Origin: Deefgea tanakiae
Lineage (GTDB): Bacteria > Pseudomonadota > Gammaproteobacteria > Burkholderiales > Chitinibacteraceae
NCBI RefSeq assembly: GCF_019665765.1
Contig: NZ_CP081150.1
Location: 248,001 to 312,000 of the forward strand
DNA: 64,000 nt
Direction: 5' to 3'
Positions 1 to 64,000 of the stretch are shown in pieces. A model generated the notes under the pieces. It saw only the letters and a list, made by a program, of their open reading frames with translations. It was not told where the DNA came from and ran no database searches. How positions within the stretch are numbered: the first letter of the stretch is position 1; each line of letters opens with the position of its first letter. The position numbers and the translations under genes are program-made.

Positions 1-1423
1 CGCGGCCATTTAGTTTTTGGATATTTGTTTTTACAACATCCATTCCGACACCGCGACCTGATACGCTTGAAATCTGATCTTTAGTCGAAAAGCCAGGTAG
101 GAAAATTAATTGCAAGCTTTGTTTGTCATCTAGGCTATTTGCCGTTTCAATATCAATCAGGCCTTTTTCGATGGCTTTGCGTCGAATTACATCAGGACGC
201 ATACCGCGGCCATCGTCAATAATCTCAATCCGAATATGGTCTCCAACTTGAGTCGCGGTTAGTTCGACTACTGCTTTCGCAGGCTTGCCACTTGCAATTC
301 GTTCTTCAGTCGTTTCAACACCATGGTCTACTGCGTTGCGCACCAAATGGACTAAAGGATCATTTAAATCCTCAAGCATCGTTTTATCTAGCTCTGTTTC
401 TTCACCAGAAATGACTAGTTCCACATCCTTGCCCATTTGACGGGCTAAATCACGTGCTAAACGAGGATATTTTTGGAACAAGCGACCAATTGGTTGCATC
501 CGTGTTTTCATCACCGCATTTTGCAAGTCGCCAACCAGTAGGTCTAGCTGCCCGATTGCTTCATCAAGCGCTTTTAGCGTTACTCCATCCATCTTGCCGG
601 ACATAATGTCCGCACGTAGGGTGGTAAGACGGTTTTTTGTTAACCCAATTTCACCTGATAAGTTTAAAACTTGGTCTAGTCGTACAGTGTCAATACGAAT
701 TGTTGTTTCTTGGGTTGCGAGCTGTTGAGTATTTGCTTGAGCTCGCACATTACTTGTTGCCGCAGGCGCGGGTTTTAGGCTTTGCATAGGCTCTAAGAAT
801 GGGCTCGCTGTTATTGGTTCTTCCACTTGTTCTGGTTGAGCGTCTTCAATTACCTTTGATTCAGACTGAATTAACGTTTGAACAGGAGCAGGCGTGGTCT
901 CACCTAATAGGGCGTTGTATAAATTCGGCCAATCGGGCTCTGTTTTGGTTGAGGTTGACAGTGATTCGACAGCAGACATAACAGGGAGGGCATTTGGAGT
1001 ACCAACCGATACTGTAGGAGAGTCTGCTTTTCTCCCCTCCAATACATCATCTAGTGCTTTCAAAAGTGCAGGATCGGCAGGTGCAGGCTGCCTGCCTTGT
1101 GACATTTCACCAAACATTTCGCGAACCACACCGGTAGCAGCAAGTATTTCATCCATGATTTCAGGATCTAGAGTGAGTTCGGCATTACGGAGTTTATCAA
1201 ACAGATTTTCTGTTCTGTGGCATAAGCTAACCATAGAGTCGACATTTAGAAAACCAGCGCCACCTTTGATGGTGTGAAATCCACGAAAGATGTCATTCAA
1301 AAGCGCCTTGTCGTCTGGTCGTTTTTCTAGCTCAACAAGTTTATTGTCAACCTCAGATAAGAGCTCTGAGGATTCTGTCAAGAAGTCCTGCAGTAGGTCT
1401 TCCATTCCGCCGAAAACACTCAT
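1..1423 (-). CDS. cheA: Chemotaxis histidine kinase CheA (3' end cut by window)
   Basis: Partial gene; translation runs leftward from an ATG at 1421-1423 off the window edge. The N-terminal Hpt (P1) domain has the phospho-acceptor motif HTIKGGAGF near residue 50. A variable linker follows, then the P3 dimerisation region and the start of the P4 kinase domain, with N-box HLVRNAVDHG, G1 DDGRGM, F-box LPGFST and G2 GRGVGMDVV all intact. CheA autophosphorylates and passes phosphate to CheY and CheB in the cytoplasmic receptor array. It lies directly downstream of cheY and cheZ in the same leftward operon, so it is the CheA that works with CheZ. A second CheA is encoded at 9011-11152. The CheW-like P5 domain should lie beyond the window. 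Confidence 0.97.
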   Translation of the reverse strand, partial: MSVFGGMEDLLQDFLTESSELLSEVDNKLVELEKRPDDKALLNDIFRGFHTIKGGAGFLNVDSMVSLCHRTENLFDKLRNAELTLDPEIMDEILAATGVVREMFGEMSQGRQPAPADPALLKALDDVLEGRKADSPTVSVGTPNALPVMSAVESLSTSTKTEPDWPNLYNALLGETTPAPVQTLIQSESKVIEDAQPEQVEEPITASPFLEPMQSLKPAPAATSNVRAQANTQQLATQETTIRIDTVRLDQVLNLSGEIGLTKNRLTTLRADIMSGKMDGVTLKALDEAIGQLDLLVGDLQNAVMKTRMQPIGRLFQKYPRLARDLARQMGKDVELVISGEETELDKTMLEDLNDPLVHLVRNAVDHGVETTEERIASGKPAKAVVELTATQVGDHIRIEIIDDGRGMRPDVIRRKAIEKGLIDIETANSLDDKQSLQLIFLPGFSTKDQISSVSGRGVGMDVVKTNIQKLNGR

Positions 1424-1450
1424 GGTGTACCCCTTGTGTGCAGAAAGATC

Positions 1451-2200
1451 TCAGAATCCGAGGCTTTCTAGCAAGTCATCAACTTGCTCTTGGTTAGTAA
1501 CAATATCTGTACGCCCTTCCACGCTGACTACTGGCCCATTAAGTAGGCTGGCATCATCGGTTTTAGTTGGTCCTTGTGGATTAAACATCAGCAGGAAGTC
1601 AAGCAAATGGCTTTCCATGTCTTTTGCCATACTGAGAACCCGCTTAATAACTTGCCCTGTCAGATCTTGGAAGTCTTGGGCCATCATAATTTCCAGCATT
1701 TGACTGCTAACTTGTTCTGATTGTTGAGCTGTAGTTGATAAATGAGTTCGCGTACGCTCTACTAAATTTTTGAATTCATCAATACTAAGCTCGTGCTTGT
1801 AGAATTGATCCCACTGTGCTGAAAGGCGTTTTGAGCTTTCAGTGATATTGTCTTGCAGGGGCTTTGCTACATCGAGTGCATTTAATGTCCGCTCAGCTGC
1901 TTGCTCGGTCATCGTTGCAACATAAGATAATCGATCTCTGGCATCTGGAATTGAAGCCGCAGCAGATTCCAGCGATTTATCCAAACCTAGTTCGCGTAGC
2001 GTGTCATGTAGTTTTCTTGTGATTTGCCCAATATGTGAAAACATTGATTTAGCTGGTTCATCCATCGCCACTGAATGCTCGGATGTAGATTTCAACTCAG
2101 ATTCTGTTGTGCTTACATCACTAGAATTTGACTGAACTATGCTATCAAACAGTGCTTCAAGATCGGGTGAGTCCCCGTTATTTAATGCATTATCGCTCAC
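1451..2200 (-). CDS. cheZ: CheY-P phosphatase CheZ
   Basis: A 249-residue protein matching CheZ, which dephosphorylates CheY-P and so resets the flagellar motor. The long helical core contains the catalytic segment AQDFQDLTGQVIKR, which holds the Asp and Gln that position water at the CheY active site. The extreme C-terminus, QVDDLLESLGF, is the conserved CheY-docking helix. The N-terminal 60 residues are Ser/Glu-rich and unlike other CheZ proteins, but the rest has family length. It lies 36 bp after cheY and 27 bp before cheA in one leftward operon, the standard cheY-cheZ-cheA order of polar flagellates. Confidence 0.96.
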   Translation of the reverse strand: MSDNALNNGDSPDLEALFDSIVQSNSSDVSTTESELKSTSEHSVAMDEPAKSMFSHIGQITRKLHDTLRELGLDKSLESAAASIPDARDRLSYVATMTEQAAERTLNALDVAKPLQDNITESSKRLSAQWDQFYKHELSIDEFKNLVERTRTHLSTTAQQSEQVSSQMLEIMMAQDFQDLTGQVIKRVLSMAKDMESHLLDFLLMFNPQGPTKTDDASLLNGPVVSVEGRTDIVTNQEQVDDLLESLGF

Positions 2201-2236
2201 AGTGCCTCCTGCTTTCGTGTGTTATGGTGCTGAAAA

Positions 2237-2626
2237 TTATTTCGCCATATTTGCAAAAATTTTCTTCAGCTTTTCATCTAGTGTGGCAGCAGTAAAGGGT
2301 TTGACCACATAACCGCTTGCCCCTGCTGTGGCGGCTTCAATGATATTTTCTTTTTTTGCTTCTGCGGTAACCATCAAAACAGGTAAATGCTTTAGTTGAG
2401 CATCTGCACGAATTGCCCTAAGCAATTCAATTCCTGTCATATTTGGCATATTCCAATCTGTAACCACGAATTCAAACTGGCCATTTTTTAACTTATGAAG
2501 CGCAACTTGCCCATCTTCGGCTTCATCCACATTGGTGAATCCGAGCTCCTTTAGAAGATTCCGGACGATGCGACGCATAGTGGAAAAGTCATCCACCACG
2601 AGAAAACGCATGTTCTGATCTGCCAT
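2237..2626 (-). CDS. cheY: Chemotaxis response regulator CheY
   Basis: A 129-residue single receiver domain. The acidic pocket ([10 protein letters not shown]), phospho-acceptor Asp (VTDWNMPNM), Thr of the T-loop switch ([10 protein letters not shown]) and conserved Lys (VVKPF) are all present and spaced as in enterobacterial CheY, including the [16 protein letters not shown] segment typical of motor-binding CheY. Phosphorylated by CheA, it binds FliM at the flagellar switch and is switched off by CheZ encoded just downstream. The CheY at 8621-8986 is a different paralogue without these enterobacterial hallmarks. Confidence 0.97.
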
Positions 2627-2701
2627 AACTTAACTCCAGTAGCGCTATCACTATTGATAAACGCGCAAAATAAATGTGCAACAAATAAACGAAGAGTTGA
2701 A

Positions 2702-3649
2702 CTAGCTTTGGCTGCTCAACATCGGGGAAAGCGTGTCAGCTAAAATCAGGGCATCAAATTTTGCAACATAAGCATCTACGCCTACACTGGCACCCATTGC
2801 TCGATTTGCATTTGATGACAATGATGAGTGCATGACCACTGGAATACCTTTAAAACGATGGTCGGACTTAATGTGCTTTGTAAGAACATATCCATCCATT
2901 TCTGGCATTTCAGCATCTACTAATATTAATTTTAATTTGTCTCGCAAACTTTCGCCATCGTGAACAGCCCGATTTGCTAAATTTTGCAATTTATCCCAAG
3001 CTTCCTTGCCGTTGTTCGCTTGATGATATTTGATACCGATTTTATCCAGAACACTGATGATTTCTTTTCGTGCAACCATAGAGTCATCAACGAAGAACAT
3101 GAACGTTTCAGGATGAATTGTCGTTGGTGGTAGGTCTGGAATAATTGGTTCACCAATCACGGTAGCTAAAATTTGCTCAACATCCAGAATGGATACTAGC
3201 TTGCCATCAGGTAATTCGGTAATGGCAGTAATAAGAGCTTGGTTACCTGCAAGCATAGTTTCTGGAGCACGGACTTTGTCCCAATCCACACGAATAATAC
3301 GATCGACGTCGTGCACTAGAAACGCTTGAGTGTGCTTAGAGAATTCAGTAACAATCATTGTGCTCGTTGCATCACTTGCCGGCTCCTCATTAGTTGCAAT
3401 AAACCGGGCAAGTGAAATGACCGGGATGATATTGCCACGTAAAGAAAGAACGCCTTCTACACCATGAGGCATGTTTGGTGTTTTAGTGATTTTTGGCGTT
3501 TGAGAGACTTCGCGAACTTTAAACACATTGATACCAAAAATTTCGCGAGTTCCTAGTGAGAAAAGTAGGATTTCCATCTTGTTGGAGCCCGCAAGTTTAG
3601 TGCGCGCATCTACGGTATCTAGTAAGTTTGCTTGTGGTGGCTTGCTCAT
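2702..3649 (-). CDS. cheV: Chemotaxis coupling protein CheV (copy 1)
   Basis: A 315-residue CheV: an N-terminal CheW-like coupling domain (about residues 20-165, with GVLSLRGNIIPVISL) fused to a C-terminal receiver domain (about 180-312). The receiver has the acidic pair VDDS, acceptor Asp in LVDAEMPEMDG, Thr/Ser switch in MHSSLS and Lys in YVAKF. CheV couples receptors to CheA and is thought to tune or adapt the array through phosphorylation of its receiver. It is the second gene of a tandem cheV pair upstream of cheY-cheZ-cheA. The two copies differ throughout, so this is an old duplication. Confidence 0.95.
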   Translation of the reverse strand: MSKPPQANLLDTVDARTKLAGSNKMEILLFSLGTREIFGINVFKVREVSQTPKITKTPNMPHGVEGVLSLRGNIIPVISLARFIATNEEPASDATSTMIVTEFSKHTQAFLVHDVDRIIRVDWDKVRAPETMLAGNQALITAITELPDGKLVSILDVEQILATVIGEPIIPDLPPTTIHPETFMFFVDDSMVARKEIISVLDKIGIKYHQANNGKEAWDKLQNLANRAVHDGESLRDKLKLILVDAEMPEMDGYVLTKHIKSDHRFKGIPVVMHSSLSSNANRAMGASVGVDAYVAKFDALILADTLSPMLSSQS

Positions 3650-3684
3650 GGGTTACCTCGTCTTTGTGCTTTTGGCGCTTTGGT

Positions 3685-4635
3685 CTATTCGCGACGCAAA
3701 AAATTCATGATGCTTTCTGAAAGTTTATGTGGCTCAAATTTCGCTACATACCCATCTACACCGACGGATTGGCCGAGTTTTTGGTTAGATAGCCCAGATA
3801 GCGACGAATGCATTAGCACTGGAATCCCAACAAAGCGTGGATCACTTTTGATCTGTTTTGTGAGCATATAGCCATCCATCTCAGGCATTTCTACATCAGT
3901 TAAAACTAGGTGAACAAGATCTTTGACCATTTTGCCTTGTACTTCTGCAGACTTAGCTAGTTTTAACAGTTCATCCCATGCTCTTTTGCCATTGATCGCA
4001 TGCATGTGGTGAACGTTCATTGCATCAAGGGTTTGTTCAATTTGACTTCGTGCTACTAAAGAGTCATCGGCAAAAAATACTGTTTTGTGGCTGATACTTG
4101 CGTCACTGATGACTGCAGCAGTATCGATGGTATTGCTCTTTTGAGTTGTTTCCGCAAGCACTTTTTCGACATCGAGCATCATTACTAATTTGCCACTATC
4201 AAGTTCGGTTACCGCGGTGACTAAGCCGCCCATTTGCATAGTCAGCATATCTGGGGGGACCCGCATCACAGACCAGTCAAGGCGCAAAATAGTATCTACT
4301 GCTTCAACTAGAAAGCCTTGAGTATGGCCGTTGTATTCTGAAACAACCATAATTTCAGGTTTACTGTCTGTGATAATACCAGCGTATTTTGCTAGGTCGA
4401 TGACAGGGACCAAAACACCACGTAAGCTGACCATACCTTCAACAGAAGAAGGCATATCGGGCGCTTGCGTGATTTCAGGGGTTCGCATTACTTCACGAAC
4501 TTTGAATACATTAATTCCGAACGTTTCTCTTCGGCCCGATCTTTGGTCTAGGCCTAAAGTGAAGAGTAAAATCTCAAGTTTGTTGGTCCCTGCCAATTTG
4601 GTACGGGCGTCAATATTTTTTAGAAGGTCTGACAC
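3685..4635 (-). CDS. cheV: Chemotaxis coupling protein CheV (copy 2)
   Basis: A 316-residue CheW-receiver fusion, paralogous to the neighbouring gene at 2702-3649. The CheW-like half carries GMVSLRGVLVPVIDL. The receiver carries ADDS, the acceptor Asp in LTDVEMPEMDG, the switch segment MHSSLSG and YVAKF. It is the first gene of the leftward chemotaxis operon. A sigma28-like -10 element lies about 40 bp upstream, suggesting late flagellar-class expression. The two copies share the opening DARTKLAGxNKxEILLF but differ in receiver surface residues, so they may serve different receptors. Confidence 0.95.
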   Translation of the reverse strand: MSDLLKNIDARTKLAGTNKLEILLFTLGLDQRSGRRETFGINVFKVREVMRTPEITQAPDMPSSVEGMVSLRGVLVPVIDLAKYAGIITDSKPEIMVVSEYNGHTQGFLVEAVDTILRLDWSVMRVPPDMLTMQMGGLVTAVTELDSGKLVMMLDVEKVLAETTQKSNTIDTAAVISDASISHKTVFFADDSLVARSQIEQTLDAMNVHHMHAINGKRAWDELLKLAKSAEVQGKMVKDLVHLVLTDVEMPEMDGYMLTKQIKSDPRFVGIPVLMHSSLSGLSNQKLGQSVGVDGYVAKFEPHKLSESIMNFLRRE

Positions 4636-4675
4636 GACTCTACTCCAAGCGGCTAAGGGTGAATTGAATAATGCA

Positions 4676-4702
4676 TTATCGGCCTAGGATTACAAATATA
4701 CA
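4676..4702 (-). promoter_or_regulatory. Putative sigma28 (FliA) promoter for the leftward cheV operon
   Basis: Read leftward, the sequence GCCGATAA (complement of 4676-4683) exactly matches the FliA -10 consensus. The expected -35 position 15 bp further up reads TGTA rather than TAAA, so only half the promoter is strong. It lies about 40 bp before the first cheV start codon, a sensible place. A late flagellar sigma factor driving chemotaxis genes is the established pattern; the assignment here rests on the -10 only. Confidence 0.45.
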
Positions 4703-4833
4703 GCGGTTAAACAATATTTTTTGCAAAGTGGCTGTTTTTAAAGGGTTGCTGTCGATGGGTAAGTTGTATGTTTAGTCCATCGTTGTTAAATCTTTATAAT
4801 CCATATTCGTAAATGCAACAAGGATAGTTATCT

Positions 4834-6006
4834 ATGAATTCACAAGATGATTTGATTGACCCGCGAAATTTAGAGGAAGCATTTGCTTTATTCACTGCAG
4901 CCTCGGAGCAGTTGTCCTTAGCTTACGCTGACTTGCAAGGGCAGGTGACTACCTTAACTGAGCAGCTAGAAGTAGCAAATGGCAAATTATTAAGTGAGTT
5001 TAAAGAGAAGTCTGCATTGTCGAGGCGTTTGCGGCTTTTGTTAGATCGCTTGCCTGCAGGTGTACTTGAATTAGATTCAACTGGCCGTGTCTTGGCTCAA
5101 AATTTGGCTGCAAAACAGATACTGCGTTGTGAGGGTGATGTGGTATGGCCGCAGATTGTCAAAGAGCAAATGCAGTTGACTTCTGAACCAGGTGTTTCAG
5201 AGTATCGGTTTGGGGATCAGAGTTCATATCTTTTGTTTGAAGAAGTCGATGTGCCAGAAGAGCATGTGCGTTTAGTTTTGCTTCATGATGTTACTGCGGC
5301 ACACGAGATGCGAGGGGCATTAGCTCGACATGAGCGGCTAGCTGCGATGGGTGAGATGGCTGCTGGGCTTGCTCACCAGTTGAGAACCCCGCTTGCGACG
5401 GCCCTTTTGTATAACGGACACTTGAGTCGACAGATTTTATCTGAACACGATCGCATTCGATTTGCGCAAAAATCACTTGATCGTTTGCGTCACCTAGAAA
5501 CTTTGATTCAAAATATGTTGAGATTTGTGCGTGGGCAACAGCAGTTGACAGATGTTTTAGATATTCGCTTTGTGATTCAAGATGCGGTGCAGCACGTTTT
5601 GCCACAGTTTGAGTCAAAAGGTGTAAGTTTGGCGGTGAAAGAGACGTTGGATCCTTTGTGGGTAAAAGTCAATGCAAGGGAGCTTTCTGGATGTTTGGCA
5701 AATATTTTTGAAAATGCACTCTATGCATCAAGTTCTGGTCAGTCAGTTTTTTGTGAGGTAGTCGTTACTGCCGATGTGCTTGTGTTAGAAGTTCGAGATA
5801 AGGGCTGTGGTATGTCTGATGAGGTTAGGAATCGTCTATTTGAGCCTTTTTTTACCACTCGCAAGGACGGTACCGGTTTAGGGTTGGCGATTGTACGAAA
5901 CTTAGTTACATCGTATGGTGGTGATATAAGTGTTGAATCTAGGCTTGATTTTGGGAGTTCTTTTAAGATTTGCTTGCCACTAGCGATAGCGGCAACTAAG
6001 GTGTGA
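4834..6006 (+). CDS. flrB: Sensor histidine kinase, FlrB/FleS type
   Basis: A 390-residue soluble histidine kinase with no membrane segment: an N-terminal coiled coil (about 10-60), a PAS domain (about 65-160), a HisKA domain with the phospho-acceptor His181 in LAHQLRTPLA, and an HATPase domain with N-box NIFENALYAS, G1 RDKGCGM, F-box FEPFFTTRKDGTGLG and G2 GLGLAIV. This domain order and the GEMAAGLAHQLRTPL box match FlrB/FleS, which phosphorylates the sigma54 activator FlrC/FleR to switch on class III flagellar genes. The matching regulator is at 17130-18467, not next door. A TATAAT-like -10 lies at 4795-4800. Start codon choice is unambiguous. Confidence 0.9.
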   Translation: MNSQDDLIDPRNLEEAFALFTAASEQLSLAYADLQGQVTTLTEQLEVANGKLLSEFKEKSALSRRLRLLLDRLPAGVLELDSTGRVLAQNLAAKQILRCEGDVVWPQIVKEQMQLTSEPGVSEYRFGDQSSYLLFEEVDVPEEHVRLVLLHDVTAAHEMRGALARHERLAAMGEMAAGLAHQLRTPLATALLYNGHLSRQILSEHDRIRFAQKSLDRLRHLETLIQNMLRFVRGQQQLTDVLDIRFVIQDAVQHVLPQFESKGVSLAVKETLDPLWVKVNARELSGCLANIFENALYASSSGQSVFCEVVVTADVLVLEVRDKGCGMSDEVRNRLFEPFFTTRKDGTGLGLAIVRNLVTSYGGDISVESRLDFGSSFKICLPLAIAATKV

Positions 6007-6100
6007 ATGGAGTCGTTTTATTTGCTGATTCTGTGAGTTGAATAGTGAGTACTAGAGCGATATCTAAAATATTTACTACAAGTTAATAGGGTTAAATCGT

Positions 6101-6406
6101 ATGACACCTACCGTGCAGATTGAGGGTAATGTTGGTCGTGTAATTTTGTCGGGGCAGTTCGACTTTAGTGCGCATCGAGAGTTTCGGCAGGTGTGCGAGA
6201 CCTTGATTGCAAATCCTGAGATCAAAGAGGTATTGGTCGATTTTCAAAACGTGAACTATCTAGATAGCTCTGCGCTTGGGATGTTATTGCTCTTGAAGGA
6301 AAAGATTTCAGCAGCGAGTAAAAATTTAGCACTTGTGAATTGCCGAGATACAGTCAAACAAGTATTAGAAATTGCATGCTTTGGCAAGATTTTCACAATT
6401 AGGTAA
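6101..6406 (+). CDS. hsbA: STAS-domain anti-sigma factor antagonist (HsbA-like)
   Basis: A 101-residue single STAS domain. The phosphorylation site is the DSSALG segment at residues 55-60, with Ser56 or Ser57 the target by analogy to SpoIIAA/RsbV. It lies 6 bp before a REC-PP2C-HATPase gene, the same pairing as HsbA-HsbR of Pseudomonas, where HsbA switches between the anti-sigma factor FlgM and a diguanylate cyclase to choose between swimming and biofilm. Position in a flagellar locus supports a similar role here. The exact partners are inferred. Confidence 0.8.
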   Translation: MTPTVQIEGNVGRVILSGQFDFSAHREFRQVCETLIANPEIKEVLVDFQNVNYLDSSALGMLLLLKEKISAASKNLALVNCRDTVKQVLEIACFGKIFTIR

Positions 6407-6412
6407 TGTGAG

Positions 6413-8137
6413 ATGAAAATCTTGGTGGTCGACGATACAGAGGCCATATTGCTACTGATCTCGCGCTTCGTTGAGGCATTGGGTCATTGTGCAGTATTGG
6501 CTCGAAATGGACTTGAGGCCGTAGAGCAGTGTCGTCTTGAACAACCAGATTTGGTGCTTATGGATGTGATGATGCCTGTCATGTCCGGCCCTGAAGCTGC
6601 AATTTTGATTAAAGAAGAGTCCGGTGAGCGATGGGTGCCGATTGTCTTCGTAACTGGAATTGGTGAAGAAAATGCCTTGGCCGATGCCATAGAGCGTGGT
6701 GCTGATGACTACATCAATAAGCCTGTCAATTTCCGGGTGCTTGAAGCAAAACTAAAGGCATTTGGTAGGACTTTAGAGCTTAACCGAAAAGTTCGAGAGC
6801 AGTCAGAGCGACTTGCTGACTACTACGAGAATGCGGAAGAAGAAAAGCGTGTTGTACGTCATTTGATGGAGCAACTCGTAAACTCTGAGCGCTTATCTGA
6901 TCCGCAACTACAGTATTTGTTGTCCCCTGCTGAAAGTCTTTCTGGCGACTTAATCGCTTCTGCACGAACTCCAGGTCGAGCGCTTCACGTTATGCTTGCT
7001 GATGGCATCGGTCATGGCTTAACCGCGGCCCTGAATGTACTTCCCCTGACACAACCGTTTTATAGCATGACCGAAAAAGGGTATGCGATTGCCGATATCT
7101 TGCTGGAGATGAACGATAAAGTTCGTCAAGTGCTTCCAGTGGGGCGGTTTGTCTGCGTAACCTTAATTTCAATCGATGAGGCAACAGGTTGCATTGAGGT
7201 TTGGAATGGTGGAATGCCAACGGTATTTTTATTAAATGAGCTTGGCGACGTTATTTCCGAATGCCGTTCAAAGAACTTACCGCTAGGTATTGTGCCGTCG
7301 CATTCAATGGATTTTTCGCCGGAACGTTTTTATTCGAATGGCGCAGGCTTTGTTGTTGCATATTCGGATGGCTTGGTAGAGGCAAGAAATGTCCAAGGTG
7401 AAGAGTTTGGTGTTGAACGGTTGCTAAATTTATTGAAAAAGCCTAGCGATAACAAGCCCATTGAGTTTTTTCAGGATGAATTTGCTTCCTTTTTGAAGCA
7501 GGAGAAGCATCACGACGATGTCTCTTTGGTGCTGGCGACATTTGGCTGTATTGCTCAGCGTGAGCATCGTGTTGCGAATGTGCTGTCTTCGGATTTGAGT
7601 CAATCATTTACGGCTGATTTTGCAGCTAGGAATGAGAATAGTTGGCGCTATAATCTGGTGCTCACGGCGTCAGAGCTAAAATATCTCAATACGATTCCGT
7701 TTATGATGACCTTTGTTAAGGAAATCAAATCACTGGCTGGCTCGCAATCTGATGTGTTTTTGATTTTGACGGAGCTGTTTTTGAATGCCGTTGATCATGG
7801 CCTTTTGGGTATGGATTCAAAGATTAAACAAGATCCCGATGGTATGGAATACTATTTGACCGAACGAATGCATCGCCTATTGGCTTTGCAAGAGGGGCAT
7901 ATTGAGATTGACTTAATGGGGGTCGTATTGCGGGGGCAGGAGGTTCTGCGTATTCGCGTAAAAGATAGTGGGCCAGGGTTTAATTGGTCGGAAACATATG
8001 GTGATGCAGAGCATGTTAAACCCGTGTATTCATTTGGCCGTGGAATCTCTTTAGTTAAGGCGTTGGCTTTGCGAGTTAATTATATTGGAATTGGTAATGA
8101 GGTTGAAGTTTATTACGCACCTCAGAGTAATTCATAA
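6413..8137 (+). CDS. hsbR: Response regulator with PP2C phosphatase and kinase domains (HsbR-like)
   Basis: A 574-residue three-domain protein. Receiver (1-120): VDDTE, acceptor Asp in LMDVMMPVMSG, Lys in YINKPV. A helical linker (120-155) leads to a SpoIIE/PP2C serine phosphatase (about 165-380) with metal-binding LADGIGHG, WNGGMP, YSDGLVEA and HHDDVSLV motifs. The C-terminal RsbW-like HATPase (about 430-570) has N-box LTELFLNAVDHG, G1 KDSGPGF and G2 FGRGISLV. This is the HsbR architecture: phosphatase and kinase in one protein act in opposite directions on the STAS partner, set by receiver phosphorylation. The gene follows the STAS gene by 6 bp, so they are co-transcribed. A hairpin terminator follows. 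Confidence 0.88.
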   Translation: MKILVVDDTEAILLLISRFVEALGHCAVLARNGLEAVEQCRLEQPDLVLMDVMMPVMSGPEAAILIKEESGERWVPIVFVTGIGEENALADAIERGADDYINKPVNFRVLEAKLKAFGRTLELNRKVREQSERLADYYENAEEEKRVVRHLMEQLVNSERLSDPQLQYLLSPAESLSGDLIASARTPGRALHVMLADGIGHGLTAALNVLPLTQPFYSMTEKGYAIADILLEMNDKVRQVLPVGRFVCVTLISIDEATGCIEVWNGGMPTVFLLNELGDVISECRSKNLPLGIVPSHSMDFSPERFYSNGAGFVVAYSDGLVEARNVQGEEFGVERLLNLLKKPSDNKPIEFFQDEFASFLKQEKHHDDVSLVLATFGCIAQREHRVANVLSSDLSQSFTADFAARNENSWRYNLVLTASELKYLNTIPFMMTFVKEIKSLAGSQSDVFLILTELFLNAVDHGLLGMDSKIKQDPDGMEYYLTERMHRLLALQEGHIEIDLMGVVLRGQEVLRIRVKDSGPGFNWSETYGDAEHVKPVYSFGRGISLVKALALRVNYIGIGNEVEVYYAPQSNS

Positions 8138-8165
8138 CTCTAATCATTGATCTTCTTGTTTTAAG

Positions 8166-8198
8166 TGCCGCTCTAATTAACGTTAAGCGGCATTTTTA
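8166..8198 (+). terminator. Rho-independent terminator after the HsbR-like gene
   Basis: A 7-bp stem TGCCGCT/AGCGGCA with a 13-base loop is followed by a short T run (TTTTT), 28 bp after the stop codon. Confidence 0.7.
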
Positions 8199-8620
8199 CT
8201 TTTTGGCTGCTTCATTTCGATCAGTTTTTAATTCGCATGGATGGGGTGGTACCGAGTGCACTCTATAAATTATCCATTCATTAATCATGCCTTGTTGGGT
8301 ATGTGTGTACTGTTTATATTTTATGCTGCTTAAATAGATATACCCTTGTTTTTTTCTTAATGAAGCGCATTTTTGTATTGCTCTAGAATCAGCCTATTTC
8401 TATTTTGTCGGCTTTAGCTGTACTTTTTTGCGGTTCGCGTAATCTTTTGCTGCGCGGATCGTAAACTTGTCTATAGTAAATGAAGTTTCAATTGTACGAA
8501 CTGCAGATTATTAATGCATATAACGATTGTTTCTGCATTTTCGTTTCAGTAGTCCAGTATCAATTAAAAATCACTGCGCAGTAAGTTTCGGTAAATTGAT
8601 TATGTATTAAGGGGGGCAGT
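8199..8620. other. Non-coding gap before the second chemotaxis operon
   Basis: About 420 bp, AT-rich, with no credible open reading frame. It must hold the promoter of the cheY-cheA-cheW-mcp operon. I find no convincing sigma28 or sigma54 promoter in it. The last bases carry a strong Shine-Dalgarno run (AAGGGGGG) for cheY at 8621. Confidence 0.6.
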
Positions 8621-8986
8621 ATGGCTAAAAAAGTACTTACGGTGGATGACTCAACCTCAATTCGACAAATGGTCGCATTTACGCTTAAAAGCGCTGGTTA
8701 TGAGGTGGTTGAAGCTGCAGATGGCAATGCGGGCGTGACTCAAGCAAAAAATCAGCAAGTGGATTTAATTCTGACCGATCAAAATATGCCAGGTATGGAT
8801 GGCTTGACGCTGATTCGCACTGTTCGTGCATTACCTCAATATGCCAGCACTCCAATCCTTATGCTGACCACCGAGTCGAGCGATACGATGAAGCAACAAG
8901 GTCGTGCGGTGGGGGCGACGGGATGGTTGGTTAAACCGTTTGATCCGCAAAAATTGCTTGAAGTCGTCCGTAAAGTCATTGGTTAG
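8621..8986 (+). CDS. cheY: Chemotaxis response regulator CheY (second system)
   Basis: A 121-residue stand-alone receiver: acidic pair VDDS, acceptor Asp in LTDQNMPGMDG, switch Thr in MLTTESSD, Lys in WLVKPF. The TVDDSTSIRQMVAFTLKSAGYEV opening is typical of CheY proteins encoded next to a CheA with CheW, receptor, CheR, CheD and CheB. It lies 24 bp before cheA with a strong ribosome-binding site. It may bind the motor or act as a phosphate sink for the second CheA; the sequence alone does not decide. Confidence 0.93.
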   Translation: MAKKVLTVDDSTSIRQMVAFTLKSAGYEVVEAADGNAGVTQAKNQQVDLILTDQNMPGMDGLTLIRTVRALPQYASTPILMLTTESSDTMKQQGRAVGATGWLVKPFDPQKLLEVVRKVIG

Positions 8987-9010
8987 ATCACCCGCAGTAA
9001 GGAGTTGGCT

Positions 9011-11152
9011 ATGACAATTGATATGAGCCAGTTTATTGCTGTGTTCTTTGATGAAGCAGCAGAGCATTTGGCAAGTCTTGAGGCCTTGTTGCTTAAATTG
9101 AATGTCGCAAATCCAGACGCTGAAGAACTCAACGCCATTTTTCGTGCCGCGCATTCGATTAAGGGCGGTGCGGCAACATTTGGGTTTAGTGATTTAACCG
9201 AAGTAACACATATTCTTGAAAATCTACTCGATCGAATTCGCAAGCATGAAACTGTATTGCGTCCAGAGATGGTAGATGTGTTCTTGCGAACGGGTGATGT
9301 ACTCCAAGACATGTTGGCAGCTCATCGCGGTCAAGGCGATGCGGACGCGGAAGCCATCGTGCAAGTCACCCGAGAATTAGCCCAATTTTCAAATGAAGAT
9401 AATCCAGCATCTTCTAATGAACGCATTTCAATTGAAATTGCGGCTGGCGATGAATTTGATATGGCCGCCCTGCTGCGTGAGTTAACCAGTCATGGTGAAA
9501 TTATCGACTATGAGCACGGCGACAATGCACGACCATGGCGATTTCGCATCGACTCCACTCAAATGAGTGCCAGCATTCTTGATTCAATATCGTTTTTAAT
9601 CAACCCAGAGCGAATTTCTATCTCTGAGGGTGAGGAGTCAGATGCTGGCTATGGTTTATTTACGCCAGCGGAAAAATCGGAATCCACGTCTGCTGATGAA
9701 GCCTATGGTTTCTTTGAGCAAATCACTAAGCCTGAAGAAACCACGAATGATGGCTATGGTTTTTTTGAGCCACTCCCTGTCAAAAAAGATGCGCTGGTGG
9801 AGGGGGAGGGATTTGGTTTCTTTGTGCCTGCTGAGTCATTGCCGATTCGAGAGACGGTCGTACCACAGGCTGAGGTGGCCGTTACATTAGTCTCTGAATT
9901 AAATCGACGCAGTGGTGATCGAGTCGCTGCTGATAGAGCCCCTGCTGGCGATAAGAGTGATACCTCAATTCGGGTTAGCGTAGAAAAAGTTGATCAGCTA
10001 CTCAACTTAGTGGGCGAGCTCGTCATTACGCAGTCGATGCTGGCGCAAAACGCGCTGCAGCTTGACCCCGTTTTGCATGAAAAACTACTTTCAGGAGTGG
10101 CGCAACTGGAACGCAACACCCGCGAGTTACAAGAGTCAGTCATGTCAATTCGGATGATGCCGATCTCTTTTGTGTTTAATCGTTATCCTCGCCTAGTTCG
10201 CGACTTGGCGGGCAAACTCAATAAGCAAGTTGAACTGCGCATGATTGGTGAAAACACAGAGTTGGATAAGGGCTTTATCGAAAAGCTATCCGATCCAATG
10301 ACGCATTTGGTTCGCAATAGCCTCGATCATGGGCTTGAAACCCCCGAGGTTCGCCTAGCGAAAGGCAAACCAGCCCAAGGGAATCTCACGCTCAAAGCCT
10401 TTCATCAAGGCGGCAATATTGTCATTGAGGTGAGTGATGATGGCGCTGGTCTTAATCGTGAACGAATATTAGCCAAAGCCAAAGAGCGGGGCTTTAATGT
10501 TAGTGATTCAATGCCCGATTCCGAAGTGTGGATGCTAATTTTTGAGGCTGGATTCTCGACCGCGGCCGAAGTGACGGATGTTTCTGGGCGTGGGGTAGGG
10601 ATGGATGTGGTGCGCAAAAATATCCAATCTATGGGCGGACGCGTAGAAATTCAATCTATGGCGGGAGTTGGTTCAACGATCAGTGTTCGCTTGCCGCTGA
10701 CTTTAGCCATTTTGGATGGTATGTCGATTGCGGCATCCGATGAGCTTTATATTATTCCACTCACATTTATTATTGAATCGCTGCAGCCGCGTGTGATTGA
10801 TATTAAAGGCATGGCTGGGCGTGGCAATGTCATTAATGTACGTGGAGAATATTTGCCATTAATTGCACTGTATGAAATTTTTAACTTGCCATCAAAAGTC
10901 AACTCATTTGAAGAAGGGATTGCCATTATTTTGGAAGCAGAAGGGCAGAAGATCGCTTTGTTTGTCGATAATTTATTGGGCCAGCATCAAGTCGTTGTTA
11001 AAAATCTTGAAACCAATTATCGCCGAGTTCCAGGCGTAGCAGGTGCGACCATTATGGGTGATGGCCATGTTGCATTTATTCTCGATGTTGCGGCTTTAGT
11101 GCAAATGGCGCAGCAAATTTCTCCCCCGAATTTAATACCTGTTGCTGCATAA
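9011..11152 (+). CDS. cheA: Chemotaxis histidine kinase CheA (second system)
   Basis: I chose the ATG at 9011 (713 residues) because AAGGAG at 8999-9004 is 6 bp upstream; a TTG at 9005 overlaps that site. Domains: Hpt with His48 in AAHSIKGGAATFG; a linker (about 120-310); P3 dimerisation helices; P4 kinase with N-box HLVRNSLDHG, G1 DDGAGL, F-box FEAGFST and G2 GRGVGMDVV; and a C-terminal CheW-like P5 domain. The linker, about residues 211-277, contains four copies of an aromatic motif (YGLF, YGFF, YGFF, FGFF) about 17-20 residues apart. It is co-transcribed with cheY and cheW. Confidence 0.96.
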   Translation: MTIDMSQFIAVFFDEAAEHLASLEALLLKLNVANPDAEELNAIFRAAHSIKGGAATFGFSDLTEVTHILENLLDRIRKHETVLRPEMVDVFLRTGDVLQDMLAAHRGQGDADAEAIVQVTRELAQFSNEDNPASSNERISIEIAAGDEFDMAALLRELTSHGEIIDYEHGDNARPWRFRIDSTQMSASILDSISFLINPERISISEGEESDAGYGLFTPAEKSESTSADEAYGFFEQITKPEETTNDGYGFFEPLPVKKDALVEGEGFGFFVPAESLPIRETVVPQAEVAVTLVSELNRRSGDRVAADRAPAGDKSDTSIRVSVEKVDQLLNLVGELVITQSMLAQNALQLDPVLHEKLLSGVAQLERNTRELQESVMSIRMMPISFVFNRYPRLVRDLAGKLNKQVELRMIGENTELDKGFIEKLSDPMTHLVRNSLDHGLETPEVRLAKGKPAQGNLTLKAFHQGGNIVIEVSDDGAGLNRERILAKAKERGFNVSDSMPDSEVWMLIFEAGFSTAAEVTDVSGRGVGMDVVRKNIQSMGGRVEIQSMAGVGSTISVRLPLTLAILDGMSIAASDELYIIPLTFIIESLQPRVIDIKGMAGRGNVINVRGEYLPLIALYEIFNLPSKVNSFEEGIAIILEAEGQKIALFVDNLLGQHQVVVKNLETNYRRVPGVAGATIMGDGHVAFILDVAALVQMAQQISPPNLIPVAA

Positions 11153-11164
11153 GGAGGAAATATC

Positions 11165-11644
11165 ATGGATGCTTTAATGAAAGATGATGATGCCAATCGT
11201 GAATTGCTGGTTTTTGCATTGGGAAAAGAAGAATACGGCATTGATATTCTTAAAGTACAAGAGATTCGTGGTTATGATGCCGTAACTGGCATTGCGAATG
11301 CACCAAATTTTATTAAGGGCGTTATTAATCTGCGTGGCAATATTGTGCCGATTGTTGATTTGCGAATTAAGTTCAGTTTGGGGAATGTTGTTTACGATCA
11401 ATTTACTGTTGTAATTATTATTAATGTTTCTCAGCGCACTATGGGAATAGTAGTAGATGGGGTGTCGGATGTGATGACTTTAGCCACGGATCAACTCCGC
11501 GCTGCTCCTGAATTCGGATCTGCGCTCGATACAGCTTATATTTTAGGATTGGGTACGGTTGAAGATCGAATGATTATTTTAGTGGATATCGAAAAACTAA
11601 TGACCAGCGCCGATATGGCGTTAGTTGAAGCTGTTGCGGCTTAA
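11165..11644 (+). CDS. cheW: Chemotaxis coupling protein CheW
   Basis: A 159-residue CheW domain ([33 protein letters not shown] and [12 protein letters not shown] segments), the scaffold that links receptors to CheA. It starts 12 bp after cheA behind a strong AAGGAGG site and is 13 bp before the receptor gene. The N-terminal Asp-rich run and Ala-rich tail are ordinary. Confidence 0.96.
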
Positions 11645-11657
11645 AGGAGAATGACCC

Positions 11658-14417
11658 ATGAATAATTTAACATTTAGTCGTCGTTTGTCATTCGGTATTG
11701 CAGCTATTGTCGCTATGCTGGTGATTTTAGCCGCGGTGGCTTATAGCGCCAGCAGTCGTACCAAAGCAGATATGGAGCACTTATCGGGTGAAACCTTACC
11801 GCTGGTTATTGATGGCCAACTACTGATTAACGAAGCCAATACCATCGCCCGTTCTTTACGTAATATGCAAATCATTGGCTTTGCTACTGCTGAAGATAAA
11901 AGCAAATCGGCAGAAGAATGGGAGCGTGTAATGGCTTCTAGATCAACAATTAAAGGAATTTTAGAAAAGATTGAAGCAACGGCTAAGCAAGCTAATGATG
12001 AGGCTGCATTAAAAGACCTAGCCGTAATTTCGGAAAAACGAGCCATTTTTGTTGGCGCACAAACAAAGTTTAAGGCGCTGTTTGATGCGGGCGATGTGGC
12101 TGGAGCGCGTTTATTTGTCATGGGCGAGTTGCGAGATAGCTTCAATACCTACCGAGATGAAATTCTGGCCTTGAATAAACTAGAGCAAGAACAGGCGATT
12201 TCTCGTGCAAAAACATTGGTTGAATCGTCACAAGGCACGCAGACCACCATTCTATTCGCGGCGGGCTTAGGTCTGTTATTGGCGGTGGTGATTGCAGTGT
12301 TGTTGCTGCGCCGTGTTCGTCAACAATTAGGTGGTGAGTTGGAAACTTTGCAGTCGGTGATTGAGCGGATGGCGGCGGGTGATTTGAGCCAAGATGTGCA
12401 ATTAGCTGCTGGAGATAACGGTAGCATGTTGGCACAAGTGAATACCCTGCAACTCAAACTTCGTGCCAATGCCAAAACAGCATCAGAGAATGTTCGTATC
12501 AAAATCGCGTTGGATTCAGTTTCAACCAGCGTGATGATTGCCGATGCCGAACGGAATATTATTTACTGTAATCGGGCTGTGGATCGCTTGTTAGCGACGG
12601 CCGAAGCGGATATCCGTAAAGACCTACCGCAATTTAGCGCGCGCAATATCATTGGTGCCAATATCGATGGTTTCCACAAAAACCCAGCGCATCAACGCGG
12701 CATGCTTGATCGTCTTACGACAGAGCATCGCGCCAGTATTGTGGTTGGCGGGCGTACTTTTGCCTTGATTGTTAATCCGGTGATGAATGAAAAAAATGGC
12801 CGTGAAGGCTATGTGGTTGAATGGTTGGATCGCACCGAAGCATTGGCGGCTGAATTGCGCGAAAAACAACTCGCCGATGAAAACGCTCGTATTCTGGGTG
12901 CGCTGGAATCCACATCAACGAATGTGATGTTGGCCGATGAAAACCGCGTGATTGTGTATATGAATAAAGCCGTAACCAGTATGTTGTCTGGTGTTCAAAA
13001 CGATTTGCGCAAAGTATTGCCGCATTTTGATGTGAGTAAATTGATTGGTACGAATATTGATGGCTTCCATAAAAATCCAAGTCATCAATCAAGTTTGCTG
13101 GCAAATTTAACTAGCGCATATCGCAGTCAAATTACGGTTGCTGGTAAGACTTTCCTATTGATCGCTAGCCCCGTATTTTCCAAGGAAGGGAAACGACTAG
13201 GCTCTGTGGTGGAGTGGGTTGATCGTACGCAAGAAGTTGCGGTTGAAGGTGAGGTCGGTAGTTTGGTCGATGCCGCAGTGAATGGCGACTTTACTAAGCG
13301 GGTCGATCCGACGGGTAAAGAAGGCTTTATGCTGAAGTTGGCCGAGGGCATGAATCAACTCGTGGCATCGAATGAAGCTGGTTTAAACGACGTTGCTCGA
13401 GTATTAGGTGCCTTGGCGCAAGGTGATTTAACGCAACAAATTACTGCTGATTATCGTGGTTTGCTGGGGCAACTGAAAGACGACTGCAACACCACAACGG
13501 CGCGTTTGGCTGAAATCGTCACCAATATTAAAGAGGCCGCGAGCACGATTAATGTCGCCTCGCAAGAAATCGCCGCGGGTAATAGCAATCTATCTAGCCG
13601 TACCGAGCAACAAGCGGCCAGCTTGGAAGAAACCGCCTCCAGCATGGAAGAACTCACCAGTACCGTGAAACAAAATGCCGAAAATGCGCGACAAGCGAAT
13701 CAACTGGCCATCGGTGCATCCGATATCGCGGTGAAAGGTGGCGATGTCGTAGGGCAAGTGGTTTCGACGATGGCGGATATCAATGATTCGGCGAAGAAAA
13801 TTGTCGATATTATTTCGGTGATTGACGGTATTGCTTTCCAAACCAATATTCTGGCATTGAATGCCGCAGTGGAGGCCGCGCGCGCTGGTGAACAAGGGCG
13901 TGGTTTTGCTGTGGTTGCTTCTGAGGTGCGTAATTTGGCGCAACGCTCAGCGGGTGCCGCCAAAGAGATTAAGACTTTGATTGGTGATTCAGTGCTTAAA
14001 GTCGAGGCCGGCTCGAAATTAGTCGATCAAGCCGGTAATACGATGCAGGATGTCGTCGGCGCAGTGCGACGCGTGACGGACATCATGAGTGAGATCTCTG
14101 CTGCATCCAGTGAGCAAAGCGCAGGGATTGAGCAAGTAAATCAAGCCATCACGACAATGGATGAAAATACCCAACAGAATGCGGCGTTGGTTGAAGAGGC
14201 CGCTGCCGCTGCGGAAAGTTTGGAAGATCAAGCCAACAACTTAACGCAAACTGTGGGCATCTTTAAATTGGTGGCTGGGCAGCAAGTGAGCCGTTCGGCG
14301 GTGGCGCGTGTCGCAGCTCCAAAGTTGGGCGCTTCGCGTCCACCGGCAAAGCAAGCACCTGCTGGGCGTTCAATTCCGAAGCTCGGTTCGGATGATGGTG
14401 ATTGGGAGGAGTTTTAA
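11658..14417 (+). CDS. Methyl-accepting chemotaxis protein with tandem PAS domains
   Basis: A 919-residue receptor. Order: TM1 (about 10-30), a periplasmic four-helix-bundle-like sensor (30-195), TM2 (196-216), HAMP (217-270), PAS1 (about 280-400), PAS2 (about 410-520), a second HAMP-like stretch (530-620), and the signalling domain (640-850) with the hairpin tip [21 protein letters not shown]. The PAS units are close repeats of each other; each contains [12 protein letters not shown] and ends VEWxDRT. The C-terminus is DWEEF after a flexible Pro/Ala linker, matching the xWxxF tether for CheR/CheB. CheR, CheD and CheB are encoded immediately downstream. Confidence 0.95.
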
Positions 14418-14446
14418 GCCAGTCCCTGTGGTGCCTTGTTAAACCA

Positions 14447-14471
14447 AAGGGGCTGCAAGCCCCTTTTTTTG
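14447..14471 (+). terminator. Rho-independent terminator after the receptor gene
   Basis: Perfect 8-bp stem AAGGGGCT/AGCCCCTT with a 3-base loop, running into seven or more T residues. It separates cheY-cheA-cheW-mcp from cheR-cheD-cheB, so at least part of the latter must be read by read-through or from its own promoter in the roughly 60 bp that follow. Confidence 0.85.
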
Positions 14472-14533
14472 ATATGTATGTCATTGTATGCATTAATTAA
14501 TAACGGCTATGGCCGTATACCATGGGGTGCGTC

Positions 14534-15400
14534 ATGGCTTCAAATCCAGTTGTGAGTAATGAACATGAATTTAGCTATGGTAGTGCGGATTTTAATAAGG
14601 TCGTGCAACTGATTTATCAGCGGGCAGGGATCCGCTTAAATGATAGCAAGCAGCAGATGGTCTACAGCCGATTGGCGCGACGTTTGCGGGCCTTAAGTAT
14701 GAATTCCTTTGCCGAGTATTTGCGGCTATTAGAGCAAAATCCAAATTCAGAAGAATGGCAGCAGTTTACGAATGCGTTGACGACTAATCTCACCTCATTT
14801 TTTCGCGAAGCTTATCATTTTGACATGCTGGCCGCTCAAATGCAGGAGAGTAGTTCGCGGCCTTTCCGTGTCTGGTGTGCTGCGGCATCCACTGGCGAGG
14901 AACCTTATTCATTGGCGATGACCGCGATCGAAGCCTACCAAGTCGCCAAACCGAACGTAGAGATTATTGCTTCTGATTTAGATACCCAAGTTTTGGCAAT
15001 CGGAGCCAAGGGTGTCTATGCCTTGGATAAGTTAGAAAAGTTGTCCTTAGAGCGAAAGCGAGGATTTTTTCTCAAAGGGAAGGATGCAAATGCCGGAAAA
15101 GTTCGCGCAAAAAAAGCATTGCGTGAGTTGTTACATTTTCAGCAGATTAATTTATTAGATGCAAAGTGGCCCTTAGATGGGCGTTTTGACGCGATTTTCT
15201 GCCGCAATGTGATGATTTATTTTGATCAGGCCACACAAAAAATCATTCTGCAAAAAATGGGGCGCCTACTCAAACCCGATGGCCATTTGTATGTGGGACA
15301 TTCCGAAAACCTGCATTTTTTGTCTGAGTACTATACCTCTTGTGGTAAAACCACTTACCGCCTCACAGAACGTGCGATTCATGAGTGGGGAGGGCGATAA
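14534..15400 (+). CDS. cheR: Chemotaxis protein methyltransferase CheR
   Basis: A 288-residue SAM-dependent glutamate methyltransferase for chemoreceptors. The N-terminal CheR helical domain (about 15-75) includes KQQMVYSRLARRLRALSM. The catalytic domain has the SAM-binding segment WCAAASTGEEPYSLAM and the CRNVMIYFD motif. The ATG at 14534 has a GGGG run just upstream; an alternative ATG at 14522 would add four residues and lacks any ribosome-binding site. The stop overlaps the cheD start by one base (TAATG), so translation is coupled. Confidence 0.95.
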   Translation: MASNPVVSNEHEFSYGSADFNKVVQLIYQRAGIRLNDSKQQMVYSRLARRLRALSMNSFAEYLRLLEQNPNSEEWQQFTNALTTNLTSFFREAYHFDMLAAQMQESSSRPFRVWCAAASTGEEPYSLAMTAIEAYQVAKPNVEIIASDLDTQVLAIGAKGVYALDKLEKLSLERKRGFFLKGKDANAGKVRAKKALRELLHFQQINLLDAKWPLDGRFDAIFCRNVMIYFDQATQKIILQKMGRLLKPDGHLYVGHSENLHFLSEYYTSCGKTTYRLTERAIHEWGGR

Positions 15401-16014
15401 TGTCGGTCAAAGACTATGAAGAGGTGCTTGCCCCAACGCTGTATTTTGATCGAAATTTCGACACTGAGGCGGCTAAAATACTACCAGGGGAGTATTACGT
15501 TACAGGTCGAGACATGCTGTTGGTGACTGTACTGGGTTCGTGTGTCGCCGCATGCATTCGTGATCCAGTATCCGGTATTGGCGGCATGAATCATTTTATG
15601 CTGCCCGAGTCGACAGAGGATATGGCAACAGTGAACGGTTTGTCGACGCGTTATGGCACTTACGCCATGGAGGTATTAATAAATCAATTGTTGAAACAAG
15701 GCGCAAAAAAAACACGTTTAGAAGCCAAAGTCTTTGGCGGAGGTAATGTTTTGCGCGGATTTACTGTTTCTAATGTAGGCTTACAAAATGCCGAATTTGT
15801 AAAAAGCTTCTTGTCCTTGGAGCGCATCCCGATTGTTGCGCAAGATTTGCTCGATATTTATCCACGTAAAGTGTACTTTTTCCCGCAAACAGGACGGGTT
15901 TTAATTCGAAAATTGAAGGCAGTGCATAACAATACGATTGTTGAACGAGAAAAGAGCTACGGTGCTCGTTTAACGCATATGAAAGACGGTGGCGATGTGG
16001 AGTTGTTTTCATAA
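15400..16014 (+). CDS. cheD: Chemoreceptor glutamine deamidase CheD
   Basis: A 204-residue CheD. Catalytic Cys48 in LGSCVAAC and His65 in GGMNHFMLP are 17 residues apart, as in characterised CheD, and the YGTYAMEVLINQL helix and VFGGGNVL segments are conserved. CheD deamidates receptor glutamines so that they can be methylated by CheR, here most simply those of the receptor encoded upstream. The ATG at 15400 overlaps the cheR stop and has GGAGGG at 15389-15394. The C-terminal 25 residues are less conserved. Confidence 0.95.
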   Translation: MSVKDYEEVLAPTLYFDRNFDTEAAKILPGEYYVTGRDMLLVTVLGSCVAACIRDPVSGIGGMNHFMLPESTEDMATVNGLSTRYGTYAMEVLINQLLKQGAKKTRLEAKVFGGGNVLRGFTVSNVGLQNAEFVKSFLSLERIPIVAQDLLDIYPRKVYFFPQTGRVLIRKLKAVHNNTIVEREKSYGARLTHMKDGGDVELFS

Positions 16015-16038
16015 TTTGACTGCCGAGGAGTTTCAATC

Positions 16039-17121
16039 GTGCCAAAAATTAGAGTGATTGTCGTTGATGATTCCGCTTTGATGCGGAGTTTATTAAAAGA
16101 AGTTATTGATACTGCGCCAGACATGGAGTGTATTGCAGCCGCGCCGGATCCGATTATTGCGCGGGAAATGATTCGAGAGCTCAATCCAGACGTGATTACG
16201 CTGGATGTTGAAATGCCCAAAATGGATGGCTTGGATTTCTTGTCGCGTTTAATGCGCTTAAAGCCGACGCCCGTCTTAATGATTTCATCGCTTACAGAGC
16301 ATGGTTCAGAAGTTGCTTTACGTGCTTTAGAGTTGGGGGCGGTCGACATTATTCCAAAGCCTAAGCTCGATATTGCGCAAGGTATTCAGAATTATGCGGA
16401 TGAGATACGAGAAAAAATTCGTATGGCCTCTAAGGCAAAGGTGCGAGCTTTGGCTAAAGAGCATGTCGCTTCACCGAGTCATTCTGCTGATGCGGTGTTG
16501 CCAAAATCGGTTCGCCCGCTCATGAAGTCAGAAAAATTAATTATTGTCGGTGCATCGACTGGTGGCACAGAAGCGTTAAAAGAATTTTTATTGCCAATGC
16601 CCCCGGATGCGCCAGCAATTTTAATCGCACAGCATATGCCGGAAATGTTTACTAAGTCGTTTGCCAATCGTTTGGATTCTTTGTGTCGAATTACGGTTAA
16701 AGAAGCAGAGCATGGTGAGCGCGTTCTGCCTGGGCACGCTTATATTGCTCCAGGGCACTCACATCTGGTGCTGGGTGTATCTGGGGCAAATTATGTTTGC
16801 CAATTGTCTCAAGCGCCACCTGTTAATCGTCATCGACCATCAGTGGATGTGCTATTTCGTTCGGCCGCGAATGTGGCTGGGCGAAATGCGGTAGGGGTTA
16901 TTCTGACCGGCATGGGCAAAGATGGTGCAGCGGGCATGTTGGAAATGAGGCAGGCTGGTGCTTATAATTTTGCGCAAGATGAAGCAAGCTGCGTGGTGTT
17001 TGGTATGCCGAAAGAAGCAATTGCGCAAGGTGGGGCTAATGAAGTGGTTCCCCTGAAAGATATGACGCAAAAAGTATTGGCTTGGTTGGCCGCCAATGGT
17101 GGCCGAGCATTGAGGATTTAA
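16039..17121 (+). CDS. cheB: Receptor methylesterase/response regulator CheB
   Basis: A 360-residue two-domain protein. The N-terminal receiver has VDDSALMR, acceptor Asp56 in [11 protein letters not shown] and the VDIIPKP segment. The C-terminal methylesterase has catalytic Ser173 in [11 protein letters not shown], His in [10 protein letters not shown] and Asp in GMGKDGAAG. CheB removes receptor methyl groups and is activated by CheA. It starts with GTG at 16039 behind GAGGAG, 24 bp after cheD, and ends 8 bp before flrC, so chemotaxis adaptation and flagellar regulation are probably on one transcript here. Confidence 0.96.
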
Positions 17122-17129
17122 AGGAATAC

Positions 17130-18467
17130 ATGGCTTTACCTGTTTTAATTGTTGAAGATGATGATGCTCTGCGCGAAGCCCTCGTGGATACGCTTGAATT
17201 GGGTGGCTATCAAGTGATTGCTGCAGAAGATGGATCTGAAGCTTTGTTGTTATTGGAAACGCATCGCGTGGGTATGGTGATATCTGACGTGCAAATGCAG
17301 CCGATGGATGGCAATACACTCTTGTATGAGATTAAGCAGCACTATCCATGGCTCCCCGTGATGTTGATGACAGCTTATGGCGTGATCGATAAAGCGGTTT
17401 CCGCACTGCATGCAGGTGCATGCCATTACTTGCCTAAGCCTTTTGAACCCGATTTATTGCTAACGCAGGTTGAGAAGTACGTTCTTCCCGATTTGGGCTT
17501 GGACGAAGTACTGGCAGAAGCTCCGATCATGAAGCAGTTGATGGATATTGCTCGCCGTGCCGCGATGGCTGATGCATCCATCATGCTCACTGGTGAGTCG
17601 GGTGTCGGTAAAGAAGTTATGGCGCGCTACATTCATCGCCATAGTCCACGCGCTAGCAAGCCTTTTGTCGCGATTAATTGCGCAGCCATTCCCGAGCAAC
17701 TGCTTGAGTCAACCTTGTTTGGTCATGAGAAAGGCTCATTTACTGGCGCAGCAACGCAGCATGTCGGTAAGTTTGAACAGGCGCAGGGTGGCACTTTGTT
17801 GCTGGATGAAGTGACTGAAATGCCTTTGCCCTTGCAAGCTAAACTGTTGCGTGTATTACAAGAACGAGAATTAGAGCGGGTCGGGGGAGTGAAGCCCATC
17901 GCTTTAAATATTCGTGTGCTGGCAACGAGCAATCGAGATTTGGCGATCGAGGTGAAAGAAGGCCGATTCCGTGAAGATTTGTTTTATCGCTTGAATGTAT
18001 TTCCACTCAGAATCCCCGCGCTGCGAGAACGGCAAGAAGATATTTTGCCTTTGGCACGATCTATGCTTTCTCGTTATTCAGTAGCATACCAACGGCGCTT
18101 ACCCGTGTTCTCTCATGAAGCGGAGCAAGCACTGAAGCATTATGAATGGTTCGGCAATATCCGTGAGCTAGACAATGTGATTCAGCGTGCATTGATCTTG
18201 GCGCCAGGGGATGAAATTGCCGCTGAGCATTTGTATTTGCCTGTCGTGTCGGCAAATATTGCCGCCGATATGGCGCTGGATGATGCAGCAGAAACGAAGC
18301 CTGTTACTGCCAACATCAAAGACATGGAAAAAAACATGATCTTAGATGCGCTGAAGTCGACGAATGGGGTTCGGAAGGCTGCGGCGGAGAAATTGGGTAT
18401 GAGTGAGCGAACTTTGCGCTATAAACTAGCTCAATATCGTGAACAAGACGGTAATTTAACAATTTGA
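17130..18467 (+). CDS. flrC: Sigma54-dependent response regulator FlrC/FleR
   Basis: A 445-residue NtrC-type activator. The ATG at 17130 with AAAGGA upstream is chosen over an upstream in-frame start that overlaps cheB. Receiver (1-120): VEDDDA, acceptor Asp53 in VISDVQMQPMDG, Lys in YLPKPF. AAA+ domain (130-370): Walker A GESGVGKE, sigma54-contacting GSFTGA loop, Walker B GGTLLLDEV, arginine-finger region FREDLFYRLNVFPL. A Fis-type HTH ends the protein (KAAAEKLGMSERTLRYKL). It most resembles FlrC/FleR, activator of class III flagellar genes such as fliE, whose sigma54 promoter begins 8 bp after this gene. The cognate kinase is at 4834-6006. Confidence 0.92.
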   Translation: MALPVLIVEDDDALREALVDTLELGGYQVIAAEDGSEALLLLETHRVGMVISDVQMQPMDGNTLLYEIKQHYPWLPVMLMTAYGVIDKAVSALHAGACHYLPKPFEPDLLLTQVEKYVLPDLGLDEVLAEAPIMKQLMDIARRAAMADASIMLTGESGVGKEVMARYIHRHSPRASKPFVAINCAAIPEQLLESTLFGHEKGSFTGAATQHVGKFEQAQGGTLLLDEVTEMPLPLQAKLLRVLQERELERVGGVKPIALNIRVLATSNRDLAIEVKEGRFREDLFYRLNVFPLRIPALRERQEDILPLARSMLSRYSVAYQRRLPVFSHEAEQALKHYEWFGNIRELDNVIQRALILAPGDEIAAEHLYLPVVSANIAADMALDDAAETKPVTANIKDMEKNMILDALKSTNGVRKAAAEKLGMSERTLRYKLAQYREQDGNLTI

Positions 18468-18474
18468 TGCCACA

Positions 18475-18490
18475 TGGTGCAGGATTTGCT
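18475..18490 (+). promoter_or_regulatory. Sigma54 (-24/-12) promoter of the fliEFGHIJ operon
   Basis: TGGTGCAGGATTTGCT has the invariant GG and GC elements separated by exactly 10 bases, close to the consensus TGGCAC-N5-TTGCW. It lies in the 74-bp gap between flrC and fliE, about 50 bp before the fliE ATG. The gene just upstream is a sigma54 activator of the FlrC type, which fits. Confidence 0.75.
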
Positions 18491-18541
18491 TGCCGCCGCC
18501 GCCATGCACCCCTACAATTTTGCCAAGAAGGATAGGTAGTT

Positions 18542-18865
18542 ATGAGCGTGCAAGGAATTGATCAGGTTCTCGGCGAATTAAGGTCGATGTCTGCGCTGGC
18601 CTCAGGCCAGTCAGTCAATAATCCGGCAGCAGTGTCGGGCGGCCCTGATTTTGCAGAGTTACTTAAACAATCCATCGATCAAGTGAACCAAGTTTCGCAA
18701 GACGCACAAGCCAAACAAGTGGCTTTTCAGTCTGGTGATCCTGAGGCTAATTTACAAGATGTGATGGTTTCATTGCAAAAAGCCAGTTTGAGTTTTCAAA
18801 CTATGGTTCAAGTGCGCAATAAGCTTGTTACTGCCTATCAAGAAGTTATGAGTATGCAGGTATAA
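18542..18865 (+). CDS. fliE: Flagellar basal-body protein FliE
   Basis: A 107-residue FliE, the junction between MS ring and proximal rod. The C-terminal segment with DVMVSLQKASLSFQTMVQVRNKLVTAY and EVMSMQV is the conserved FliE core. First gene of the operon, transcribed from the sigma54 promoter just upstream. A stretch of Gln/Asn/Val-rich helix (residues 35-60) precedes the core; length is normal for the family. Confidence 0.95.
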   Translation: MSVQGIDQVLGELRSMSALASGQSVNNPAAVSGGPDFAELLKQSIDQVNQVSQDAQAKQVAFQSGDPEANLQDVMVSLQKASLSFQTMVQVRNKLVTAYQEVMSMQV

Positions 18866-18892
18866 ACCTGAGACCTTGAAAATCGGTAAGGT

Positions 18893-20614
18893 ATGGCAGA
18901 AGCGGGCGTCGCGACAGATAACACCATAGTTAGAGCAGGAAATATCGGTGGGCTGCGTGAGCGCTTCAACGAGATGCCTGCTGCCCGAAAAATGATCGCG
19001 ATGGTGATGGTGGCGGTGATTATCGCAGCCGTGGTTGGATCATTACTGTGGTCACGTGAACCGGCTTATCGAATTTTATTTTCCAATTTGCCAGATAAAG
19101 ACGGCGGCGCCGTTGTACAGTCTTTAGAGCAACTCAAAATCCCGTACAAACTTGATGCGGGCACCATTTCAGTTCCTGCCGATAAAATTTATGATATCCG
19201 TTTGAAGTTGGCCGCTCAAGGCCTGCCAAAAGCCGCTAATACTGGCTTTGAGTTGATTGATAATCAAAAGTTTGGTGTTTCTCAATTTGCTGAGCAAGTT
19301 AATTATCAGCGCGCTGTTGAAGGTGAATTGGTGCGCTCGATTGAGAGTATCTCTTCAGTAGAAAAAGCCCGTGTTCATTTAGCAACGCCAAAGCAAACGG
19401 TTTTTTTGCGTGATCAGCAGAAACCATCGGCATCGATTGTTTTGACTTTACATCCAGGGCGTACGCTCGATGGTGGTCAAATCGCCGGCATTATTCATTT
19501 GGTTTCATCGAGTATTCCAGGCTTGCCTGTTAGCAACGTAACCGTTGTTGATCAAGATGGTAATTTACTTTCTCGCTCAGCGGATTTAATGAATAAAGGT
19601 ACGTTAGATCAGCGGCAATTACAGTATGTCAATCTGGTTGAGCGTGGCTTTGTTGAGCGCCTAGAAACTATTTTGGCACCGATTGTCGGTAAAGGGAATG
19701 TTCGCGCCGAAGTGACGGCACAAATTGATTTTTCTGAAGTTGAGCAGACGTCGGAAACCTTCAAACCCAATTCTCCTCCCAACGCAGCGGCAATTCGTAG
19801 CCAGCAGTCTTTAGAGCAAAGTGGCCGCTCCTCAGAGGATGCTGCAATGGGGGTGCCGGGGGCGTTGTCGAATCAGCCGCCGGGTGCTGCGACAGCGCCG
19901 ATTACTGCGCCTGTTGCATCAGCAGCAAGTGGCGTTGTCGCTACAGCAGCGACCAACTTACGCAAAGAAGGCACAACTAACTTCGAGGTCGATAAAACCA
20001 TTCAGCATGTTCGCCAATCAGTGGGTAATGTAAAGCGTCTATCCGCAGCGGTGGTATTGAACTACAAGGCAGGCAAAGATAAAGATGGCAAATTATCCTA
20101 TGTTCCGTTTACGCCCGCTGAAATGACGCAAATTAACAATTTGGTTCGTGAAGCTATTGGCTTTAACAAAGAGCGTGGTGATTCGGTCAATGTGGTGAAT
20201 GCGGCTTTTGCCGAATCGATGCCATTGGAAGAAAAACCATTGCAAGATCGCGCGCTCAGCTATGTGCAAAGCAATGGCCCCGATGTGCTGAAAGCGTTTG
20301 TGATTCTGGTTGCGGTATTCTATTTACTCTTCTTTATCGTACGTCCGTTGATGAAAGATATTACGCGCTCACGTGAAGACGCGCGTACCATGGAGCTTGA
20401 TTTGGGAGAGATGCCAGTGGGTGACCATTTCTCTGCCGATTCTGGGTCCAAGTCAGAAAGCGAAGAAGACCAGCAGAAAATGTCTGCTTTTGCTGACTTG
20501 TTACAGCAAGCCAAAGAGTTGGCGAAAAATGACCCTCGGATGGTGGCAACGATTCTGCGCGAGTGGATGGCCAATGCCTCTGATGACAAAGCCGATCCAA
20601 ATAAAATATCCTGA
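18893..20614 (+). CDS. fliF: Flagellar MS-ring protein FliF
   Basis: A 573-residue inner-membrane ring protein. TM1 is at about residues 34-54 and TM2 near 470-490; between them lie the ring-building motifs, with the PNLPDK-like opening FSNLPDKDGG, VHLATPKQ and the RLSAAVVLNYK strand. The periplasmic loop at about residues 290-350 is Ala/Pro/Ser-rich and low complexity. The cytoplasmic C-terminal tail (ADLLQQAKELAKNDPRMVATILREWM) is the FliG-binding segment. Start at 18893 follows GGTAAGG. It lies 27 bp after fliE. Confidence 0.96.
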   Translation: MAEAGVATDNTIVRAGNIGGLRERFNEMPAARKMIAMVMVAVIIAAVVGSLLWSREPAYRILFSNLPDKDGGAVVQSLEQLKIPYKLDAGTISVPADKIYDIRLKLAAQGLPKAANTGFELIDNQKFGVSQFAEQVNYQRAVEGELVRSIESISSVEKARVHLATPKQTVFLRDQQKPSASIVLTLHPGRTLDGGQIAGIIHLVSSSIPGLPVSNVTVVDQDGNLLSRSADLMNKGTLDQRQLQYVNLVERGFVERLETILAPIVGKGNVRAEVTAQIDFSEVEQTSETFKPNSPPNAAAIRSQQSLEQSGRSSEDAAMGVPGALSNQPPGAATAPITAPVASAASGVVATAATNLRKEGTTNFEVDKTIQHVRQSVGNVKRLSAAVVLNYKAGKDKDGKLSYVPFTPAEMTQINNLVREAIGFNKERGDSVNVVNAAFAESMPLEEKPLQDRALSYVQSNGPDVLKAFVILVAVFYLLFFIVRPLMKDITRSREDARTMELDLGEMPVGDHFSADSGSKSESEEDQQKMSAFADLLQQAKELAKNDPRMVATILREWMANASDDKADPNKIS

Positions 20615-20625
20615 GCGAGGTCCGT

Positions 20626-21633
20626 ATGGCTGCCAGTTTGAATGAAGAAGGCGTCAATCGCGGGGCTTTGCTTTTGATGTCCTTGGGCGAAGATTGCGCC
20701 GTCGAAGTCTTTAAGTTTTTGGGGCCGAAAGAGGTGCAAAAACTGGGCTTTGCGATGGCCAATATGAATGCGGTGAAGCGCGAGGATATGGATAAGGTGT
20801 TGGGCGATTTTATTGCCTCCACGCAAAACCGCGCTAATTTGGGTGCTGCCGACGAATACATTCGATCCGTTCTGACTAAGGCGCTGGGTACTGATAAAGC
20901 GGCTAACTTGCTCGATCGTATCTTGCAAGGCAATGACAATAATGGCATTGAGTCGCTCAAATGGATGGACTCGATTGCCGTGGCCGAATTGATTAAAAAT
21001 GAACACCCGCAGATTATTGCGACGATCATGGTGCATTTAGAGCCAGATCAATCGTCTGAAATTATGGGGCATTTTGTAGAGCGACTTCGCAACGATGTGC
21101 TGCTACGGATTGCCACGTTAGAAGGCGTGCAGCCTGCCGCATTGAAAGAGCTGAACGATGTGTTGACTCAGCTTTTGTCTGGCTCCGATAAGCTTAAGAA
21201 AAGCGCGATGGGTGGCGTGCAAATGGCTGCCGATATGCTCAACTTTATGGGTAGTGCCGTTGAGACGTCTGCTGTCGCTAATATCCGCGAGTACGATCCT
21301 GAGTTGGCACAAAAAATTCAAGATAAGATGTTTACCTTTGATAATATTTTGGATATTGACGATCGCGGCATCCAGTTATTGATGCGTGAAATTCAGTCTG
21401 ACTCTTTGATTATTGCCTTGAAAGGCACGAGCCAAGCCCTGCGTGAAAAAATCTTCAAAAATATGTCGCAGCGGGCAGCAGAAATGCTGCGCGAAGACTT
21501 GGAAGCTAAAGGTCCAGTTAAATTGTCTGAAGTTGAAGGCGAACAAAAAGAAATTCTCAAAATCGTACGTCGTCTGGCCGATGAAGGACAAATTGTTCTT
21601 GGTGGTGGCGGTGGCGAGGGTCTAGTTGATTAA
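20626..21633 (+). CDS. fliG: Flagellar motor switch protein FliG
   Basis: A 335-residue rotor protein. The middle domain has the EHPQ motif in KNEHPQIIATIMVHL, which binds FliM. The C-terminal torque domain contains the charged ridge (REIQSDSLIIALKG, KIFKNMSQRAAEML, REDLEAKGPVKLSEVE) that interacts with the stator. The C-terminus ends in a glycine-rich tail. It starts 11 bp after fliF. Confidence 0.97.
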   Translation: MAASLNEEGVNRGALLLMSLGEDCAVEVFKFLGPKEVQKLGFAMANMNAVKREDMDKVLGDFIASTQNRANLGAADEYIRSVLTKALGTDKAANLLDRILQGNDNNGIESLKWMDSIAVAELIKNEHPQIIATIMVHLEPDQSSEIMGHFVERLRNDVLLRIATLEGVQPAALKELNDVLTQLLSGSDKLKKSAMGGVQMAADMLNFMGSAVETSAVANIREYDPELAQKIQDKMFTFDNILDIDDRGIQLLMREIQSDSLIIALKGTSQALREKIFKNMSQRAAEMLREDLEAKGPVKLSEVEGEQKEILKIVRRLADEGQIVLGGGGGEGLVD

Positions 21634-21641
21634 GGAATATC

Positions 21642-22508
21642 ATGTCTGGATCCCATCGTCGCGTGATTCCGCGCGAAGAGCTATCTGCATTTCAGCGCTG
21701 GCAATTTAATTCACTATTGGATACTCCCGCCGCAGTTGCGGAAGCTGTCATTCCTCCTTCTAACATTGAGGCAAGTGACGCTGGTGCTGAAGCACCAGTT
21801 TCCCAACCCGAAGCAAATTTTGTTGCTGAGGATGAGCAGGTCGCGGCAGAGGCTTTGCCGCCTGAGCCAGCGATGAACTATCCTACCGCCGAAGAAATTG
21901 AAGCCATTCAGCAGCAAGCCCATGATGAAGGTTTTCAAGCGGGTTTGGAGGCGGGGCGTTTGGCGGCGGAAGCTGAGGTTTTGCAATTGCAACGTCTGAT
22001 TGCCAGCGTGACCGACAATTTACAAGCGGCAGAAACTCAATTGGCCGAATCCGTATTGGATTTGGGCTTGCTGGTGGCGCGGCAGATGATTTGTGATGAA
22101 CTGCAAAGCCAGCCTCGCCAATTGCTAGCCCCCATTCGTGATGCTTTGGCCGTGATGCCTACGCCGACCAATCCATCTCGTTTGTATCTATCGCCTGAAG
22201 ACTTAGATTTGCTGCAATCTGCCTTGCAGATGGAGTTGCCCGATGATGTGTGGCGTATTTTGCCAGATGCGAATATGGCCAGTGGGAGTTGCAAAATCGA
22301 AACACCAGCGACGCAATTGAGCTATACCTTGGCGTCTCGCTGGGAAAATATTCTGAAGGTATTGAAACGTAGCCATCATCCTGATTTGGCTTGGGGTAAA
22401 TACCCTGATGTTGCCACAATGGAGGCGCATTCAACTGTCGCAGCAGAAGTTGATTTGCCTTCTGTGATGAGTACGCCATCTGCAGCAGAAAATGACGCAG
22501 CCGATTAA
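21642..22508 (+). CDS. fliH: Flagellar export ATPase regulator FliH
   Basis: A 288-residue FliH, the stator-like regulator of the FliI ATPase. The N-terminal FQRWQF segment is a known FliH export-gate contact type (Trp-containing). A low-complexity Ala/Glu/Pro region (30-90) leads to the [10 protein letters not shown] glycine-repeat helix and then the C-terminal FliI-binding domain ([16 protein letters not shown] onward). The final 17 bp overlap the fliI start, so translation is coupled. Confidence 0.93.
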
Positions 22509-23892
22509 TCTCATTCAATCGTATTTAAAAGACTGTGGTTTGGCCGTCAACGCGGTGCGGCCTTGGCTTCCGCGTGGGCGCTTAACACGCGTCTCCGGCA
22601 TGGTGCTCGAAGCGGTTGGCTTACGCTTACCGATTGGCGCTTCGTGCAATGTGATGACGCCGAGCGGTCATCCTGTCGAAGCCGTCGTCGTTGGCTTTCA
22701 AGAGGCAAGGCTGTTTTTGATGCCGATTGCTGAAGTCTACGGCGTTGAGCCCGGTGCTGCCGTCGTGCCGCATGAAGATTTTTCTGCATGGGAGCCTGTA
22801 TACGGTCAACCCCGTGCAGAGCAGCGGCGAATGGAAGATCATGGCCGGCAAGTTCCGGTGGGTTGGGGATTGCTCAATCGTATTTTGGATGGCCTTGGTC
22901 GTCCGCTTGATGGTAAAGGCCCACTTGATTTTGACGGCTATCAGCCTTTATTTGCCCGCCCCTATAATCCGATGGATCGAGAGCCCGTGAAGCACGTCAT
23001 GGATGTGGGCGTGCGCGCGATTAATTCCATGCTCACGGTGGGGCGTGGTCAGCGCTTGGGTTTATTTGCTGGCTCGGGCGTGGGTAAATCGGTGTTGCTG
23101 GGCATGATGGCGCGCTACACCAAAGCCGATGTGGTCGTGGTCGGTTTGATTGGCGAGCGGGGCCGGGAGGTGAAAGACTTTATCGAGAATATTCTCGGTG
23201 ACGAAGGCCGCGCCCGCAGTGTCGTCGTCGCTGCCCCTGCCGATACGCCGCCCTTGCTACGACTTTACGGCGCAGCCTATGCGACCAGTATTGCCGAATA
23301 TTTCCGCGATCAAGGGCAAAATGTACTGCTGATTATGGATTCGTTGACGCGCTATGCAATGGCGCAGCGTGAAATCGCGTTGGCGATTGGCGAGCCACCG
23401 GCAACCAAAGGTTATCCACCCTCGGTGTTTGCCCGTTTACCACAACTGGTTGAGCGTGCTGGCAATGGTCGTGAAGGTGGCGGCTCGATTACCGCGTTTT
23501 ATACGGTGCTCTCGGAAGGCGACGATCAGCAAGATCCAATTGCCGATAATGCTCGGGCGATTTTAGATGGTCACTTTGTGCTGTCGCGTCAATTAGCTGA
23601 GTCGGGGCACTATCCCGCGATTGATATTGAAGCATCAATTTCGCGCGTCATGCACGACATTATTAGCCCGCAAGAATTTGATCTGGTTCGTAAATTCAAA
23701 TACCTCTATGCCCGTTATCAGCGTAGCCGAGATTTAATTAGCGTTGGTGCGTATGTGCCGGGCTCGGATCCCGTCCTTGATGAAGCGATTCGTCGCCACC
23801 CCGGCTTTGAAGCTTTTTTACAGCAAGCCATTCACGAGCAAGAAAGCTACGAGGGCGCTAGAATGAAGCTCGCCCAATTGTTCGGGATGTAA
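22492..23892 (+). CDS. fliI: Flagellum-specific export ATPase FliI
   Basis: A 466-residue F1-beta-like ATPase of the flagellar type III export apparatus. Walker A is [12 protein letters not shown], followed by the [13 protein letters not shown] segment; Walker B is [17 protein letters not shown], and [19 protein letters not shown] and [15 protein letters not shown] are family signatures. The N-terminal beta barrel (about 20-100) is present. The start overlaps fliH in a different frame. Length is normal. Confidence 0.97.
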
Positions 23893-23906
23893 GGGGTGTA
23901 ATTCTC

Positions 23907-24338
23907 GTGGCCAAGTTTCGCTTTGCGTTTTTACTACAGCTTTCGGTTGATCGGCGCGAAGATGCTTCACGCTTGATGCAAGCTGCACAAGCAGCATGGT
24001 TGTTGGCGCGCAGCAAATTAGAGCAGGTGGACGGTTTTCGTAACGAATACCGTGCGCGGCTGGCCAATAGCGCACAAACCGGCATGTCGATTGGCCAATG
24101 GCGTGATTTTCAGCTCTTTTTAGCCAAGCTCGATGGTGCTGCGAACCAGCAAAATTTTGAAGTCGAGCGCTTAGCGCAGGAATATGAGCGTCGAAAAAAT
24201 GAATGGCAAGAATGTGAAAAAAAGGTGAAAGCCTTTGAAGCGCTACGCGATCGGCATAATCAAGCTGAATTGCGTAAAGAAGGCCAAATGGAGCAGAAAT
24301 TATCCGATGAGTTTAATAGCCGTCTTGGTCGACATTAA
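23907..24338 (+). CDS. fliJ: Flagellar export chaperone FliJ
   Basis: A 143-residue, almost entirely helical protein (predicted antiparallel coiled coil), opening with KFRFAFLLQLSVDRREDASR as FliJ proteins do. FliJ sits in the centre of the FliI hexamer and escorts substrates to the export gate. It begins with GTG at 23907 after AAGGGG and is the last gene of the fli operon, followed by a terminator. Sequence conservation in this family is weak, so the call leans on position and helical pattern. Confidence 0.88.
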   Translation: MAKFRFAFLLQLSVDRREDASRLMQAAQAAWLLARSKLEQVDGFRNEYRARLANSAQTGMSIGQWRDFQLFLAKLDGAANQQNFEVERLAQEYERRKNEWQECEKKVKAFEALRDRHNQAELRKEGQMEQKLSDEFNSRLGRH

Positions 24339-24360
24339 GGCTATTCAGATCACAAACAAC

Positions 24361-24384
24361 AAAGCCCCAGTAATGGGGCTTTTT
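24361..24384. terminator. Rho-independent terminator of the fli operon (bidirectional)
   Basis: Stem AAAGCCCC/GGGGCTTT with a short AGTAAT-type loop and a T run on the plus strand. On the minus strand it also ends in T-rich sequence and so could terminate the leftward tRNA transcript. Confidence 0.85.
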
Positions 24385-24388
24385 GCTG

Positions 24389-24463
24389 TGGTGTCCCCGA
24401 CAGGAATCGAACCTGTATCTAGCGCTTAGGAGGCACTTGTACTATCCGTTGTACTACGAGGAC
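24389..24463 (-). tRNA. tRNA-Arg (anticodon CCU), with encoded CCA
   Basis: Read leftward: 7-bp acceptor stem GTCCTCG/CGGGGAC (one G-U pair), D arm with GTAC/GTAC, anticodon stem AGTGC/GCGCT around loop CTCCTAA, T arm with GGTTCGATTCC, discriminator A and genomic CCA (24389-24391). The anticodon CCT at 24428-24430 reads AGG, an arginine codon. Length with CCA is 75 nt. Confidence 0.96.
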
Positions 24464-24668
24464 ACAACGGGCGAGATTGTACCGCATGGGCGCTGTGTCG
24501 AACAGCAAGGACGGTGCATTACTTGGTTTGATTCATAATCTTTGTTTAATACGTTGTAGTTTTGTAGCTTGCATCAGAATGACATTTGTCAACGTGATGG
24601 TAACTGAATTACTTTAGTCTTTACGCTATCGTCGAATGTGCCCTTCGCACCTTGCTCAGGAGAACTGT

Positions 24669-26105
24669 ATGAATCGAAGTACAAAAATCGTCGCTACTTT
24701 AGGTCCTTCATCTAATGATGTTGCAACTTTAGAGCGATTGCTGCAAGCCGGTGTGAATATGGTGCGCTTGAATTTTTCACACGGCACCGCGCAAGACCAT
24801 ATTGATCGGGCCGCCTTGGTGCGCGAAATCGCCAAAAAAATGAATCGCCCGATTGCGATTATGGTGGATTTGCAAGGGCCAAAAATTCGTGTTGGTAAAT
24901 TTGAAAAGAACAAAATTGAACTCAAAAATGGCGCGAAGTTTGTGCTTGATGCCGAATGCGCTCTAGGCAATCAAAATACCGTTGGTTTGGATTACAAAGA
25001 ATTGCCGAATGATGTGGAATCAGGTGTGATTTTGCTGCTTGATGATGGCAAGGTGAAATTGCAGGTTGATCGCGTTGAAGGCGCTAAAGTATTCACTACC
25101 GTATTGGTGGGCGGTATTTTATCGAATAATAAAGGCATTAACCGTCAAGGCGGCGGCCTCACCGCGCCAGCGCTGACTGGCAAAGACATGGAAGACATCA
25201 AAGTCGCTGCTAAATTGCACGCCGATTATGTCGCCGTATCATTCCCAAAAAGCAGCGCCGACATGTATATGGCGCGCACCTTGCTCAAAGCGGCGGGTAG
25301 CAAAGCCTTGTTGATTGCGAAAATCGAACGCACTGAGGCGATTACCAATCTGGAAGACATCCTGACTGCCACCGATGGCATTATGGTAGCGCGGGGTGAT
25401 TTGGCGGTGGAAGTGGGTGATGCCGCTGTGCCAGCGCTGCAAAAACGCATGATCAAAGCGGCGCGTCGCATGAATAAATTGACCATCACAGCAACGCAAA
25501 TGATGGAGTCAATGATTTCTAGCCCCGTGCCAACAAGGGCCGAAGTGTCTGACGTTGCCAATGCTGTGCTTGATGGTACCGATGCGGTGATGCTGTCAGC
25601 CGAAACGGCATCAGGGCAATATCCGGTGGAAACCGTTGAGTCGATGGCGCGCGTCTGCGTGGAGGCCGAAAAATCACAGGACTACGCGGTATGCAATGCA
25701 GCGCTGCTCGATGGTGAATATACCCGTATCGATCAAACCATCTCGATGGCCGCGCTGTTTGCGTCGAATCATTTGAATGTCAAAGTGATTGCCGCGTTGA
25801 CGCAATCGGGCTCATCAGCCTTGTGGATGTCGCGCGTGATTTCGGGCGTGCCAATTTATGCGCTGACGCCAGAAGCGGAAACGTATAACCGCCTTTCATT
25901 ATTCCGAGATGTAGAGCCTGTGATGCTGTCGCACGATAATACCGATCGTGAATCACTCTTGGTTCGTGCTGAAGTTGAAATGCTCAAGCGCGGCATCGTG
26001 CGAGTTGGCGATATGATTGCGTTTACTTTTGGCGATGTGGTCGGTATGGGGGGCGGTACGAATTGCTTGAAAATTGTGAAAGCGGGCGAAACCAAGCCAC
26101 GCTAA
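24669..26105 (+). CDS. pyk: Pyruvate kinase
   Basis: A 478-residue pyruvate kinase (phosphoenolpyruvate + ADP to pyruvate + ATP). Substrate and metal motifs are present: TKIVATLGPSS, MVRLNFSHG, VDLQGPKIRVG, the active-site segment LLIAKIERTEA with the catalytic Lys, and the signature MVARGDLAVEVG. KRMIKAARRMNKLTITATQMMESMI completes the barrel. The C-terminal regulatory domain is full length. ATG at 24669 has AGGAG 7 bp upstream; an upstream in-frame start is not supported. A strong terminator follows. Monocistronic. Confidence 0.97.
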   Translation: MNRSTKIVATLGPSSNDVATLERLLQAGVNMVRLNFSHGTAQDHIDRAALVREIAKKMNRPIAIMVDLQGPKIRVGKFEKNKIELKNGAKFVLDAECALGNQNTVGLDYKELPNDVESGVILLLDDGKVKLQVDRVEGAKVFTTVLVGGILSNNKGINRQGGGLTAPALTGKDMEDIKVAAKLHADYVAVSFPKSSADMYMARTLLKAAGSKALLIAKIERTEAITNLEDILTATDGIMVARGDLAVEVGDAAVPALQKRMIKAARRMNKLTITATQMMESMISSPVPTRAEVSDVANAVLDGTDAVMLSAETASGQYPVETVESMARVCVEAEKSQDYAVCNAALLDGEYTRIDQTISMAALFASNHLNVKVIAALTQSGSSALWMSRVISGVPIYALTPEAETYNRLSLFRDVEPVMLSHDNTDRESLLVRAEVEMLKRGIVRVGDMIAFTFGDVVGMGGGTNCLKIVKAGETKPR

Positions 26106-26131
26106 TTGCAGCGATTGAATAGATGAAAAAA

Positions 26132-26158
26132 CGGCCAGTCAATTGACTGGCCATTTTT
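26132..26158 (+). terminator. Rho-independent terminator after pyk
   Basis: A perfect 20-base palindrome (26133-26152, GGCCAGTCAA/TTGACTGGCC) flanked by A and T runs; it can act in either direction. Confidence 0.9.
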
Positions 26159-26199
26159 ATTTAGACGCTTTTACGCTTTTGCTAGGCGATGTTCAGCTT

Positions 26200-26490
26200 T
26201 GGTGTTGATGCTGTGCCACGCTCGTTGAGCTGAGGCTTAACTTCCCGTCTAAGCGCACCGAGTGAAGGAGAGAGACAAACTGGTTCATCGTTTGGCTCAC
26301 GACAGATCGAGGACCGATGCGCGCCCGGGTCGCCTTCTTTTGCTTACTTTTCTTGGCGAAGCAAGAAAAGTGAGTTCTCGTCGCTGATTGCGACTGTAAA
26401 ACAATGTGCACCCTAAGGGTGTGGGCTTTGCTAAGCAGCAAGCGGCTAAGCAACGCCACACCGCAGGCACTTAAAACCATCAATACGTAA
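26200..26490. repeat. Structured non-coding repeat between pyk and uvrA
   Basis: About 290 bp with several hairpins and no credible gene. The clearest is a perfect 10-bp inverted repeat, ACTTTTCTTG/CAAGAAAAGT, around GCGAAG (26346-26371). A second is CACCC/GGGTG around TAA (about 26409-26421). From memory, the TTTGCTTACTTTTCTTGGCGAAGC kind of sequence recurs between genes in many proteobacteria; no copy count can be made here. An apparent leftward reading frame across it overlaps the uvrA 3' end and has no coding character. Confidence 0.5.
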
Positions 26491-26505
26491 TTTGAAAATT
26501 TTTTT

Positions 26506-29373
26506 CTACTTGGTATTGCTTTCAGGCTTAATTCCAAGGCTACGCGCAAGGTAATACCCAGTATGACTGGCTGGATTTCTTGCAACGTCTTCTGGCGTGC
26601 CAGTCGCAATAATCTGACCACCACCTGCGCCGCCTTCTGGGCCCAAATCGATGATCCAATCTGCAGTTTTAATCACGTCTAAATTGTGCTCAATCACCAC
26701 CACCGAATTGCCGTGACCTGCTAGGCGTTGCACGACGGTCAGCAGCAAGTCGATATCGTGGAAATGCAGACCAGTGGTTGGCTCGTCCAAGATATACAAC
26801 GTGCGGCCGGTATCGCGTTTCGACAATTCCAGCGCTAATTTCACGCGCTGTGCTTCACCGCCGGATAGTGTGGTCGCGCTTTGACCAAGGCGGATATAGC
26901 CCAAACCAACGTCCATCAACGTTTGCAATTTGCGCGCCACAGTCGGTACGGCACTGAAAAATTCCAGCGCATTTTCAACCGTCATTTCCAGCACTTCGGT
27001 AATATTTTTGCCTTTGTAGAGCACTTCCAGTGTTTCGCGGTTGTAGCGTTTACTGTGGCACACATCGCAGGGCACATACACATCGGGCAAGAAATGCATT
27101 TCTACTTTCAATACGCCATCGCCCTGACAGGCTTCACAGCGGCCGCCTTTCACGTTGAACGAGAAACGCCCCGGCCCATAGCCGCGTTCACGCGCCATCG
27201 GTACGCCAGAAAACAGCTCACGAATCGGCGTAAAGAGACCCGTGTAGGTGGCGGGATTCGAGCGCGGCGTGCGGCCAATTGGCGATTGATCGACGTTGAT
27301 GACTTTATCTAAATGCTGCAGTCCGCTGACTTCTTTGTACGGTGACGATTCAATCCCCGCGCCGTTGAGTTCTCTCGCCGCAATGGCGTAGAGCGTGTCG
27401 TTAATCAGCGTTGATTTGCCTGAGCCCGATACACCCGTAATGCAGACCATCATGCCGAGCGGCAAATCGAGCGTCACATCTTTCAAGTTATTGCCACTCG
27501 CGCCCTTGATTTGCAACCAGCGGTCTTCCGTTGGTACACGGCGCTGTTCGGGCATATGGATTTTGCGTTTGCCGGTCATAAATTGGCCGGTAATCGAGTT
27601 GGGGTTATTAAACACATCTTCGGGTAAACCGTAGGCAATCACTTCGCCGCCGTGAACGCCTGCGCCCGGGCCCATATCGATCAACCAGTCGGCTGCGCGC
27701 ATCGCGTCTTCGTCGTGCTCGACGACAATCACCGTGTTGTCTAAATCGCGCAGATGAATCAGCGTGCCGATCAGACGGTCATTGTCGCGTTGGTGCAGAC
27801 CAATCGAAGGCTCGTCCAGCACATACATGACGCCCGTCAGGCCAGAACCAATTTGGCTCGCCAAGCGAATCCGCTGCGCTTCGCCACCTGACAGCGTATC
27901 GGCGCTGCGCTCAAGGCAGAGATAATCGAGTCCAACATTGACCAAAAAGCCCAAACGCTCGCCGACTTCTTTGACGATTTTTTCAGCAATCTGCGCTTTG
28001 GCGCCTTCCAGTTTTAATTCTTTAAAAAACTGCAGTGTATCTCGCAAGGCCATTTTAGATATGGCGTGCAGATTGATACCCCCAACTTTTACGTGACGCG
28101 CTTCAAGGCGCAAACGCGCGCCTTCACAGCTAGGGCAAACTTGATTATTTTGATATTTGGCGAGTTCTTCGCGCACCGCCATCGAGTCGGTTTCTTTGTA
28201 GCGGCGCTCTAAATTCGGAATAATCCCTTCAAACGAATGCACGCGTTCTACTTTATGACCACGCTCGTTGGTGTACATAAAGGCGATCTCATCAAAGCCA
28301 GAGCCATACAAAATCGCGTTTTGCACTTCTTCTGTTAGCTCATTCCACGATGCATTAATATCAAAACCATAATGCTCGGCGATGCTCATCAGCATTTGGA
28401 AATAAAACTGATTGCGCTTATCCCATCCTTTGACTGCACCTGCCGCCAAGCTCAAATCGGGATGCGCCACGACGCGGCGTGGGTCAAAAAACGTGCGGTG
28501 ACCGAGACCATCACAAGATGGGCAAGCACCCATCGGGTTATTAAACGAGAACAAACGCGGCTCGAGTTCGGGCAAGCTGTAGCTACACACTGGACAGGCA
28601 AATTTAGCCGAGAACCAATGTTCTTTACCGCTTTCCATTTCCACCGCTATCGCACGGCCTTCGGCGTGGCGCAGCGCGGTTTCAAAACTTTCTGCCAAGC
28701 GCTGCTGAATATCGGCGTGGACTTTCAGGCGGTCGATCACCACATCAATGGTGTGCTTTTTGTTTTTATCGAGTTTCGGTGTTTCATCGAGTTCAAACAC
28801 CTCGCCGTCAATGCGAACACGGACAAAGCCTTGCGCGCGTAAATCATCGAGCAGATCAGCATTTTCGCCTTTTTTGCCCATAATCACCGGCGCTAAAATC
28901 ATCAGCTTGGTGTCTTCGGGTAGTGCCAACACATGATCGACCATCTGGCTGACCGTTTGGCTCTCTAACGCTTGATTATGCTCAGGGCAAAACGGCGTGC
29001 CGACGCGAGCAAATAAGAGGCGAAGATAATCGTGAATTTCGGTGACGGTACCTACCGTCGAGCGTGGATTGTGGCTAGTGGCTTTTTGCTCGATGGAGAT
29101 TGCTGGCGAGAGGCCTTCGATCAAATCCACATCGGGCTTTTCCATTAATTGCAAAAATTGCCGTGCGTAGGCCGATAGCGATTCAACGTAACGTCGTTGA
29201 CCTTCGGCATACAAAGTATCAAACGCCAACGATGATTTACCCGAGCCAGATAGCCCAGTAATCACAATTAGTTTGCCGCGCGGCAAGTCTAAATTGACGT
29301 TTTTTAAATTATGCGTACGGGCTCCGCGGATGCGGATCATCGGGATATCGGTTTGTTCGGTCGCACGGTACAT
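26506..29373 (-). CDS. uvrA: Excinuclease ABC subunit A (UvrA)
   Basis: DNA-damage recognition ATPase of nucleotide excision repair. Two ABC modules: Walker [10 protein letters not shown] and GVSGSGKST; two LSGGEAQR signatures; Walker [10 protein letters not shown] and ILDEPTTGL. Zinc-binding CxxC pairs occur in [10 protein letters not shown] with CPSCDG, and in CEACQG with CDVC. I placed the start at 29373 (955 residues), giving MYRATEQTD ahead of the family start [14 protein letters not shown]; the ATG at 29340 (944 residues) is an alternative. A reading frame extends up to 29568, but that part has no family similarity and overlaps the divergent gene's promoter region. Confidence 0.96.
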
Positions 29374-29569
29374 ATTCGGTCTCATTAAAGCCGCACAGCC
29401 CTGATATTTCGGTTCTGAATCAAAGATGACGCGAAGGCGAGTCGCCGACAGTGCTGGAGCACGGCAAAACGATGCCGACAAAGTCAGGCTTGAATTCAGG
29501 ATTGAAATTGTGGGCGCGCAAGGCAATCGAGTAATATACCCTAAACCCAACTTCTTGAGACTCCTCACT

Positions 29570-30526
29570 ATGGAAACTTCACACTATCGCGAGCCAGCCT
29601 TGGCCTTAGCGGCTCAAGTTGGACTAAAAAATGTCACGGTGACAGGCGAGGTACCGAGCTTTTATGGGCATGTGGTCTTTATCTCCAGTGAGCAGGGCGA
29701 GTATGTGGTGAAGTTTTCGCGGCAAGCTGGTCGACTAGCGAGTGAAGTACAAGCATTAAATCGTTTGCGGCCGCATAGCGTATTGCCGATGCCTGAGATT
29801 CTGTTTCATGGCCTTGTTGCGAGTGAGCAGGGCGATTTGGATACTTTATTAATGCCACGTTTATCGGGCGTGCCAGCTTGGGAGTTGCCAGACCCACTGC
29901 CGAATCCGGCGCAAACGGCACAACAGATTGTTGAGCAGATGTTGGCATGGCATGCCGTGAGTGATGCGCGTGGTTTTGAACATGCCGATGGTTCGTTCAC
30001 AAACGAGTTTTTACCTGCATTTGAATCTTGGGTGCGACCTTTGCATGAATTTATTAAATCGAGCAACTCACCTTTTTCACCGGAATTACGAGCTGCGTAT
30101 GCCCAATTATGGGACGAACGCGAGCGATTTTTAGCGCCGATTTCTGGCCCATCATCACTCTGTCATGACGATCCACACGCGTGTAATTTCTTGTATGACG
30201 TGGATACCGGCTTCCCAACGTCTGCAATTGATCCGTGCGATGTCGCGTTTCGCCATCGTGAACAAGATATTTTCCATTTGGCCGATGCGTATCCGCAATG
30301 GCGCTTGCTGGAAACCTATATCGAGCAATGTCCACTCGCGGAAGGTTATGCGGCGCGGCGCTGGTTTTTTTCTTTGTGGGACGATGTGAAACACAGCGTC
30401 AATGTCGGCTGGTACGACGCGCCGTGGTTTGCCGCGAAGTTCACACGTTTAGCCGAAACGGATGCTAGTTTCGTTGAATTGGCTGCTGCAGCTAATCAAG
30501 CGCATCCAGCCAAGGCAGAAGCTTAA
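29570..30526 (+). CDS. Aminoglycoside phosphotransferase-fold kinase
   Basis: A 318-residue protein of the APH/choline kinase fold, phosphorylating an unknown small molecule. Brenner motif [10 protein letters not shown] (catalytic Asp and Asn) and metal-binding IDPCD are present, with an N-lobe Lys in YVVKFSRQ and Glu in [11 protein letters not shown]. It most resembles the uncharacterised phosphotransferases of the fructosamine-kinase/APH kind, not a known resistance enzyme. ATG at 29570 is chosen; an upstream frame would run through the uvrA promoter region. A possible promoter (TTGTGG, 18 bp, TAATAT at about 29508-29537) lies before it, divergent from uvrA. Confidence 0.75.
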
Positions 30527-30540
30527 GTTACTGTGTGTTG

Positions 30541-30585
30541 GTATATGCTTGTGGCTATTATCCATCAAAGGCTGTAGGCATATAC
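30541..30585. other. Inverted repeat upstream of the MFS gene
   Basis: Perfect 8-bp arms GTATATGC and GCATATAC separated by 29 bases, in the gap between the kinase and the transporter. No T run, so not a classic terminator; it could be an operator or the kinase transcript's 3' structure. Confidence 0.3.
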
Positions 30586-30707
30586 ATTGCATATTGATTA
30601 GTCTCACCTCTACTTAGGCAAAGTCTTCGCGCTTGCGCCTAAAGCAAACACTGTTTTTCATGCCCTGAGCTGTTAAAATCGCCCATCTTTTTTGAATGTG
30701 CTTGCTG

Positions 30708-32090
30708 ATGTCTGCCTCCGCCCAAATGTCTGCGCTTGAATTACGCTCCGCCACCAGCCTTGCTGGTTTGTATGCGCTGCGTATGTTGGGCATGTTCCTG
30801 ATTCTGCCGGTATTTGCCGTGTATGCAGGGCACTTGCCTGGCGGGGATAATCACACGATGGTGGGTCTAGCCTTTGGTGCATACGGCCTCACGCAAGCCT
30901 TGCTGCAATTGCCGTTTGGTATGTGGTCGGATCGCGTTGGGCGTAAAAAAGTGATCTACATTGGGCTGGCTTTGTTTGTCATCGGTTCGCTGATGTGCGC
31001 AATGGCGGATCATATTGCGTGGCTGATTGTCGGCCGCGCGGTGCAGGGCGCTGGCGCGATTTCAGCGGCAGTGACGGCGCTACTGGCTGATTTGACGCGT
31101 GAAGAACATCGCACCAAGGCGATGGCGATGATTGGTGCCGCCATTGCATCAACGTTTGCAATTTCATTGGTCGCTGCGCCCAAATTAGCTGAATGGATTG
31201 GTTTGCCCGGCATCTTTTTGCTGACCGGTACGCTGGGCGTTTTTGCGCTGATTGGCGTGTGGAAGGTCATTCCTAATCCGACGATTTCACGTTTCCATTC
31301 AGATGCCGAAGCCAATACCAGCCGCTTGCCACAAGTATTGCAAGACCCGCAGTTATTGCGCCTCAATTACGGCGTATTTGCGCTGCACGCCGCGCAAATG
31401 GCGATGTTTACCGTGATGCCGCTGCTGCTGAACAAAATCGGCGGACTCGATGTGGCGCATCATTGGTGGGTGTATTTGCCTGTGGTGCTGCTTGGTTTTA
31501 TCTTAATGGTGCCAGCGATTATTTATGGTGAGAAAAAACATCACCTGAAAGAAGTCTTTTTGTTTGCGATTGCACTAATGTTTATTGCGCAATTGGGCAT
31601 GACTTTGTGGATGCCAAGCCTGACTTGGATTGTGGTGTGGCTGGGTGTCTATTTTATTGCGTTTAATATTCTTGAAGCTACTCAACCCTCGCTGATTTCG
31701 AAAATCGCCCCAACCGCCGCCAAAGGCACCGCGATGGGCGTTTACAACACCTGCCAAGCGGCGAGTATGTTTATCGGCTCGGCGCTGGCGGGCTATCTGT
31801 ATCAACATTTTCAAAGCCCTGTGCCCGTGTTCGCATTATGTGCCGCGTTGATGGCGATATGGTTATTGGTTTCGTGGGGCATGCAGCCACCGCTGCCAGT
31901 AAAAACCAAAATGTTCCACATTGGTGAAGAATGGACAGGCGACGCAGTGCTGCTGTCTGCTAAACTAGGCGCTATTGAAGGTGTAAAAGAAGCGGTTGTT
32001 TTGCTCGACGAGCGTGTTGCCTTGCTTAAAGTACTGCAAGTCGGTTACGACGAAGCTGCAGTTGACCAATTGATCGCCGAAACCAATTGA
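30708..32090 (+). CDS. MFS transporter, YajR-like, with C-terminal YAM-type domain
   Basis: A 460-residue major facilitator with 12 predicted helices. MFS motif A between TM2 and TM3 reads GMWSDRVGRKKVI. After TM12 a cytoplasmic domain of about 65 residues (ending near AVDQLIAETN) has a beta-alpha-beta pattern like the ferredoxin-fold YAM domain of E. coli YajR. Substrate unknown; proton-coupled export is the usual inference. No good ribosome-binding site exists for either candidate start; I used the ATG at 30708, and the one at 30696 would add four residues. It lies just upstream of ssb. Confidence 0.8.
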   Translation: MSASAQMSALELRSATSLAGLYALRMLGMFLILPVFAVYAGHLPGGDNHTMVGLAFGAYGLTQALLQLPFGMWSDRVGRKKVIYIGLALFVIGSLMCAMADHIAWLIVGRAVQGAGAISAAVTALLADLTREEHRTKAMAMIGAAIASTFAISLVAAPKLAEWIGLPGIFLLTGTLGVFALIGVWKVIPNPTISRFHSDAEANTSRLPQVLQDPQLLRLNYGVFALHAAQMAMFTVMPLLLNKIGGLDVAHHWWVYLPVVLLGFILMVPAIIYGEKKHHLKEVFLFAIALMFIAQLGMTLWMPSLTWIVVWLGVYFIAFNILEATQPSLISKIAPTAAKGTAMGVYNTCQAASMFIGSALAGYLYQHFQSPVPVFALCAALMAIWLLVSWGMQPPLPVKTKMFHIGEEWTGDAVLLSAKLGAIEGVKEAVVLLDERVALLKVLQVGYDEAAVDQLIAETN

Positions 32091-32221
32091 GCATCTAGCT
32101 CGATAAAGTGACCCAGTGGTTTTACATAGACGCAGTCAGCAGCGTTGACGCTTTGAGATAGCGCTTTTGCACAGAAACTGACCCGCTAAAATATTTGAAT
32201 TGAACGATTTGGAGTATATGT

Positions 32222-32746
32222 ATGGCCTCATTGAATAAAGTATTGCTGATTGGCAACTTGGGTAAAGACCCAGAAACGCGCTTTATGCCGAATGGCAATG
32301 CCGTGTGTAATTTTTCAATTGCGACGACAGAGAGCTGGAAAGACAAGCAATCAGGTCAAAAACAAGAAAAAACCGAATGGCACAACATCAGCATGTACGG
32401 TCGTTTAGCTGAAATCGCCGGTCAATACCTGAAAAAAGGCAGCAGCGTGTACATCGAAGGTCGTTTGCAAACGCGCAAATGGCAAGATAAACAAACGGGT
32501 GCGGATCGCTACACCACTGAAATTATCGCTGACGAAATGAAAATGCTCGGTGGCCGTGGCGATGGCGGCGGTGGTGGAATGGGTGGTGGCTACAATCAAC
32601 AAAGCGGTGGCGACGATTTCAACCAAGAATACAGCGCTCCAGCGCAACAAGCCCCACGCCAAGCGCCTGCCCAGTCAGCGCCACAACAAGCTGCAGCTAA
32701 ACCAGCACGCAATTTTGACGATTTTGAGGACGACATTCCTTTCTAA
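32222..32746 (+). CDS. ssb: Single-stranded DNA-binding protein
   Basis: A 174-residue SSB: OB fold (1-110) opening [16 protein letters not shown], then a Gly/Gln/Pro-rich flexible linker, and the acidic tail DFEDDIPF that binds partner proteins. It protects single-stranded DNA in replication, repair and recombination. Starts at 32222 behind TTGGAG. A terminator follows 50 bp later. Confidence 0.97.
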
Positions 32747-32796
32747 TGCGCAGGTTGAAATCCTGTCGACCTATTTTTGATACAGTAGTAATTAAT

Positions 32797-32823
32797 AAGC
32801 CCATGATTTTATGGGCTTTTTAA
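32797..32823 (+). terminator. Rho-independent terminator after ssb
   Basis: Stem AAGCCCAT/ATGGGCTT with a 5-base loop and TTTTT following. Confidence 0.88.
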
Positions 32824-32914
32824 TGTTTGGAAGAAATGAGTCGCAAGCAGCGGGAATGCCCTTGCCCGTGGTAAAATTAATTAAATTAAATCAACTTTGA
32901 GCTAGAGGCAGGCA

Positions 32915-34015
32915 ATGTCAGGCAATTCCTTGGGTTTATTATTTACAGTTACGTCGTTTGGCGAAAGCCATGGTGCAGGAATTGGTTGCATTGTTGATGG
33001 TTGTCCTCCGGGATTGGAAATTTCGGTTGAAGACATTCAATTGGAACTCGATCGCCGCAAACCGGGCACCAGCCGCCATGTTACTCAGCGCAAAGAGCCG
33101 GATTCGGTGGAGATTTTGTCGGGCATTTATGAAGGCAAAACGACGGGCACGCCGATTGCTTTGTTGATTCGCAATCAAGATCAGCGCAGTCAAGATTACG
33201 GCAAAATCGTTGAAACCTTCCGCCCAGGCCACGCCGATTACACTTACTGGCACAAATACGGCATTCGCGATCCACGCGGCGGTGGTCGCTCTTCGGCACG
33301 CGAAACGGCGGTACGTGTGGCGGCTGGTGCGATTGCGAAAAAATGGTTAAGCGAAAAATTCGGTATCGTCATTCGTGGCTATATGAGCAAGCTCGGTGAG
33401 ATTGATATTCCATTCCAAAGCTGGGATCACGTATCTGAAAACGCATTTTTCGCGCCGAATTTAGAAATCGTGCCGCAACTCGAAGACTATATGGACGCGA
33501 TTCGTAAAGAGCGTGATTCAGTTGGCGCGCAAATTTCAGTCGTGGCGGAAAACGTCCCGGTTGGTTGGGGCGAGCCGGTTTATGACCGTCTCGACGCTGA
33601 AATCGCTTACGCGATGATGAATATTAATGCGGTGAAAGGCGTTGAGATCGGCGCGGGATTTGCCAGCATCGCGCAACGCGGCTCTGTGCATTGCGATGAG
33701 CTGACGCCGAAAGGTTTTGCGACCAATCATGGTGGCGGTATTTTAGGGGGTATATCGACAGGGCAGGATATTACTGTGAACTTGGCGGTTAAACCTACCT
33801 CAAGTATCGCGCAAGAGCGCGCTTCGATTGATAAAGACGGTAATCCAGTGATGATGGCGACCACGGGTCGTCACGATCCGTGTGTTGGTATTCGTGCGAC
33901 GCCGATTGCCGAAGCGATGTTGGCGCTGGTGCTGATCGATCACGCGCTGCGCCACCGTGCGCAATGCGGTGATGTGGTGGTCAATACGCCGCGTATTCCG
34001 GGCAAAATCGCCTAA
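32915..34015 (+). CDS. aroC: Chorismate synthase
   Basis: A 366-residue chorismate synthase, the last step of the shikimate pathway (EPSP to chorismate, reduced FMN needed). Signatures: [15 protein letters not shown], the [20 protein letters not shown] segment, and [15 protein letters not shown] near the C-terminus. Full length. Its stop overlaps the next start codon by one base (TAATG), so a lipoprotein gene is translationally coupled to it. Confidence 0.97.
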
Positions 34016-34719
34016 TGTCGCGCTTTGCTAGCTTGTTGTTTGTCGCCTTGCTGGCCGGTTGCGCTGCGCCGTCGTTTGTCGCGACGGTGTCGGTGCGGCA
34101 TCAATTGCCTGCTACCGCGTTGAAAGCATCCGCGCCAGTGGCTTCTGGCTCGGCCGCTGCCGTGCAAGCTGCAATGGCCACACCAAAGGCGTTTGCGATT
34201 GAGCGCAATGCCTCACAAATGCAAAGTTTAGCTTATAAGCAGTTTGAGACTGACTTGGCGAGTCGCTTGGTGCAGCAGGGCTTGATTTGGCAAAAAGACA
34301 TCAACAAAGCCGATTGGCTGGTTCGCCTTGATTACCAAGTGGATGACGGCAAAGAGAAATCGTACCAACAGCCGATTTGGGGTACGGTTGGTTATTCTGT
34401 GAGCTATCAACGCGTATTTACGAATGGTGGTAGCGTGATGTTTATCCCGCGCTATTACCCTGAAACGGGAATTGTGGGCTCGCAAACAGTGAGTGAAACA
34501 ATTTTTACTCGCGAACTTTTTGTCGATATTTTAGATCGAAAAACTTTGGATAAAGGCGAGTTTGCCAAACTGTACGAAGGCCGCGCGCGCAACCGCAGTC
34601 ACAGTGACGAGCTTGATTCGGCGGTGCCCTTGCTGATCCAGAGTTTATTTTTACCTTTTCCTGGTCCGTCTGGTGTGAGTCGCGAAGTGCGAATTCCTTT
34701 GACGACGCCTAAACCTTAA
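34015..34719 (+). CDS. Lipoprotein of the DUF4136 type
   Basis: A 234-residue protein with a lipoprotein signal peptide (lipobox LLAGC, Cys16). The rest fits the DUF4136-like envelope lipoproteins: a helix AYKQFETDLASRLVQQGLIW, a WLVRLDYQV strand and a C-terminal FPGPSG loop. Function unknown. It is coupled to aroC by a TAATG overlap and lies 14 bp before hpnD, so the three genes form one transcript; no functional link is obvious. Confidence 0.7.
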   Translation: MSRFASLLFVALLAGCAAPSFVATVSVRHQLPATALKASAPVASGSAAAVQAAMATPKAFAIERNASQMQSLAYKQFETDLASRLVQQGLIWQKDINKADWLVRLDYQVDDGKEKSYQQPIWGTVGYSVSYQRVFTNGGSVMFIPRYYPETGIVGSQTVSETIFTRELFVDILDRKTLDKGEFAKLYEGRARNRSHSDELDSAVPLLIQSLFLPFPGPSGVSREVRIPLTTPKP

Positions 34720-34733
34720 ATTCGAGACGTCCT

Positions 34734-35570
34734 GTGACTCCTGATCAATATTGTGAAGACAAAGCCGCCAAAAGTGGTTCGAGCTTTTATTATAGTTTTC
34801 GCTTTCTAAGCCCAGAAAAACGCATCGCGATTACCGCCTTGTATGCGTTTTGCCGTGAAGTCGATGATGTGGTCGATGAAATTAGCGATGAAGGTGTGGC
34901 GCGCACAACGCTGGCATGGTGGCGCAATGAGGTCGATCAAATGTATGCGGGTAGCCCGCAGCATCCGGTGACGCAATCCTTGTTGCCAGCGGTGAAGTCT
35001 TATGATTTGCCGCGCGAATTGTTTTTAGAAATCATCGACGGCATGGAGATGGATCTGGATCAGGCGCGCTACAACACGTTTAAAGATTTGCATCTGTATT
35101 GCTACCGCGTTGCCAGCGTTGTGGGGCAATTGGCGGCGACGATTTTTGGCTATACCGACCGCAAAACACTGAAATACGCGCACGATTTGGGTATTGCATT
35201 TCAACTGACCAATATCATCCGTGATGTCGGTGAAGACGCCCGCCGTGGCCGAATTTATCTGCCTGTCGATGAATTGCAACGCTTTAACGTGCCTGCCGCG
35301 GATATTCAAAACTATCGCGAAACTGCCGAATTTAAAGCTTTGATGAATTTCCAAATTGACCGCGCCGAGCAGTATTACGATCAAGCGATGGCCTTGCTAC
35401 CTGAGTGTGACAAAAAAAACCAACGCACGGGTTTGGTGATGGCAGCGATTTATCGCGCCACGCTGGCTGAAATTCGTTTAGATGGCGCACAGAAAGTGCT
35501 CAACCAACGCACCTCACTAACTCCAATTCGCAAGCTGTGGTTAGCGTGGAAAACGTGGTGGTTTGCTTGA
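34734..35570 (+). CDS. hpnD: Presqualene diphosphate synthase HpnD
   Basis: A 278-residue squalene/phytoene synthase family enzyme. Both Asp-rich motifs are seen: REVDDVVDE (about residue 43) and RDVGEDARRGRIYLP (about 163). In bacteria HpnD joins two farnesyl diphosphates to presqualene diphosphate; HpnC then gives hydroxysqualene and HpnE squalene, feeding hopanoid synthesis. Starts with GTG at 34734. HpnE is encoded nearby at 35740, separated by a repeat element. No hpnC is found in the window. Confidence 0.88.
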   Translation: MTPDQYCEDKAAKSGSSFYYSFRFLSPEKRIAITALYAFCREVDDVVDEISDEGVARTTLAWWRNEVDQMYAGSPQHPVTQSLLPAVKSYDLPRELFLEIIDGMEMDLDQARYNTFKDLHLYCYRVASVVGQLAATIFGYTDRKTLKYAHDLGIAFQLTNIIRDVGEDARRGRIYLPVDELQRFNVPAADIQNYRETAEFKALMNFQIDRAEQYYDQAMALLPECDKKNQRTGLVMAAIYRATLAEIRLDGAQKVLNQRTSLTPIRKLWLAWKTWWFA

Positions 35571-35583
35571 GCGCATCCTTTAA

Positions 35584-35706
35584 AAGTGCTGCGCATCCCG
35601 TGATAACGGGTCGGGCGGTGCGCGGAATCCTCATGTACAACGTGTATATTCCGGTTCCTGTGCTCCGGCCTCGCCGTTCTGACGGGCGCTCGTTACTTTT
35701 TAAAAA
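35584..35706 (+). repeat. Dispersed intergenic repeat, copy A
   Basis: About 120 bp between hpnD and hpnE. It shares with the two copies at 38043-38294 the landmarks GCGCATCCCGTGAT, AATCCTCATGTACA, ACGGGCGCTCG and a trailing run of T then A residues. Copy A is the most diverged (roughly 80 percent by eye). It contains short hairpins and no gene. Confidence 0.75.
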
Positions 35707-35739
35707 TACGCTCAGATTCCAGCTACCTAGGGTGGGATC

Positions 35740-37068
35740 ATGAAAAGAGTCGCCATTATCGGTGGTGGTTATGCAGGCATGGCCGCAGGCGTTGAGTTGG
35801 CTGCGGCGGGTGTGTCGGTGACGGTGTTTGAAGCGGGCAAAGTGCTCGGTGGTCGTGCGCGGCGCGTTGATCGCGCTAATCGTGCCGTGATGAATGAGTC
35901 GCCGCTGGATAATGGTCAGCATCTGGTGATTGGCGCGTATTCCGAATTGCTGCGGCTGATGCAACGCTGTGGCGTTGATTTGGACCGTGCTTTTTTGCGC
36001 CAGCCTATGCGCCTGCAGGTTGAGCCCGATTTTTTGCTGGCTTGCCCAAAATTACCTGCGCCGCTGCATTTGGCTTTCGGTTTAATTCGCGCCAAAGGTT
36101 TATCGTGGTCTGAGCGCTGGGCGCTGATTCGTGCGATTGAAGTGAGTAAATGGCGGCGCTGGCGCTTAAAAAACGATTTGACTGTGGCGCAGTGGTTGGC
36201 GCAGCAACGGCAACCCGCGAGTTTGATTGCTAAGTTTTGGGCTCCGCTGACCTTGGCTGCACTGAATACGCCACTTGAGTTAGCTAGCGCACAGGTATTA
36301 CTCAATGTATTGCGAGATAGTTTGGGTGGTAAACGCGCGGCTTCTGATTTGCTGATGCCGAAAGTGGATTTTAGTCAGTTGTTTCCTGAGCCAGCGACGA
36401 GCTTTATTCAGCGTAATGCTGGGTATGTGCAGCTAGGCATTCGTGCTAAATCTGTAGCTAGACATACCCATGGCTTTATGGTCGATGATGACGCGCAAGT
36501 CTTTGACGCAGTTATTTGCGCAACGCCGCCGCATCAAGCTGCTGGACTCATTGCAGGCTTAGATTCACCATTGAGTACGCAATTGGCGGCGTGGCAGTAT
36601 CAGCCAATTGTCACTGTGTATTTGCAGTATGCGGCCGACGTTAAATTGTCGACGCCGATGCTAGGTTTGGCTGATGCTTATTCGCAGTGGGTGTTTGATC
36701 GCGGTGTGACGCATGGCCAACATGGGCTGATTGCCGTCGTGATTTCCGCACAAGGTGTGCACAGCGGTTTAAGTCACGATGAATTGGCCGAGGCGGTGCA
36801 AGCGGAATTGCATCAACGCTTGGGCTTTCCCGACTTGGTCTTGCGCCAGCAAGTCATCACTGAAAAGCGCGCGACCTTTGCTTGTACGCCTGATTTAGCT
36901 CGACCGAGTAATGCCACGGCACAAGCAGGATTATTTTTAGCGGGTGATTTCACGGCGGGATTAGCAGGGCATGGGCGAGGCGAGTATCCGGCAACGCTCG
37001 AAGGTGCCGTGCGTAGCGGTGTGAATGCCGCTCAGCTAACATTGAATTATTTGAAAACGCTGTCATAA
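35740..37068 (+). CDS. hpnE: Hydroxysqualene dehydroxylase HpnE
   Basis: A 442-residue FAD-dependent amine-oxidase/desaturase-like protein: N-terminal dinucleotide-binding GGGYAGMAAGVELAAAG and GGRARR, C-terminal FAD-contact segment FLAGDFTAGLAGHGRGEYP. HpnE reduces hydroxysqualene to squalene in the HpnCDE pathway. Pairing with hpnD upstream supports the call over other desaturases. The SDR gene at 37121 follows closely. Confidence 0.87.
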   Translation: MKRVAIIGGGYAGMAAGVELAAAGVSVTVFEAGKVLGGRARRVDRANRAVMNESPLDNGQHLVIGAYSELLRLMQRCGVDLDRAFLRQPMRLQVEPDFLLACPKLPAPLHLAFGLIRAKGLSWSERWALIRAIEVSKWRRWRLKNDLTVAQWLAQQRQPASLIAKFWAPLTLAALNTPLELASAQVLLNVLRDSLGGKRAASDLLMPKVDFSQLFPEPATSFIQRNAGYVQLGIRAKSVARHTHGFMVDDDAQVFDAVICATPPHQAAGLIAGLDSPLSTQLAAWQYQPIVTVYLQYAADVKLSTPMLGLADAYSQWVFDRGVTHGQHGLIAVVISAQGVHSGLSHDELAEAVQAELHQRLGFPDLVLRQQVITEKRATFACTPDLARPSNATAQAGLFLAGDFTAGLAGHGRGEYPATLEGAVRSGVNAAQLTLNYLKTLS

Positions 37069-37120
37069 GACAGAATAAAATTGCACAGCCTTTGTCGAAT
37101 GGCGAGGATAGGAAAATAAA

Positions 37121-37876
37121 ATGGCAGATTGGAAAACAGCAACACCAAGCGCAGAGGCATTCAAAGACCGTGTCATTCTCGTAACGGGTGCAGGGCAGGG
37201 CATTGGTGCGGCGGCAGCGCTGGAATTAGCTAAACTCGGTGCAACGGTGATTTTACTGGGTCGTAACGAGAAAAAACTCAGCCGCACTTATGATGCGATT
37301 GAAGCTGCAGGCGGCGCGCAACCCGCTGCCATTCCGATGGATTTGGCCAAAATGGGTGAGGCTGAACTTAATCAACTGGGTGTGCTGATTCAAAAAGAAT
37401 TCGGCCGCTTGGATGGGATTTTGCATTGCGCGAATGGTTTTAATCATCTTTCGCCACTCTCAAACCAAAAGCTGGATGAATGGGTGGATATGTTCCGTGT
37501 GAACGTGGCCGCGCCATTTGCGATGACGCGCGCCTTATTCCCATTGCTGGAAAAATCGCCCGATGCCGCCGTGCTGGTGCTGGGCGAAACCCATGCGTTT
37601 GAACCGAATGCCTATTGGGGCGGATTTAGCGTGACCAAATCCGCGCAACAAAACTGGGTGGAAATTGCGGCGTCTGAGTGGGACAAAATGGCCAATGTGC
37701 GGATTAATTTATTGGTGCCCGGCCCAATTCAATCGCCATTCCGTTTGGCGACGCATCCTGCTGAATTGAAGGACAGCTTGCCAGTGACTGAAGCTATTTT
37801 GCCGGCCATCACCTATTGGTTGGGTAGCGCGAGCACCGGCCAAAGTGGGCAAACATTATTTTTTGCAAAAAATTAA
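37121..37876 (+). CDS. YciK-like short-chain dehydrogenase, catalytic Tyr replaced by Phe
   Basis: A 251-residue SDR. The NAD(P)-binding TGAGQGIG and CANG segments are intact. Where classical SDRs have YxxxK, this protein reads FSVTK (in YWGGFSVTK), and the usual catalytic Ser region reads LVLGETHAF. The overall match is to YciK. The Tyr-to-Phe change seems, from memory, to be shared by other betaproteobacterial members, so it is probably a subfamily trait. Redox activity by the standard SDR mechanism is doubtful. Starts at 37121 behind AGGA, 52 bp after hpnE. Confidence 0.78.
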   Translation: MADWKTATPSAEAFKDRVILVTGAGQGIGAAAALELAKLGATVILLGRNEKKLSRTYDAIEAAGGAQPAAIPMDLAKMGEAELNQLGVLIQKEFGRLDGILHCANGFNHLSPLSNQKLDEWVDMFRVNVAAPFAMTRALFPLLEKSPDAAVLVLGETHAFEPNAYWGGFSVTKSAQQNWVEIAASEWDKMANVRINLLVPGPIQSPFRLATHPAELKDSLPVTEAILPAITYWLGSASTGQSGQTLFFAKN

Positions 37877-38012
37877 AAAATTTGCAAAATAAGCTGAACT
37901 TTATGATTTAAACACCCTCATACATACTGTAAATGAGCAGCTTGTTCATTTAGCTGTGCTGCTAGTAGTAGCTCAGATGTGTATTGTGTTTTCATCTCTC
38001 CCTGTATTGATT

Positions 38013-38039
38013 GGCCCCGCTTCGTGCGGGGCTTTTTTT
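38013..38039 (+). terminator. Strong Rho-independent terminator
   Basis: Stem GCCCCGC/GCGGGGC with loop TTCGT and seven T residues, about 140 bp after the YciK-like gene. The stretch in between (37877-38012) has no gene and could be the body of a small RNA ending here. Confidence 0.9.
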
Positions 38040-38042
38040 CGC

Positions 38043-38170
38043 AAAAATGCTGCGCATCCCGTGATCGCTAATCGGGTGTTGCTCAAAATCCTCATGTACA
38101 CAGGTACATTCCGGTTTCTGCGCTACAGCCTCACAGCGCTGACGGGCGCTCGCTATTTTTGCATTTAAAA
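38043..38170 (+). repeat. Dispersed intergenic repeat, copy B
   Basis: About 125 bp unit, in direct tandem with copy C (about 95 percent identical by eye) and similar to copy A at 35584-35706. Contains a CCCG/CGGG short dyad and an ATGTAC/GTACAT hairpin. Ends in TATTTTTGCATTTAAA, shared with copy C. Confidence 0.85.
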
Positions 38171-38294
38171 GAAGCTGCTCATCCCGTGATCGCTATCCGG
38201 GTGTTGCTCAAAATCCTCAGTACACAGGTACATTCCGGTTTCTGCGCTACAGCCTCACAGCGCTGACGGGCACTCGCTATTTTTGCATTTAAAG
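38167..38294 (+). repeat. Dispersed intergenic repeat, copy C
   Basis: Second unit of the tandem pair. It differs from copy B by a few substitutions and one-base deletions (for example CTCAGTACAC for CTCATGTACAC). Same downstream boundary TTTTTGCATTTAAA. Located about 75 bp before the helicase gene. Confidence 0.85.
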
Positions 38295-38368
38295 TATTTC
38301 TGAGTGAGCTCTGATATAGCCTCGTCGCCGATACGGTACAATCCTTCATCCGATGTATTGAGCTTTCC

Positions 38369-40336
38369 ATGACACTTGAAGAAGTATTTGCCGATGACGG
38401 CCCGTTTGGCGATGCCTTTCCTGGCTATAAGTTACGCCAGCCACAGCTAGAAATGGCGCAGGCCGTTGAGCGCACAATTGAGTCTTGCGGGCAATTGATT
38501 GCCGAGGCGGGCACGGGTACGGGCAAAACCTTTGCGTATTTGGTGCCTGCACTACTGTCTGGCGGCAAAGTGATTGTGTCGACCGGAACAAAAACACTGC
38601 AAGATCAATTGTTTAATCGCGATGTGCCCAGCGTGCGTGATGTGCTCAAAGTGCCAGTAGTGATTGCGCTGCTCAAGGGGCGCTCCAATTACGTTTGCCA
38701 TTATCATTTGGCGCGTGCCGAGCAAGAAGGGCGCTTTATGCGCCGCGAAGACATTGCCGACTTACAAAAAGTAAAACGCTACGCCAACACCACGAACTCG
38801 GGTGATAAAGCGGCCTGTCCCGGCGTGCCAGAAGACGCGCCGATTTGGGCGCATGTGACCAGCACCCGCGATAATTGCCTCGGCCAAGATTGCCCCAATC
38901 ACAAAGAGTGCTTTGTTTTAAAAGCGCGCAAAGACGCACAAGAGGCCGATGTCGTCGTCGTCAACCATCATTTATTTTTTGCCGATGTGTGGCTCAAAGA
39001 CGAAGGTGCTGGCGAATTGCTTCCAGCGTGTAATACGGTGATTTTCGACGAGGCGCATCAGTTGCCCGAAGTGGCCAGCCTGTTTTTTGGCGATACGCTC
39101 ACTAGTGGCCAAGTTGTGGAGCTCGCGCGTGATGCACGTGCTGAGGCACTGGTCGTTGCCAAAGATTATGTTTTGCTGCCTAACGCGGCCGAAGCACTAG
39201 AAAAATCGGCGAAAGACTTGCGACTGGTGTTCAAAGAAACGCTGCGCTTGCCACAGCATGAATTGCTGGAAAAATATCCCGCTTTCTTTACTCAGCTCAA
39301 CGTGATGACGGGCGATTTGCAGCATTTGGCTGAACTCCTAGCTAAACAAGCCGAACGCGGCGAGAGCTTAGAAAAATGCCATCAACGCGCTGCTGAAATG
39401 CTCGAATTACTCGAAAAATGGCAAAAATCCGATTCGGCCGAAACTGTACATTGGATCGATGTGACGCAGCACGGCTTTTTGCTGCACATTACGCCACTGA
39501 ATATCGCTGATTTATTCCAAAAACAAGTCAATATGAATCCGCGCGCGTGGATTTTTGCGTCGGCTACGTTGGCGGTGAACAATCACTTTACGCATTTCCA
39601 GCATGAGCTGGGTTTGTGGAAAGCCGAAACCGCAACGTGGGACAGCCCTTTCGATTACAAGCAGCAGGCGGTGCTGTATGTTCCGCAGGGCATGCCACAA
39701 CCTAATACGCCGGAATATACCCGTACTGTCGTTGAGAAAGCATGGCCTTTATTACAAACCACACAAGGCCATGCATTTCTATTGTTCACATCGCTACGCG
39801 CGATGCGTGAAGCGCATGAATTACTGCTCGAAAAGCTCAAAGAAGCAGGTCTGGAATGGCCAGTTTATCTGCAAGGCACTGGCTCGCGCACTGAATTACT
39901 CGATCAATTTCGCAAAGAGCCGAACGCGATTTTGGTTGCCAGCCAAACATTCTGGGAAGGCATCGACGTGCGTGGTGATCAATTGTCGCTCGTGGTGATC
40001 GACAAACTGCCGTTTTCGCCGCCCGATGATCCGGTTTTGTCGGCTCGGATGGAGCAAATCACCAAGGCGGGGCGCAGCCCGTTTATGGATTATCAATTGC
40101 CGAACGCGACGATTACGCTCAAACAAGGTGCGGGGCGCTTGATTCGTGATGAAACCGATATTGGTATTTTGATGATTGCCGATACACGTTTGGTCGATAA
40201 GCAATACGGCAAAATGATTTGGAAAAGCCTACCGCCGATGTTCCGTTCGCGCGAATTGGCGAATGTGCAAAAATTCTACGAAGTACAACGGCAAAAAGCG
40301 CGTGCAAACGATGGCGTTGCAGAGAGCGATGAGTAA
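38369..40336 (+). CDS. DinG/YoaA-family iron-sulfur DNA helicase
   Basis: A 655-residue XPD-like superfamily 2 helicase. Motif I AGTGTGKT, motif Ia STGTKTLQDQL, DEAH box in IFDEAHQ, motif VI QGAGRLIR. Four cysteines between motifs I and II (CHYH near residue 110; then CPGV, CLGQDC and CFVL) fit the 4Fe-4S cluster of this family. At about 650 residues it is closest to YoaA in length. It unwinds DNA with 5'-3' polarity and is linked to replication repair. The start codon is clear. It stands alone between repeat arrays. Confidence 0.9.
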   Translation: MTLEEVFADDGPFGDAFPGYKLRQPQLEMAQAVERTIESCGQLIAEAGTGTGKTFAYLVPALLSGGKVIVSTGTKTLQDQLFNRDVPSVRDVLKVPVVIALLKGRSNYVCHYHLARAEQEGRFMRREDIADLQKVKRYANTTNSGDKAACPGVPEDAPIWAHVTSTRDNCLGQDCPNHKECFVLKARKDAQEADVVVVNHHLFFADVWLKDEGAGELLPACNTVIFDEAHQLPEVASLFFGDTLTSGQVVELARDARAEALVVAKDYVLLPNAAEALEKSAKDLRLVFKETLRLPQHELLEKYPAFFTQLNVMTGDLQHLAELLAKQAERGESLEKCHQRAAEMLELLEKWQKSDSAETVHWIDVTQHGFLLHITPLNIADLFQKQVNMNPRAWIFASATLAVNNHFTHFQHELGLWKAETATWDSPFDYKQQAVLYVPQGMPQPNTPEYTRTVVEKAWPLLQTTQGHAFLLFTSLRAMREAHELLLEKLKEAGLEWPVYLQGTGSRTELLDQFRKEPNAILVASQTFWEGIDVRGDQLSLVVIDKLPFSPPDDPVLSARMEQITKAGRSPFMDYQLPNATITLKQGAGRLIRDETDIGILMIADTRLVDKQYGKMIWKSLPPMFRSRELANVQKFYEVQRQKARANDGVAESDE

Positions 40337-40399
40337 TGTAAATTTGGGTGATGTTCAGATTTTGTGTTGATAGTTTTGAGAGTCGTGGAATCGCTTTTG

Positions 40400-40511
40400 T
40401 CCCCTCTCCCTTGACGGGAGAGGGCTAGGGTGAGGGTGAAACCTTGAATTTATCGACACATCAAACGTTTCCACCCCCATCCCAACCTTCCCCCGTCAAG
40501 GGGGAAGGGGT
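40400..40511. repeat. Imperfect inverted repeat element
   Basis: Two arms of about 40 bp: left with CCCCTCTCCCTTGACGGGAG...GGTGAGGGTG (40400-40438), right with CACCCCCATCCCAACC...CCCCGTCAAGGGGGAAGGGG (40472-40510), about 75 percent complementary, separated by about 32 bp. Each arm also holds its own small hairpin around TTGACGGG/CCCGTCAA. This type of sequence occurs between genes in many proteobacteria. No gene inside. Confidence 0.7.
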
Positions 40512-40604
40512 TATTTCAGCTTATTATCAATCATATCAACACCAAATTTGAACATCGTCTCAATCCAAGCGCGATGTGAATCAAGATTGACGAGGTAAAA
40601 CGCA

Positions 40605-41660
40605 GTGGCCGTGACAGCAACGAAGAAAAAACCGACCCCAAAAAAAACACCGAATAAGTCCCCCTCTATCTGGGGGCGATTATTTGGCTTAGTGCTATTT
40701 GGCATATTAGCCGCCGCGATTGCGGGCGGTGCATGGTTTTATAGTTGGGCAGTGACCGAGCAGCCGAGCCCGCCATCGCATTCGGTGTTGATCGAGTCGG
40801 GTGGCGTTAATTCGGTGGCACAGCAATTGGTGCGACAGGGCGCCGTTGATTCCGTCCCTTTGTTTGTGTTGCTGGCGCGGATTTCGGGCAAAGATGCTGA
40901 GCTAAAAGCCGGGAGCTATTCGCTCAAGGTACCGATTTCACCATGGATGCTATTGAAAAAACTCGGCAAGGGCGAAGTTGATTTGCAGATGTTCAGCATT
41001 ATTGAGGGCTGGAATTGGCGGCAATTACGCCAAGCGCTCAATACGCATCCCTACTTGAAGCACGATAGTGCAAATATGAGTGATGAAGAAATTCTCGCCG
41101 CTTTGGGAATCAGTGCTTTGTCGCCCGAAGGGTTGTTTTTTCCAGAGAGTTATCGCATCGACAAAGGTAGCTCTGACTTCAAACTATTGGCGCGCGCGCA
41201 TCGTTTGATGCAAGAAAAACTCGACGACGCTTGGGCCAGTCGCAAGCCGGATTTGCCGCTGAAAACACCTTATGAAGCGCTGATTTTGGCGTCGATTGTC
41301 GAAAAAGAAACCGGCAAAGCGGCAGATCGGCCTGTTATCGCTGGGGTATTCACCAATCGACTGCGGCAAGGAATGCGCTTACAAACTGATCCCACTGTCA
41401 TTTATGGCGTCGGTGAAGCCTTTAAAGGTGACATCACCAAAGCGCATTTGCGCACTGATACACCGTATAACACCTACACCCGCGCTGGTCTGCCGCCAAC
41501 CCCGATTGCGATGGTCGGTGAGGCCGCTCTGACAGCCGCCACCCAACCTGCCGTGACCAAAGCGGTTTATTTTGTCGCCAAGGGCGATGGTAGCTCGGCT
41601 TTTTCAGAAACACTCGATCAGCATAATGCGGCGGTGCGGAAGTACTTACGGAATAACTAA
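40605..41660 (+). CDS. mltG: Endolytic murein transglycosylase MltG
   Basis: A 351-residue YceG/MltG protein. A Lys/Pro-rich cytoplasmic tail is followed by one TM segment (about residues 25-48), then a LysM-like subdomain and the catalytic domain with the active Glu in ASIVEKETGK and conserved QTDPTVIYG and NTYTRAGLPPTPI. It cuts nascent peptidoglycan glycan strands and is thought to end polymerisation. Starts with GTG at 40605 behind GAGG. The usual neighbours (pabC, tmk) are absent; an EamA transporter follows 11 bp on. Confidence 0.93.
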   Translation: MAVTATKKKPTPKKTPNKSPSIWGRLFGLVLFGILAAAIAGGAWFYSWAVTEQPSPPSHSVLIESGGVNSVAQQLVRQGAVDSVPLFVLLARISGKDAELKAGSYSLKVPISPWMLLKKLGKGEVDLQMFSIIEGWNWRQLRQALNTHPYLKHDSANMSDEEILAALGISALSPEGLFFPESYRIDKGSSDFKLLARAHRLMQEKLDDAWASRKPDLPLKTPYEALILASIVEKETGKAADRPVIAGVFTNRLRQGMRLQTDPTVIYGVGEAFKGDITKAHLRTDTPYNTYTRAGLPPTPIAMVGEAALTAATQPAVTKAVYFVAKGDGSSAFSETLDQHNAAVRKYLRNN

Positions 41661-41671
41661 TTAGGACAAGC

Positions 41672-42568
41672 ATGAAGCCGGAATTGAAAGGCCATTTAAT
41701 GGTGCTGTTTTGTATTGTGGTGTGGGGAATTACCTTTGTCTCGACCAAGATTTTACTGGAGTGGCGCAGCCCCGTTGAAATCGCGCTTGATCGATTTGTT
41801 TTAGCTTATGGCCTCTTATTTTTATTGCACCCTGTGATCAAAAAACCGCAATGGCGCGAAGAAGTTTTTTTTTGCGGTTTAGGGCTGTTTGGCGTCACGC
41901 TATATTTCTTGACCGAAAATATCGCATTGCAATACACGCAAGCATCCAGCGTCGGCTTGCTTGTGTCGTCTGCGCCGCTACTCACGGCGTTTTTCGCGCA
42001 TTTCACCACGCATGATGAAAAGCTCAGCCCGCGCTTGATCGTTGGTTCACTCGTTGCGCTGTTTGGCGTGGCCTTGGTGATGTTTAACGGCAGCGTGATT
42101 TTAAAACTCAACCCGCTTGGCGATATTTTGGCACTGTCGGCGGGGGCAGCATGGGCGGTGTATTGCTTATTGCTCAAGCGAGCAGGGCAGCGTTATGGCT
42201 ATCTTTATCTTACTCGACAGGTGTTTTTCTACGGCATCGTGACGTTACTGCCTGCCGCGTGGTGGATGAATTATCGGTTTGATTTCGCGCTGTGGCTTGA
42301 TCCGCTACAAGGCGGCAATATGCTGTTTTTGGGCGTGGTGGCTTCGGCACTGTGCTTTGTTGCGTGGAACAAGGCGCTGGGCATTATCGGCGCAGTAAAA
42401 GCGAGTAATTACATCTATTTGATTCCACTGATTACGATGCTGACCGCTGTCGCTGTGTTGGGCGAGCGCATTACCGTGGTCGGTGCCGCAGGTGCGGCGT
42501 TAATCCTGCTAGGGGTATATTACGCTGAGCATGGTATGAAAATGCCTACATCTAAATACATTAAGTAG
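41672..42568 (+). CDS. EamA/DMT-family transporter
   Basis: A 298-residue inner-membrane protein with about 10 helices in two EamA repeats (first: VVWGITFVSTKILLEW; second: ALSAGAAWAVYCLLLKR). Family members export amino acids or other metabolites; the substrate cannot be read from sequence. It lies between mltG (11 bp) and cobU (6 bp), so it is probably in that transcript. Confidence 0.85.
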   Translation: MKPELKGHLMVLFCIVVWGITFVSTKILLEWRSPVEIALDRFVLAYGLLFLLHPVIKKPQWREEVFFCGLGLFGVTLYFLTENIALQYTQASSVGLLVSSAPLLTAFFAHFTTHDEKLSPRLIVGSLVALFGVALVMFNGSVILKLNPLGDILALSAGAAWAVYCLLLKRAGQRYGYLYLTRQVFFYGIVTLLPAAWWMNYRFDFALWLDPLQGGNMLFLGVVASALCFVAWNKALGIIGAVKASNYIYLIPLITMLTAVAVLGERITVVGAAGAALILLGVYYAEHGMKMPTSKYIK

Positions 42569-42574
42569 GTATAT

Positions 42575-43084
42575 ATGAAGCTCATCGTGGTGACTGGTGC
42601 ACAAAAAAGCGGTAAAAGTCGCTATGCCGAGCAGCGCGCCTTGGCGCTCTCAGATCGCCCAGCCTATTTGGCGACTTCACGCGTGTGGGATGAAGACTTT
42701 GCCGAACGCATCCGCCAGCATCAAGCACAGCGCGATTCTCGTTGGGTGAATCTAGAGCAGGAAACCGATCTCGCTGCGCATGGTTTTGCTGGTGACGTGA
42801 TCGTGCTGGACTGTATTACGCTGTGGTTGACCAATCTCTTTACCGATTGTGAGTACGATAAAACGGCAACGCTGATTGAGGCCAAAATCCGCTGGGCAGA
42901 TTTTGTTACCGTCACGCCGCAAACGGTGATTGCCGTTGGCAATGAAATCGGCTGGAGCCTCCACGCCGAAACGCAAATGGGCCGCCATTTTGTCGATCTA
43001 CACGGCAGCTTTATGCAGTTCGCCGCCGCTCAGGCTGAGGAAGTTGTGCTGATGGTGGCTGGGTTGCCGATGAAGGTTAAATGA
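42575..43084 (+). CDS. cobU: Adenosylcobinamide kinase/guanylyltransferase CobU
   Basis: A 169-residue CobU: P-loop GAQKSGKS, LDCITLWLTNLF, GNEIGW and the C-terminal AGLPMKVK. It phosphorylates adenosylcobinamide and attaches GMP in cobalamin assembly or salvage. The P-loop is GAQKSGKS where most CobU proteins have GGxRSGKS, a mild deviation. No other cob gene and no cobalamin riboswitch is visible nearby. Confidence 0.88.
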   Translation: MKLIVVTGAQKSGKSRYAEQRALALSDRPAYLATSRVWDEDFAERIRQHQAQRDSRWVNLEQETDLAAHGFAGDVIVLDCITLWLTNLFTDCEYDKTATLIEAKIRWADFVTVTPQTVIAVGNEIGWSLHAETQMGRHFVDLHGSFMQFAAAQAEEVVLMVAGLPMKVK

Positions 43085-43097
43085 AGGGATTCAATTG

Positions 43098-43475
43098 ATG
43101 CTGCTTTCTCAAATGCACGGCTGCGTCGTTATTTTATTTAGTCTTATTCTAAGTGTTGTTCAGGCTGGGGATTGGATTCAGACGATTAAAGCTGAGGCCA
43201 ATGAAGTTGTTATAATTGAACGTCCTCCACCTGCAATATACCCCAGGGTGTCTCAAATTAAGGATGAGACTGGGCGTGTTCATGTTGTGCTATTGGTTGG
43301 GATTGATGGCTTAGTGATTAAGGCTCAACCAATTTCGAGTGGTGTTCCACGTCTTGAAAAGGCGTGTGCAGATAACGTGTCGAAGACGGTTTTTAGGCCG
43401 CTCAAGCGTGATGGTATTTTGTATCGATTTAAAGTGATTATTTCATGCAACTTTGTGCTAAAGCCAGATGAGTAA
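43098..43475 (+). CDS. Secreted TonB C-terminal-domain protein
   Basis: A 125-residue protein: a hydrophobic N-terminus (about residues 6-23) that reads as a signal peptide or anchor, then a TonB_C-like domain with YPRVSQIKDETGRVHVVLLVG and VFRPLKRDG segments. The Pro-rich spacer of true TonB is missing, so it cannot span the periplasm as TonB does. Base composition is slightly AT-rich compared with neighbours. The ATG at 43098 has AAGGGA upstream. Role unknown. Confidence 0.65.
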   Translation: MLLSQMHGCVVILFSLILSVVQAGDWIQTIKAEANEVVIIERPPPAIYPRVSQIKDETGRVHVVLLVGIDGLVIKAQPISSGVPRLEKACADNVSKTVFRPLKRDGILYRFKVIISCNFVLKPDE

Positions 43476-43500
43476 AGTGCATCTTCGGTAGAGTAAGATC

Positions 43501-43540
43501 AATAAGTAGGGTGCTATTTGTTTTTAGCACCCTATTTATT
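43501..43540. terminator. Bidirectional terminator between TonB-like gene and hisC
   Basis: Nearly perfect 16-bp stem (AATAAGTAGGGTGCTA against TAGCACCCTATTTATT) with an 8-base loop between two convergent genes; T-rich on both exits. Confidence 0.85.
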
Positions 43541-43542
43541 CA

Positions 43543-44604
43543 CTACAGAATCTCTTTCAACGCACTCACCAGCGCCGCACACTCTGCATCCGTACCAATC
43601 GAAATCCGCAAGAATTGATCAATCCGTGGCAGTTTAAAATGGCGTACTAGAATCGCGCGTTCGCGCAGTGCATGTGCGAGCTGTGCCGCATCGCGCTGTG
43701 GATGACGTGCAAAAACGAAATTGGCATTTGATGGCAATACGTCAAAGCCCAATTGCTGCAATTGCAGAGTTAGGGTATCTCTGCTGGTGTTAATTGCAGA
43801 GCAGGTTTGATTGAAATACCCAGTGTCTTCCATGGCAGCTACAGCACCAGCCAGCGCAACGCGATCGAGCGGATAAGAATTAAAACTGTTTTTCACGCGT
43901 TCCAAGCCTGCAATTAAATCCACGTGGCCAACGGCAAAACCAACACGCATGCCTGCGAGTGAACGCGATTTAGACAGTGTTTGCACCACGAGCAAATTGT
44001 CGTAGCGCTTCACCAAGCTAATTGCGCTGCTGCCACCAAAGTCCACGTAGGCTTCATCCACAACAACAACCTGATTGGGATTTGCTTGCAGCAGTGCTTC
44101 AATGTGCGCCAGTGGCAGCAAAATCCCAGTTGGTGCGTTTGGATTTGGGAAAATAATCGCGCCACCGCCGGTGTAGTCGGCAGTGTTGATTTCAAACTCA
44201 GCCGTCAACGGCACGGTACGGTATTCAATACCGTACAAGCCACAATACACAGGATAAAAGCTGTAGCTGATATCGGGGAACAGCAGCGGGGCGTCGTGTT
44301 TGAGTAGCGCTTGAAAGGTATGCGCCAGCACTTCGTCCGAGCTATTGCCGACGAACACATTCGCACGCGTGATGCCGTCCGCGTGGTGAAACGCTGCCAC
44401 GGCGTCTTTCAGTACGTCGCCATTCGGATCCGGATACAGTCGCAAATGATCATTCACCGCGGCTTGCATTGCGGCAATCGCTTTAGGTGATGGGCCATAT
44501 GGATTTTCGTTGGTATTGAGTTTGATCAGATTGGTGATCTTCGGTTGCTCACCCGGCGTGTAGGGCGTGAGGGTGTGAACAACAGGGCTCCAGAATCGGC
44601 TCAT
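43543..44604 (-). CDS. hisC: Histidinol-phosphate aminotransferase
   Basis: A 353-residue fold-type I PLP aminotransferase of histidine biosynthesis. NENPYGPSP opening, VDEAYVDF, and the PLP Lys in [14 protein letters not shown] are the HisC signatures. The ATG at 44604 gives the usual MSRFW start; a TTG at 44628 is less likely. Placed alone, away from the his operon. Confidence 0.93.
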
Positions 44605-44841
44605 GACATTGACTTTTGGCGTGGGCAAAAGCTGATTTTACCAAGAACACGCAAAATGGGTATGCCGCTTTTGCGGATGATTGAAATAAAAATCACGCGG
44701 CGCTGAACTTGCTGAATAATTGTGTAAAGTGGCATTCTGCATTTGGTTTCAGGCATGCTCTGGTATTTGTGCCGAGCCTTGGAAATGCTGTTTGTATATA
44801 ATTAAATCATCTAAAAAAAATCAAAATGGTTATATGTGGTT

Positions 44842-44858
44842 TTGATATTGCATATCAA
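44842..44858. promoter_or_regulatory. Perfect dyad, possible Crp/Fnr-family operator
   Basis: TTGATAT-TGC-ATATCAA is a perfect 7-bp inverted repeat with a 3-bp centre in the gap before the TehA-like gene. Half sites resemble the FNR TTGAT half but the spacing (7, not 4) is wrong for FNR itself. A TATAAT element lies upstream at 44797-44802. The Crp/Fnr-type regulator at 45905 is an obvious candidate binder. Confidence 0.4.
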
Positions 44859-44911
44859 CCGGGTCTTTTTGACGCAGACCTAAGTGATTAACTTGGCTAG
44901 GGAGCTTCGCA

Positions 44912-45889
44912 ATGCCATACCCATTGATTGCAAAAATACGTGGATTACCAACTCCTGTCGCGGGACTCGCCTTGGGAATCGGTGGCTTGGGTATGTGCTT
45001 AGATGCCGTCTTTGCGGCACAGGGGCGTATTGAAACGGTAACCGCTACCATCGCTTTACTACTGCTGATTGCATTGTGCACACGCGTGGCCTTGCATCCT
45101 GATACGCTCAAAACGGATTTAAAGCATCCGGTGGTGGGGAGTGTGGCACCGACTTTTGCGATGGCGCTCATGGTGGTCAGTCATGGTATTTCGCAGTATT
45201 GGCCTGTGGTGGGAAGTGCTATTTGGCTGCTGGCGGTGCTGATTCATGTGTATTTCTTGGTGGCATTTATTCGCTATCGTCGCCGAGATTTTTCATTACA
45301 TCATATGGTGCCGAGCTGGTTTGTGCCGCCCGTAGGGATTGCCGTTGCGGCTGTCGCGTGGTCTGGTGAAGTCGGCAGTTTGACCTATGTAGTCGCTTGG
45401 GCTTGCATGGCGTTTGCACTCGCATGTTATGCGGTGATGATGCCAATGATGTTTTATCGAATTATGTTTCGTGAATCGATTCCGGTTGGTGCGCAGCCAA
45501 CGATTGCGATTTTGGCCGCGCCCGCGAGCTTGACCTTGGCAGCATATTTGAATGTAGCGGTTACGCCATATCCTTTATTGGTCATCATCATGTTGGGTTT
45601 GGCCATCACGATGACGTTGATTGTGTATGGTGCATTTATCCATTTGTTGCGACTACCATTTTCCCCCGGTTATGCCGCATTCACATTCCCGATGGCGATT
45701 GGTGCGACCGCCTTGTATAAAGTGGAGGCGATTTTTGTGCAATGGAAAGTTCCCGCTGAAATGATTCGGCAAATTGATATTTTGGGCCGCATTGAACTGG
45801 GTATTGCCACCGTGGTGATTAGCTATGTGGCGATTCGCTTTGTGATGTTTCTATTTGAGTCTCCACCAGCCAGCAATGCGCCACAATAA
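44912..45889 (+). CDS. TDT/TehA-SLAC1-family membrane transporter
   Basis: A 325-residue polytopic protein with about 10 helices and the TDT-family pattern (PTPVAGLALGIGGLG opening, HMVPSWFVPPVG, SPGYAAFTFPMAIGATAL). Relatives include TehA and the plant SLAC1 anion channel and carry anions or C4-dicarboxylates. TehB is not next to it. The gene lies 15 bp before a Crp/Fnr-type regulator, with a dyad upstream, so regulation by that protein is plausible. Confidence 0.85.
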   Translation: MPYPLIAKIRGLPTPVAGLALGIGGLGMCLDAVFAAQGRIETVTATIALLLLIALCTRVALHPDTLKTDLKHPVVGSVAPTFAMALMVVSHGISQYWPVVGSAIWLLAVLIHVYFLVAFIRYRRRDFSLHHMVPSWFVPPVGIAVAAVAWSGEVGSLTYVVAWACMAFALACYAVMMPMMFYRIMFRESIPVGAQPTIAILAAPASLTLAAYLNVAVTPYPLLVIIMLGLAITMTLIVYGAFIHLLRLPFSPGYAAFTFPMAIGATALYKVEAIFVQWKVPAEMIRQIDILGRIELGIATVVISYVAIRFVMFLFESPPASNAPQ

Positions 45890-45904
45890 AATTACTAGGA
45901 ATTG

Positions 45905-46591
45905 ATGCAAGGTATGACCAAACAGATTGATCCGATGTTGCCGCTCCTGTTTCCTTTGTTGCAGGCATTCCCGACCGAAAACCGCAGTGTATTGCTGGCG
46001 GCAGGTACCGAGCATGATGCGGCTGCGGGGGAATTGCTGTGGGAAGAAGGACAAACGATTTCGGATATCTTGTTGATTTCATCAGGCGTGGTGGTCGCAA
46101 CCTCGAATGCCCAAGTTGGGAATCGACCCTTTTTGTACGGGCATATGTCGGCCGGTTCGGTCGCCGGCTTGCATGCTTTGTTTACCAGCGATACCGCACA
46201 AGTGCAGCTGACGGTGCAGGCCGATGCGCATTATTTACGCTTGCCGCTTTCGGCATTCAGAGCGGCACTCATGGCTTATCCTGCCGCATGGGAGGCCGTG
46301 GCGCGTGAATTGGCGCAGGGCGTATTTCATTTGGTCAATACGATCAATTTACTCGCACAAAGTAATGGCTATCATCGCCTGCGTCGACTATTGATCCAAC
46401 TGGATCGTCGCGCTCGCAACGAGCATCAGCAAAGTGGCTTAATGCTCAGTCAGCAAGAGGTCGCCGCCCGCATTGGCCTGTCACGTGAAATGGTGAATCG
46501 TATGCTGGCTCAGCTACGCAATGGCGGATACATCGAGCAAGATGAGCGCGGCATTTTCAAGATTTTACAAACTTTACCCCGCGAATTTTAA
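45905..46591 (+). CDS. Crp/Fnr-family transcriptional regulator
   Basis: A 228-residue regulator with an N-terminal cyclic-nucleotide-binding-like beta roll (about 15-125), the long dimer helix, and a C-terminal winged helix with LSQQEVAARIGLSREMVNRML. There is no cysteine cluster for an FNR-type iron-sulfur centre, and the cAMP-contacting residues of Crp are not evident, so the ligand is unknown. ATG at 45905 has AGGA at 45897-45900; the ATG at 45914 is an alternative. It follows the TDT-family gene and may control it. Confidence 0.85.
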   Translation: MQGMTKQIDPMLPLLFPLLQAFPTENRSVLLAAGTEHDAAAGELLWEEGQTISDILLISSGVVVATSNAQVGNRPFLYGHMSAGSVAGLHALFTSDTAQVQLTVQADAHYLRLPLSAFRAALMAYPAAWEAVARELAQGVFHLVNTINLLAQSNGYHRLRRLLIQLDRRARNEHQQSGLMLSQQEVAARIGLSREMVNRMLAQLRNGGYIEQDERGIFKILQTLPREF

Positions 46592-46696
46592 GCCCCGCAA
46601 GCCCCTGTGCGAAACCGCACATCTCATTCAAAGTTGCGTCCCCCTTCCTTAAGATGAACTCCATTGCCTGACGGCTCAGTTTTTTTGGGGTTCATC

Positions 46697-47026
46697 ATGT
46701 CTCGTTTATTCCTTTTGTTTGCAGCAGCGATGATTGCCGCAGCTTCTTTTTCAAGCCACGCCAGTGTGCAAGATGCCTATCGCGACGGCATTCGCGAAGT
46801 GACTAAGGCCAAAATCGACGGCGCTCGCGAAGTGGCCGCCGAACGCCGTGAAGCCGCCCGTGATTTTTATGAAGCAGACAACGCATGGGAGCGCCGCCAA
46901 GCGATCCGTGAAGGCACTCGGGAAGTGCGCGCCGCCAAGCGCAAGGCCGAGCGAGAAGTGCGTAGTGAACGCCGAGAAGCTAAGCGCGAAATTCGCCGCG
47001 AAATTCGTAAAGATCGTTGGAAATAA
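46697..47026 (+). CDS. Small secreted Arg/Glu/Ala-rich helical protein
   Basis: A 109-residue protein. A signal peptide (residues 1-24, ending near SSHA) is followed by about 85 residues of almost pure charged helix with recurring REV, REA and KRKAE blocks; Arg, Glu, Ala and Lys make up most of it. Predicted a long single helix or coiled coil in the periplasm. I do not recognise the family. ATG at 46697 with GGGG upstream. The next gene encodes another small exported protein 23 bp later. Confidence 0.7.
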   Translation: MSRLFLLFAAAMIAAASFSSHASVQDAYRDGIREVTKAKIDGAREVAAERREAARDFYEADNAWERRQAIREGTREVRAAKRKAEREVRSERREAKREIRREIRKDRWK

Positions 47027-47049
47027 TTTTTAAATTCGGAGTGTTTACT

Positions 47050-47388
47050 ATGAAATTGCTTCAAATCACTGCATTTATGATCGCTGCGCTCTTACTGATG
47101 GCCGCGCCGACTTGGGCTGATAGCCGCCAAGATGCGCATCGTATCGGCGCTTTTGCTGGCGCGATGAAATATTGTGTTGAAATCGATGATGGTCGGGAAG
47201 GTCGCTACAAAATGGCGCGTCTACGTGCCTTTAAAGAAGTTGACGATATGTCATCCAAACGCAAAGTCGACGCGATTATCGCCCGTGACATCGCCTATGA
47301 TCGTGGTCGTTATCTAGGCCGCAAACTAGATCGTAACCACTGCCGACAATTGGTGAAAGCTTCTGAATGGCGTAGATTTTTTAATTAA
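47050..47388 (+). CDS. Small secreted hypothetical protein
   Basis: A 112-residue protein with a Sec signal peptide (1-23, cleavage after TWA). The mature part is basic and Arg/Asp-rich, with two cysteines (Cys41 in MKYCVEID and one in NHCRQL), which could form a disulfide. No family recognised. ATG at 47050 behind CGGAG. It is co-transcribed with the preceding Arg/Glu-rich gene and ends at a hairpin terminator. Confidence 0.65.
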   Translation: MKLLQITAFMIAALLLMAAPTWADSRQDAHRIGAFAGAMKYCVEIDDGREGRYKMARLRAFKEVDDMSSKRKVDAIIARDIAYDRGRYLGRKLDRNHCRQLVKASEWRRFFN

Positions 47389-47393
47389 ATTGT

Positions 47394-47419
47394 AATGGCT
47401 CCTCTGTGAGCCATTTTTT
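47394..47419 (+). terminator. Rho-independent terminator
   Basis: Stem AATGGCTC/GAGCCATT with a 6-base loop and TTTTTT following. Confidence 0.85.
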
Positions 47420-47540
47420 AATCGTCAATGTATTTCATCTTGATTAAGCTTTTGAAATTAAATGGTCAGTATTTGTACTGACTTGAGTGTTGTTGTACAT
47501 TGCCTTAAGCTATTTATCTCATTGGTTAAAAATAGAATCT

Positions 47541-49283
47541 ATGCCTAATTTCTTAGACCAATTTGCTTTCGTTAAACTTAAATTAATTTTGCTAAAGCCT
47601 ATTTTACTGGCTGTTTTGTGCTGGCTTGCGCCCTTTGCCCATGCCGGCGTTGAAGCCGATTTGAGCGGCCGCCGCATTGAGTCGGTGAGCGTTCGCTTTG
47701 ATGGTGGTCAACAAGAAAACAGCACCTATCGCGATGCGGCATTAAAGGCTTTTGGTGTGCATCCAGGCAATCGATTTGATCCGGTACGCAGTGATTTGAT
47801 GCTCAATCAAGTACGGCGTTTAAGCTTTGTGGGCGATGCTCGCTATGAGGTGCAAACCAGTGGCAACGGCAATTTGGAAGTGGTGTTGGATGTCACCTTG
47901 ACCCAAGTGGCTAAACCACTCGTAGATAGCACGATGGGGCTGTTTGCAACCGGTGACTGGCAAGATTTCCCCACGCTGTATGCGGATGATCGTTCGGTGC
48001 TGCAAGCCAAGCTTTTGAATAAATCGATGGTGTTTTCTAATACCAATGCTTTTTTCGGGCGACCGGATGTCTTAACCGCAGGCAATCCATTGGCCACTGC
48101 TCCATCGGGCAAGGGCACAGATACTTGGTTTGAAAGTAGCGTTGAAGCAGGCTTGTACGGCATTAGTGCCGTGACTGATCACATCTCTGTGTTTGGTGGT
48201 GGCAGCTATATCGCTTCTGGTTCTTGGGGCCCGGAATTATTCACTGATCAATCCCGCGTGCATGGGGGGGTTGAGGATGCCTACTTTGGTTTCATTGGGC
48301 GTAATACGACTGATCAGGGCGGTGTGCGTCAAATGAGTTTGCTCTATGGCCGCAAAGCGTTTCAGGTCGATAACGGCATGATTTTGCGCTTAGCCTCGGC
48401 CAATGGTGGCGATCGCGCAGCATTGCAATCCAATCCTCGCAACGCCGCCGATGAATTGATCCATGCCCAGTTTGTGTATGACGATCATAAGTTGGAGCTA
48501 TTTCAGCTTGACCCTGATGAACTCGAGCCCATCGACAGCCATACTGTCATTCAAGGTGTGAATTACGAAGGCCGTGTATTGCCGAATCTGCGTCTGGGCG
48601 CGATGGCATTGCAAGTGCCCGAATCCAACTTCAAATACTACACGCCGACCGCAACCTATTCACGCGAAGGTTTGGAAATTTTAGATCTACGTCTTGCGTT
48701 TGATCCACCCGCTAGCGTGTCGAGTTTTTACGCCAATGCCGAGCTAGCGCGCCAAACGAATCGCAATTTTGATATGGAGGCTTGGGGTGGATATGCCGAA
48801 TTGGGTTATCAATTTAGAGATACCGCGTGGCGTCCAACCTTGAGCTATCGTTATTCAAAATTCACTGGTGATAATCCCGATACGCCGACTTTTGAGCGTT
48901 GGGATCCTTTGTTTGCAGGCGGCGGTGGCGATGAATGGGTGCAAGGCTTAAACCAATACAAAGTGGTGCAAACGTCGAATGTGATTGCGCATCGGTTTAT
49001 GGCGCGCTTGCAACCTGCGCCGCGCTGGGAATTAACGCCCCAATTCTGGCTCTTTAAAGCCGATACCTTAAATAATTTGGGCGGCGCGCAAGCTTTGTCG
49101 GTGCTCGAATCAGATGATCTTGGTATGGAGCTGAATTTAACTGCTCGTTATGTCGCCAACCCCAATCTGATTTTCGTGTTCTCGGCCGCGTATACCCAGC
49201 CCGGTGAAGCCATCCGCAGTGCCCTCAACAATGATTACCAAAATTGGTTTAGCGCCAGCGCGCTGATGATTGTTCGATTTTAA
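47541..49283 (+). CDS. Outer-membrane barrel (alginate-export-like) with N-terminal POTRA-like domain
   Basis: A 580-residue exported protein. The signal peptide (1-35, cleavage near FAHA-G) is followed by a roughly 80-residue region with a BamA/TpsB-like POTRA pattern (RIESVSVRFDGG, then a helix, RRLSFVGDARYEV, then VVLDVTL). The remaining 430 residues look like a beta barrel of the alginate_exp kind: alternating hydrophobic strands, GVNYEGRVLPNLRLGAMALQV, WRPTLSYRYSKFTGD, ending in the terminal strand ALMIVRF with C-terminal Phe, typical for BAM-inserted proteins. A POTRA on this barrel class is unusual. It lies 24 bp before an exported SDR gene. Confidence 0.75.
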   Translation: MPNFLDQFAFVKLKLILLKPILLAVLCWLAPFAHAGVEADLSGRRIESVSVRFDGGQQENSTYRDAALKAFGVHPGNRFDPVRSDLMLNQVRRLSFVGDARYEVQTSGNGNLEVVLDVTLTQVAKPLVDSTMGLFATGDWQDFPTLYADDRSVLQAKLLNKSMVFSNTNAFFGRPDVLTAGNPLATAPSGKGTDTWFESSVEAGLYGISAVTDHISVFGGGSYIASGSWGPELFTDQSRVHGGVEDAYFGFIGRNTTDQGGVRQMSLLYGRKAFQVDNGMILRLASANGGDRAALQSNPRNAADELIHAQFVYDDHKLELFQLDPDELEPIDSHTVIQGVNYEGRVLPNLRLGAMALQVPESNFKYYTPTATYSREGLEILDLRLAFDPPASVSSFYANAELARQTNRNFDMEAWGGYAELGYQFRDTAWRPTLSYRYSKFTGDNPDTPTFERWDPLFAGGGGDEWVQGLNQYKVVQTSNVIAHRFMARLQPAPRWELTPQFWLFKADTLNNLGGAQALSVLESDDLGMELNLTARYVANPNLIFVFSAAYTQPGEAIRSALNNDYQNWFSASALMIVRF

Positions 49284-49307
49284 TGACCATCCTCAAGGGG
49301 AAAACGC

Positions 49308-50291
49308 ATGAAAAAATTTGCAAAATCGTTAGGTCTTTCGATGTTGACTGCCGGTTTGCTCGCCAGCCCAGCGATGGCCGAAAACTATAAAACGGTCGAT
49401 ATTAAACCGGTTGACCCTGCGTATTTCGCCGCGAAACGGCATGAAGGCCGCACCTATCTGATTACCGGCGGCGCGCGCGGCATTGGTGCAGCCTCTGCGA
49501 TTCGTTTGGCACGCGAAGGTGCCAATGTGGTGATTTTTGACGTGCTCGCCAAAGAGGGCGCTGAAACTGTCGCCCAAATTCGTAAAGAAGGCGGCAAGGC
49601 TGAATTTGTCAAAGGCGATGTACGCAATAATGCCGATCTACAAAAAGCAGTGGCGCATGCAGTGGCGACCTTTGGTGAGCTGAATGGCGCGCTGAATTCG
49701 GCGGGCGTCATGGCGGCAATGGCACCCGATGCCGTGTTTGATTATCAAAAACAAAAAGACTTGCTACCCAACCCGATTGCCGATGCGGGTGATGAATATT
49801 TCGATACGCTGATGGACATCAACGCCACCGGCGTCTTTAAATCGATGCGCGCCGAACTCAAACCCATGCTTAAGCAAGGCAAGGGTGGTGCCATTGTGAA
49901 TATTTGTTCGATTGCCGGTTTAACGGGCTTGGCTGGCAACTCAGCCTATGTCGCCAGTAAGCACGCGTGTAGCGGCCTAACGCGCAGCGGTGCGATTGAT
50001 TATGCGCCGTACGGTATTCGCGTGAACTCAGTGAATATGGCCGCAACAGAAACGGCAATGACCGATATGGCGATAAAGTACGTGACGGCCGCTAGCAAGG
50101 AAAACGCGGGCTCGACTGTGCCGAATATGGGCCGCACCAAAACAATGAGCTTGCAAGCCTATGCCGATAGCAATAAACGCCAAGCTACAGTGTGGGAACA
50201 AGCAGCCGTGATTAGCTTTTTGCTCTCGGATGAAGCTTCAAACCTAACAGGCGCGCTCTACGCGACCGATGGCGGCTGGACAGCTTATTAA
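49308..50291 (+). CDS. Short-chain dehydrogenase with a signal peptide
   Basis: A 327-residue SDR. Residues 1-25 form a typical Sec signal peptide (KK, hydrophobic core, cleavage SPAMA-EN), followed by a 20-residue linker and a full classical SDR: TGGARGIG cofactor site, NSAG, catalytic Ser in NICSIAG, YVASK (catalytic Tyr and Lys), and C-terminal TGALYATDGGW. There is an insertion around residues 138-160. SDRs need NAD(P)H and are nearly always cytoplasmic; there is no twin-arginine motif. It is probably co-transcribed with the upstream barrel. Substrate unknown. Confidence 0.8.
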   Translation: MKKFAKSLGLSMLTAGLLASPAMAENYKTVDIKPVDPAYFAAKRHEGRTYLITGGARGIGAASAIRLAREGANVVIFDVLAKEGAETVAQIRKEGGKAEFVKGDVRNNADLQKAVAHAVATFGELNGALNSAGVMAAMAPDAVFDYQKQKDLLPNPIADAGDEYFDTLMDINATGVFKSMRAELKPMLKQGKGGAIVNICSIAGLTGLAGNSAYVASKHACSGLTRSGAIDYAPYGIRVNSVNMAATETAMTDMAIKYVTAASKENAGSTVPNMGRTKTMSLQAYADSNKRQATVWEQAAVISFLLSDEASNLTGALYATDGGWTAY

Positions 50292-50330
50292 TTAGTTGAC
50301 CTAAATAAATTGATGTAAATTGATGTATTG

Positions 50331-50362
50331 CCTGCTAGCCATTGAAATTGAATGGCTGCAGG
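50331..50362. terminator. Hairpin between two convergent genes
   Basis: Arms CCTGCtAGCCATT and AATGGCTGCAGG pair over 12 bp with one bulged T and a 7-base loop. There is no clear T run, so termination is uncertain. Confidence 0.4.
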
Positions 50363-50423
50363 TAAATACATTGGCTAAAAAAGTGCTGATTTCTTGAGTG
50401 AGTTGGGCTGATACGCTGGCCAA

Positions 50424-51629
50424 TCAAAACAATAAACTCAGCAGTTTTTTAAGTAACTCTTCCAAAGGCATCATCGTTAAAGCCAGTGGAATCAAGGGCG
50501 CAACCGTTGCGACTGCTAAAAAGATCACCGCGTCTTTTTTGACGGGAACGGTATTCATCGATTGCACCACATCAAAGCTCGCGCCCAAATCGACTAAGGA
50601 CGACATATCCGGATTGCCCAAGGGCGATTCTTTGGGCTTGCCTGAGCGAAACCATTTTTCATCAAACTCGCGATTATGCTGCATCACCAACAGCCCATAT
50701 TCACGCTTGGCGTTGCGTTTGGCCTGCGCCAATTGCGGGCTAAAAAATAGCAAGGGCGCCAAGAGTAATAGTTGAATAAACACGACCATCAAGCCAATTT
50801 CAAATTTGAAATCAGTGATCGCCGCGCCTTGGTAAAAAATCCGGTTTGCCAACATTGCCGCCAGCATGGTGCCATGCGCAGCAGCCAATGGGGTGAACGC
50901 ATAAAACGTACCGCTCAAAAACGCAAGCCCGCCCAAGCGATCGGCATGCGTGGGTAGCAGTTGCAATTCAATCCGTGAAACCTGCCATAAAAACCGACTC
51001 CAGATCGCGATGCGATAGTACCAACGGAGCAGTAAAAACTGGAAAATCGGCAAACTAATCCCCGCATACCAGCAACCCGCCAGCGTGAGACTCAGGCCTT
51101 CGCTCGTTTGCGTGGCATACCAAGTATCACTATCGAGCAGCATCACATAGCGCCACAGCAAAAGCCCTGCGGTATAGACCAGCACCAACAAAATCAACTC
51201 GGCTTTGACTGAGTTTCTCAATTCAAAAGCCGAATGCAGCGCATTTTCAAATCGGATCAGTGCGGCATCAGGAATCAAACGGCGCTGTAAAAATTGCTGC
51301 ACCACTTTGCGCATCCGTGTGTGCACCAGTAATTCGGCGGCGACCATAATCGGAATGGCGAGCAAGAAACGCACATGGACTTCCAGATCGAATAAAAACG
51401 GCACAGCAGCGCCAGACACCCATTGCCCCGCCAGCAGTGAAAACAGACACAGCGGCAGCCACGCCAATAGCGAAATAGTAATGATTCGTCGCCAGAGTAA
51501 GCCCTCCGCATCATCGGTGAGGTGGGCGCGGCGCAAGAGTTGAAATAAGGGGCCGCCAAGTACTAAAGAGAAATTGGCTTGCTCGGTTAAGAGGCGTTCA
51601 CTCAAACGCGCAGTGCTGATTTTGGCCAT
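50424..51629 (-). CDS. Polytopic inner-membrane protein of unknown function
   Basis: A 401-residue protein with about six to seven hydrophobic helices: approximately residues 50-70, 83-103, 147-165, 186-206, 245-265, 285-305 and 375-395. Positively charged loops (RRWK-like segments such as HTRMRKVVQQFLQRR) fall between. No domain recognised. Convergent with the exported SDR and probably monocistronic, ending near the hairpin at 50331-50362. Confidence 0.75.
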   Translation of the reverse strand: MAKISTARLSERLLTEQANFSLVLGGPLFQLLRRAHLTDDAEGLLWRRIITISLLAWLPLCLFSLLAGQWVSGAAVPFLFDLEVHVRFLLAIPIMVAAELLVHTRMRKVVQQFLQRRLIPDAALIRFENALHSAFELRNSVKAELILLVLVYTAGLLLWRYVMLLDSDTWYATQTSEGLSLTLAGCWYAGISLPIFQFLLLRWYYRIAIWSRFLWQVSRIELQLLPTHADRLGGLAFLSGTFYAFTPLAAAHGTMLAAMLANRIFYQGAAITDFKFEIGLMVVFIQLLLLAPLLFFSPQLAQAKRNAKREYGLLVMQHNREFDEKWFRSGKPKESPLGNPDMSSLVDLGASFDVVQSMNTVPVKKDAVIFLAVATVAPLIPLALTMMPLEELLKKLLSLLF

Positions 51630-51758
51630 GGTCGTGTCTGCGATGGTTGCGACAAGTGTCGATCATTTCACCATAGCAGAGCAGGCATAGCGCGTTGGGT
51701 CAGGCGTGTGCCGCAGTGTGGCGAACGGCATGCTGGCCGTACCATCCCAATCACCGAT

Positions 51759-52445
51759 TTAGGATGGGTAATTCACGCCCACCGAATAGGCGGCGATTTT
51801 GCCCAGATGCGTGTAGGGCAGGCCGGTTTCAGCGGCCCAATCATTAAATAGCTGCTGGATTTTGTTTAAATCGCGTTTAGCTGTTGGTTGATCGGGAATA
51901 TCCAAGCCCGCCAACTGCAGCGCCAGCACCACGTCTTGCGTTAATACAAACGCATCTTTGCCGATGTAGCGCAGCAACCATTGCCCAGTTTGCCCACCCA
52001 AGCGGCTGCCGTGGCTTTTCAGAAACGCCATCAACTCGACTTGCCGTGAAGCAGGGTATGTATTCAAAAATCGCGCAAAGCTGCCGTATTCATGGCTATA
52101 CGCCCGCACAAAACTGACGTTTTCCATTACGGCTTTAATCTTCGGCCAATGCCGCACCACGCGCGTATCGTTGCAATAGGCTTCCCATTGCTCGGCGGAC
52201 AGCATCGCGAGTTTATCGACATCAAAACCGAAAAAAGCGTCTTCAAACTGCGGCCATTTATTGCTAATCACCGTCCAGTTAAAGCCCGCCTGATTAATCG
52301 TTCTGCACATCATCGCCAAAATACGGTGATCGGGCAGCGCTAAAAATTGTTTCTCGCTCATGACCGTTGGTAGTAAATCCTGCAAAGCCTGCGCGCCACC
52401 TTTACGCTCAATTGCGCGGGCTTGGATTTCGGCGAATTTTTGCAT
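51759..52445 (-). CDS. Divergent 3-methyladenine DNA glycosylase I (Tag)-like protein
   Basis: A 228-residue protein with the Tag-type helical fold: INQAGFNWTVISNKW, FDVDKLAML, and the RVVRHWPKIKAVMENV segment aligning with the IIRHRGKIQAI region of E. coli Tag. The catalytic Glu of Tag (in LEGQQAG) is Thr here (RTINQAG), and the N-terminal Cys/His zinc ligands are missing. It may have a different base specificity or be non-catalytic. ATG at 52445 with GAGG 5 bp upstream; a longer frame to 52673 runs into a repeat. Confidence 0.7.
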   Translation of the reverse strand: MQKFAEIQARAIERKGGAQALQDLLPTVMSEKQFLALPDHRILAMMCRTINQAGFNWTVISNKWPQFEDAFFGFDVDKLAMLSAEQWEAYCNDTRVVRHWPKIKAVMENVSFVRAYSHEYGSFARFLNTYPASRQVELMAFLKSHGSRLGGQTGQWLLRYIGKDAFVLTQDVVLALQLAGLDIPDQPTAKRDLNKIQQLFNDWAAETGLPYTHLGKIAAYSVGVNYPS

Positions 52446-52595
52446 TGTTACCTCGGATGTTTGATTTTGGATGGTCGCGACTTCGTTGGCTTGGTATCGC
52501 CAGCGTTCTAATTTTTTCTGACAAACAGAAAGAATTTCCGGTGTATTGCTCGCTAAGTCTTTCCTGCTAATTGCTGTAGTTAAATACATCATAGG

Positions 52596-52708
52596 GTAGG
52601 GCGGGTTAGCCTTTAGGCGCGCCCCGAAGCAAGTCCCCTTGGGGGATAACCCGCCATAAGAATTAGCCATCACGAATGCAGTTCAGCGCGGGTCGCGACC
52701 CGCCCTAC
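52596..52708. repeat. Palindromic repeat element with 10-bp terminal inverted repeats
   Basis: Ends GTAGGGCGGG (52596-52605) and CCCGCCCTAC (52699-52708) are exact inverted repeats. Inside are GGCGGGTTA/TAACCCGCC arms (52600-52655) and a perfect 16-bp palindrome (52688-52703). No coding capacity. It lies 14 bp past the end of the AT-rich ATPase gene. Confidence 0.8.
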
Positions 52709-52721
52709 ACGGCTTACACAT

Positions 52722-54881
52722 TCAGCATGCAAGTGCCTTCACTTCAGCATAAAGTGCTTTCAAGTGTGAAGAACCCATGTCTAAAATCGGCTCATACATG
52801 AACGAGTTCAAGTGAATATTCTCTGGTGTAATAAGATTAACTTGTTCAAGTGTATCAATTTCTTCTGAGGTACCAAGTGTGGATTCCTTATACTTCTTTA
52901 GAAGGCTAATGGTTTGATTCTTGGTTATGTTATCAACAAAATCTTGATTGTTAATTCGTTTAATCATATGCTGTTCTGCTAACAGGCGAATGGCAATTGA
53001 AAGAACAATTTTCATCTCCAATTCTAAATGATTATCGTCTTCGTCGATAATCTTTTCAGACTCTTCACAGAGGAGTTCAAAAACAGTCTTATTTGGCGGA
53101 GTAAGCACCAGGTTATTTTTGTCGATTAATACTCTTTTGTAGATTTCACAAAGATCATTTAGGGTTATTGTGTAGGTATTCGTTTTTATATGTAATAGCG
53201 AAGTTAATGTCGAATAATCATGTTTGTTTCCACAGTATTCAGCTAGGTTTCGAACAAACGATATGGCCGAAATACAGTAGGATGGCTCATTCAATTTCTT
53301 TTTCCAGAAAAGAAAAGGATTGTTTTGGTATTTCTCTGGACTTAGCTTCAACTTCCTCCCTGTTTTTGTGACAGTTAATTTGAATTCTTGCTTTAAACTA
53401 AGTCGCCCACTGACACTTCTATAGAAGTCGAAATTGTGGGACAAGAAAATGCAATTAAAACCTCCAGAATTAACGATGTCTTTTAAGTATTCGATGATTG
53501 CATACTTGTTTTTGTAATCGAATGAATCGGCGATATCATCTACTAAGAGTGTAGTCATGAGACCTTGTTTTTTTCTAGACTGAATTTCAAAGAGAATATT
53601 CAATATGTAAAGTGCACGTTTTTCACCCTGACTTAGAACTTTTAACAAGGAGTCTCTTGGTACATCTATTTCAACCTCTCCATCTGAGAACTTAAAGGCA
53701 ATGGACGGTTTTTTCCCTTTTAGGATTACATCCTCTTGATTAGATACCGACATTTTGAAGGGCACAAAGAAGCGCTTATTGAAAATGGCTACAACTCGCT
53801 CCCAGTCTGTTCGTTCTTCTTGTGCTTGTTTTACTGCAGCTTCGATTGTTACTTTGCCTGCTTTGTATTGAGCTAAAAATTGATCAAATAACTCTTTCTG
53901 ATCTACGAGATACGCAATCCAGATGTTTTTTTGAAGTTGCCTAAAGTTTTTTAATTCAGGTAATAGTTCTTGATTTTCAAAAAGGTACTCTCTAAATTTT
54001 CTGAGTTCGATGTTTTGTATTTTTTTATCAATCGCATCAAACTTTCCAGCAAGCTCTTTGTCCGTGAAGATCTTCTGGCGCTCATCATCTATTTTTTTCG
54101 TCAATTCTTCGGCAGAGCTAATTTCTTTTTTACCATTTTTGGTATTCAAGTTAATGGTGTGCTTTGCTGCGAAGAAACCGTTGTCGGCTAATTGTTTATT
54201 TACGGCACCCGCACTGTAGTGATTGAATTGTTTACTGAGTACATCTGACTTCAAAACTAAGTCGTTGTATCTTTGAATGTATTCTTCAAGCTGATCTTTG
54301 ATTACACCTGATTCGAGAAGAGCTACTGTCTTTTCATTGAAAATTTCACTGTAAATTAAGTCCGCTAACTTGGATGGTGCGGACTCAGAGATCTTCTGCT
54401 CCAAAGACTCTAATAAATCAGCAATGCTAGTTGCTCCAAAAGTCTTTAGGAGTTCAATTTCAGGAGTGAGTGTTCGTCCCGTTAATCCAGAAAGTTGTTT
54501 GAGTTTAGCAAAAAGCGTAGTCTGCTTTTCTGAAATCTGTTTGAGGGCATTATCATATTGTGTCTTGATAGCATTATTAACTAGCAGCAAAGAGCTTTGC
54601 TCTGAAGAAAACTCTTGGTTGTATGGCTCAATGACAAAGATGGACTCTGGAGTTAAGCTTATATCTGCGTCGTCGGTTATTTTTCGCAGGGAGGTACGGT
54701 CTGTGAAAATTAGATCACTAGATTCTCTTCCCTTTGCGTAATCATCAAAAGTTTTTGATAGTGAAGTTTTCATAAAGCCATTAGGTGCGTAAATCGCATA
54801 ACAGCTACTATTGGTGAAATCAAAGCAATATTTTAGCTCACTGATTCCGTAGCAGTTTTTTAGATCAATATTTAACTTCAT
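52722..54881 (-). CDS. AAA/SMC-like ATPase, probable defence or anticodon-nuclease-type protein
   Basis: A 719-residue ABC-type ATPase with a split nucleotide-binding domain around a coiled-coil middle (about residues 90-370). Walker A is APNGFMKTS (32-40), with Met where the glycine before Lys is normal. The signature LSQGEKRA lies near 415, Walker B LLVDD near 440 and the H-loop LSHNF near 478. This fits the AAA_13/RloC-PrrC superfamily; no zinc-hook cysteines are evident. The C-terminal 230 residues contain an RNLAE segment and an RLLAEQH segment that could be nuclease residues, unproven. Much more AT-rich than its neighbours, which suggests transfer. Single gene. Confidence 0.75.
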   Translation of the reverse strand: MKLNIDLKNCYGISELKYCFDFTNSSCYAIYAPNGFMKTSLSKTFDDYAKGRESSDLIFTDRTSLRKITDDADISLTPESIFVIEPYNQEFSSEQSSLLLVNNAIKTQYDNALKQISEKQTTLFAKLKQLSGLTGRTLTPEIELLKTFGATSIADLLESLEQKISESAPSKLADLIYSEIFNEKTVALLESGVIKDQLEEYIQRYNDLVLKSDVLSKQFNHYSAGAVNKQLADNGFFAAKHTINLNTKNGKKEISSAEELTKKIDDERQKIFTDKELAGKFDAIDKKIQNIELRKFREYLFENQELLPELKNFRQLQKNIWIAYLVDQKELFDQFLAQYKAGKVTIEAAVKQAQEERTDWERVVAIFNKRFFVPFKMSVSNQEDVILKGKKPSIAFKFSDGEVEIDVPRDSLLKVLSQGEKRALYILNILFEIQSRKKQGLMTTLLVDDIADSFDYKNKYAIIEYLKDIVNSGGFNCIFLSHNFDFYRSVSGRLSLKQEFKLTVTKTGRKLKLSPEKYQNNPFLFWKKKLNEPSYCISAISFVRNLAEYCGNKHDYSTLTSLLHIKTNTYTITLNDLCEIYKRVLIDKNNLVLTPPNKTVFELLCEESEKIIDEDDNHLELEMKIVLSIAIRLLAEQHMIKRINNQDFVDNITKNQTISLLKKYKESTLGTSEEIDTLEQVNLITPENIHLNSFMYEPILDMGSSHLKALYAEVKALAC

Positions 54882-54996
54882 CTTTTTCCTCTGATTAATT
54901 GTGCGAGTCTGCGTAAATGAGTTGTGGATTTGAAATATTTAGTGCTAATTTAATTGGTTGTTGTTAATTAAGTAGTTTTAATATTTATTTACTAAA

Positions 54997-57900
54997 TTAA
55001 TACACCACCAAACTCTTACCACCCGCCGTCTTCTGGACCAAAATCTTCGTCGCAATTCGTTCCGTCATTTCCTGCACGTGCGATATCACGCCGACTTTTC
55101 GGCCCATCGCTTGTAATCCATCCAGTGCATCCATCGCGACGCGTAGCGTTTCGGCGTCGAGGCTGCCGAAGCCTTCGTCGATGAAGAGCGATTCAACGCG
55201 CACGCGGTTGGATGACAGTGAGGCCAGACCCAAGGCCAGCGCCAGCGAGACGAGGAAAGATTCGCCGCCGGAGAGCGAATGCACCGAGCGCGCTTCATCG
55301 CCCATGTCTTGGTCGATCACCATCATCGCCAGCGTGTCGTTGATGCGTTGCAAGCGGTAGCGGCGCGAGAGTTGCTGTAAATGGCGGTTGGTGTAGGCGA
55401 GCAGTACGTCGAGCGTGTATTGCTGTGCGTAGTTTCTGAATTTTTTGCCGTCGGCTGAGCCGATTAAGTCACCGAGCTGCGCCCAGCGGCGTTGTTGGGT
55501 TTCTTGCGCGGCGATCTCGGTGAGTAGGCCAGCGGCGGTGCTGCGGCGTGCTTCGTCTTGGGCGATTTGCAATTGCAGCGCGGTGGCGGCGGTCTGAGCG
55601 GTTTGTTGCGCGGCGCTGATTTGCGTGGCTTGTGTTTCTAGCTCTGCCAAGCTTGGCGCAGGGCTGTGTTCGCTCGCAAACTCTTCGCTCGCTGTCTCTG
55701 GCTGTAGTGCGGCATGCGCGGTTTGTTGGCTGAGGCGTTCTTGCATGATGGTGTTGGCTTGCGCCAGCGTAGCATCCAGCGCCAGTAGGGCGGCGCGCTC
55801 TTGCGCTAACCATGCGGCATCAAACGCCAGCCATTCGCGCAAGCGGGCTTCGGTCAATCTTTGCGGCGACAAGCCGAGCCAGTGATCGAGCTGCTGCTGG
55901 GCGGTGTGCTGGGCTGCTGCGGCTTGCGCTTGCTGATTTTGCGCCTGCGTGAGGGCTTCTTGGGCGCGGGTGGCTTGCTGTGTTGCGGCTTGAAAGTCTT
56001 GCTGGGCTTGGTGGTGCGCTGCTTTGGCGTGCGCCAAGGTTTGCGCCAATTGCGCTTCAACGGCGTGTACGGCTTGCCCTGCAAATAAGCCCGAGCGCTC
56101 AGTGCTTAGGGCCGCTATGGCGGCGTGTTCGGCTTGGTGCTGCTCGCTGAGTTGTTGCTGCGCCAGCGTGGCTTTGTCATTCGCTTGGCGTATAGCGGCC
56201 AGCGCTTGGGCGAGTAGCTCGGTGTCTTGCTGGCCTTTGAGGTAGGCGCTGTGCTGCATCGACCATGTTTGCGCCATCTGCTGCCACTCGGCCTGCATCG
56301 CTGCGGGATTATTGGCCCAGCTCAATTGTAAATCGGCCCAATCACGACCATCGGGAAAGTGCTGCAGCGCGGGCGCGAGTTGCGCCAACATGCGCTCAAC
56401 CCGCTGGCTTTCTTGCTGCTGCGTGGCCTGTGCCGTAGCGAGCTGGGCGCTGATTTGCACCAGCGCCGCTTGCTGGGTTTGGACAAGGTCTTTTTGCGCT
56501 TGATGCGCTTGGTTGGCTTGCTCGTAGCGGGTTTGCGCGGTTTCTTTGACTTGCAAAGCCTGTTGCCAAGCCTGCTCTTTGGCGCTGATGGACTCAATCT
56601 GTGTTTGCAGTGCGCTTGTTTGTGCGGCGAACCAGGCCGCGATTTGCGCGGCATCGTCAAGGCTGGCGATTTCAGTATGCAGCGGGTGCGCCGCCCATTG
56701 CTTGCGCAATGCGGCGATGCTGGTGTTGAGGGTGCTCAGTTCAGCATCCAGCAATTGTGCAGTGCGCTGCAGATTGCTCAGCTCGGCGGTGAGCGTGGCT
56801 TGCTGCTTGAGCGCGGTTTGCTGCTGTTGGCGGCAATCGGCAACTTCGGCTTGCAGCCCCACCAGTAGCGTATGCAATTGCGGGTTTTCAGTGGCATAGG
56901 GGTGATCCAATGCGCCACACACCGGGCAGGGCGCATCCGGCTGCAAGCTTTCGCGCAGTGTTTCTACATTCTGATTGCATGCGGCTTCGGCCAGCTTGAG
57001 GGCGCGCTCGGCTTGCATCAGCGCCGCAGCGAATATCGGCAGTTGTGTGCTGGCTTGCGCCAAACCGTGTTCAGATTGTTGCCGACTGGTTTGATTTTCT
57101 TGTTGCTGCGCAGTGAGTTTAGCGACTTGCCTTGTGTGCTCACTCAGTCGCTGCAACAGCGATTCGGCGTTTGTTAAATCTTCGCGCCGATTGGCGCATT
57201 GGGTTTTAGCTGCGGGCAGTGCGCTGATGTCGATGCTGGCCAATTGCGCGTTGGCGGTTTGCCGATGTTGCTCGGCAGCCTGTGCGGCGAATTCAGTGCT
57301 GGCTAGTGCGCTGCTGGCCTTGGCAATGCTGTCGCTGAGCGCTTGGGTGTCTTGTGCCAACTGTATTTGCGTTTGGCTAGCTTGTTGGGCGGCGATCTGT
57401 GCTTGCGCAGCTTGCTGGAGTAATACCTGATACGCAGGCCAATTTTCGGCTAGATTTTTACTGTGGGTATTTGACTCTAGCCATTGCTTGGTATTGTCTA
57501 GAAGCAAATACCCATTGCTGAGTTCGGCCTGCTTTTTTGCTTGCTCTTGGGTGCTGGCGGCAAGGGTGAGTTTGGCTTGGTCTAGATTGCTTTGCAGTAC
57601 ATTTAGAGCAGGCAAGCGTGCTTCGATACTCGCATCGAGCTTTTTGGCTGCGTCGAGCTGCGGCGCAGCGGCGCTTTGCGCTTGTTCGGCAGCGGTGTAT
57701 TGGCTTTGTGTGAGTTGCAGCGCGGTTTGACTGCTGGTGCTGGCGGCGTTGGCCGATTCAAGCTGGCTTTGACTCACTGCAATCGTTGTCTGCGCTTGCG
57801 CTACCGCGCCGCTGCTGCGATCTAGCTCGGCAATCAGTGGTCTGGCCGATTGCACCGCATCGAGTTGCTGCAGTTGCTCGCGCCGGGGCGCGGCCTCTGC

Positions 57901-58764
57901 ATGGATGTGTTCTGCATTTTGTTTGTTGAGCTGCGCGGTATGCACGCTTTGCGTGATTTTTTCAGCGTCTTGGTGCCAGCGGATTGCGCTACTGAGCTGC
58001 GCGAGCTGCAAATCCAGCGCCGCGAGTTGCTGCTGCGCGGCTTGGCTTTCAAGATCAATCGCCTTGCGGGTTTCACTATCGAGCGGTTTTTGATCGGCAA
58101 GGCGGTCATTAATCCGTTGCAAAGCTTGCAGCTCTAATTTGGCGCGGGCAAAAGCGCGTTGCGAGAGCACGCTATAAATCGTGCTGCCGGTCAGCGTTTC
58201 GAGTAGCTCGCCGCGCTCGTTATCGTCGGCTTTTAAAAAGCTGGAAAACTCATTTTGCGCCAGCAACACGGCGCGGGTGAATTGCTCAAAACTCAGACCA
58301 ATACGCTGGATGATTTCGGCTTTCACCTCGCGATTGGTGCCGCCAATCGGCTGCAATTCCGGTAGCTGGTGTAAGGTCATTTTGCTAGCTTGCAGGCTGC
58401 CTTTGATGCTGCCGCGCGCACGGCGTACGCTCCAGCGCGATCGATAGGTCGCGCCATCGTTGCCGACAAAATCAACCTCGGCAAAACCCTCAGCACAACC
58501 GCGGCGCAAGAGATTGGCCGCGTCTTGGTGCGTGATCAGATCCGTGCCATCGGGCAACGTTTTGCCGCCACCGGCTTTCAGCAGGCGCGGCGTGCTCTCA
58601 TACAGCGCCATGCACAGCGCATCGAGCAGGGTGCTTTTGCCCGCGCCCGTTGGGCCGCTAATGGCAAACAGCCCAGCTGATTTGAGCGGCTCTTGCTCAA
58701 AATCGACACCAAAATCACCAGCCAGCGAAGCCAGATTTTTACCGCGAATAGCGAGGATTTTCAT
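54997..58764 (-). CDS. sbcC: Exonuclease subunit SbcC
   Basis: A 1255-residue SMC-like ATPase. N-terminal Walker A GPTGAGKSTLLDAL, very long Gln/Ala-rich coiled coils with the zinc hook CPVCGALDHP near residue 613, and a C-terminal half with signature LSGGESFLVSLALALGLA, Walker B LFIDEGFGSLD and ISHV. With SbcD it forms the Mre11-Rad50-like complex that cuts hairpins and protein-blocked DNA ends. Its start overlaps the sbcD stop (ATGA). The coiled-coil arms are strongly Gln-rich, giving long false frames on the other strand. Confidence 0.96.
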   Translation of the reverse strand: MKILAIRGKNLASLAGDFGVDFEQEPLKSAGLFAISGPTGAGKSTLLDALCMALYESTPRLLKAGGGKTLPDGTDLITHQDAANLLRRGCAEGFAEVDFVGNDGATYRSRWSVRRARGSIKGSLQASKMTLHQLPELQPIGGTNREVKAEIIQRIGLSFEQFTRAVLLAQNEFSSFLKADDNERGELLETLTGSTIYSVLSQRAFARAKLELQALQRINDRLADQKPLDSETRKAIDLESQAAQQQLAALDLQLAQLSSAIRWHQDAEKITQSVHTAQLNKQNAEHIHAEAAPRREQLQQLDAVQSARPLIAELDRSSGAVAQAQTTIAVSQSQLESANAASTSSQTALQLTQSQYTAAEQAQSAAAPQLDAAKKLDASIEARLPALNVLQSNLDQAKLTLAASTQEQAKKQAELSNGYLLLDNTKQWLESNTHSKNLAENWPAYQVLLQQAAQAQIAAQQASQTQIQLAQDTQALSDSIAKASSALASTEFAAQAAEQHRQTANAQLASIDISALPAAKTQCANRREDLTNAESLLQRLSEHTRQVAKLTAQQQENQTSRQQSEHGLAQASTQLPIFAAALMQAERALKLAEAACNQNVETLRESLQPDAPCPVCGALDHPYATENPQLHTLLVGLQAEVADCRQQQQTALKQQATLTAELSNLQRTAQLLDAELSTLNTSIAALRKQWAAHPLHTEIASLDDAAQIAAWFAAQTSALQTQIESISAKEQAWQQALQVKETAQTRYEQANQAHQAQKDLVQTQQAALVQISAQLATAQATQQQESQRVERMLAQLAPALQHFPDGRDWADLQLSWANNPAAMQAEWQQMAQTWSMQHSAYLKGQQDTELLAQALAAIRQANDKATLAQQQLSEQHQAEHAAIAALSTERSGLFAGQAVHAVEAQLAQTLAHAKAAHHQAQQDFQAATQQATRAQEALTQAQNQQAQAAAAQHTAQQQLDHWLGLSPQRLTEARLREWLAFDAAWLAQERAALLALDATLAQANTIMQERLSQQTAHAALQPETASEEFASEHSPAPSLAELETQATQISAAQQTAQTAATALQLQIAQDEARRSTAAGLLTEIAAQETQQRRWAQLGDLIGSADGKKFRNYAQQYTLDVLLAYTNRHLQQLSRRYRLQRINDTLAMMVIDQDMGDEARSVHSLSGGESFLVSLALALGLASLSSNRVRVESLFIDEGFGSLDAETLRVAMDALDGLQAMGRKVGVISHVQEMTERIATKILVQKTAGGKSLVVY

Positions 58765-60005
58765 TGCGCATCCTCCGTATCCAGCATCAGCTCAGCAAAG
58801 GCGGCCACCAGCTCGGTCGGCGCGTCGGCAGCAAATTTTTGCTGGTAGAGCCGCGCAAAAATGGCGTCGGGCTGCAATTGTTCGAGTTCGGCTAAGGCTT
58901 CCGTTTCGCTTGGCGCATTTTTGCTTGCGCTGAAACTGGTTTCAATTTTGGCTAGGCGTACGGGTTTGCCTTCGAGCGCGGCTTCGATTTGCGCGCGTAA
59001 TCCCGGCTCAGGCTCATCGAGCCGCACCCGTACTTCTAAATAGGGGTGTTGCTGTGGGGCTAAATCGTCTGCAAATTCTAAAGCAGTGAGTTCGCTCAGC
59101 ACTGCGGCCAGTGGTGCTGGCTTTGCTGGAATTCGCAGCAGCTCCACCGCGCGCGGAATTGCTAGCGGGGTAATTTCGCTGGCGGTTTCGCCATCGAGAT
59201 CAATGCGCAGCACTTGATGCGGATAGGCCACTTCGGCAAACGACATCGGGATCGGGCTGCCGCAGTATCGAATGTGATCCTGTTTACCGACGGTTTGGGC
59301 TAGATGAAGATGGCCGAGCGCGGCATAGGCGATATTCGCGTCAAACATACTTGCAGACAGCGGTTCCGTGCCACCGATGACAATCGGCCGCTCGGAATCT
59401 TGCGATATTTCGCCGCCGACCATATGGCAATGGCCGAGTGCAATAATAGGCTGGCCTAGTTGGCGAAGGCTCAGCGCATGCTGCAATGCTTGTTGGTACA
59501 GCAACGTAATGCCCGCCATATATGGATCGCGGCCTTCGGGTAGATCAACAAGTCGTGGCACATCGCCGGGGCGCAGAAACGGAATCGCCAAGCACCAAGC
59601 GGCAATTTCGCCGTGTCGGTTTTTGAGTGGCACGATGAGGCGATTCAGATCAACGTCGCCCTCTGCGGTGCGCGGAACAAAGCCGATCACACAGGCGTCC
59701 ATCGCCTCTAAAAACGGCGCAGGCGCTTCAAGCCGGCCGGGCGAATCATGATTGCCCGCGATGATGACAATATTCAAATGCGGAACGCGCGTTTTGGCCT
59801 GCTGCAAAAAGCGGTAAAACTGTTTTTGAGCAGCCGCCGATGGATTGGCATTGTCGAAAATATCACCGGGAATAAGCAAGGCATCGGCTTGTTCAGCCAC
59901 CAAGGTGTCGAGTAACCAATCTAAAAAACACTGATGCTCAAAATCGCGTTCGAAAGAATGGAGTGTCTGGCCGAGATGCCAGTCCGAGGTGTGTATAAGG
60001 CGCAT
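58761..60005 (-). CDS. sbcD: Exonuclease subunit SbcD
   Basis: A 414-residue Mre11-type metallophosphatase nuclease. Metal-binding motifs in order: DWHLGQ, GDIFDN, AGNHDS, and the GHCHM and LGHLH segments. The C-terminal region binds SbcC. First gene of the sbcD-sbcC pair; overlap of 4 bp with sbcC. ATG at 60005 gives the family start MRLIHTSDWHLGQ. Confidence 0.96.
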   Translation of the reverse strand: MRLIHTSDWHLGQTLHSFERDFEHQCFLDWLLDTLVAEQADALLIPGDIFDNANPSAAAQKQFYRFLQQAKTRVPHLNIVIIAGNHDSPGRLEAPAPFLEAMDACVIGFVPRTAEGDVDLNRLIVPLKNRHGEIAAWCLAIPFLRPGDVPRLVDLPEGRDPYMAGITLLYQQALQHALSLRQLGQPIIALGHCHMVGGEISQDSERPIVIGGTEPLSASMFDANIAYAALGHLHLAQTVGKQDHIRYCGSPIPMSFAEVAYPHQVLRIDLDGETASEITPLAIPRAVELLRIPAKPAPLAAVLSELTALEFADDLAPQQHPYLEVRVRLDEPEPGLRAQIEAALEGKPVRLAKIETSFSASKNAPSETEALAELEQLQPDAIFARLYQQKFAADAPTELVAAFAELMLDTEDAQ

Positions 60006-60152
60006 GCCGCTGTCCGATAGTCTGCGGATTGCCCGCAGGGTTTTACATAGTTGGACAGCAATATATCGTATATTGACGAGCTAAATAACGTGAGAGTCAG
60101 TTTATTTATGCTTTATTGATATTGGTTTGATTTGAGTTTGAGAAAACGAAGA

Positions 60153-60199
60153 CAACAAAAAACCCCGCGAAGCTAAGCTTGTCGGGGTTGATGTTTTTT
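60153..60199. terminator. Bidirectional hairpin terminator
   Basis: AACCCCG (60161-60167) pairs with CGGGGTT (60183-60189); the inside AAGCT/AGCTT also pairs. T runs flank both sides, so it can end the leftward mntA-hepT transcript and anything coming rightward. Confidence 0.75.
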
Positions 60200-60269
60200 G
60201 TGCAACACGGGACTCGGTTTTTGGTCTGTATGCCTTGTTTTCATTAGATATGAAATTTATTTTTTGGCT

Positions 60270-60293
60270 AATGGGGACAGGAATGGGGACAGG
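60270..60293. repeat. Two exact tandem copies of a 12-bp motif
   Basis: AATGGGGACAGG occurs twice in a row (60270-60281, 60282-60293). It lies just past the 3' end of the toxin-antitoxin pair, near the presumed island edge. Confidence 0.85.
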
Positions 60294-60334
60294 TTTGTAC
60301 CTTGCTGCTGCGCTAACACCATAATACATGCCGT

Positions 60335-60760
60335 TTAGGGGGCAGGTGTCTGATCCTTTAATAGTAAGGTTTGGCTGTAAATTAAAAAATCTTCAAGATG
60401 TTGAGTGATTACTGCAATCGTGATTGGGAGCTGTAAGGTCTGATAGTCATGGACTGCGATATTTCTAAACCCCACCATTTTTTGCAGACTCGTTGCCAAC
60501 TCTGCATCGATCCATTTAGCTGTGGCAAGTAAGGTAAATACATCACGGGCGCTTTGTGGTACGCCTAATTTCTCACGGCGAATTAAATGTTGCCCCATAT
60601 CGAGTGCTGCTTCACAGGCGCGTTGAATATTTAGGATTGCTGCATCTTGGCGAGTGAAGTCAGTATCAAAGCTAGCTACGTCTTTATGATATTCCTCTCT
60701 AGCACGCATCACGCAACGCTCAATCGTCGCCGCTTTATTGATTAAAACATCATCAGCCAT
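60335..60760 (-). CDS. hepT: HepT-family HEPN ribonuclease toxin
   Basis: A 141-residue all-helical HEPN protein (DUF86). The active site RNIAVHDY matches R-x4-H-x-Y exactly. HepT toxins cut RNA and are neutralised when MntA-type antitoxins transfer AMP to the Tyr of this motif. The ATG at 60760 has GAGG upstream and is inside the antitoxin gene's last 8 bp, so the two are translationally coupled with the antitoxin first. Confidence 0.92.
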   Translation of the reverse strand: MADDVLINKAATIERCVMRAREEYHKDVASFDTDFTRQDAAILNIQRACEAALDMGQHLIRREKLGVPQSARDVFTLLATAKWIDAELATSLQKMVGFRNIAVHDYQTLQLPITIAVITQHLEDFLIYSQTLLLKDQTPAP

Positions 60761-61178
60761 ATACGTTACCTCGTTGCCCAATATCGGTGAGTACACCGGC
60801 TCGTGCCGTGTCTAGATTAGTTTTTTCACTCAAAATGAAACTTTCGAAAATGGCTGCTTGCGAGTCCCGCGCCCACAATCGTTGCCCTTGGGTGATGACT
60901 TGATATTGCATCACTGTTGAAGCTTGGCGCAAGTCAATCAGATCGACATCTCGATTGATTACCGTTGCAATGGCTTGCCCAACTTCCCATAAAGCGACAG
61001 GCTCACTATTTCCTGCTAACAAGACAGCAAGATCAACATCGCTTTGCGCGTGAGCTTCGCCCTTGGCAAAACTGCCAAATAAATAGACAGCGAGCAAATT
61101 GGGATATGTGCTTTGGAGTTGCGCCAAGATACTTGCCAAGGGCAAAGATATTGATGGATTTTGCACGGTTACTGACAT
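60753..61178 (-). CDS. mntA: MntA-family nucleotidyltransferase antitoxin
   Basis: A 141-residue minimal nucleotidyltransferase with GSFAKGEAHAQSDVDLAV, the GS-x10-DxD motif of the MNT family, and a third conserved Asp region in RDVDLIDLRQAS. It AMPylates and silences HepT. The start at 61178 (MSVTVQN) is the best fit to the family; an in-frame ATG at 61217 would add 13 residues. Neither start has a strong ribosome-binding site. Confidence 0.9.
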   Translation of the reverse strand: MSVTVQNPSISLPLASILAQLQSTYPNLLAVYLFGSFAKGEAHAQSDVDLAVLLAGNSEPVALWEVGQAIATVINRDVDLIDLRQASTVMQYQVITQGQRLWARDSQAAIFESFILSEKTNLDTARAGVLTDIGQRGNVYG

Positions 61179-61269
61179 GTGTGGATCCAAGAGGAGTATG
61201 TGATCGCAGTGTTCCATTATAAGCGGTTCTAGGCGGAATTGATTTTTTCAGTTTACTTCGGATGCCATC

Positions 61270-61463
61270 GAATCACATACCGGCCACAAATGTGGTAACC
61301 GCATATAACTTAGAAACGCATAACACTTTTAGCCGAGCGGCAACCCATGCTCGAATGGTGGGTAGATTATTTAGATCTGCTGGAAGATGGTAAATGGGTT
61401 GAGCCTAGTGAATTTAAGAGTAGCCCAATTCACGAGGTGCCAGCGTTGAAGCTTGTTGGTTGA
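61270..61463 (+). pseudogene. Frameshifted C-terminal remnant of a tyrosine recombinase (integrase)
   Basis: One frame reads VVTAYNLETHNT (from about 61294), and after a frame change near 61322-61332 the next reads LLAERQPMLEWWVDYLDLLE, then continues to a TGA at 61461-61463. Together these match the C-terminal pattern AYNRAEYLEERRxMMQWWADYLD of phage/island integrases of the P4 kind. The catalytic domain is absent. It marks a decayed integration event between the toxin-antitoxin pair and the AT-rich gene to the right. Confidence 0.7.
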
Positions 61464-61962
61464 TTTGCTTCGAATATTCTTAATAATGAGTTCAAATAAA
61501 CCATTGGCCTTAATGACTGCACGATGTCGTGATTCGGTAGCCGATTTCTAAGCTGTAAACATAGATAAGCAATTGACTGAATTGTAATTATTATTTTTTT
61601 TGAGTGCTCTAATCTGTTGTTTACTTGCAATAGCATTACTCTGTTGATTGCTGCGGTGCAACTTCTGTTATGAACTTGGTGACCATTATAACAAAGCAGG
61701 ATTTGTCGTATTTTGGCAACATTTTTATTTGACTACATTCCTTACTCGACGTGAAGGTATTTGCAGGTGTAGTGTATAAGCATATTGTTATATACCGTGG
61801 CATGCACATTTAGAACTCTAAATCATAGAGCTATCAATCTTGTCGTACATAATCAAGAAAATACATTTGTGTATTTGTTAAGTAAATTTTGGATGTGAAA
61901 CAATTTAAATTACAAATTTTTAATTGCTTTTCTTTGGATGGCTGGATTATTAAGGGTTTAGC
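61464..61962. other. AT-rich non-coding gap
   Basis: About 500 bp with no gene I can support. It presumably holds the promoter of the gene starting at 61963. There is no clear Shine-Dalgarno beyond AAGGG at 61952-61956. Confidence 0.6.
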
Positions 61963-64000
61963 ATGTTTCATTTTATACTTTTTGTTATTGCTGCAATAAT
62001 TATTTTCGTTTTAGTAAAGAAAACATACCAAGTTATTTTGGGCGTCTTATTTGGATCTTTTTACTTTGCAGGGTTTGTTGTAAATAAGATACTTAAGGTA
62101 ATGAAGGTAAGGTTGGTTTTTTTGTTTCTTACTTTTGTTGTTGGTGCTTTATTATCTTTGGCTGCAGAGTCAATTCTTTTCTTTTTATCGTCGGTGCTGT
62201 TTATTGTTGCATTGTATTGCCATCTTCAGCGAACTGTTAAAGAGAGCATATTTACTGGGTTTAATGATGGTTTTGATAAATCAATAGATGAATTTTACAT
62301 TGGTGTATTTTCTGCTGCTTTTATTATTGGTATTGCTTTTGTATTGAAGTTGACAGGCACAACGAATTACTACTTGGATTATATTTCACTTGCTGTTGGA
62401 GTTTTTCTAATGGCGGTGAAAATTAATGATGAGATCGAGCGCGCGTCATTAATTACACTAGTTGCTAAGGAGTTTGGCACTACTGAAAAGCATTGTTATC
62501 AGGGGCATGTAGCAGAGTTAACTAAGAACAATACAGGTGATCAATCTGATGTTGCAAATGTCTACAATTTAGTGGCACAGAAATTCATAGATATGGGTAG
62601 TCATACGGAAGTAACTCTTAACAACAACAGATGGTTTGTAACAAATAAACTAAATTCTGATATTAAAAATCTGATAAGAGTTCGATCGATAAGTAGTACT
62701 AGATTACCACCCTTAGAGCTAGCTAACCTGGTCAAAAAAGATCTAGGCACTTCAAAAGAAGAATCTTTAGACTATATTTTCCGCTACGTAACACATGGTG
62801 ACGTTCTTGATTTTGAGGAGGGTAAATTTTTTGTTGCCTATAGAAATTATAACGCAATTAAGAAATGTACATCATGCGGAATTGCTCATATATCAAATAG
62901 TTCAAATGTGGAAAGTGGATCTGAATGGTTTTGCTCTGATATATGTGAGAACACCGAGAGTGCATGCATTGAAATAAAAAATAAACCAATGCAAGAGTTT
63001 CTTTCTGATGCTGCTGCAGTAAGTTTTACCCTGATGGAAGGGGCTGCAGCATGGAGTAACAACCATAAATTATTTGCGACAGGAGGGCAAGGGCATGGCT
63101 TTGCAGCGGAAAATGCAAATAATAAAATCGATACCCTAATGATGAAAGATGCAAAAATCGTAGGTGGAGATAATGCAAAAAATGGGGCAGATAGAATTGT
63201 AGATGGCCAGAGTCTTCAGACAAAATATTGCGATACAGGTGCCCGTTCTGTTGGAGCTGCTTTTGATAATAAAGGTGATGGTCTGTATAGATATATTGAT
63301 TCATCAGGTGAGCCAATGATACTTGAAGTCCCTAAGGATCAATATGACAAAGCTGTTGAAACAATGGCGAAGAAAATTCAAGAAGGCAAAGTCCCTGGAG
63401 TTTCTAATCCTGCAGATGCCGAGAAATATGTCCGTGCGGGGCATCTAACTTATGATCAAGCAAAGAATATAACTCGCTTTGGAACGTTCGAATCAATAAC
63501 CTACGATATTTCAGAGGGTGTAATTGTTGGTAGTATTGCTGGTGGAATTAGTTTTGGAATTACTGCATTAGTTTCATATATGCAAACTAATGACAGCAAA
63601 TTGGCTTTACGCATAGCCACTATTCAGGCCGGAAAAACTTTTGGTAAAACAATCTGTGTATATGTTGCCGCCCAGCAGTTACATAGAGTATCGGCTGTAC
63701 AAGGTATGTTAAAGATAGTTGATGTAAGTTCTTTGTCTTCATCATCAAGGGCTTTATTACAAGATGGCTTAGGCGTGACTCACAATGCAAATGGGATTGC
63801 TGGTCATGGTGCAATCAACAAAGCCTTAAGAGGTACGATTATTACCTCTATTGCGGTTATAGCTGTTACAACAGGGCCAGATCTTATTAAGATGGCTAGA
63901 GGGCATATTTCAAATGCTCAATTTATTAAAAATTTAACGGTAACAACTTCAAGTGTTACGGGAGGTGTAGTTGGCTCAATGGCAGGAGGAGCATTAGGGG
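61963..64000 (+). CDS. Large membrane protein with Cys4 zinc motif and candidate PD-(D/E)XK nuclease motif (3' end cut)
   Basis: Open for 679 codons to the window edge; not a recognised family. Residues 1-155 hold about five hydrophobic helices. Residues 155-300 are soluble. Next come Cys302-x2-Cys305 and Cys324-x3-Cys328, a treble-clef-like zinc pattern. Residues 377-423 read as a PD-(D/E)XK core: Glu383 in GFAAEN, Asp410 in GADRIV, Gln419-Thr-Lys421 in LQTKYC. A helical region with EVPKDQYDKAV and GHLTYDQAKNI follows, then glycine-rich hydrophobic stretches (516-540, 624-642, 664-679). Clearly AT-rich, beside an integrase remnant and a toxin-antitoxin pair. The start (ATG 61963, AAGGG upstream) is probable. 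Function unknown; a membrane-held nuclease is inferred. Confidence 0.75.
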   Translation, partial: MFHFILFVIAAIIIFVLVKKTYQVILGVLFGSFYFAGFVVNKILKVMKVRLVFLFLTFVVGALLSLAAESILFFLSSVLFIVALYCHLQRTVKESIFTGFNDGFDKSIDEFYIGVFSAAFIIGIAFVLKLTGTTNYYLDYISLAVGVFLMAVKINDEIERASLITLVAKEFGTTEKHCYQGHVAELTKNNTGDQSDVANVYNLVAQKFIDMGSHTEVTLNNNRWFVTNKLNSDIKNLIRVRSISSTRLPPLELANLVKKDLGTSKEESLDYIFRYVTHGDVLDFEEGKFFVAYRNYNAIKKCTSCGIAHISNSSNVESGSEWFCSDICENTESACIEIKNKPMQEFLSDAAAVSFTLMEGAAAWSNNHKLFATGGQGHGFAAENANNKIDTLMMKDAKIVGGDNAKNGADRIVDGQSLQTKYCDTGARSVGAAFDNKGDGLYRYIDSSGEPMILEVPKDQYDKAVETMAKKIQEGKVPGVSNPADAEKYVRAGHLTYDQAKNITRFGTFESITYDISEGVIVGSIAGGISFGITALVSYMQTNDSKLALRIATIQAGKTFGKTICVYVAAQQLHRVSAVQGMLKIVDVSSLSSSSRALLQDGLGVTHNANGIAGHGAINKALRGTIITSIAVIAVTTGPDLIKMARGHISNAQFIKNLTVTTSSVTGGVVGSMAGGALG

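What the first reader, a model, noticed from the sequence alone, without database searches (positions are those of the whole stretch)
61963..64000. AT-rich membrane protein with zinc motif and candidate PD-(D/E)XK nuclease core beside an integrase remnant
The frame is uninterrupted for over 2 kb and combines N-terminal membrane helices, a Cys4 motif (302, 305, 324, 328), and a Glu383 / Asp410 / Gln419-x-Lys421 pattern with the spacing of PD-(D/E)XK nucleases, then C-terminal glycine-rich hydrophobic segments. I know no named system with this order. Location in a mobile-looking island suggests a defence or conflict effector acting at the membrane.
Basis: partly seen in the sequence, partly recalled or inferred. 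Interest (0 to 1): 0.8.

Follow-up and report, generated by a model that had tools for sequence, protein, structure and literature searches.

The report
YeeR-family membrane-anchored nuclease, probable phage defence
The gene encodes a full-length member of a common but uncharacterised bacterial family (E. coli YeeR) that looks like a DNA-cutting enzyme anchored in the cell membrane, probably there to cut invading phage or plasmid DNA.

Summary
The frame is an 805-aa gene (genome 309963-312380) that runs past the window end, and it is a full-length YeeR-family protein. Of 5,426 E. coli genomes, 2,560 match the E. coli gene (1,780 over at least 80% of it); K-12 copies are truncated. The passages read give no function for YeeR. 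Predicted structure puts them in the alpha-beta-beta-beta-alpha-beta order of PD-(D/E)XK nucleases. The domain is a remote homologue of PDC-M09B, a PADLOC phage-defence candidate, with the four residues aligned. Foldseek found no significant PDB match, so the fold call rests on sequence and element order. Predicted layout: membrane helices, two winged-helix-like units, Cys4, nuclease, glycine-zipper membrane domain. Some Firmicute relatives carry instead an N-terminal domain of BnzA (Bunzi defence system; 10 of 10 tested). WYL regulators lie near 18 of 94 loci, about 0.9 genes expected. Best explanation: a membrane-anchored nuclease that cuts incoming DNA, working like SNIPE but not a member of it. 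Defence and DNA cleavage are inferred; nothing was tested at the bench.

The parts
61963..64000 (+). YeeR-family gene, residues 1-679 of 805; continues to genome 312380 (L002:9963-12380)
61966..62481 (+). residues 2-173: five long helices, N-terminal membrane anchor
   Evidence: hydropathy; model helices 2-47, 50-68, 71-97, 105-131, 136-173
62488..62856 (+). residues 176-298: two helix-helix-strand-strand units, read as tandem winged-helix domains
   Evidence: secondary structure; Foldseek hits such as BlaI, SelB, ESCRT-II, PyrSV gp04 (prob 0.84-0.98, E 0.078 or more; aligned ranges not shown)
62866..62946 (+). residues 302-328: Cys4 motif, probable zinc knuckle (long form only)
63091..63387 (+). 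residues 377-475: PD-(D/E)XK-like nuclease core
63109..63111 (+). E383, predicted active-site residue on the first helix
63190..63192 (+). D410, predicted metal ligand immediately before the second strand
63217..63225 (+). Q419-T420-K421, predicted (E/Q)-x-K motif; Q419 in the third strand, K421 right after it in the model
63505..64000 (+). start of residues 515-715: hydrophobic helices and glycine zipper, seen in the averages of both the long and the other forms; rest lies beyond the window

Best explanation
The gene encodes a full-length YeeR-family protein: a metal-dependent PD-(D/E)XK-type nuclease held at the inner membrane on both sides of its catalytic domain, by N-terminal membrane helices and by a C-terminal glycine-zipper membrane domain. 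Two winged-helix domains and a zinc knuckle between the anchor and the nuclease would bind DNA. Most likely mechanism: the protein waits at the membrane and cuts foreign DNA (phage, possibly plasmid) as it enters, so that location, rather than sequence or modification, separates foreign DNA from the chromosome. Shown by computation here: family membership, conserved residues, predicted secondary-structure order, hydrophobic segments, purifying selection, modular N-termini, association with defence-type genes. Inferred: that it is catalytically active, that DNA is the substrate, that the winged helices are real and bind DNA, that the Cys4 binds zinc, and that phage or plasmid entry is the trigger.
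For: E383/D410/Q419/K421 invariant in 92 of 92 distinct homologues that span them. Model of residues 340-530 (71 sequences, best of five models pLDDT 84.7) has helix 378-392 (E383), strands 397-399, 411-413 (D410 just before) and 416-420 (Q419 in it, K421 just after), helix 426-431, strand 453-456, helix 458-473; the model of residues 1-679 repeats this. Profile match to PDC-M09B: prob 95.4, E 1.8e-8, four residues aligned; with 7 of its 8 rows the score was 60.7, and 40 column-permuted controls scored at most 21.8. Hydrophobic C-terminal segments in the averages of both the 21 long and the 71 other forms. dN/dS 0.022-0.070 in the core (5 of 7 pairs computable) and 0.009-0.121 in residues 515-760 (6 of 7). 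N-termini of 10 of 10 tested Firmicute members, picked by eye, match BnzA within its residues 6-149, E 2.2e-13 to 2.6e-25. WYL regulators near 18 of 94 loci, 0.92 genes expected. YeeR follows WYL, PDC-M09A and PDC-M09B in L024, L027, L044 and L094. Many of the 50 listed Foldseek matches of the long model are winged-helix proteins. Membrane-bound nuclease defence is an established kind: SNIPE (PMC13190303, passages).
Against: No significant structural match for the core: 105 PDB matches with E 0.89 or more, led by PIN-domain proteins; PD-(D/E)XK entries are weak (Hjc prob 0.18). The other four core models scored lower (pLDDT 73.9-78.6). Clustering of the residues was not measured. Pfam shows no consistent family for the domain in 71 members and PADLOC has no model for the protein. 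A single M09B sequence gave only prob 3.0 and plain HMM scores of E 0.027-0.57; the link needs both profiles. In E. coli the gene sits between the flu-type adhesin and irmA and is reported or inferred to be co-transcribed with flu (PMC9431211, PMC8614746 passages), not an obvious defence setting. Most of the 94 loci have no WYL gene. Some dS values exceed 1 and are near saturation. No winged-helix match is significant by E-value.
Confidence: 0.55

Rival explanations
1. Abortive-infection effector: the membrane and BnzA-type parts sense envelope damage and activate the nuclease, which then cuts host DNA or RNA and stops the infected cell.
For: WYL regulators in the neighbourhood, variable N-termini that look like sensors, TerB matches in 4 of 81 scanned neighbour proteins.
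Against: No immunity partner was recognised, though none was searched for systematically; the gene is common in E. coli; the core is followed by hydrophobic segments in both group averages, which would keep it at the membrane.
Confidence: 0.2
2. The glycine-zipper domain is the effector (membrane permeabilisation) and the nuclease domain is a regulator or nucleic-acid sensor.
For: Dense G-xxx-G repeats at 663-702 and hydrophobic segments; weak PHROG matches in this region, of unknown function.
Against: The most conserved parts are 375-475 and 476-514 (pairwise identity 0.66 and 0.70 in long forms, 0.61 and 0.62 in the rest; region 616-715 has 0.57 and 0.49); the catalytic set is invariant, which a mere sensor would not need.
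Confidence: 0.1
3. Not defence: a prophage- or surface-related function, for example maintenance of the island or regulation tied to the flu-irmA operon.
For: Place between a flu-type adhesin and irmA in E. coli and on a Klebsiella plasmid (PMC6480617 and PMC9431211 passages); relatives in a phage record just downstream of an endolysin gene.
Against: No flu or irmA is listed in the four non-enterobacterial records examined, and IrmA matched 1 of 81 scanned neighbour proteins, in L028; flu was not searched for elsewhere. Other loci have WYL, BnzA-type or M09 partners.
Confidence: 0.12
4. The domain only resembles PD-(D/E)XK and has another chemistry or is a structural domain.
For: No significant PDB match by fold or by sequence.
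Against: Invariant E, D and Q-x-K on the expected elements; the same four are invariant in 8 of 8 PDC-M09B relatives and align with them.
Confidence: 0.1

Closest known systems
E. coli YeeR and full-length YeeR-family proteins
   Same: Same protein family and order; 47.8% identity over residues 203-797 with an E. coli protein of 838 aa.
   Different: K-12 copies match only the first 1,521 of 2,517 nt, which by the alignment keeps the nuclease core and loses the C-terminal membrane domain; the window protein is complete and lies in another context (HepT/nucleotidyltransferase pair upstream, LprI-like gene downstream).
PDC-M09A/B (PADLOC candidate system)
   Same: M09B is a remote homologue of the nuclease domain with the same four residues and, by eye, glycine-rich hydrophobic stretches downstream; clustered with YeeR in L024, L027, L044 and L094.
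   Different: M09B lacks the YeeR N-terminus and is detectable only by profile comparison; PADLOC finds neither M09A nor M09B in the window protein or its downstream neighbour.
SNIPE (DUF4041 plus GIY-YIG membrane-bound nuclease)
   Same: Membrane-anchored nuclease, nuclease the most conserved part, N-terminus variable (transmembrane or PH-like) (PMC13190303, passages). Mechanism here proposed by analogy.
   Different: Different nuclease type, no DUF4041 or GIY-YIG match, and an extra C-terminal membrane domain; not a member.
Bunzi (BnzA)
   Same: 10 of 10 tested Firmicute YeeR proteins carry the BnzA N-terminal domain; neighbours in L036 and L010 match it too.
   Different: The window protein has a different N-terminus (no BnzA match). 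That Bunzi is an experimentally shown defence system is recalled, not read here.

Membership tests
YeeR family | Homology over most of the length to full-length E. coli YeeR | tested here: met
   residues 203-797 at 47.8%; aligned over the whole length; RefSeq names some E. coli copies 'YeeR family protein'
PD-(D/E)XK nuclease superfamily | Conserved acidic residues and (D/E/Q)-x-K | tested here: met
   92 of 92 distinct spanning homologues
PD-(D/E)XK nuclease superfamily | alpha-beta-beta-beta-alpha-beta order with the residues on the right elements | tested here: met
   from DSSP of predicted models only
PD-(D/E)XK nuclease superfamily | Significant structural match to a known member | tested here: not met
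   none at E 0.001 or better; Hjc prob 0.18 and 0.16, CdiA-CT 0.11, VRR_NUC 0.04, Mus81-Eme1 0.03 (their fold class is recalled)
PD-(D/E)XK nuclease superfamily | Active-site residues cluster in space; metal-dependent cleavage | not testable with these tools
   model coordinates not available; no bench work
SNIPE | DUF4041 and GIY-YIG domains | tested here: not met
   no such Pfam match at E 1 or less
Bunzi | BnzA match in the window protein | tested here: not met
   0 PADLOC families at E 1 or less
PDC-M09 | M09A or M09B model matches the protein | tested here: not met
   no match; only remote homology through profiles

The most novel reading that the evidence does not exclude
The YeeR family is a second, independently evolved class of membrane-anchored nucleases that destroy DNA as it enters the cell: a PD-(D/E)XK nuclease pinned to the membrane by a glycine-zipper domain and fitted with exchangeable recognition modules (membrane helices plus tandem winged helices plus zinc in the long form, a BnzA-type domain in Firmicutes), present in many phyla and, over at least 80% of its length, in 1,780 of 5,426 complete E. 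coli genomes.
Probability: 0.4. Interest if true: 0.85.

Novelty: new variant of a known kind. Interest (0 to 1): 0.68.

Why it matters
YeeR is an orphan: 2,560 of 5,426 complete E. coli genomes have a match to the gene and 1,780 a match over at least 80% of it, and no function was given in the passages read. If it is a membrane nuclease that cuts entering DNA, a large share of E. coli and many other bacteria carry an unrecognised barrier to phages or plasmids, with a different nuclease and anchor from SNIPE. It is directly testable in a laboratory strain: E. coli B REL606 has a full-length copy. K-12, the usual test host, has only a truncated one, which could help explain why a function was missed.

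Tried and rejected
Single-sequence searches of Pfam, NCBIfam, PADLOC, PHROGs and the PDB gave no usable family. The first genome scan with the single protein found no relatives; the alignment query found 196, of which the best 80 were kept. The three non-own hits cover only the glycine-rich region and were dropped. Foldseek gave no significant hit for either model. Sequence search of residues 161-299 against the PDB gave nothing convincing. A PADLOC scan of outer genes, meant as a control (81 of 83 drawn from 388), proved unsuitable because these genes include matches to Cas5f, DarG, methyltransferases and PDC-S05, one protein each; it is context only. The inner-gene scans used 81 of 83 candidate operon neighbours. 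The WYL count was 19 of 94 loci; L069 was dropped because its four candidates have no Pfam WYL match, leaving 18. Of 13 loci checked, 12 were confirmed; L010 was confirmed; the other 5 rest on my HMM. The 34 genomes used for the WYL background (90 hits, 126.9 Mb, added by hand from rounded sizes) were picked by me, not at random, and hold more WYL loci than the whole set, so the whole-set figure (94 loci, 1.296 Mb) is quoted. Near-identical loci (L024 and L094; L013, L099 and L100) and the shared M09 cluster mean fewer independent cases than 94.

Considered and rejected: secreted or injected toxin (no toxin or secretion family; membrane segments on both sides of the core); member of SNIPE, Bunzi or PDC-M09 (defining features not met).

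Full report
What is there. In the genome it continues to 312380 and encodes 805 aa. A 200-aa gene follows after 14 bases; its Pfam LprI match is below the curated cut-off (20.9 bits against 22). G+C is 31-41% in windows from 61500 on, against 54-63% over the genes at 54997-60005, which I take by recall for SbcC and SbcD.

Family. tblastn finds E. coli and Klebsiella proteins (838 aa as annotated) at 48-49% identity over residues 203/219-797, and Lactococcus, Selenomonas, Monoglobus and phage proteins that match from residue 367-377 on. RefSeq names some E. coli copies 'YeeR family protein' and the K-12 copies 'protein YeeR'. Of 5,426 E. coli genomes, 2,560 have a match and 1,780 a match over at least 80% of the gene; K-12 copies match 1,521 of 2,517 nt, and a copy of the same type is seen in strain DSM 498. 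PMC6480617 (passages) also states that K-12 yeeR is truncated. PMC9431211 and PMC8614746 (passages) deal with transcription; none of these passages gives a function. 41 papers of the library hold the word; 30 were listed, three were opened.

Conservation. 94 loci plus the window protein gave 93 distinct rows. E383, D410, Q419 and K421 are each 92 of 92; so are G379, G401, N404, G408, R411, Y444, E455 and V456. D410 is partly favoured by the way loci were fetched. Mean pairwise identity in the 22 long forms is 0.28 in 1-160, 0.27 in 161-295, 0.66 in 375-475, 0.70 in 476-514 and 0.57 in 616-715. dN/dS (NG86) is 0.022-0.070 in 375-475 (5 of 7 pairs computable), 0.009-0.121 in 515-760 (6 of 7) and 0.063-0.171 in 1-300 (6 of 7); several dS values exceed 1. 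The core and the membrane part are thus under strong constraint.

Structure. The core model (71 sequences, pLDDT 84.7 for the best and 73.9-78.6 for the other four, pTM 0.76) has the order helix (E383), strand, strand (D410 just before it), strand (Q419 in it, K421 just after), helix, strand, helix. The model of residues 1-679 (55 sequences, pLDDT 84.6, pTM 0.55, so domain placement is uncertain) gives the same core and adds five N-terminal helices, two helix-helix-strand-strand units at 176-298, and helices 509-542, 545-574, 615-636 and 651-678, the last with low confidence. Foldseek for the core: 105 PDB matches, none with E below 0.89, headed by PIN-domain proteins; PD-(D/E)XK entries appear weakly (Hjc, CdiA-CT, VRR_NUC, Mus81-Eme1; class recalled), Hjc having the highest probability of the 50 listed, 0.18. 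Foldseek for the long model: 314 matches, none at E 0.001 or better; many of the 50 listed are winged-helix proteins (recalled), for example BlaI prob 0.98, PyrSV gp04 0.96, ESCRT-II up to 0.92; FokI also appears, prob 0.16. The winged-helix reading is a prediction from element order and weak matches.

Link to a defence candidate. In Enterobacter, Serratia and one viral contig the order is WYL, PDC-M09A, PDC-M09B, YeeR. M09B relatives from Enterobacter, Klebsiella, Leptolyngbya, Niallia, Rhodococcus and Lactococcus keep A-E, D and Q-x-K in 8 of 8. The profile comparison with the YeeR domain gives prob 95.4, E 1.8e-8, with E383, D410, Q419 and K421 aligned to E72, D109, Q118 and K120. With 7 of the 8 rows the score was 60.7 and 40 permuted controls reached 21.8. 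With one M09B sequence only, the match was not significant (prob 3.0). No paper in the library holds 'PDC-M09'.

Context. In 10 of 10 tested Firmicute members, picked by eye among those with N-termini of about 155 aa, this N-terminus matches BnzA. WYL genes lie near 18 of 94 loci (19 before one was dropped), against 0.92 genes expected; most loci therefore lack one. Sel1-type genes occur in 8 of 94 loci, small TerB-type genes in 4, M09A in 5 and M09B in 4. Record titles include Pseudomonadota, Bacillota, Campylobacterota, Spirochaetota and Cyanobacteriota, some of them metagenome bins that may be contaminated. In the window's own class only the own genome of 274 has one: patchy, mobile-looking. 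In the window a PDC-S46 homologue lies at 52722-54881 and a HepT-like/nucleotidyltransferase pair at 60335-61217.

Interpretation. The simplest reading is a membrane-tethered nuclease with DNA-binding domains near the membrane, which would meet DNA as it enters. SNIPE shows that this kind of defence exists (PMC13190303, passages; review PMC12904381, passages). YeeR is not SNIPE: other nuclease, other anchor. One search for papers that join glycine zipper, nuclease, anti-phage and transmembrane found one paper, on CoCoNuTs, whose passages describe another system. Defence, activity, substrate and trigger are inferred.

Noticed in passing
window 52722-54881 (-): Full-length match to PADLOC candidate PDC-S46 (E 4.6e-268), AT-rich and beside G+C-rich genes.
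   Followed up: no
window 60335-61217 (-): HepT-like RNase and nucleotidyltransferase genes, a probable toxin-antitoxin pair.
   Followed up: no
L002:8433-8637 and L002:13054-13258 (window 60433-60637 and genome 313054-313258): A 205-nt direct repeat (85%) from within the HepT gene flanks the yeeR and LprI-like genes, as if the cassette had been inserted or duplicated.
   Followed up: partly
L002:14248-17325 (beyond the window): A transposase-like gene pair (IS21 type, recalled) beside a 228-aa integrase that ends before its catalytic domain.
   Followed up: partly
L013, L099, L100: A gut phage record and two viral contigs carry the same 650-aa YeeR relative; in L013 it lies just downstream of an endolysin gene and near a gene annotated as DNA invertase.
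   Followed up: no
L109:5141-7437: On a Klebsiella plasmid an M09A/B-like pair lies about 3.6 kb from terE, terD, terC and terB.
   Followed up: no
L044 and L095: YeeR copies in a Serratia genome and a viral contig match only as far as residue 494, so they seem to lack the C-terminal membrane domain; in L044 M09A and M09B are beside it.
   Followed up: no
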